Positions 1-22,414 of a DNA stretch of 22,414 nt are shown here, one piece after another. The notes under the pieces are model-generated. The model was not told where the DNA came from and made no database searches. It worked only from the letters and a program-made list of their open reading frames with translations. How positions within the stretch are numbered: the first letter of the stretch is position 1; each line of letters starts with the position of its first letter. This DNA comes from a virus. Made by a program: the position numbers and the translations under genes. The stretch lies in IMG/VR virus record IMGVR_UViG_3300017593_000856, positions 1-22,414 of that record. One strand, 5' to 3'.

Positions 1-757
1 AGTCTAACAGCAGGCGAATGGCATCCTCCACCTTCCTGCCCGTCTTCTCGGCGAAAAGAGCTATACGTCTGGCGGCCTCGCAGAACCGCTCGTACTCGGT
101 GGACGGGTTCTTCAGCCTTCCGTAATGTTCTCTGCCGAGGAACCGCTTGGCAAAAGCATCGGCCACTTGTCGCGTGAGTTCGGGATTGACGCTTCGCGTC
201 TTCAACGGCCGGCCCTTTAGGTCCTTCGTCTGCCACCATAGCTTCTTTCCCTTGCGATGAGCTGCCAAGACCCGCTCGGCCCAGCTATCCAAGCTGGCAT
301 AGGCCAGATTTTTGCCCTCGAATAAATGCTCGCCCCGTTCGCAGACTTGAAAATAAAGCTTCATTTGAGTTATGAGTTTCTTCAGTCCTACTTGTTGGAT
401 GGCCTCTCGCAACAAAGTCATGGTCGCTTCGTCCCGTCGTTTTTCTTCAGGGAACGGCCGGTTCCGGCTTTCGCCCTGGTTATTAGCTCGAACAACGTAG
501 GCGTGTTGATTCCAAGTGCAAATGAGCTTATCAACGCTCACTTTGACTATCTCAGGCATTTCTATTTCTTCCGACGCGGATGACACGGGCGGAGCCTCTT
601 GTTCTTCTTGTTTTCCTGCTAGGTCCAATTCCTTCGGAGGAAGCAGCTTGAAGTTGAAGCTCACGGCCTCTCCTGCCACCAAGGCTTCCAGTTCTTCCAA
701 GCTTAAACGGAAGGAACGTACTCTTGACACCAACGGCCGCTTCCCTCTTCGTTTCAT
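1..757 (-). CDS. Hypothetical protein, C-terminus off the window edge
   Basis: An uninterrupted minus-strand frame runs from ATG at 757 down to the window edge, giving at least 252 residues with no stop seen. A purine-rich Shine-Dalgarno (AGGAAAG) lies just upstream, and the first in-frame upstream stop is at 785-787, so this ATG is the only good start. The N-terminus is very basic (begins MKRRGKRPLVSRVRSFRLS). An acidic Glu/Ser-rich linker follows at about residues 48-70. The rest looks globular and helical, with a Lys/Arg/Trp-rich patch (GKKLWWQTKDLKGRPLKT) at about residues 168-186, which would suit nucleic-acid binding. I do not recognise a family. It is the only gene on this strand and is divergent from the + strand run, with the repeat complex between them. 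A replication or regulatory role is therefore possible, but this is inference from position only. Confidence 0.75.
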   Translation of the reverse strand, partial: MKRRGKRPLVSRVRSFRLSLEELEALVAGEAVSFNFKLLPPKELDLAGKQEEQEAPPVSSASEEIEMPEIVKVSVDKLICTWNQHAYVVRANNQGESRNRPFPEEKRRDEATMTLLREAIQQVGLKKLITQMKLYFQVCERGEHLFEGKNLAYASLDSWAERVLAAHRKGKKLWWQTKDLKGRPLKTRSVNPELTRQVADAFAKRFLGREHYGRLKNPSTEYERFCEAARRIALFAEKTGRKVEDAIRLLLD

Positions 758-795
758 CTTTTGCTTTCCTTTAGCTAGGTCAAGCTAAAAACCAA

Positions 796-834
796 CGGGC
801 GTTTGTTCCCTTCTTCGCTTTCATTGTACGCCCG
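796..834. promoter_or_regulatory. Inverted repeat with possible -10 box for the minus-strand gene
   Basis: A 7-bp perfect inverted repeat, CGGGCGT (796-802) and ACGCCCG (828-834), lies about 40 bases upstream of the minus-strand ATG. On the minus strand the sequence TACAAT (828 down to 823) overlaps the distal arm and could be a -10 element. I see no good -35 (only TTTCGG at the right distance). It could be an operator over the leftward promoter. The evidence is weak. Confidence 0.25.
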
Positions 835-934
835 GATTTGGTGTTCCGAAAGGCAAAAACAAAAAAGGAGGGACAAGCAAAAACGCAACGTGATGGGAGC
901 CATAAGGTTGCACTTTCAGAAAATACCTCGTGAA

Positions 935-1048
935 GGACTTTCCGACTTTATGTTGCTTCTTTAAACTAGTTTAAACTGATTTAAACTAATTTAAACTAGT
1001 ATAGTGGTTTAAACAGTATATATTAATAAACATATAGTCGGAAAGTCC
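935..1048. repeat. 18-bp inverted repeat flanking an AT-rich iteron array
   Basis: GGACTTTCCGACTTTATG at 935-952 is matched in inverted orientation by CATATAGTCGGAAAGTCC at 1031-1048, 17 of 18 positions. The arms enclose 78 bases of very AT-rich DNA that contain the TTTAAAC array. A 17-bp direct repeat (CCTCGTGAAGGACTTTC) also occurs at 926-942 and 1048-1064, overlapping each arm. Flanking arms around helically phased iterons and an AT-rich core resemble a replication origin or a large operator. The function is inferred. Confidence 0.7.
960..1017. repeat. Five TTTAAAC iterons, four in exact 10-bp tandem
   Basis: TTTAAACTAG (960-969), TTTAAACTGA (970-979), TTTAAACTAA (980-989) and TTTAAACTAG (990-999) are contiguous 10-bp units. 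A fifth TTTAAAC starts at 1008 after an 8-base spacer. The ten-base period puts each copy on the same face of the helix, as expected for cooperative binding of one protein. ACTAGT flanks the array at 965-970 and 995-1000, so the array is also close to a palindrome. The AT-rich stretch continues to about 1036. It could be an initiator-binding array with a DNA unwinding element, or a repressor site. Confidence 0.7.
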
Positions 1049-1056
1049 CTCGTGAA

Positions 1057-1211
1057 GGACTTTCTGAAAGTGCTTCCCCAAGGGAGCCAACAACTTACGT
1101 CAAACGAAAAATAAAAAGGAACGAAAAACGGCACCTAATGCCGTTTTGAGGGACTTTCTGAAAGTGCTTCTCTTTGGAGGCCAAAGACTTACGTCAAACG
1201 AAAAATAAAAA
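1057..1211. repeat. Two 61-bp direct repeats, each with a palindromic operator-like core
   Basis: The units at 1057-1117 and 1151-1211 are both 61 bases. They share a 20-base start (GGACTTTCTGAAAGTGCTTC) and a 24-base AT-rich end (positions 1094-1117 and 1188-1211), with a diverged middle. ACTTTCTGAAAGT (1059-1071 and 1153-1165) is a 13-bp palindrome around one base. A partial copy, ACTTTCAGAAA, is at 912-922. A third, decayed copy of the second half (GGGAGGCAACAAGTTATGTC) is at 1236-1255. The octamer GGACTTTC occurs four times between 935 and 1158 counting both strands. Repeated palindromes next to divergent genes suggest operator sites or origin-proximal binding sites. Confidence 0.65.
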
Positions 1212-1267
1212 CATCGCTTATAGACGTTTCTCTTTGGGAGGCAACAAGTTATGTCAATGAAAGGCCC

Positions 1268-1344
1268 GGTGGCCGTGGTCCTTTGTCAAAGGGCCGTTGA
1301 AAAGAGCTAAAAACAAGGGAAGGAAAGGTCAAAGGTGGCCGTGG
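1268..1344. repeat. 11-bp direct repeat in the non-coding region
   Basis: GGTGGCCGTGG occurs at 1268-1278 and 1334-1344, each near a GTCAAAGG motif. The stretch 1212-1428 has no convincing gene, and I see nothing else in it that I can support. Confidence 0.35.
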
Positions 1345-1428
1345 GAATCTCGGCTGAGGTTGCTGGCCGTTCGGCGAAGGGAATCAGCCCTGAAAATGAC
1401 TATTGGGAAACGAAAGGTCTGATTTGTT

Positions 1429-1556
1429 GAGCCGCCCCGTCCGTTGGTTTGCCCAGCAGGCCGCCCAGCTGGCCGCAGGAGGCGTTTTCTCGGCCCAGGT
1501 GGTAGATGGATACCATTTGGGTCAGAAAACGCCTTACAGGGCAAATATGGCGGTTT
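1429..1556 (+). ncRNA. Candidate structured RNA with a 23-bp hairpin
   Basis: The + strand folds into nested stems by hand pairing. The outer stem is 1429-1436 with 1549-1556 (8 bp, two G-U). A second stem is TTTGCCC (1448-1454) with GGGCAAA (1539-1545). A short GC hairpin pairs 1459-1462 with 1471-1474. The long arm pairs 1481-1490 with 1524-1533 perfectly, has a single bulged C at 1491, and continues with 1492-1504 against 1511-1523 (13 bp, three G-U), closed by a six-base loop (1505-1510). The G-U pairs would be A-C mismatches on the other strand, so the + transcript is the structured one. Frames through this stretch give Arg/Gly/Pro-rich peptides with no Shine-Dalgarno, so coding is unlikely. 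It lies just upstream of the first + strand gene. It could be a phage small RNA or a leader element. Confidence 0.5.
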
Positions 1557-1628
1557 TCTGGTTTGGTCTAGGCAGTGGCTTCGTGTGTCCTGCCAAAGTC
1601 AAAGCAAAGGCCCTCGCCGCAACGTCCA

Positions 1629-1634
1629 TATAAT
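1629..1634 (+). promoter_or_regulatory. -10-like TATAAT box before the first + strand gene
   Basis: A perfect TATAAT lies 22 bases before the ATG at 1657, with the Shine-Dalgarno (GAAGGGAG) between them. No convincing -35 is seen. The same arrangement recurs before the genes at 3058, 6506, 11138, 17566 and 21577. Confidence 0.4.
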
Positions 1635-1656
1635 AAGAGCGAAGGGAGAAAGCAGA

Positions 1657-1989
1657 ATGGAAAAGTTAGAGCTAATAGATGACCGTGAGGTCTTTAGGTA
1701 TGTCCGCCATGTGGTGGGTGTAAAGGGTGTGCTTTTGGTGGAGCTATGTCAGCTGGAGGATTACACTGTTACGATGCGGGTGTTGGAACAGGCCGAAGAG
1801 TTGCGGGCCGGGTTCATGCCGGACGGGGAAGAAGCCAAGCCAGAGGTTTTGTACGACGACTCCGAGGTGTCCGTAGTCTCGGAGATATTTCCTGATTTGT
1901 CCGTCGTTCGCCAAGGCGGAGAGGCTGGAAAAGTTATCGCACACGTTTGGGGGACAGGGGTTGCTGTGATGATGACCCTTCCGAGCTAG
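1657..1989 (+). CDS. Hypothetical protein (110 aa)
   Basis: First convincing gene of the + strand run. The start is ATG 1657, preceded by GAAGGGAGAAAGCAGA, a good Shine-Dalgarno. The frame is open further upstream, but that part overlaps the structured RNA and gives an unnatural composition. The product (begins MEKLELIDDREVFRYVRHVV) is acidic, with alternating hydrophobic stretches that suggest a small alpha/beta domain and a hydrophobic C-terminus (VAVMMTLPS). No signal peptide or known motif is seen, and I do not recognise it. A TATAAT box and the candidate RNA lie upstream, so it may be the first gene of a transcription unit. Confidence 0.6.
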   Translation: MEKLELIDDREVFRYVRHVVGVKGVLLVELCQLEDYTVTMRVLEQAEELRAGFMPDGEEAKPEVLYDDSEVSVVSEIFPDLSVVRQGGEAGKVIAHVWGTGVAVMMTLPS

Positions 1990-2021
1990 ATTGCGAAACA
2001 AGACAAGAGGCCGAAAAGGTG

Positions 2022-2114
2022 ATGAGCCGAGCGGCCAAGGGAATCAAGGCAGCTGCGGTTTATTGGGCTAATAAGCTCTATCAGAAAAAGAGTGAAGCAA
2101 AGCCTTCGGAATGA
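2022..2114 (+). CDS. Possible 30-aa basic peptide
   Basis: ATG 2022 opens a 30-codon frame (begins MSRAAKGIKAAAVYWANKLY) whose TGA overlaps the next ATG as ATGA at 2111-2114. That overlap is the commonest gene junction in this window. Upstream GAGGCCGAAAAGG is a fair Shine-Dalgarno. The peptide is Ala/Lys-rich and would form an amphipathic helix. The overlap and spacing support it, but the length is too short for certainty. It may serve mainly to couple translation into the gene at 2111. Confidence 0.4.
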   Translation: MSRAAKGIKAAAVYWANKLYQKKSEAKPSE

Positions 2115-2806
2115 CCAGAAAAAAAGAAAATAAAAAAAGGCGGAGGCCGGTTTCCAACACGGCTAAATCCCCATCTGAACAGCCCGTTTCGGAAGGGTCT
2201 TCCGGTTCTTCTTCGGTTCAGGAGAACAACGATAAGTCCTTGTCTGAACAGCCTAAACGGTATAGCGGATTCCAGAAGGGATGGGCCGGGGGGCCGGGAA
2301 GGGGTAAGACCAAGGAATTGATGAGGTTGGCCGAGATTCGCGCAGCCAAAGGCAAGCCTGAGGACAAGTCTCTGCCAGATGAGTCCATCTTCGAGCAGAT
2401 GATGGAAGCCCTCCAAGCCTATGGGCCGGGCAGGTTCTTTTTGGACATGCTCAAGAAAAGCCCCACCACCTTCGCCCAGCTGGCCCCTACGTGGGAGAGA
2501 TTGGCCGGCAAGGGCCTTCATGTGGACAAGGAACGCCCTGTCGTTTTTGAAACTCGATTTCCTGGTGTTCACGCGGTCAAATCGGACTTTGACATCTACG
2601 CTGTCGTGGAAGAGAACGAAAGGTTGAAGAAGCTATTGGCCAGGGCGGAGGAACGGGCGGGGAAGGCGGAGAAAGCCGCCAGTTCCGCCAAGGTTGCCAA
2701 GGTTGCCAAGACCACCAAGGTTGCCAAACCAGCTAAGCGGGAGAAGAAGGAGGGGGAAGCACCTTCGCCAGACCAGCCGAAGCAATACGAATGGGAAGAC
2801 CTGTGA
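2111..2806 (+). CDS. DUF5681-like basic protein, possible terminase small subunit
   Basis: A 231-residue protein. It has a Lys/Arg-rich N-terminus, a Ser-rich linker, and then GFQKGWAGGPGRGKTKELMR at about residues 54-73. That stretch resembles the short F-x-G-x-x-G-N-x-x-G-R motif of DUF5681 proteins, which are often found beside phage terminases. Residues about 90-130 are helical. The C-terminus carries a coiled-coil stretch (about 166-190) followed by a Lys/Ala/Val low-complexity tail (KVAKVAKTTKVAKPAK) like a histone tail. DNA binding is likely from composition. A terminase small subunit role is inferred from the motif and from the phage context; the large subunit is about 10 kb downstream. 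A regulatory DNA-binding protein is the alternative. Confidence 0.65.
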   Translation: MTRKKENKKRRRPVSNTAKSPSEQPVSEGSSGSSSVQENNDKSLSEQPKRYSGFQKGWAGGPGRGKTKELMRLAEIRAAKGKPEDKSLPDESIFEQMMEALQAYGPGRFFLDMLKKSPTTFAQLAPTWERLAGKGLHVDKERPVVFETRFPGVHAVKSDFDIYAVVEENERLKKLLARAEERAGKAEKAASSAKVAKVAKTTKVAKPAKREKKEGEAPSPDQPKQYEWEDL

Positions 2807-3039
2807 GTTGGCTGAGCATTTTGAGCTTGATTCTGCTGCCTTTGACGATTCTGGACAGGGCTTTCCACGCCCGTCGGTTCTGGTGGGCTCCTTTATTCGG
2901 TTTGGCTATCCAAGTGCCTTGGTTGGTGTATTCTATCGGCTTGGGTTGGGATGGGATAGGCATGACCGTCATGGCTTTAGCTATAGCTGGCTTGTATATC
3001 TGGAATCTGCCGAGGTGGTTGAAGTCCCGGCGGGTATAA
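2791..3039 (+). CDS. Small membrane protein with three hydrophobic segments
   Basis: An 82-residue protein starting at ATG 2791, overlapping the end of the previous gene by 16 bases. Hydrophobic segments lie at about residues 7-21, 30-50 and 55-72, with basic residues between and after them (HARR, LKSRRV). The C-terminal WNLPRWLKSRRV would sit at the membrane face. Small polytopic proteins of this size in phages include holins and membrane-modifying proteins. A lysozyme-like protein lies two genes downstream, so a holin role is possible, but there is no specific signature. Confidence 0.6.
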   Translation: MGRPVSWLSILSLILLPLTILDRAFHARRFWWAPLFGLAIQVPWLVYSIGLGWDGIGMTVMALAIAGLYIWNLPRWLKSRRV

Positions 3040-3040
3040 T
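3035..3040 (+). promoter_or_regulatory. -10-like TATAAT box
   Basis: TATAAT overlaps the stop of the membrane protein gene and ends 17 bases before the ATG at 3058. TTGAAG (3019-3024) is upstream but only 10 bases away, too close for a standard -35. Confidence 0.3.
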
Positions 3041-3057
3041 GAGGGTGAGACGAAGAA

Positions 3058-3294
3058 ATGATGATTGACGAAGAAGCTTTTCAACGCCTTAAAAGCTGCT
3101 GTGATGAATGGGAGTTGTCTTACGAGAATGGCTGGTATTCTTGCGGGGTTAGGCTCCGCGGGAACCCCAACATGTACTATGCCACTGCAAAGCGTTTATG
3201 GGAGGCCGTGAAGCAAGTGTTGGATGCGGGTTGGTTGGATTTGAAGAAAGGAGAAGGAAATGGTCGCTGCGGGCAAGAAGAACATCCCGCATGA
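3058..3294 (+). CDS. Hypothetical protein (78 aa)
   Basis: The start is ATG 3058 (a second ATG follows at 3061), after a GAGGGTGAG Shine-Dalgarno. The protein begins MMIDEEAFQRLKSCCDEWEL and carries Cys14, Cys15 and Cys29. The middle (YENGWYSCGVRL) looks like a beta hairpin and the rest (AKRLWEAVKQVLDAGWL) like a helix. The last 12 residues overlap the next gene by 35 bases, and that gene's Shine-Dalgarno lies inside this one. No family is recognised. The strand-then-helix layout recalls the other small proteins in this cluster. Confidence 0.6.
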   Translation: MMIDEEAFQRLKSCCDEWELSYENGWYSCGVRLRGNPNMYYATAKRLWEAVKQVLDAGWLDLKKGEGNGRCGQEEHPA

Positions 3295-3871
3295 CCCTTC
3301 GCCGTTTGAACCGCTTGAGGCTCCAAGGAAAGGTTCAGGTTTTTGGCCCAAAACAGTCGCGGGGTTTTTAGTGCTTTCGGCGGTGGGGGCGACCTTGGGA
3401 TATTGTTTGGGCCAATTTGAGGAGCGTTTGGCCCGATTAGAAAAACGTATAACCCGCCTTGAAGCCCTAATGAAGAAGGCAGGACAGACGAATAACCCCG
3501 TTTCGTTTTCTTCGTCATCAGACAGTTTGTGGCAGCTGGGTTCTCGGCCAGTGGTGGACGTTTGGGATAGGGCGGTTAAGCTGATTCACTGGCGCGAGTC
3601 CCGCTACGGCCAAGACCCGCGCTGCCGGCGCGGCGTGGTCGGTCCTGCCGGCGAGCGGGGCGAGTTCCAGGTGACGCCGATATGGGCCGAGGACGTGATG
3701 CGCCTGACCGGCGAGACGGTGGACCCGTACGACGTGGCCCAGTGCCGGCGGCTGGTTCGGGCCTGGCTGGAATACTACGCGCCGAGGGTCGGCGCTTCCA
3801 CGCCGGAGCAAATGGCCGAATTGTACCGCCGAGGGCCTGCGGGGTATCGGCGGTGGGCGGAAAGGAAATAG
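3260..3871 (+). CDS. Membrane-anchored lysozyme-like (lytic transglycosylase fold) protein
   Basis: A 203-residue protein. Order of parts: Pro/Lys-rich N-terminus (1-28), one transmembrane segment (about 30-50, FLVLSAVGATLGYCL), coiled coil (52-72), Ser-rich linker, then a lysozyme-like domain (about 100-203). In that domain HWRESRYGQDP holds the likely catalytic Glu. It is followed by GPAGERGEFQVTPIWAEDV and the closing LYRRGPAGYRRW, the pattern seen in transglycosylase/goose-lysozyme-like domains. The expected role is cleavage of peptidoglycan from a membrane-tethered position, in lysis or cell-wall penetration. The start is ATG 3260 after AAAGGAGAAGGAA. From about 3590 the DNA becomes visibly richer in G+C and CpG than the first half of the gene, which suggests that the enzymatic module was acquired separately. 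Confidence 0.7.
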   Translation: MVAAGKKNIPHDPSPFEPLEAPRKGSGFWPKTVAGFLVLSAVGATLGYCLGQFEERLARLEKRITRLEALMKKAGQTNNPVSFSSSSDSLWQLGSRPVVDVWDRAVKLIHWRESRYGQDPRCRRGVVGPAGERGEFQVTPIWAEDVMRLTGETVDPYDVAQCRRLVRAWLEYYAPRVGASTPEQMAELYRRGPAGYRRWAERK

Positions 3872-3876
3872 TTGGC

Positions 3877-4341
3877 ATGTTGAAAAACTGGGAATCGAAG
3901 GACGGCAAGGCGGCCATTGAAAAGATGGGCAATCCGGTTGTGCCGTTGGTGACGCCTGCCCCGCCGGAGGCGAAGCTGTCTCGGGTTGAAGGAAAAGGTT
4001 GGATGCTGGTAGTCTCTTTGGAATCATTTGAGCGGCTCCCTACGTATGTGATTGAGCCGTCGGTAGCGCTCGCCCTACTGCGCGATTGGGCTATGAATTA
4101 TATCAGTGAGAGGGGCGTGTGGATTCAGCCTCGCGGTAGCGGTTGGTCGGTGCATAAAGAGTACGAACCTTCGCTTAACGCGCAGAGGAGGAGACTTGTT
4201 TTGACTTGGAGTGGCGACTATTTCGAGAAGGTGATTTGGGCCGAAGAGAAAGAGGGGCGTTGTGTTTGGTTTGGTGATATTGACGCCGCGTTCATCATGG
4301 CGGTTTTGAAGGCGGACGAAAGGACTCCAGCAACGCTGTAA
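3877..4341 (+). CDS. Hypothetical protein (154 aa)
   Basis: ATG 3877 lies 6 bases after the lysozyme-like gene, whose last codons supply the AAAGGAAA Shine-Dalgarno. The same frame is open further upstream but only inside the lysozyme gene. The protein begins MLKNWESKDGKAAIEKMGNP. It contains two strand-plus-helix stretches, YVIEPSVALALLRDWAMNY (about residues 50-68) and CVWFGDIDAAFIMAVLKA (about 127-144). These are like the repeated signature described for the 7945-10205 proteins. Function unknown. About 100 bases without a gene follow (4342-4442). Confidence 0.6.
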   Translation: MLKNWESKDGKAAIEKMGNPVVPLVTPAPPEAKLSRVEGKGWMLVVSLESFERLPTYVIEPSVALALLRDWAMNYISERGVWIQPRGSGWSVHKEYEPSLNAQRRRLVLTWSGDYFEKVIWAEEKEGRCVWFGDIDAAFIMAVLKADERTPATL

Positions 4342-4442
4342 GAAAGCAAGCACCAAGGTTAACCTCACGGAATGGATTACGTGGCCAGTTAGCTGGTCGG
4401 GAGCCGCCGAGAGGATTGTGAAACCGAAGGAGCGCTGACGAC

Positions 4443-4949
4443 ATGAAACAGGTCAGCATTAGAAAACAATTCATTCGCCGGGCAAGAGCGGCAATCACCG
4501 AACATGTCCTGCCCTTCTTGCAGGGTGCCGTGCAGGCGGACGGCTACGCTTACGACGACAAGGGCAACATATACGAGGTCCATTTGTTCACCTGGGTCGT
4601 TGCGTTGATTCGTTGGGATAAAATGCCCCGCGAGACCGTCTTGGTGCCTGCACTGGCGTCACTCGACGGCTCCCAATGCGTCATCTTGGGTTTCCCGACC
4701 GACAGCGGGCGCGTCACCGATGTATCGAAACAAATACTTGACGACCCGCGAGTCTTGCGGGCCCTCATCTTCCCGCGTGGCACAAAGGCAACGTTAGAGG
4801 CGACGGAGGGACTCCCCAGCCTCAAGGGTTGGAATCGCCTGCGCTGGCGATTTGAGTTGCCTGCCTGGCGGTCCTGCGTTACACCGCAGGGGCTGCGAAT
4901 AGAGGGCCGGATAAGTGCGTTCGGCCTCAGGCCGATGGGTCGGAGATGA
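4443..4949 (+). CDS. Hypothetical basic protein (168 aa)
   Basis: The start is ATG 4443 with GAAGGAG about a dozen bases upstream. The protein begins MKQVSIRKQFIRRARAAITE, with a basic amphipathic N-terminal helix. Beta-rich stretches follow (VHLFTWVVALIRW, QCVILGF), then an Arg-rich C-terminus (RFELPAWRSC). The codons favour C-ending triplets (GCG, ACC, CGC) more than neighbouring genes, which hints at separate origin. No motif or family is recognised. Confidence 0.55.
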   Translation: MKQVSIRKQFIRRARAAITEHVLPFLQGAVQADGYAYDDKGNIYEVHLFTWVVALIRWDKMPRETVLVPALASLDGSQCVILGFPTDSGRVTDVSKQILDDPRVLRALIFPRGTKATLEATEGLPSLKGWNRLRWRFELPAWRSCVTPQGLRIEGRISAFGLRPMGRR

Positions 4950-4961
4950 AAGGAAAGCATC

Positions 4962-5282
4962 GTGGCGAACCTCAAGGAATGGATTTTGAGAGAGGCCGAT
5001 GGCGAGCCGATTGAGGGCGTCGTTATCGGCAGAATGGATGGAGCTTGTAATGAGGATGCCGTGCCCCGTTACGACGAGATGCCTAAAGGGAAGCTGCTGT
5101 CTTGGGAGGAGGCCCAAGGCTGGTTGGATTACGAGTTTGATGAGGGCCTCGGGTTGATTGAGTGCCCTCCCGTTTGGGCTTGGACGCCAACCAAGGTTAT
5201 CGCTATCGGCGAGTATGACGGCTCGACGTGGCCGTACAGCATCCCGCGACATCCGACAGACGGTGTAATGCCCGCGATGTAA
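4962..5282 (+). CDS. Hypothetical acidic protein (106 aa), GTG start
   Basis: The start is GTG 4962 with GAAAGGAAAG upstream; there is no nearby in-frame ATG that would keep the N-terminus. The product is acidic and aromatic-rich (begins MANLKEWILREADGEPIEGV; contains LLSWEEAQGWLDYEFDEGLG). The C-terminal half is Pro/Trp-rich. It lies 12 bases after the previous gene and 34 before the next, consistent with one operon. Not recognised. Confidence 0.55.
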   Translation: MANLKEWILREADGEPIEGVVIGRMDGACNEDAVPRYDEMPKGKLLSWEEAQGWLDYEFDEGLGLIECPPVWAWTPTKVIAIGEYDGSTWPYSIPRHPTDGVMPAM

Positions 5283-5316
5283 GGCGGAGGTTGAGTCAAA
5301 AAGAAGGAAGCCGGCG

Positions 5317-5649
5317 ATGACATTTCAAGAGTTCAAAGCTTGGTTCGAAAACAAGCGATTAGAGGGTCATGATATAAGGCTCGTTCTGGTGGTCGCGGGG
5401 ACGAGTAAAGGGAACCAATTGGTGGGGCACGAGGGCGGGATTTTCGACTTCACCGACCCCGACCAAGCCCGTGCGTGTTTGCTACAGGCGATGGAATTGA
5501 TAATTGAGGGAGCTCGGGGAGCGGACAAGGAACATTCCTGCGGCGGGAAGTTGGTGCTTGCGGTTTGTGAGGACATGAAAAGGCAGGCGGAAAGGGCAAG
5601 TCAAAAGGTTCTTGGCCGGATGGGCGGGAATGACGAAAGAGAGGACTGA
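5317..5649 (+). CDS. Hypothetical protein (110 aa)
   Basis: ATG 5317 follows AAGAAGGAAG. The predicted fold is alpha/beta: an N-terminal helix (MTFQEFKAWFENKR), a strand (IRLVLVVAG), then a long helix (QARACLLQAMELIIEGARG) and a C-terminal helix. The next gene starts one base after its stop and also begins MTF, so the two are translationally linked. No family is recognised. Confidence 0.6.
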   Translation: MTFQEFKAWFENKRLEGHDIRLVLVVAGTSKGNQLVGHEGGIFDFTDPDQARACLLQAMELIIEGARGADKEHSCGGKLVLAVCEDMKRQAERASQKVLGRMGGNDERED

Positions 5650-5650
5650 T

Positions 5651-6085
5651 ATGACATTTGAGAAGAGAAAAGCTTTAGTAACCGCATACCATCAAGCCAG
5701 CGCGGCTGCGGACCGTATCTTCAACGCATCTATGGAGCTGGAGTGGGGCAAACAGGATATTGCGGAGTTGTCGTTGAGGTCCGCTTGGGAGGTGTTGGAC
5801 GAAGCCACGGGGGCCGTGAGAGAATTGTTGCAAACCAACGACGGCTGCGGCGGCTGCGAGATTGAGGTTTACCAGTACCCTAGCGGCTCATGGGGCTGGC
5901 GGGCCGTTGCCCGCAACCGTCAGGTGTTGGCCGCTAGCGACGAAACATACATAACGCGCCGCGGTGCATTGCAAGCGCTGAAGCGATTTATCTCGTATAT
6001 GAAATTGCCCCGGTTGAAAATAGTTTTCAAGGATGACAAGGGGAGCATGACTGGCTGGCAGACTTTGCCGAGGCGAGTCAGATGA
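5651..6085 (+). CDS. DUF1508/YegP-like protein with helical N-terminal extension
   Basis: The start is ATG 5651, one base after the previous stop. Residues 1-65 are helical (begins MTFEKRKALVTAYHQASAAA). From about residue 70, EIEVYQYPSGSWGWRAVARN and the following ASDETYITRRGALQALKRF match the layout of the DUF1508 (YegP) domain: strand, Trp/Arg strand, N-G turn, then S-x-x-Y-x-x-R-x-x-A helix. This domain is small, widespread and of unknown biochemical role. The gene overlaps the next one (ATGA at 6082-6085), which carries a second, closer match, so the pair are tandem paralogues. Confidence 0.65.
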   Translation: MTFEKRKALVTAYHQASAAADRIFNASMELEWGKQDIAELSLRSAWEVLDEATGAVRELLQTNDGCGGCEIEVYQYPSGSWGWRAVARNRQVLAASDETYITRRGALQALKRFISYMKLPRLKIVFKDDKGSMTGWQTLPRRVR

Positions 6086-6345
6086 AGATTGAAATCTACA
6101 AATCCTCCGCCGACGGCTTGTGGCGCTGGCGGGCGGTGGCCCGGAATGGCCGCATCATGGCCGACAGCGGCGAGGGCTACGCGAGCCGGCGGAATGCTCA
6201 ACGGGCCGTTGATACGTTCTTGCAGGCCATGTCGCGGCCATTCGTCAAGACGGTCGTGTTCGCCTACGATAGGCGGAAGAGGCGGTGGCGGAAAATCAGA
6301 GAAGGAAACGAAGATAAAGAGCGCGGCGGCGGTTTGCGGCCCTAG
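6082..6345 (+). CDS. DUF1508/YegP-like protein
   Basis: An 87-residue protein starting in the ATGA overlap. Residues 2-50 match a single DUF1508 domain: IEIYKSSADGLWRWRAVARN, then a SGEGYASRRNAQRAVDTF stretch equivalent to the family's S-E-G-Y-x-S-R-x-x-A motif. The tail is very basic (YDRRKRRWRKIREG), which would suit nucleic-acid contact. It shares WRAVARN with the gene before it, so the two are recent duplicates. Its stop is followed by a 160-base gap containing a structured element. Confidence 0.7.
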   Translation: MKIEIYKSSADGLWRWRAVARNGRIMADSGEGYASRRNAQRAVDTFLQAMSRPFVKTVVFAYDRRKRRWRKIREGNEDKERGGGLRP

Positions 6346-6350
6346 CGTTG

Positions 6351-6427
6351 GTCGTTAGAAGCAGGCCAGCCTCAAACGCTTGGGCTCTCGAAGCGGACTT
6401 CGAGCGCCGCGCCGAATTGCTAACGAC
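6351..6427 (+). ncRNA. Candidate structured element between DUF1508 gene and sliding clamp
   Basis: GTCGTTAG (6351-6358) pairs with CTAACGAC (6420-6427) and encloses two adjacent hairpins. One is AGCC/GGCT (6368-6371 with 6383-6386). The other is a perfect 7-bp CTCGAAG/CTTCGAG (6387-6393 with 6398-6404) with loop CGGA. No T-run follows, so it is not a standard terminator. It could be a leader element or an RNA processing site. The lower stem and the 7-bp hairpin are solid; the overall fold is inferred. Confidence 0.35.
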
Positions 6428-6454
6428 TGAGGGAGGCCCGATAAAGCTGTCTAT

Positions 6455-6485
6455 TTGAAGGGCTTCTCCGTTTGTGGCATATAAT
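6455..6485 (+). promoter_or_regulatory. Promoter-like TTGAAG-N19-TATAAT
   Basis: TATAAT (6480-6485) ends 20 bases before the sliding-clamp ATG, with TTGAAG (6455-6460) upstream at a 19-base spacing, slightly longer than ideal. The Shine-Dalgarno AGAAGGGAG follows. Placed after a gap in coding sequence, this is a reasonable promoter for the clamp gene. Confidence 0.4.
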
Positions 6486-6505
6486 GAAACAGAAGGGAGA
6501 TTGAA

Positions 6506-7945
6506 ATGACCGAAGGTATTGATTCTCAAGCGACCAAGGTAGTAGTCAACGGGCAGGCATTGAAGGCGGCCGCGGGCTTGTTGGACTATGTGGTCCCACG
6601 TTCTACTCCGAAGCCCGTCTTGTCTTGTGTTTACTTGGAGGCTTTGCACAAAGAGGCGAAGCTGCGGCTGAGGGCGACTGATTTAGAGGTTACATTGGAG
6701 CTAACAATGCCGGTGGTTGTCCGCCAGGCCGGCGAGAAAGCACCAAAGGTTTTGCTGGTGCCGGCTCGCCGTTTGGTGGCTGCCTTGGGCCGGGCCGATG
6801 GGCCAATTGAGCTGGTTTTTAGAGGACCAGACAAACCGAAAGAGGTTGGGTTTTTGTCCATCGGGCCTGCGGAAGATGTCAGTGAAAGCAAGGCTCTTTT
6901 GAAGCTATCGAAGCCACGCAAGGGCAGCAAGGCCAAGGCAGGCGCGACATTGGAAAGTCTGGACCCCGGCGATTATCCTTCGCCCGTGCAGCTAAGTGAT
7001 GATGCCGCCGGCGGCGTTGTCCACACAGGCACGGCCTCTTTGCTGCGGGCTTTTGAGGTAGTCAAGGACTTTTGTGCCGATGTGGGCACAAGATATGCCT
7101 TGAACCGCATAGCCTTTTATCCCGGCGAGATAAGGCTGGTGGCCACCGAAGGGCATGTTATAGCAACATCGCGGATAGAAGAGGCCGTTGCTACTATGCC
7201 GGAGGACGAAGCAAAAGAGACAGTCAAACTGTTGGAAAAGCCTTATTTGGTGCCTCCTTCGGCTTTTAGTCTCTTGGCCCGGCTGGCCCCCAGGAAAGGC
7301 AAGGTCGTTTCAGCCTTTGGCGGGGACAGCTGTGAAGTGAGCTGTTTTCGCCCTGAGCTGGCGAACGGCAGGAAAAAGCTTCGGGGCGAAGAGGTGAAGG
7401 AAAACCAGGTGCCGGAGATGTCGCCCGCAGCCTGGGATTATGTGAGGTTTGAGACTTCCGGTGAGTTCGGGGAGGCCGTTCTTCTCGTGGGTTGTTCGCC
7501 GGTGGGCGGCTTCCCGGATTGGAAGCCTTTTATCCCCGATAAGCCGGAGAGTTTGGAGGCTTCGGCTTATCGGTGGGGGCTGGAAGTAGAGCCGACGAAA
7601 GAGGCGGTTGAACTAATAGTCAAGCAGATGAGGGCGGCGGAGGCTGATACGTTTTATGTGGATGTGTCCTTTTCGGATGGTGAGCTGTTCTTGAGCCGCG
7701 AGGTTAAAAGTTATCCCGGCGATTCCAAGGTTTGGGCCTCCATGCCGGCTGTGGAGATGAAGGGGGGGAAGGTGGCTTCGGGATTCAATGCTGCCTTTTT
7801 GCAGAGCATCTTCTCCGCCTTGGCCAAGGCGGGCCGGGAAAAGGTGGAGGTTTTGGGGCCGGAGGAGCCGGAGCGGAAGCCTTGGGTAATTGTTGCCGGG
7901 GCGGATATAATTTATGTGGTGATGCCGATGGAGAGGGTTGATTGA
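6506..7945 (+). CDS. dnaN: DnaN-like sliding clamp (DNA polymerase beta clamp)
   Basis: A 479-residue protein with three DnaN-type domains. N-terminal domain: RSTPKPVLSCVYLEA, then LRLRATDLEVTLEL, the family's conserved L-T-A-T-D-L-E region. Middle domain: NRIAFYPGEIRLVATEGHVI near residues 199-218, equivalent to the A-T-D-G-H-R segment. C-terminal domain: GFNAAFLQSIFSAL, then VIVAGADIIYVVMPM, ending like the usual V-M-P-x-R. Family members encircle DNA as dimers and hold the replicative polymerase. It is longer than the usual bacterial clamp (about 370), with extra Lys-rich and acidic stretches at about 135-150 and 285-330. A phage clamp would recruit a host or phage polymerase; none is visible in the window. 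ATG 6506 follows AGAAGGGAGATTGAA. Confidence 0.8.
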   Translation: MTEGIDSQATKVVVNGQALKAAAGLLDYVVPRSTPKPVLSCVYLEALHKEAKLRLRATDLEVTLELTMPVVVRQAGEKAPKVLLVPARRLVAALGRADGPIELVFRGPDKPKEVGFLSIGPAEDVSESKALLKLSKPRKGSKAKAGATLESLDPGDYPSPVQLSDDAAGGVVHTGTASLLRAFEVVKDFCADVGTRYALNRIAFYPGEIRLVATEGHVIATSRIEEAVATMPEDEAKETVKLLEKPYLVPPSAFSLLARLAPRKGKVVSAFGGDSCEVSCFRPELANGRKKLRGEEVKENQVPEMSPAAWDYVRFETSGEFGEAVLLVGCSPVGGFPDWKPFIPDKPESLEASAYRWGLEVEPTKEAVELIVKQMRAAEADTFYVDVSFSDGELFLSREVKSYPGDSKVWASMPAVEMKGGKVASGFNAAFLQSIFSALAKAGREKVEVLGPEEPERKPWVIVAGADIIYVVMPMERVD

Positions 7946-8322
7946 TGATGCAGTTTGAGATATTCAATGGCTCCTGGACCAGAACGGACAAGGGTTGGTT
8001 CTTGTCTCATCCTTTGTGGCGGGACGGTGAGGCCATAGAGATAAGCTTTGAGTGGGCCGAACGAATGCGCTCGTGGCTTTTGGAGAGGGCTTGGAATGAT
8101 GAGCGCTCGTTGGTTATGGTCAGTAAGACTGGTAGGGCTTGTGTGTGGTGGCAAAAAGGATTTTATGAGGATTGGTTTGTGACCTATGGTTGGAGGCCGT
8201 GGACGATAAGGTGGCGGAGGTCAATCCGAAGGGATTTGGTAGAGGAATCGGAAACGGTTGTGTTTGGCATGGCGGGGGCGGCGCGTTTGGCGGATTTATT
8301 GACCGGAGAGGAAAATAGATGA
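7945..8322 (+). CDS. Small WL-module protein (125 aa), paralogue of the 9617 gene
   Basis: ATG 7945 overlaps the clamp stop by one base (TGATG), with GGAGAGGG upstream; an ATG at 7948 is equally possible. Residues 11-45 (WTRTDKGWFLSHPLWRDGEA then ISFEWAERMRSWLLE) align with the start of the protein encoded from 9617 (HPIWWGGES then MPFDWAKRFTLWLLG). So the two are paralogues. A second strand-plus-helix (TVVFGMAGAARLADLL) is near the C-terminus. Trp-rich, with no transmembrane segment and no known family. The stop overlaps the next gene by ATGA. Confidence 0.65.
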   Translation: MMQFEIFNGSWTRTDKGWFLSHPLWRDGEAIEISFEWAERMRSWLLERAWNDERSLVMVSKTGRACVWWQKGFYEDWFVTYGWRPWTIRWRRSIRRDLVEESETVVFGMAGAARLADLLTGEENR

Positions 8323-8537
8323 ATGAAATGGGTGGAGTGGACACAACTAGCTCTTTGAACTTGATTGACGGAATCAAAAAGCTTCGGTTGCGCAAACGAG
8401 AACATGGTGTCGAGGTGCAAATCATTTATGATTATGGAGACGTGATAGACTTGTTGTTTACGGACTTGTCTTGGGCGAACGTCCACGCCGCGAGACAGTG
8501 GTTTGATGTTGTAGATGATGAAAGGAAGGGTGAATGA
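8319..8537 (+). CDS. Small WL-module protein (72 aa)
   Basis: It starts in an ATGA overlap with the previous gene and ends in another with the next. A central region (KLRLRKREHGVEVQIIY) forms strands, followed by LLFTDLSWANVHAARQWFDV. This is the same strand, polar turn, helix and W-F/W-L ending seen in its neighbours. No known family. Overlaps at both ends argue that it is a real, translationally coupled gene. Confidence 0.6.
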   Translation: MNEMGGVDTTSSLNLIDGIKKLRLRKREHGVEVQIIYDYGDVIDLLFTDLSWANVHAARQWFDVVDDERKGE

Positions 8538-8884
8538 CCGCCCCGTATTGGGATGCTGAGCGGGAGGCGTGGATAGATGAGGATGGGCGAGAGCGGCATT
8601 GTCAGTCCTGTCATGATGACCACGATTATTGGGGCTTCCCTTTCGACGAGTTCTATGTTTATCTGTCGTGGGAAGAGGAGGAGCAAGGTATAGACCCGCC
8701 CAAGCCACTCCGTTGCTGTTGTTGTGACCAATGGCACCTGCTCGTGCGTTGGGCTGGCGGGCCTGGCGCACGAATGCGTGATTTTGTCGGCCAACTAGAC
8801 CGCTGGCCGAAGGAGGCGCAGGCTAGGGTGAGGGCTCTGTTTGAGGAATTGAAGGAAGTGAAGGAAGTGAAGGCAAAGGGATGA
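8534..8884 (+). CDS. Cys/His-rich protein, probable zinc binding (116 aa)
   Basis: Residues about 23-29 read CQSCHDD, and residues about 60-68 read RCCCCDQWH. Together these give several Cys and His ligands in a zinc-ribbon-like pattern. Between them is an acidic, aromatic stretch (WGFPFDEFYVYLSWEEEEQG). The C-terminus is helical and ends in a short Lys-Glu-Val repeat (KEVKEVK) encoded by near-identical DNA repeats. ATGA overlaps at both ends. Metal binding is a fair inference from the ligand spacing; function is unknown. Confidence 0.6.
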   Translation: MTAPYWDAEREAWIDEDGRERHCQSCHDDHDYWGFPFDEFYVYLSWEEEEQGIDPPKPLRCCCCDQWHLLVRWAGGPGARMRDFVGQLDRWPKEAQARVRALFEELKEVKEVKAKG

Positions 8885-9192
8885 ATTGGACAGGTCTGGG
8901 CATTGAGGTTTGGAAGGAGGAAGATTGTTGGAGGGCGTGGTGCCCGCATTTGGGCCTGCCGAGGCCAGCGGTCCGGGCCAATACTCGCACTGCGGCAATC
9001 GTCGCAGCCCAAATCGACGTCACACAACGCTTGCGGAAGTGGGCGGAGAACGGCGTCCTTGACGAACAGCTGTCCAAACGCAACGTGCCTCGGACTTTTG
9101 AGAAGCCCAAGTTTGTGGAAGTGTACGCTAAGCTGGGCCGGCTCGTATTTGCGTGGGCGGTGAAGTTGCCAAAAGGGGCGAAGGGAGAGTGA
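8881..9192 (+). CDS. Hypothetical protein with HicB-like fold pattern (103 aa)
   Basis: Residues 7-45 (IEVWKEEDCWRAWCPHLGLP, then a T-x-x-A helix) resemble the layout of HicB/UPF0150 domains: strand, W-x-A, C-P-x-L-G, then an alanine-rich helix. The ending LRKWAENGVL is also like other proteins in this cluster. No HicA-type toxin gene is adjacent, so a toxin-antitoxin role is not supported. It starts in the ATGA overlap at 8881. Family assignment is tentative. Confidence 0.55.
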   Translation: MNWTGLGIEVWKEEDCWRAWCPHLGLPRPAVRANTRTAAIVAAQIDVTQRLRKWAENGVLDEQLSKRNVPRTFEKPKFVEVYAKLGRLVFAWAVKLPKGAKGE

Positions 9193-9195
9193 GCG

Positions 9196-9624
9196 ATGGT
9201 TGAATCAAGAATCAAAGTGGTGTTAGGCAATATGGAATTTGCAGGCGCTCTGTGGGACTTGAGCCGAGCGGATAAGACCGCCTCCGTTTCTCACCATGCT
9301 TGGCGCGGGCTGCGGTTAGAATTGCAATCAGGGCAGGTGGCCGCGTTGTCGGCTTGGTTGTCAGGGGAGAAGCGGAGGGGCGTTTTGATATTCAAAAACG
9401 AGCCGGACGAGCAAGGACAAACCGCTCTGATGCGTTGGTCTGAGGCGGGCGGCGGTTCCGGCGTTGTGGCGACCTTTTCTCTGTGGTCGGACCAGTCCAA
9501 TTGGTGGTCAAAGACGCCTAAATTGATAGACGGGCGAACGGTTACGGTTGCCAAAGAGACCGCTGAGGAGCTCGGTTGGCTCTTGGGCAAGGTGTTACGA
9601 GGAGTTACAGACGGCTATGATTGA
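9196..9624 (+). CDS. WL-module protein (142 aa) with two copies of the signature
   Basis: ATG 9196 follows GGGAGAGTGAGCG. Two segments fit the shared signature: LRLELQSGQVAALSAWLSGE (about residues 39-58) and RTVTVAKETAEELGWLLGKV (about 115-134). Each is a beta strand, a polar turn and an amphipathic helix ending in Trp-Leu. Between them is a Ser/Trp-rich strand region (FSLWSDQSNWWSK). Soluble; not recognised. The stop overlaps the start of the next gene (ATG at 9617, TGA at 9622-9624). Confidence 0.6.
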   Translation: MVESRIKVVLGNMEFAGALWDLSRADKTASVSHHAWRGLRLELQSGQVAALSAWLSGEKRRGVLIFKNEPDEQGQTALMRWSEAGGGSGVVATFSLWSDQSNWWSKTPKLIDGRTVTVAKETAEELGWLLGKVLRGVTDGYD

Positions 9625-10205
9625 CTTCGCTGGTGCTAGATGGTTCTTCGATGAGTCCCGCAACCCCCATGTACTCCATCCCATCTGGTGGGGGGGAGAG
9701 CGGGAACGATTGGGAAGTCGTAATGCCTTTTGATTGGGCGAAGCGGTTTACGTTGTGGCTGTTGGGCGTGGCGGACAAAGAGGAAGGCCGGATGACCGCT
9801 CGCGGGGAGTGTCGGGAGGACTTCTTCCCCGTGATGTTTTGGACTCGCTTGCAGTCCGTGGTGGGGTGGCGGGTGGACTATTTGCTTAGGTTGGAGGACG
9901 GGCAGGGCAGCCTAGCGCCGTCAACTAGAACGGACTATGAACTCGTTGCTCCGCGAGAGGTCTTTGAGTTCGCTTTGGGATTGGCGAAGCGTCTGGGCCT
10001 GAAGGCAGGGTCGCAGATGTACGATTTGGAAATAGTAGACGAAAACACTACGAAGGTTGCTCTCCGCCAGCGGTCGGACGAAATAGAGTTGGTGCCACTG
10101 ACCGGAGGCGATGAGAGTTTATATCTAAGTGTTCAAGACGCCCGCAGACTACGGGATTGGTTGGACGGGGCGATAGCTGCGATTGAGCTTGGCCAAGAAG
10201 CATGA
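9617..10205 (+). CDS. WL-module protein (about 195 aa), split by a G7 frameshift
   Basis: ATG 9617 opens a frame that reads MIDFAGARWFFDESRNPHVL and continues HPIWWGG to a seven-G run (9690-9696). It then soon stops at 9733. One fewer G would join it to the long frame that continues SGNDWEVVMPFDWAKRFTLW to TGA 10205. The joined protein aligns with the paralogue at 7945, so the joined reading is the ancestral one. A TTG at 9621 in the downstream frame is an unlikely alternative start: its first residues have no match and it lacks a Shine-Dalgarno of its own. Three copies of the strand-plus-helix signature are visible, the last being YLSVQDARRLRDWLDG. The cause may be a sequencing indel, a true mutation, or slippage. 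Function unknown. Confidence 0.55.
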
Positions 10206-11086
10206 GCCGGAAGAAAGAGATTTTAGAGCGTTGCGGGTTTCGGATAGTCTCCCGCGGCGATTTGGACGGCGACGGCGACGTGGATATGGCCGATGTCTGG
10301 CGGTTGTCCGAAGGTTACGGGAAGAAATATGGTCTGCCGGAGCTTATGGCGGTCAGGGACGACTTCGGCAAGCACGGCCGACCTACGTTGCTTCATGGGG
10401 CTGCCGTGCTCATGCCGAGATATCCCGGCGACCAGTTGGAGACGGTTCATACCATCTGGCCGAGAACGCCGCAAGAGGCCGGCAGGATGGCCAAGAATAT
10501 CAAGAAGCAAGGCGGTTTCGTCGCGGTTATAGACAATGAGCAGTCCGGCCAGACGGCCCAGGAGTTCCGCAAGCTGTTGGTCCTGGTGGCCGACATGTGC
10601 GATGCTATCAGGGACGAAGGAGTCAGCCCGGGGGTTTGCAGTATAGCTCCTTGGACTTTTGAAACTAAGCTAAGTCCTTGTATCACGATAGACGAAGCCA
10701 ACGGAATGGTGGAAGAGGTCTTGTTGTCTCATGTTGATTGGTTGGCTTGGGAGTTTTATGGCCCGGGCTTGGGCGATAGGTTGTTGAGTTGGGCCGTGGA
10801 GGCTCATCGGTTGAAGTGGGATGTTTGTTTGTTGCCCTACCTTCATCCTTATTCGTTCGGCTCTCGCGGGAGGTGGATAAGCTTCGGAGAGTGGGAAGGA
10901 GCGCTCGGAACAGCTCGGCGTTTGTGTGAGGCCGCGGTGTTGTGGGGAGGCACCCCAGGACGGTGGTGGGCGGGTAGGACGCCCGGTTCGCTGTCCGGTC
11001 GATGGATGTACGACCTCTTGGCGCTGAAGGTATGGGGTATGACGGGTAAGCCGCCGTGGTTGGGAATAAAGCTACAAGACAATTGA
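10202..11086 (+). CDS. Protein with dockerin-like Ca loop and possible TIM-barrel domain (294 aa)
   Basis: It starts in an ATGA overlap. Near residues 18-34 is RGDLDGDGDVDMADVWRLS. This is a single D-x-D-x-D-x-x-x-x-x-D calcium loop followed by a helix, as in dockerin type I repeats; a full dockerin has two. The rest (about 60-290) alternates strands and helices. Acidic and aromatic residues lie at strand ends (FVAVIDNEQSG, DWLAWEFYGPG, CLLPYLHPYSFG), which suggests a TIM-barrel glycosidase-like fold. I cannot name the family. No signal peptide or transmembrane segment is seen. It could be a cell-wall or polysaccharide-acting enzyme or a virion component; this is inference. Confidence 0.6.
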   Translation: MSRKKEILERCGFRIVSRGDLDGDGDVDMADVWRLSEGYGKKYGLPELMAVRDDFGKHGRPTLLHGAAVLMPRYPGDQLETVHTIWPRTPQEAGRMAKNIKKQGGFVAVIDNEQSGQTAQEFRKLLVLVADMCDAIRDEGVSPGVCSIAPWTFETKLSPCITIDEANGMVEEVLLSHVDWLAWEFYGPGLGDRLLSWAVEAHRLKWDVCLLPYLHPYSFGSRGRWISFGEWEGALGTARRLCEAAVLWGGTPGRWWAGRTPGSLSGRWMYDLLALKVWGMTGKPPWLGIKLQDN

Positions 11087-11090
11087 AGAG

Positions 11091-11120
11091 TTGAGTTCGG
11101 AAGCGGGAACACGGTATAAT
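11091..11120 (+). promoter_or_regulatory. Promoter-like TTGAGT-N18-TATAAT
   Basis: TTGAGT (11091-11096) and TATAAT (11115-11120) are 18 bases apart in the short gap after the 10202 gene. TATAAT ends 17 bases before the metallopeptidase ATG. This is the best-formed sigma-70-type promoter in the window. Confidence 0.5.
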
Positions 11121-11137
11121 ATAACGAGGAGAGGCAA

Positions 11138-11677
11138 ATGAGTGCAAACGTCGAAGTGATTCAGCCTGATACGGAAGAGGGCCGGGAAGTTTATGGGCTG
11201 TTGGAGGAGTTGCGGGCGGCTTATCATCCGCACTTGGCCGAGGCGAAGATAGTCTTGGCCTGGCGGCGGGGCTGGCGGCCAACGCGAGAAGGCTTGCTCA
11301 AGCTGGCCAAGGCCCGCAAGGTCGGCCCGTTGGATAAGCAGCTTCACGGCTTTGATTTTGTGATAGAGCTAAATGATGAGGTGTGGCACGAGGCTGACTT
11401 CTCCCGTGAGCAAAAGGCGGCTTTGTTGGACCATGAGCTTTGTCATTGTTCGGTGAAGCTGGACGATTATGGCGAGCCGGAGACCACGGACGACGGCAGA
11501 CCGGCCTGGTGCATCCGCAAGCACGACGTGGAGGAGTTCTCCGAGGTGGTGGCCAGACACGGCTTGTGGCGGTATGAACTGGAGCGGTTCGCTAGAGCTG
11601 CCTTGGAGGCTCAGAAACGGAAGGATAAGACCCCCAAGCTGTTGGGCCAGGAAGACCAGGAAGGGGAGGAAGGATGA
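11138..11677 (+). CDS. Putative phage metallopeptidase (HELCH zincin)
   Basis: A 179-residue protein. LLDHELCHC places the HExxH zinc motif at residues 99-103, preceded by a strand (FDFVIELNDEVW) as in zincins. Downstream, WCIRKHDVEEFSEVVARHG supplies a likely third ligand and the conserved His-Asp-Glu segment of the phage metallopeptidase family. The N-terminal part (AKIVLAWRRGWRPTREG, then LGPLDKQLHGFDF-like spacing) also fits that family. The C-terminus is charged and low complexity. Expected activity is zinc-dependent proteolysis in the infected cell; the target is unknown. ATG 11138 has CGAGGAGAGG upstream. Its stop overlaps the next gene by ATGA. Confidence 0.8.
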   Translation: MSANVEVIQPDTEEGREVYGLLEELRAAYHPHLAEAKIVLAWRRGWRPTREGLLKLAKARKVGPLDKQLHGFDFVIELNDEVWHEADFSREQKAALLDHELCHCSVKLDDYGEPETTDDGRPAWCIRKHDVEEFSEVVARHGLWRYELERFARAALEAQKRKDKTPKLLGQEDQEGEEG

Positions 11678-11925
11678 CTAAAATCTCTAATATTCGTGTC
11701 GTAAATTGTAAGCTAGATGACCATGGTGGGCCGAGGGAGATTATCATCGTAGGACAGGACGGCGGGGCTACTGCAATCAGGCTATTGCCGGAGGCTTTGG
11801 AGCGGAGTCATACAGTCGTGTTGAGGATGTCAGTAGATAACTTGGTAGAAGTGGAATATCACACTTGGGCCGAGGTGGCGGATGAACCTAAGCGAGAAGC
11901 TAAGCCGACTGAGCGGGAAGGTTAA
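11674..11925 (+). CDS. Hypothetical protein (83 aa)
   Basis: It starts in the ATGA overlap with the metallopeptidase gene. The protein is beta-rich (begins MTKISNIRVVNCKLDDHG; then REIIIVGQDGG and TVVLRMSVDNLVEVEYH) with a charged, disordered C-terminus. The last 44 bases overlap the next gene in another frame. Not recognised. The overlap with the peptidase gene suggests co-expression. Confidence 0.55.
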   Translation: MTKISNIRVVNCKLDDHGGPREIIIVGQDGGATAIRLLPEALERSHTVVLRMSVDNLVEVEYHTWAEVADEPKREAKPTEREG

Positions 11926-12142
11926 GGACTGGGCCGTTGCCAACCGCGGCGGAAGGTACACCGTTACGGTAGAGATGGAGGACGGCAGGACGCTTGTTGG
12001 TAGGGCGAGGACCTTAGCCGGGGCCGTCAGTGAAGTGGAGAAGGTTGACAAGCAATGGCTGGCCCGCAAGTTGCCGCCTAAGCCCCGGGCGTCTATTTGG
12101 GCGGTCAATTATGTTACTGGCAGGGAACGTGGTGTGTTTTGA
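11882..12142 (+). CDS. Hypothetical protein (86 aa)
   Basis: ATG 11882 follows GAGGTGGCGG and overlaps the previous gene by 44 bases, more than usual here. The protein has a helical N-terminus (MNLSEKLSRLSGKVKDWAV). A strand pair follows (RYTVTVEMEDGRTLVG), then a helix (TLAGAVSEVEKVDKQWLARK). The helix ending in Trp-Leu again recalls the cluster signature. The stop is 6 bases before a 14-bp inverted repeat arm. Not recognised. Confidence 0.55.
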   Translation: MNLSEKLSRLSGKVKDWAVANRGGRYTVTVEMEDGRTLVGRARTLAGAVSEVEKVDKQWLARKLPPKPRASIWAVNYVTGRERGVF

Positions 12143-12148
12143 GGACGG

Positions 12149-12257
12149 GAGTGTGGTGGCGCAGGAGAGGCAGGACAATGCCTAACGGCGCTTATGACGG
12201 ATGTGAAAATAACAACTGCTGGAACTGTTGGAGCGCAAAGGTCGCGCCACCACACTC
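12149..12257 (+). repeat. 14-bp perfect inverted repeat enclosing a tiny ORF
   Basis: GAGTGTGGTGGCGC (12149-12162) is the exact reverse complement of GCGCCACCACACTC (12244-12257), with 81 bases between. A T-rich run (TTTTTGTTTT, 12257-12266) follows the right arm, as in a factor-independent terminator, though the loop is unusually large. The loop holds a Shine-Dalgarno and the start of a 32-codon ORF whose end overlaps the right arm. It could be a terminator, a riboregulatory stem that hides or insulates the ORF, or the ends of a very small mobile element. Confidence 0.6.
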
Positions 12258-12276
12258 TTTTTGTTTTGAGGGATGA
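12178..12276 (+). CDS. Small Cys-rich peptide (32 aa)
   Basis: ATG 12178 has AGGAGAGG upstream at normal spacing. The stop (12274-12276) is 3 bases before the next gene's ATG. The peptide begins MPNGAYDGCENNNCWNCWSA and carries four Cys in all (CENNNCWNC and a later FCF). The spacing would allow a small metal site or disulfide. The start lies in the loop of the 14-bp inverted repeat and codons 23-27 are in its right arm. Without this ORF the gap 12143-12279 would be non-coding, which supports it, but size limits certainty. Confidence 0.45.
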   Translation: MPNGAYDGCENNNCWNCWSAKVAPPHSFCFEG

Positions 12277-12279
12277 GCA

Positions 12280-12696
12280 ATGGCCAAGAAAGCTAAAGAG
12301 CTGGGCAAGTTGGCCGCAGAAGCCTTGGCCGACCTTCGCCAACGATTCAAGAGATGGGAGACGGGCCGTAGTGAGGACGGCCATTTCTGTCGCGTGTGGG
12401 ATGAGGAGACTGACGAAGTTTTTGAGGCTTCGCATAGGGAGCTGGGCGAAGCAATAACAATAGCTATGGCTAGGGCCGTGGCCGCGAAGGTGTGGCGGGA
12501 GCAGGAAAAGGAATCAAGCGGGGACGTTTTGTCGTTTAGTAACGGAGAGGCGAAGGTGACGTTTGGGCGTGCTCCCTCTGAGGCTGGCGTGGTGTTGGAG
12601 TTTCTTCAGGGAGACAAGGAGGGGGAGCAAAGAGGGCGGGTTGTTTTGTCTTGGGATGATGTAGAGGAGTTGATGGTTTGGTTGGAATGGGTTTAG
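12280..12696 (+). CDS. WL-module protein (138 aa)
   Basis: ATG 12280 follows TGAGGGATGAGCA. The N-terminal half is helical and basic (begins MAKKAKELGKLAAEALADLR). The middle contains strands (DVLSFSNGEAKVTFG). The end, GRVVLSWDDVEELMVWLEWV, is the shared strand-plus-helix signature ending in W-L. No known family. A GAAAGGAG Shine-Dalgarno for the next gene begins at its stop codon. Confidence 0.6.
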   Translation: MAKKAKELGKLAAEALADLRQRFKRWETGRSEDGHFCRVWDEETDEVFEASHRELGEAITIAMARAVAAKVWREQEKESSGDVLSFSNGEAKVTFGRAPSEAGVVLEFLQGDKEGEQRGRVVLSWDDVEELMVWLEWV

Positions 12697-12713
12697 AAAG
12701 GAGCTGAAATCAA

Positions 12714-13160
12714 ATGTTACTTCCGATGAGACAGGAACCGACGAAGGCGGCACCAAACCCGCAGAGACCTTCTCAATCGAAGAAGGCCCAGCAAATACGG
12801 CGGCTGGGCGAGTACAGAAGGTCCGGGGGCTGGAATCCGCGAAGCGGGGCCGATTTTTGGATACACAAACTTTTCGGCTATACTTGGGGGCCGAAGGATA
12901 TGTTGGACCGTGAAGGCAGGTATCCTTGTTATCATTGTCAAGAGAGGGTCTTGCCGGGGGCCAAGAAGTGCCCGTACTGCGGCGAGAATCCCGAGTGGCC
13001 GGGCCTGTTGCCCAAGCTTTTTAGTGTAGTGGCTTATACAATGGCCTTTGTTGGCGGCTTGGTGCTTGTTCTTTTCCTCTTTTATCTGTTGTTAGCCTTT
13101 GTTGGTTGTATTGGGGCTATTGGTTTGTCGGTTCTTGAAGCCGGAGGAGGTGCTGGATAA
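12714..13160 (+). CDS. Zinc-ribbon membrane protein (148 aa)
   Basis: ATG 12714 follows GAAAGGAGCTGAAATCAA. The N-terminus (1-45) is basic and Pro/Gln-rich. YPCYHCQERVLPGAKKCPYC (about residues 70-89) is a four-Cys zinc ribbon (C-x2-C ... C-x2-C). The C-terminal third is strongly hydrophobic with two membrane segments (about 104-124 and 126-142). Zinc ribbon plus membrane anchor is a common but functionally undefined layout. It lies 8 bases before the terminase large subunit gene. Confidence 0.65.
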   Translation: MLLPMRQEPTKAAPNPQRPSQSKKAQQIRRLGEYRRSGGWNPRSGADFWIHKLFGYTWGPKDMLDREGRYPCYHCQERVLPGAKKCPYCGENPEWPGLLPKLFSVVAYTMAFVGGLVLVLFLFYLLLAFVGCIGAIGLSVLEAGGGAG

Positions 13161-13168
13161 CGGCTAAG

Positions 13169-15115
13169 TTGATTGAACCAACGAAAGAGAAACGCATCGT
13201 TATCCCTTGGACACCCTTCCCGAACCAGGTCCGCGCGCACTTAGCCAAGGAAAAGCATATTTTATATGGTGGGGCGGTCGCTGGCGGGAAGATGCTAGAT
13301 TTGGCTACTCCTGTTCCTACTCCAACCGGGTGGACTACGATGGGGGACTTGAAGGATGGGGACCTCGTTTTGTCCGAGTTGGGCAAGCCTTGTCGTGTGT
13401 TGAAGGCCCATCCTGTTGAGCTTCGCCCCCGGAGTTTTCGATTGGAGTTTGATGACGGCTCGGTTTTGTTTGCCTGCGCCGACCATCAGTGGTGGACGTT
13501 TGATTACAGAGAGCGGAGGGCTTTGACCTGTTGCTGTGATGAAAAGAGAAGGAGAAAAACTAAAGCAAAGGCCGGACGTTATGGTTCGCCTCCCTTGCCG
13601 ACGGGGGCAATACGAACTACGGAAGAGATAGCTAGGACGTTGAAAACAGATAAAGGGCTGCCCAACCACGCCGTCCCCGTAGCCGCCCCTTTAGTCTTGG
13701 GGAAGAAGGAACCGTCCGGCGGCCCTTGCCCTTTAGGGGTTCGGCTGGGGGCCAATAATTCTTCGGGAACCGACGGGGTGTTTAGCTTTATCCGGTCCTG
13801 CGAAGAGGTTGAGCCTCGGCCCATGCGTTGCATCACCGTTGACAATCCGACCGGGCTGTTCTTGGTCGGCGAGTCCATGGTTCCAACTCATAACTCGGCC
13901 TGGCTGGTCAACGACGCCCTCCGCATGTGCTTGGCTTGGCACGGCAACCGTGTGGGAATCTTCCGCTACGAGCTGGCGGCATTCAAAAAGACCACTTACT
14001 TGACCCTCCGCGAATGGGTTTTGAGCATTCCCGGTCTAGTTGTAGCTCATAATCAGCAAGAAAACTATATTGACTTGGTAAATGGCAGTCGCATCGTTTA
14101 TGGCGGCCTTCGGCCCAGCTCGCCGTCGGCCGGCGACCCGTTTTCAGTGGTCAAGAGCTTGGAGCTGAACGCGGTTTATATCGATGAGGTTACAGATGTG
14201 CCGGAAAAGCTGTATCGATTCCTGGGCACCCGCGTCCCGCGAGTCAAGTGCCGTAACGCCGCCACCGGCAAGATGGAATATCCTCCGCCGAGAGTGGCGG
14301 CCACTTGCAACCCTTCTATGGGCTGGGTGAAAACGACCTTCGTGGACCAGCAGCTGCCGAATCATATCTTTATCCGTTCTAGCGTGAGGGACAATGCAGC
14401 TAATCTTCATCCTGAGTATGAAGAAGACCTGCGGGCCGAGCACAGTCACGACCCTGATTGGGTTAGGCGGTTCCTGGAGGGCGACTGGTCGGCTGCCGTG
14501 GACTATACTTGCATCTATATCGCCCCTTGGCTGGAAGCGGCCAGGAGGCGGCGGGTTCCGCCGGGCCGGCCCGTAGAGTTCGGCGTGGACATAGCCGCCG
14601 GAGGCTCCGACAAGACCGTTGTGGTTCGTAGGCGAGGTTTCCGGGGGGACGTGGTGCTGGCCGAACCGGGCGACCCGGACACCATGCTGACCACGGCCAA
14701 GATAGCCGCCCTGGCGGACAAGTTCAGGCCCAGCCTAATCAAGATAGACGCCGTGGGTATAGGCAAGGGCGTGTTTGACCAGTTGGCTCATCTTAGTTAT
14801 CCGGTTCAGGCTATGATTGGCGGTGAGCGGGCGGACGATGAAGGGTTCTTGAACAAGAGAGCACAATGGTATTGGGAGCTAAGGTCTTTGTTGGAGAGGG
14901 GCATGATACAACTGCCCGACTTGGACGAGCTTATCAACGAGCTGGGCGATATCCGCTATTCCGTAACGGCCAGCGATAGAACAATTCAGGTGGAAAGCAA
15001 GAAAGAGATTATCAAGCGCATGGGCCACAGTCCCGACTTTGCCGACGCCGTGGTGTACGCCTTTGCTGGCAGCAGTTCGGCCAGTGGCGTGGTTTCGGCC
15101 TTGGTGGGAGGATAG
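13169..15115 (+). CDS. terL: Terminase large subunit interrupted by a class 3 mini-intein
   Basis: The encoded 648 residues contain a 201-residue intein (42-242); the spliced product would be 447 residues. The ATPase P-loop reads YGGAVAGGK (33-41), then Ser243 after splicing. Walker B is AVYIDEV (Asp339-Glu340). The C-terminal RNase H-type nuclease shows FGVDIAAGG (Asp474), IKIDAVG (Asp527) and DFADAV (Asp623, Asp626). The ATPase pumps DNA into the prohead and the nuclease cuts the concatemer. The only practical start is TTG 13169; GGAGGAGGTG lies about 17 bases upstream, which is long. ATA at 13157 would sit at better distance but is a rare start. The next in-frame ATG is already inside the intein. 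Portal and MuF genes follow downstream, as expected for a packaging cassette. Confidence 0.9.
   Translation: MIEPTKEKRIVIPWTPFPNQVRAHLAKEKHILYGGAVAGGKMLDLATPVPTPTGWTTMGDLKDGDLVLSELGKPCRVLKAHPVELRPRSFRLEFDDGSVLFACADHQWWTFDYRERRALTCCCDEKRRRKTKAKAGRYGSPPLPTGAIRTTEEIARTLKTDKGLPNHAVPVAAPLVLGKKEPSGGPCPLGVRLGANNSSGTDGVFSFIRSCEEVEPRPMRCITVDNPTGLFLVGESMVPTHNSAWLVNDALRMCLAWHGNRVGIFRYELAAFKKTTYLTLREWVLSIPGLVVAHNQQENYIDLVNGSRIVYGGLRPSSPSAGDPFSVVKSLELNAVYIDEVTDVPEKLYRFLGTRVPRVKCRNAATGKMEYPPPRVAATCNPSMGWVKTTFVDQQLPNHIFIRSSVRDNAANLHPEYEEDLRAEHSHDPDWVRRFLEGDWSAAVDYTCIYIAPWLEAARRRRVPPGRPVEFGVDIAAGGSDKTVVVRRRGFRGDVVLAEPGDPDTMLTTAKIAALADKFRPSLIKIDAVGIGKGVFDQLAHLSYPVQAMIGGERADDEGFLNKRAQWYWELRSLLERGMIQLPDLDELINELGDIRYSVTASDRTIQVESKKEIIKRMGHSPDFADAVVYAFAGSSSASGVVSALVGG
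13292..13894 (+). other. TerL mini-intein, class 3 (W-C-T), Met at position 1
   Basis: The coding insert lies between Lys41 and Ser243 of the P-loop. Block A: MLDLATPVPTPTGWTTMGDL with Met in place of the usual Cys1. Block B: ADHQWWTF (Trp108/109). Block F: RCITVDNPTGLFLVG (Cys221). Block G: VPTHN (Thr240, His241, Asn242) followed by Ser. Class 3 inteins lack an N-terminal nucleophile and use Trp in block B, Cys in block F and Thr in block G; all three are present. At 201 residues it is too small for a full homing endonuclease. PCPLGVRLGANNSSG in the middle looks like a relic of the P-Y-L-L-G-x-W-L-G-D-G start of a LAGLIDADG-type insert. Activity is inferred. Confidence 0.85.
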
Positions 15116-15168
15116 AAAAGGCATAAGGCCCTTGTTCTGATTTATCTTATTTATTGGAGGAGCGTGAA

Positions 15169-15498
15169 ATGCCGAAGAAGAAAGAGCCGAAGAAGAGAGG
15201 CCCGAAGAAGAACGAGGTGACCGTAGATGTGAAGGTTCGGGTCAACTGGAAGTCTTTTATTCGTAAGTTCCTGTCTCGCAAGTTCTTGACCACGTTGGGC
15301 ACCGAAGTTGCCCTGTTGGTCACGGCCTTGGGCTATGAAAACGGCGACCGCGTGGCCGAGATTATCTTGCGGGCGGGGACCGTTTTGGGCATGGTCCTGA
15401 CCGCAGTGGTGTATGTTTTCAACGAGGCTTCTGTGGACAGGGCGGCCCTGAAACAAAGCGAACTGGAAACTCAAATCAAGAGAGACGTTCGCCCATAG
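15169..15498 (+). CDS. Small basic membrane protein, holin-like (109 aa)
   Basis: ATG 15169 follows GGAGGAGCG; TTG 15154 upstream overlaps that Shine-Dalgarno and is less likely. The N-terminus is very basic (begins MPKKKEPKKRGPKKNE). Two hydrophobic segments follow at about residues 41-57 and 67-86. The end VVYVFNEASVDRAALKQSEL resembles phage holin-like proteins that finish in V-Y-x-x-x-E-A-x-V-D-A. Holins permeabilise the inner membrane for lysis. A structural membrane protein is the alternative. It sits between terminase and portal. Confidence 0.6.
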   Translation: MPKKKEPKKRGPKKNEVTVDVKVRVNWKSFIRKFLSRKFLTTLGTEVALLVTALGYENGDRVAEIILRAGTVLGMVLTAVVYVFNEASVDRAALKQSELETQIKRDVRP

Positions 15499-15521
15499 TT
15501 TTGTCTTTCGGGCGACTTAGC

Positions 15522-15527
15522 TATAAA
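15522..15527 (+). promoter_or_regulatory. Weak -10-like TATAAA before the portal gene
   Basis: TATAAA ends 14 bases before the portal ATG and is followed by AGGAGG. No -35 is seen. A 6-bp stem, TCGCCC/GGGCGA (15489-15494 with 15510-15515), lies over the preceding stop codon without a T-run. Weak evidence only. Confidence 0.2.
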
Positions 15528-15541
15528 ATCAGGAGGAAACA

Positions 15542-17068
15542 ATGGCCGAGCGCAAGGGCGACGAGGCTGCAATCGCTCCGGTCGTCTCAGGGGGAGCTGT
15601 TTCAACTATACCGTTGGGCGAGCTGAAAGAGCTGTTGCTGGGCGAGAACTCACCGATAGCCGAACAAACCGATTATCTCTTCGCCAAGGCCAGCCGTGCG
15701 GCTGCCGTGGCCGTTCAGGACTTGTTCGCCTACGGCGAACGTGTGCGAGTGCCGGCGAATACAGAAGAATGGGTCAAGCTTTACACCGACCATGTATGGG
15801 CCTATGCCGGAATCTTCGCCATAGCCGCCACCATCGCCCCTTTGGAGCCGAAGCTGTATGAGATAAACGTGGAGACTGGCGAGAAGAAGGAGAAGACGGG
15901 CCATCCCGCCGTCCGCCTGCTTCGCCGGCCCAATGATTCCATGACAGGGCTTGAGCTGTTGGAGGCCCTTGTTATTTATCTCGAAACCTGCGGCATGGCC
16001 TATTTGGAGGTGGTGTACGAAGAACGCGAGAAGAAGCTGGGCGAGGCCGTGGTGGATGAACAAGTCCAGCCCTCCGAGCTATGGCTTATTCGCCCCGACC
16101 GCCTGACGCCCGAACCGCGTAAGGACGGTCGTGGAGTAGAGAGGTATGTTTTCCAGACCAAGAAAGGAGCCAAGAAAGAGTACTTCAGCCCGGACGAAAT
16201 CGTTCCCTTCCGTTATTTCCATCCCTTGAACGATTGGTTCGGGTTGGGCAGTGTCCAGCCAGCCATTGACGATGTGCGTCAAGACAAGCAAATGGCCCAA
16301 TGGAATCTGGACTTCTTTGAGCACGGCATTACACCGGAGGGAATACTTCAGACAGACAAGCCCATCACGCCTTACGAAATGCGCTCTTTGGGTAAGCAGA
16401 TAAAGTCTTTTCTGTCCGGCAAGGGCCGGCAGGTGCTTATCCTGGGCAAAAACCTCAAGTGGCAGACCATTTCACTCAATCCCAAGGACGTGGAGTTCTT
16501 GGAGGGCAGGCGGGAGAACCGCCAGGCTATCTTGGCCGCTCTGGGCGTGCCGCCCGTGATGGTGGGGCTGTTAGAACACGCCAAGTATGATAACTACGCC
16601 CTCCAGATAGAAGCCTTCCACCGCGATACCATCGTGCCGAAAGTGAGGCGGATAGAGGCGTGCCTGGAAAACTTCTATCTGCCCAAGTGGTCTGACTTGC
16701 AGCCCACCGGTGAGGTGGAGTATCGCATTGAGTTTGACAAGAGCGCCTTGGTCCAAGAGAATGAGGACCGTTTGACCGATAGACTAATCAGGCAGATAGA
16801 GCACGGTATTGTTACACCTAACGACGCTCGTAGGAGATTGGGCTTGGATGACTACGAAGGCGGCGACCAGTACTATATGAAGAATACGTTGGTGCCAATA
16901 GAGAGCATAGAGACTGAAAAAGCTTGGGATATGGAAGAAAGGGAGGATGAGCTTGTCCGCCAGGTCCAGGCCCTTCAGCAAGCCGTGGACGAAAGACTGA
17001 ACAAACTGGAGCGTGAGGTGGCCGAAGCTAAAGAAGCCGAAGTAGAGGAGACAGACAGCATTGGATGA
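15542..17068 (+). CDS. Portal protein, HK97 family
   Basis: A 508-residue protein with HK97-type portal features in order. These include PLEPKLYEI and HPAVRLLRRPNDSMTGLELL (about 120-142), YLETCGMAYLEVVY (about 146-160), and LWLIRPDRLTPEPRKDGRG (the family's L-x-P-D-R-V segment). Then come FSPDEIVPFRYFHPLNDWFG, GLGSVQPAIDDVRQDKQMAQ, and the N-R-x-x-I-x-A-x-x-G-V-P-P segment (ENRQAILAALGVPPVMVG). The C-terminus is a long coiled coil (about 450-508). Twelve copies form the DNA entry ring at one capsid vertex and dock the terminase. ATG 15542 has a strong AGGAGG. It overlaps the next gene by 8 bases. Confidence 0.9.
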   Translation: MAERKGDEAAIAPVVSGGAVSTIPLGELKELLLGENSPIAEQTDYLFAKASRAAAVAVQDLFAYGERVRVPANTEEWVKLYTDHVWAYAGIFAIAATIAPLEPKLYEINVETGEKKEKTGHPAVRLLRRPNDSMTGLELLEALVIYLETCGMAYLEVVYEEREKKLGEAVVDEQVQPSELWLIRPDRLTPEPRKDGRGVERYVFQTKKGAKKEYFSPDEIVPFRYFHPLNDWFGLGSVQPAIDDVRQDKQMAQWNLDFFEHGITPEGILQTDKPITPYEMRSLGKQIKSFLSGKGRQVLILGKNLKWQTISLNPKDVEFLEGRRENRQAILAALGVPPVMVGLLEHAKYDNYALQIEAFHRDTIVPKVRRIEACLENFYLPKWSDLQPTGEVEYRIEFDKSALVQENEDRLTDRLIRQIEHGIVTPNDARRRLGLDDYEGGDQYYMKNTLVPIESIETEKAWDMEEREDELVRQVQALQQAVDERLNKLEREVAEAKEAEVEETDSIG

Positions 17069-17546
17069 AATCAACGTTCAAAACGTTTCAAACGTCCCGC
17101 GAATAGAGATTAGGGCTAAAAACGTGGCCATTGAGAACTTAGCCCAAAAAATGCCCGCTATCTTGGCCGCTGTCCGCGAGGACCCTTACACGGTGATAGC
17201 CGCCAGGGCTGCGCCGGACGCCGAGCCGGAGGTGCTTCTGGTAGGCCCGGAACTGTTGCGCGTCTTGGGCGAAGGTTACGATGCTTATCAGGCCATGCTT
17301 CAACGCCCGGAGTTCGGCGAGCTTCAAGCTGAAGTGGCCCAACTTCGCCGGGCTGTCCGAGTGTTGTTAGGACAGTTGGAGGCGATATTGGGCGAGGACG
17401 GCGAGGTGCCGGCCAGTTGCCTGTCAGCTATCTTCGGCCAAGAGGTGCCAGCCCAAGCCGTGGGCGAGGGGAGCGAAGGCTGGAAAGAGATAAGAAACAG
17501 CTTGCTTGAGTCCATCGGCTCCACGGCGGAGGGGGGAATGCTATAA
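17061..17546 (+). CDS. Hypothetical protein (161 aa), TTG start
   Basis: TTG 17061 overlaps the portal stop and follows GTAGAGGAG at good spacing; an ATG at 17065 is in a different, short frame. The N-terminus (MDEINVQNVSNVPRIEIRAK) is followed by a helix and a strand (TVIAARAAPDAEPEVLLVGP). A long helix or coiled coil follows (about 95-120, LQAEVAQLRRAVRVLLGQLE). Coupled translation with the portal suggests a virion assembly role, but no family is recognised. Confidence 0.6.
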   Translation: MDEINVQNVSNVPRIEIRAKNVAIENLAQKMPAILAAVREDPYTVIAARAAPDAEPEVLLVGPELLRVLGEGYDAYQAMLQRPEFGELQAEVAQLRRAVRVLLGQLEAILGEDGEVPASCLSAIFGQEVPAQAVGEGSEGWKEIRNSLLESIGSTAEGGML

Positions 17547-17547
17547 T
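17539..17547 (+). promoter_or_regulatory. Extended -10-like TGCTATAAT
   Basis: TGCTATAAT is an extended -10 element that overlaps the stop of the 17061 gene. It ends 18 bases before the GTG at 17566, with GGAGG between. No -35 is needed for extended -10 promoters. It supports GTG 17566 over ATG 17551 as the start. Confidence 0.4.
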
Positions 17548-17565
17548 GTAATGGAGGACGAAAAG

Positions 17566-18396
17566 GTGAGTGAAGAACGAAAAGAAGGTAGGCGGGATGA
17601 AGGGGCGAGGCTTATGGCCGTTGGGGCCTTTCGGGGCAGGGAGAGGATTCGCCAATTGGCCGAAAGATTGGCTGTGGACAGTGCCTGTGTCCCCGAGATA
17701 ACGGAGGTGTGGTGGTTCCCCCACGAAAAGGAGGTTCGGTTGGTGGAGGTCCATTCCGACGCCCCGCCTTCGGAGGGGCGGGCATTGCTGCCTTTTTATT
17801 TTGCCCCCACACCTGATTTCCGGGCGGTAACGGCGGTGGCCACGGTGGCCCCCGGTGAGGTGGGCAGGTTGATTCCGCCGGAAGGCTGGGGCGGTTGGGA
17901 ATCAGCAGTTCGGTTGAGGGGAGGGCCTTCCGAAGCAACAGAGGCTATAGAGACAGAGGAAACGGAAGTAACGGAAGCAACGGAAACGGAAGCAACGGAA
18001 ACGGAAGGAAAGAACAAGGGCGGGCTAACGGAAGCATCGGGAGCCGAAGCAGTTTATTGGTTCAAAGAGGTCATGGGCCTTCAGGACTGGACCGTGGATT
18101 TATATGTCCAGGACGTCCCCCCGGCTTGGGTAGGCGACCGCGACTGTTGGGGCATGTGCCAGCCGATAAGCGATGAAAAGCGGGCCAGGATTTGGGTTTC
18201 GCCCAGCGGTTGTCTGGATAGCGGATATGTAACGCTGGAAGTCTTGATGCACGAGCTGGGCCATATGATGATGGCCGACGCCGGCGTGGACGTGGATACG
18301 GACTTCCCTCTTCACTTTTACTTGCACCGCATGGCCGCCGTTTGGGCCAAGGCTTACAAAGCGGACAGGGAGGCGGGATGGAGGCCGGAAAGGTAG
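17566..18396 (+). CDS. HExxH metallopeptidase-like protein with Trp-rich N-terminal domain
   Basis: I choose GTG 17566 because GGAGG (17553-17557) is 8 bases upstream; the in-frame ATG at 17551 overlaps that Shine-Dalgarno and sits 3 bases after the TATAAT box. The protein is 276 residues from GTG. The N-terminal domain (about 35-120) is beta-rich (TEVWWFPHEKEVRLVEV, then PEGWGGWESAVRL). A Thr-Glu repeat linker follows (about 125-150). The C-terminal domain carries VLMHELGHMMMADAG, a zinc HExxH at residues 229-233, after a strand (RARIWVSPSG) and Cys-containing loop. It is probably a zinc peptidase, unrelated in sequence to the one at 11138. The role in head maturation or host interference is unknown. 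Confidence 0.7.
   Translation: MSEERKEGRRDEGARLMAVGAFRGRERIRQLAERLAVDSACVPEITEVWWFPHEKEVRLVEVHSDAPPSEGRALLPFYFAPTPDFRAVTAVATVAPGEVGRLIPPEGWGGWESAVRLRGGPSEATEAIETEETEVTEATETEATETEGKNKGGLTEASGAEAVYWFKEVMGLQDWTVDLYVQDVPPAWVGDRDCWGMCQPISDEKRARIWVSPSGCLDSGYVTLEVLMHELGHMMMADAGVDVDTDFPLHFYLHRMAAVWAKAYKADREAGWRPER
17932..18010 (+). repeat. Coding ACGGAA repeat (Thr-Glu linker)
   Basis: ACGGAA starts at 17962, 17971, 17980, 17986, 17995 and 18001. All spacings are multiples of three, so the frame is kept. It encodes a TEVTEATETEATETEG linker between two domains. Such repeats change length by slippage. Confidence 0.75.
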
Positions 18397-18515
18397 AACG
18401 AAGGTTAGCTCGCCTGTTGGAAGTATTGACCAAGAGGGCGAGAAGAAAGGCCAAGAGCCCGCCACCTTGCGCGGTGCCCGTACGGCCCCCGCGAACGTAT
18501 CAAACAGGACGTTGA
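18378..18515 (+). CDS. Small very basic protein (45 aa)
   Basis: ATG 18378 has GGGAGGCGGG directly upstream and overlaps the previous gene by 19 bases. The product is Arg/Lys-rich (begins MEAGKVERRLARLLEVLTKR, ends RPPRTYQTGR). It has an amphipathic helix followed by a Pro-rich tail, which suits nucleic-acid binding. It ends 6 bases before the next ATG, filling a gap that would otherwise be non-coding. Confidence 0.5.
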   Translation: MEAGKVERRLARLLEVLTKRARRKAKSPPPCAVPVRPPRTYQTGR

Positions 18516-18521
18516 GATAAT

Positions 18522-18728
18522 ATGATGATGGAGAAGGAAAGCAGAGATAGCAAAGAGCCCGTCGGCTTGTTTCTTCCAGCCTTCCAAGAGGTGTTCGTCT
18601 GGCCATATTCTCCGGGCGCGGAGAAGCAGGCCAGGGAAGTGGCCAGAGCCTATGTAGCGGCGTTGAAGGCTTTCGGCTGGGCCGAAGAGGTGCCTTTGCC
18701 CGGCACAAATAATACGAACACAAAATAG
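18522..18728 (+). CDS. Hypothetical protein (68 aa)
   Basis: Three consecutive ATGs (18522, 18525, 18528) open the frame; the upstream AGGA is a weak Shine-Dalgarno, so the exact start is uncertain. GATAAT lies immediately before. The body (GLFLPAFQEVFVWPYSP, then AEKQAREVARAYVAALKAFG) has a short strand region and a helix. The end is Asn/Thr-rich. Not recognised. It lies between the metallopeptidase and the MuF gene. Confidence 0.5.
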   Translation: MMMEKESRDSKEPVGLFLPAFQEVFVWPYSPGAEKQAREVARAYVAALKAFGWAEEVPLPGTNNTNTK

Positions 18729-18745
18729 GCTAAACTCTTTTAGTT

Positions 18746-20185
18746 ATGTCATCGTTTTTCATGGACATAAGCAAAGCCCTGAGTGGAAGAACCCGAACAC
18801 ATCGCCGACTGTTGGAGATATACAATCGCAACGTTCGGCGATTCTATCGGGCTGTCCGCGCTTGGCTGAAGCTGATGGACGAGGCCGTGATGTATGGTGT
18901 AGTTCATCAGCTTATTTTAGGCATGGAGCCGGATTTGTCCTTGATGGAAAATCTCCGGCCTTGGCTGCCGGAATATTCTGATTTGGGGCCGGACGTGCTG
19001 CGAAAATCTCAAGAGCTAAACAAGATACAGCTGGACCCCGATACTATCACCGCCCGTTTGGTGGATTGGAATTGCCTGACTAATAAAGGCACTCAGGTTT
19101 TTGGCCGACAGCAAATGAGCATCTATGCTCAGAGCATGGACCGGGCGATTCAGTTGGCCAAGTGGAAGACCTCTTGGGAAGTGATAAATCGTTATGCAGT
19201 GGAATGGGCCAGACAGAACGCGGCGCAAAGAGTTACCCGCATTGTCGAGAGCACGCGGGAAGCCTTGCGCGACGTTATAGCTCGCGGGATTGAGCGCGGC
19301 CAGAGCATGGAGACCATAGGGCGATACATTCGCGGACTGGCCGGGCCTGACGGCGAACCTTTGGTGGGGCTGAATAGGCCACAGATAAAGGCATTGGAGA
19401 GGGTGGAAGAGAGGTGGACTGAGCGTTATGCCTCCATGCGAGGGGGCCTGACCCCGGCCCGCAGAGCCCGCCTCCAGCGCGAGCTTATGCGCCAGCGGCG
19501 GAAGATGCGGCGGTATCGGGCGGAGATGATAGCTCGAACGGAGACGGCTACCGCAGTTTCGGCCGGGACTCTGGCGGGGTACAGAGAGGCCAAGTTGACC
19601 CGCGTGCAGTTTGAGTCCAGCGCGGACGCCTGTATTGTTTGCCTGGGCTATGATGGGCACGTTTGGAATATAGCAGAGGCGGATGGGATAATTCCTGTTC
19701 ACGTTAATTGTCTGACATATTTCGGAACTCCTGTCTATACGGCGGACGGTTGGAAAGGGATAGGCAAGATTGGAATAGGAGAGTTGGTTTTAACTCATAA
19801 AGGCAGATTCCGCCGAGTGGTCCAGGTACACCGAACGCCGCGACAGAGACCGGAGGTTGTTACCTTGTCTTTGGGCGTGAGGAGTATGAAGAGAAAGAAG
19901 CTTCAATTGACGGCGGACCACCCCGTGTTGGTAAACGGGCAGTGGCGAAGGGCGAGGGAGGTTGAAGCTGGGGATAAGGTGAAGTTCCTGGTAGAAGAAA
20001 AAGAGATTAGGTTTGACCTTCTTCCGATATCCTCTGTTTCTGTTTCTAAGCCCTCCCGCCCGATAACGCTTTACAATCTGTCTGTGGAAGAAGATGAAAG
20101 CTATGTGGCCAAGGGCTTCGTGGTTCATAACTGCCGTTGCACTTGGAGACCCGTGAGAGAAGAAATAGTCAAACCCGGAGAATAA
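18746..20185 (+). CDS. MuF/SPP1 gp7-type head morphogenesis protein with mini-intein
   Basis: Encoded as 479 residues, of which 322-462 are an intein; the spliced product would be about 338 residues. The long helical N-terminal part contains many Arg residues. The conserved MuF end begins MIARTETATAVSAGTLAGYR (about 260-280). It continues with ESSADACIVCLGYDGHVW and, after splicing, PVHVNCRCTWRPV, the family's C-x2-C and H-x-N-C-R-C pattern. Family members are minor capsid proteins needed for head assembly and early DNA ejection. ATG 18746 has no clear Shine-Dalgarno; a TAAACT box ends 9 bases earlier, so a nearly leaderless start is possible. ATG 18761 is an alternative. It is followed by the XkdF-like protease, as in PBSX-type cassettes. 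Confidence 0.85.
   Translation: MSSFFMDISKALSGRTRTHRRLLEIYNRNVRRFYRAVRAWLKLMDEAVMYGVVHQLILGMEPDLSLMENLRPWLPEYSDLGPDVLRKSQELNKIQLDPDTITARLVDWNCLTNKGTQVFGRQQMSIYAQSMDRAIQLAKWKTSWEVINRYAVEWARQNAAQRVTRIVESTREALRDVIARGIERGQSMETIGRYIRGLAGPDGEPLVGLNRPQIKALERVEERWTERYASMRGGLTPARRARLQRELMRQRRKMRRYRAEMIARTETATAVSAGTLAGYREAKLTRVQFESSADACIVCLGYDGHVWNIAEADGIIPVHVNCLTYFGTPVYTADGWKGIGKIGIGELVLTHKGRFRRVVQVHRTPRQRPEVVTLSLGVRSMKRKKLQLTADHPVLVNGQWRRAREVEAGDKVKFLVEEKEIRFDLLPISSVSVSKPSRPITLYNLSVEEDESYVAKGFVVHNCRCTWRPVREEIVKPGE
19709..20131 (+). other. MuF mini-intein (141 aa), class 1 (Cys1...His-Asn/Cys)
   Basis: The insert begins at Cys322 (CLTYFGTPVYTADGWKGIGK) and ends VVHN at Asn462, followed by Cys463. Block B is LTADHPVLV (Thr389 to His392). 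Block F is LYNLSVEEDESYVAKGFVVH. All residues expected for class 1 splicing are present: Cys1, block B T-x-x-H, penultimate His, final Asn and Cys+1. At 141 residues there is no room for a homing endonuclease, so this is a minimal splicing domain. It splits HVN from CRCTW, in the Cys/His motif of the host protein. Confidence 0.9.
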
Positions 20186-20204
20186 ATTGGGAAGGTGAAG
20201 CATT

Positions 20205-21527
20205 ATGAGACTAGAGGACGTTAGCGTTGGCAACGTAGCGTCGCTCAGTAGTAGTGAGTTGAAAGACCTCCGCCACCGGGCCGAGCAGCTATGGAGGGCC
20301 GCAAGCAATTGGCGGGACAGTCTGGCCGCCGGCAAGGTCGGCGTGGTGAAGTCCATCGGGCGGCGCGAGCTGTTGGAGACATATCAAGTCATTTCCGCCG
20401 AGTTGGCCAAACGCGGCGAGGAATGGCCCCTCGGCGAGCTGGACCGCAAGCTGGCCCGAAAGAGGCTAAGGGGCGTGGACGTAGAGGAATTGCCTTCCAT
20501 CGTCATCCGCCCGGCCGCCGTGTCTTTGGCCGGGGCCTATGTGGCTGGCCCACGTTCGGCCCGAACGGTGGACGTCCGCGTGGACAGCGACCAGTTCGGT
20601 GATGAGATATCCTTCGAGATTGAGAAGCGGGTGGCCGAGTTGGTGGCCGCCGAGACCGGCCTGCCGGCAGTGGTCCGCCGAGATGCCGAAGGGATGGAGC
20701 CGCCGGTATTGCCTTTGTACGATTTGGTGCTGCTACCGAGGAAAAAGACAGCTGACTTATCGGACGAAGAAGTGGCGGAGCTGGCCAAGAGACTGGGCCA
20801 AAGGGACGACAGCTTGTCCGATGACGCCCAAGAGCCTAAAGAAGATGAAGCCCACGAAGAACCCGAAGAAGAGGAAACCAGCCTTCCTCCCGTTACTTTC
20901 GTCAGCAAGCCTTATCCCCGCGAACATGCGGCGAGACAGCTCGACCCGAAGCAGTTCGACGATTTCCGCCGTGAGAACAACAAGTTCGGCCAAGGCATTC
21001 ATGCTATCTGGGGCATAAAGAACGGCAAGGCCAAGCTCCAAAGCATCCGCTTCGACGCCAACAAGTTCACTCCGGCCAAGGCCCGGGCTTGGCTGAAGGA
21101 ACATGGCTATAAAACCAGTTTGGAAGAGGCCACCAAGCCCAAGAAGGCCGCGACTTCGTTTATCAAGAGCGAAGAGGAGCGCATTGTGGCCGGTCCGGTG
21201 TATGGGCTGGGCAGTCCGCGAAAGGTGGACGGCCAGGGTGATTTCGTGGACGATATAAAAGAGCTATGGAAGGCGTTGAAGGACTGGCGAATCCGCTCCA
21301 AAGGCAGGATGAAGATAATGCACCAGGGCAGCCCCGTGGACCTTGTGGTGATAGAGTGCTTTTTAGCTGAAACTGACACACTCAAGAGCGGCCACAAGGT
21401 CCGCAAAGGCGATTGGTATCTGTCGGTGTACGTCCCTGAGAAGTACGAAGAGCTTTGGCAGGCCATAAAGGACGGCGAGATTACGGGCTTTAGTTTAGCT
21501 GGCACGGCTTCGGCGGAGTTGGTCTAG
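20205..21527 (+). CDS. XkdF-like putative prohead protease with N-terminal extension (440 aa)
   Basis: The C-terminal ~150 residues match the XkdF phage serine protease family. They include EERIVAGPVYGLGSPRKVDG, GDFVDDIKELWKAL, KIMHQGSPVDLVVIECFLAE (His373), VRKGDWYLSVYVPEKYEELW and the closing IKDGEITGFSLAGTAS (Ser430). His373 and Ser430 are the best catalytic candidates. Residues about 245-320 (LDPKQFDDFRRENNKFGQGI, then ARAWLKEHGYKTS) are a separate domain. The N-terminal 100 residues are helical, and an acidic Glu-rich linker lies at about 205-230. Prohead proteases cleave scaffold and capsid precursors; a capsid gene would be expected further right. ATG 20205 follows GGGAAGGTGAAGC. Confidence 0.8.
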   Translation: MRLEDVSVGNVASLSSSELKDLRHRAEQLWRAASNWRDSLAAGKVGVVKSIGRRELLETYQVISAELAKRGEEWPLGELDRKLARKRLRGVDVEELPSIVIRPAAVSLAGAYVAGPRSARTVDVRVDSDQFGDEISFEIEKRVAELVAAETGLPAVVRRDAEGMEPPVLPLYDLVLLPRKKTADLSDEEVAELAKRLGQRDDSLSDDAQEPKEDEAHEEPEEEETSLPPVTFVSKPYPREHAARQLDPKQFDDFRRENNKFGQGIHAIWGIKNGKAKLQSIRFDANKFTPAKARAWLKEHGYKTSLEEATKPKKAATSFIKSEEERIVAGPVYGLGSPRKVDGQGDFVDDIKELWKALKDWRIRSKGRMKIMHQGSPVDLVVIECFLAETDTLKSGHKVRKGDWYLSVYVPEKYEELWQAIKDGEITGFSLAGTASAELV

Positions 21528-21530
21528 TCG

Positions 21531-21555
21531 TATAATAAGACGCCGGCCATATAAT
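21531..21555 (+). promoter_or_regulatory. Two tandem -10-like TATAAT boxes
   Basis: TATAAT occurs at 21531-21536 and 21550-21555, a 19-base offset, in the short gap after the protease gene. The second ends 21 bases before ATG 21577, with GTAGGAGG between. No -35 is visible for either. Confidence 0.4.
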
Positions 21556-21576
21556 AGGGTGTAGGAGGACTAGGCC

Positions 21577-21954
21577 ATGTCAACAAAAGCTTCGGAGGCC
21601 GTTGACAGAGAAAGATACCGGCGGGGGGCCACGGTGTTCACCCGTGTATTCCGCGACTTCTTGGGATGGTTCATTCATCTGTTGGAATACGAGCCGGATA
21701 TTTATTTGGTGGGCTATAAGGCTGAACGGTTCTGCGGCAGCTCCCCTATCGTGGTTTCAGCTTTGTTGGAGAAGTTGGAGATATGCGAGTGTGAGCTTCG
21801 TAGTGATGTGTTTCCTTCCGCTTGGCACGGCCAGCGGGTTACGGCCATAGTGGACGATTTAGGACCGTTTGGCGAGCGGATAACGGAGTGGCGATTGAAC
21901 GAAGGGGACTTGCTGCGGAAAAGTAAAGGCAAGTGGTATTGGAGCAGGCCGTGA
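21577..21954 (+). CDS. Hypothetical protein (125 aa)
   Basis: ATG 21577 follows GTAGGAGGACTAGGCC. The protein begins MSTKASEAVDRERYRRGATV. It has a hydrophobic aromatic stretch (FRDFLGWFIHLLEYEPDIYL) that may be a buried helix rather than a membrane segment. The C-terminal half is mixed strands (RVTAIVDDLG, ITEWRLNEGDLLRKSKG). Not recognised. Its stop overlaps the next start as GTGA, so the two are coupled. Confidence 0.6.
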   Translation: MSTKASEAVDRERYRRGATVFTRVFRDFLGWFIHLLEYEPDIYLVGYKAERFCGSSPIVVSALLEKLEICECELRSDVFPSAWHGQRVTAIVDDLGPFGERITEWRLNEGDLLRKSKGKWYWSRP

Positions 21955-22277
21955 ATCGAAAAGAGCTGATTGATTATCATGCGGGGATGTGCAAGCGGGC
22001 GAGGGAATTGATGGCCCGCAAGAACCACGACTACGCGGGGCAAAGGGGGGACGACCAAGACCCTTTCGCCAATTTTCGTTTGTGTGCCGTTTTGAGGCTA
22101 TGTTCCGTGGAAGAAGGCGTGTTGGTCCGTTTGTGCGACAAGATTAGCCGATTGGCCACTTTTGCCACTGCTGGCAATTTGCTGGTGGAAGATGAAAAGG
22201 TCGAGGACACTGTGTTGGACATTATCAACTATGCCGTGATTCTGGCTGCTTTGGTGAAAGAGGGGAAAAAAGATTGA
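21951..22277 (+). CDS. DUF1599-type protein (nucleotide modification associated domain)
   Basis: I choose GTG 21951, which overlaps the previous stop as GTGA and has GGAG six bases upstream; GTG 21933 and TTG 21939 are in-frame alternatives. The protein is 108 residues. ARELMARKNHDYAGQRGDDQ, DPFANFRLC, EEGVLVRLCDKISRLATFA and VEDTVLDIINYAVILAALV match the DUF1599 pattern in order: K-N-x-D-Y, N-F, G-x-x-x-R-x-x-D-K-x-x-R-L, and D-x-x-x-D-x-x-N-Y. The all-helical layout resembles MazG-like nucleotide hydrolases. In phages this domain is linked to modified-nucleotide metabolism. The next gene also looks nucleotide-related. Confidence 0.75.
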   Translation: MNRKELIDYHAGMCKRARELMARKNHDYAGQRGDDQDPFANFRLCAVLRLCSVEEGVLVRLCDKISRLATFATAGNLLVEDEKVEDTVLDIINYAVILAALVKEGKKD

Positions 22278-22309
22278 GCTTGGGAAGGGGGAGAAATGGA
22301 AGGTTTGGT

Positions 22310-22414
22310 ATGAACAAACCTCTTGTTTACCTTTGCGGAACCATTACGAAAGAGCCGCGCCATTTGGAGTGGCGGGAGGATGCGGAGGAATATCTGGCCC
22401 TTCATGGTATAGGC
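22310..22414 (+). CDS. Nucleoside 2-deoxyribosyltransferase-like protein, C-terminus off the edge
   Basis: ATG 22310 follows GGAAGG at six bases and overlaps (ATGA) the stop of a 5-codon minigene starting at 22296. The 35 residues visible begin MNKPLVYLCGTITKEPRHLE and continue WREDAEEYLALHGIG. This has the form of the N-terminus of deoxyribosyltransferase-like (Rossmann) proteins: K-x-V-Y-L-x-G-x-I, W-R-x-x-A, then a helix ending in G-I. Family members exchange or cleave bases of deoxynucleosides. With the DUF1599 protein just upstream, it suggests nucleotide-pool remodelling. The call rests on a short stretch only. Confidence 0.55.
   Translation, partial: MNKPLVYLCGTITKEPRHLEWREDAEEYLALHGIG

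Follow-up and report, generated by a model that had tools for sequence, protein, structure and literature searches.

A class 3 mini-intein splits the Walker A motif of a phage terminase large subunit between Lys and Ser

Introduction

In the stretch of viral DNA analysed here (the window: 22,414 nucleotides, positions 1 to 22,414 of IMG/VR record IMGVR_UViG_3300017593_000856), the ATP-binding loop of a phage terminase large subunit (TerL) is divided by an in-frame insert. This locus raises the question of what the insert is, whether it can leave the protein by splicing and whether its presence times DNA packaging. Class 3 inteins are marked in the literature by the lack of a nucleophile at residue 1 and by Trp at B:12, Cys at F:4 and Thr at G:5.

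Results

The TerL reading frame is uninterrupted from start to stop and open across both exteins (Table 1). Its product matches phrog_2 ('terminase large subunit', E 1.1e-30), and a portal gene (15542-17068; PF04860, E 7.9e-67) lies downstream. The 447 residues left after in-silico removal of the insert contain GAVAGGKS as their only Walker A match, together with a Walker B-like VYIDE and a CNP that resembles a C-motif. Both Walker motifs, the family match and the portal neighbour place the protein among the large terminases, with the nuclease metal site judged by sequence only. Pfam gave no match to the precursor at E 0.01, presumably because the protein is both divergent and split, and tblastn with the C-extein found no relative in 84,980 bacterial and archaeal species, each represented by one genome. 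A viral contig of 73,277 bases contains the whole window at 100% identity, and with it an identical copy of the intein; this contig represents the same phage and adds no independent support for the intein. A 96-base stretch of the window (1460-1555) has a 91% identical copy on that 73-kb contig (G001:C1:60307-60402). Elsewhere in the window, 6506-7945 (+) encodes a 479-aa protein that resembles the N-terminal domain of DNA polymerase III beta (sliding clamp) and also matches the phage processivity-factor family phrog_947 (E 2.9e-20).

The insert corresponds to precursor residues 42-242 and splits the loop GGAVAGGK|S between Lys41 and Ser243, as a first-pass annotation had placed it; coordinates and translation bear this out, and the residue numbering is exact. 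Excision in silico exactly restores GAVAGGKS, and intein-free terminases have the loop unbroken at the same place (YGGSAGGGKT in Acidovorax phage AP1 and YGGAAGGGKS in Flavobacterium phage 11b). Intein numbering is used below, in which Trp67, Cys180 and Thr199-His200-Asn201 are Trp108, Cys221 and Thr240-His241-Asn242 of the precursor.

Table 1. Coordinates of the TerL gene, its intein and a second intein in the window
Feature	Position	Strand	Description
TerL precursor	13169..15115	+	TTG start at 13169, stop ending at 15115; 648 aa, 447 aa minus intein in silico; PHROG match; portal gene next
N-extein	13169..13291	+	41 aa, ending ILYGGAVAGGK, the first part of Walker A
Class 3 mini-intein	13292..13894	+	201 aa, Met1 to Asn201 (assigned from sequence and predicted fold)
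Block A	13292..13330	+	Residues 1-13, MLDLATPVPTPTG; residue 1 non-nucleophilic; from alignment
Block B	13457..13498	+	Residues 56-69, GSVLFACADHQWWT; Cys62 (B:7), His65 (B:10), Trp67 (B:12)
Homing-endonuclease remnant	13679..13774	+	Degenerate first LAGLIDADG region, then deletion scar; from alignment with L010
Block F	13820..13867	+	Residues 177-192; Cys180 (F:4), predicted branch-point nucleophile
Block G	13874..13894	+	SMVPTHN; Thr199 (G:5), His200, Asn201
C-extein	13895..15115	+	406 aa; first residue Ser+1 doubles as the Walker A serine
Class 1 mini-intein	19709..20131	+	141 aa, Cys1 ... VVHN|C, inside ORF 18746-20185

By sequence and predicted structure, this insert is a class 3 intein in Walker A. 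The best matches in the PDB (phmmer) were class 3 DnaB inteins (6rix, E 3.7e-25; 6riy, 1.8e-24; 6bs8, 4.1e-21), the alignment with 6rix being gapless over intein residues 2-71 and resuming at residues 167-201, and 228 phage records were matched by the intein in tblastn; as sequence similarity, these matches are far beyond chance. A fold search with a model built on 24 aligned relatives (mean pLDDT 85.3, pTM 0.79) retrieved 6rix, 6riy and 6bs8 first (E 3.7e-13 to 1.3e-10; target-normalised TM-score up to 0.91), followed by class 1 inteins and the hedgehog Hint domain; the predicted Hint fold is nearest to solved class 3 inteins. His65, Trp67, Cys180, Thr199, His200 and Asn201 were identical in all 55 distinct full-length sequences (this intein included). 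For Cys180 and the terminal residues this invariance partly reflects how relatives were extracted, as a block F Cys and a His-Asn-Ser/Cys/Thr end were required; Trp67, His65 and Thr199 were left free. Trp67 was present in 157/157 N-terminal blocks that keep His65, and it aligns with Trp67 of the DnaB inteins.

The sequence thus carries a non-nucleophilic residue 1, Trp at B:12, Cys at F:4 and Thr at G:5 followed by His-Asn. The class 3 assignment made in the first-pass annotation from its W-C-T set holds, in that Trp108, Cys221 and Thr240 align with class 3 blocks and both fold and invariance agree. The +1 residue was Ser or Thr in all listed relatives, and the insertion site was GK|S/T in 51 of the 55; the idea that the P-loop might be an unusual location was rejected, since class 3 inteins in this sample usually sit there.

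Residue 1 was Ala in 43 and Met in 3 of the 55 full-length sequences; among the 157 N-terminal blocks, 7 had Met (this intein counted; 41 rows unaligned at that position). Met1 had been put forward as remarkable, a reading that these counts do not sustain, and its candidacy as a novel variant was dropped, since it recurs in L010, L034 and others. Judged by sequence, Met1 is uncommon, not exceptional, and is in keeping with class 3 chemistry, in which residue 1 plays no part.

We compared the intein with its nearest relative found, L010 (IMGVR_UViG_3300021579_000289; 356 aa). Residues 1-159 aligned with residues 1-159 of L010 (45% identity) and residues 164-201 with residues 319-356 (68% identity), which indicates that approximately 159 homing-endonuclease residues are gone in one block. 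A search for two LAGLIDADG motifs found a degenerate first motif only (LGVRLGANN, compared with LGVWLGDGN in L010), the rest being deleted relative to both L010 and a second relative, L004. The long linker holds the degenerate stub as well as a run of CCC, and prediction confidence fell below pLDDT 50 at residues 145-160, within the endonuclease remnant. On these alignments, the terminase intein is a mini-intein with its endonuclease deleted. As an endonuclease is still present in 82.5% of 1701 class 3 inteins (published counts), it belongs to the mini-intein minority; four other mini-sized inteins (143-181 aa) were met in the sample.

L010 also has Met1, Cys62, a residue other than Cys at position 48 and a Gly-rich GGK P-loop. 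However, it has a full LAGLIDADG endonuclease and Thr at +1, and while the splicing domains are 60% identical, its terminase is barely alignable (E 0.12). Conversely, of the terminases found, that of L004 (IMGVR_UViG_3300035698_004632) is the closest, at 41% identity over 431 residues. Its insertion site is the same and Cys62 is shared, whereas over the splicing domain its intein (374 aa, endonuclease kept, Leu at residue 1) reaches an identity of only 41%. Read from the sequences, this contrast indicates that the intein has not shared the descent of its terminase, a pattern expected for an element that was once mobile. Searches seeded with the L010 and L004 inteins yielded few additional close relatives. 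The L004 record also encodes, at 621-2666, an RtcB-like protein with an apparent intein of its own (NAVGCFTGDTK...FVHN|CDIGCGMR, from the translation).

Among characterised systems, TerL1-a of mycobacteriophages and a Kocuria prophage (PMC5050341) likewise interrupts TerL directly after the invariant Walker A Lys and before a nucleophilic residue, but in another terminase lineage and with Thr at +1, instead of the Ser+1 seen here; that study states class 3 for TerL1-c, -d and -e. The DnaB inteins of Mycobacterium smegmatis and M. chimaera (6bs8, 6rix, 6riy; PMC6195587, PMC7664689) are also class 3 mini-inteins without an endonuclease, and their WCT residues align with those of the present intein. 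The M. smegmatis intein is likewise inserted in a P-loop, with the P-loop serine as its +1 residue. It differs in residues 1 and 48 and at B:7 (Ala1, Cys48 and Asp in DnaBi1; Met1, Ser48 and Cys here). The DnaB inteins also differ in their host protein (a helicase versus a terminase) and in having a shorter linker.

A second intein, a class 1 mini-intein (Table 1), was found in the same phage in a Mu F / SPP1 gp7-like head morphogenesis protein, in which it cuts an HxNCRC motif (HVN|CRCTW). An intein in a Mu-like F protein of a Methylococcus capsulatus prophage provides a precedent (PMC517821). Downstream of this head protein gene, a 440-aa ORF (20205-21527, +) has an XkdF-type putative phage serine protease domain (PF14550) at its C-terminal end.

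We consider it highly probable (approximately 0.93) that the TerL insert, placed between Lys and Ser of Walker A, is a class 3 mini-intein able to splice. Both splicing and the order of its steps are deduced from homologous class 3 inteins that have been characterised: Cys180 (Cys221) would attack the Lys41-Met1 peptide bond to form a branched thioester, the N-extein would be passed to Ser+1 (Ser243), cyclisation of Asn201 (Asn242) would free the intein, and an acyl shift would restore GGAVAGGKS in the 447-residue terminase. A different chemistry, with either a direct, class 2-like attack by Ser+1 or Cys62 as first nucleophile, finds some footing in Cys62, whose counterpart in the solved DnaB intein is a close neighbour of residue 1. 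Such a route is most improbable, as Cys180 is invariant alongside Trp67 and Thr199 in all full-length relatives, those with Asp62 included, and class 2 had been reported in the literature only for KlbA.

Three features speak against splicing competence, namely Cys instead of the usual Asp at B:7, Ser48 and the long linker. The unusual B:7 residue and the Ser in place of Cys48 could mean that the intein has decayed and lost splicing, the gene being dead or the phage defective, and a single class 3 intein pseudogene that has decayed is indeed on record. However, that pseudogene retains neither the B:10 His nor the F:4 Cys, whereas all catalytic residues are intact here, the reading frame runs unbroken across both exteins, and other phages that combine Cys62 with a residue other than Cys at position 48 keep their WCT residues intact, so that decay is very unlikely. 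On the preferred reading, the intein still splices; it was once a mobile element, has lost nearly all of its LAGLIDADG endonuclease by deletion and is now inherited with the terminase gene, being retained because that gene needs it to splice.

Residue 48 (13433-13435) is Ser and residue 62 (B:7, 13475-13477) is Cys, instead of the common Asp. Among 116 clusters of class 3 inteins (80% identity), Cys48 alone occurred in 85, Cys62 alone in 16, neither in 15 and both in none (Fisher P = 1.7e-11, relatedness uncorrected). This mutual exclusion suggests, as a lead from sequence, that the two sites compensate for each other. The N-terminal blocks are too short for a well-resolved tree; on the best one, Cys62 required 7 to 9 changes, of which the starred branches force only 1; independent origins of Cys62 are therefore not supported, and a single origin is compatible with the tree. 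In the M. smegmatis DnaB intein, in which residue 48 was termed non-conserved, all replacements of Cys48 tried, Ser included, abolished splicing. We tentatively suggest that class 3 may be divided between inteins that have Cys48, mostly combined with Asp at B:7, and inteins such as the present one that have Cys62 but lack Cys48. In the latter, Cys62 could replace Cys48 in folding or activity or could act as a redox latch beside the N-terminal splice site, although we regard this scheme as doubtful.

The first-pass annotation had further proposed that packaging is gated by splicing. Loss of the ATP site before splicing has been argued in print for the P-loop inteins of phage terminases, Mycobacterium DnaB and Pyrococcus RadA. 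The +1 Ser of the M. smegmatis DnaB class 3 intein is the Mg-coordinating Ser of the P-loop, and PMC5050341 describes splicing of mycobacteriophage TerL1-a, located between the Walker A Lys and Thr, as a crucial step in active-site formation. The same reasoning makes it likely that the unspliced TerL precursor, probably lacking a working P-loop, is inactive as an ATPase, and it is only in this trivial sense that packaging is probably gated. As a form of regulation, gating is unsupported; published terminase inteins spliced readily in E. coli, and Cys48, the single class 3 redox partner characterised so far, is Ser here.

Slow or condition-dependent splicing (governed by redox, metal or temperature) might nevertheless time DNA packaging, as the P-loop position probably makes the precursor inactive, redox sensing has been described for a related class 3 intein in a P-loop, and eight cysteines are present in the intein, including Cys62, whose counterpart position in the DnaB intein lies near residue 1. 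Against such a conditional switch, which we consider unlikely, all published terminase inteins tested in E. coli spliced fast, with ligated product predominant, and the known redox partner, Cys48, is replaced. Redox gating through Cys48, as in the DnaB-type sensor, was ruled out for this intein, since Ser48 leaves the catalytic Cys without its Cys48 disulfide partner.

Discussion

The terminase intein is an ordinary, well-preserved example of a class known at this site from many phages; class 3 inteins that interrupt a P-loop at Lys|Ser/Thr, and inteins of terminases at this position, are already common or published. The exclusivity of Cys48 and Cys62 provides a mutational handle on why the mycobacterial DnaB intein cannot do without Cys48, a residue that has nonetheless been called non-conserved. 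If Cys62 did act as a latch, terminase maturation would be redox sensitive through a different disulfide. The deletion scar of the endonuclease, together with the endonuclease-bearing relatives, illustrates the loss step in the intein life cycle. As a well-preserved case from an undescribed phage, the intein shows, at the level of sequence comparison, movement between unrelated terminases at one site.
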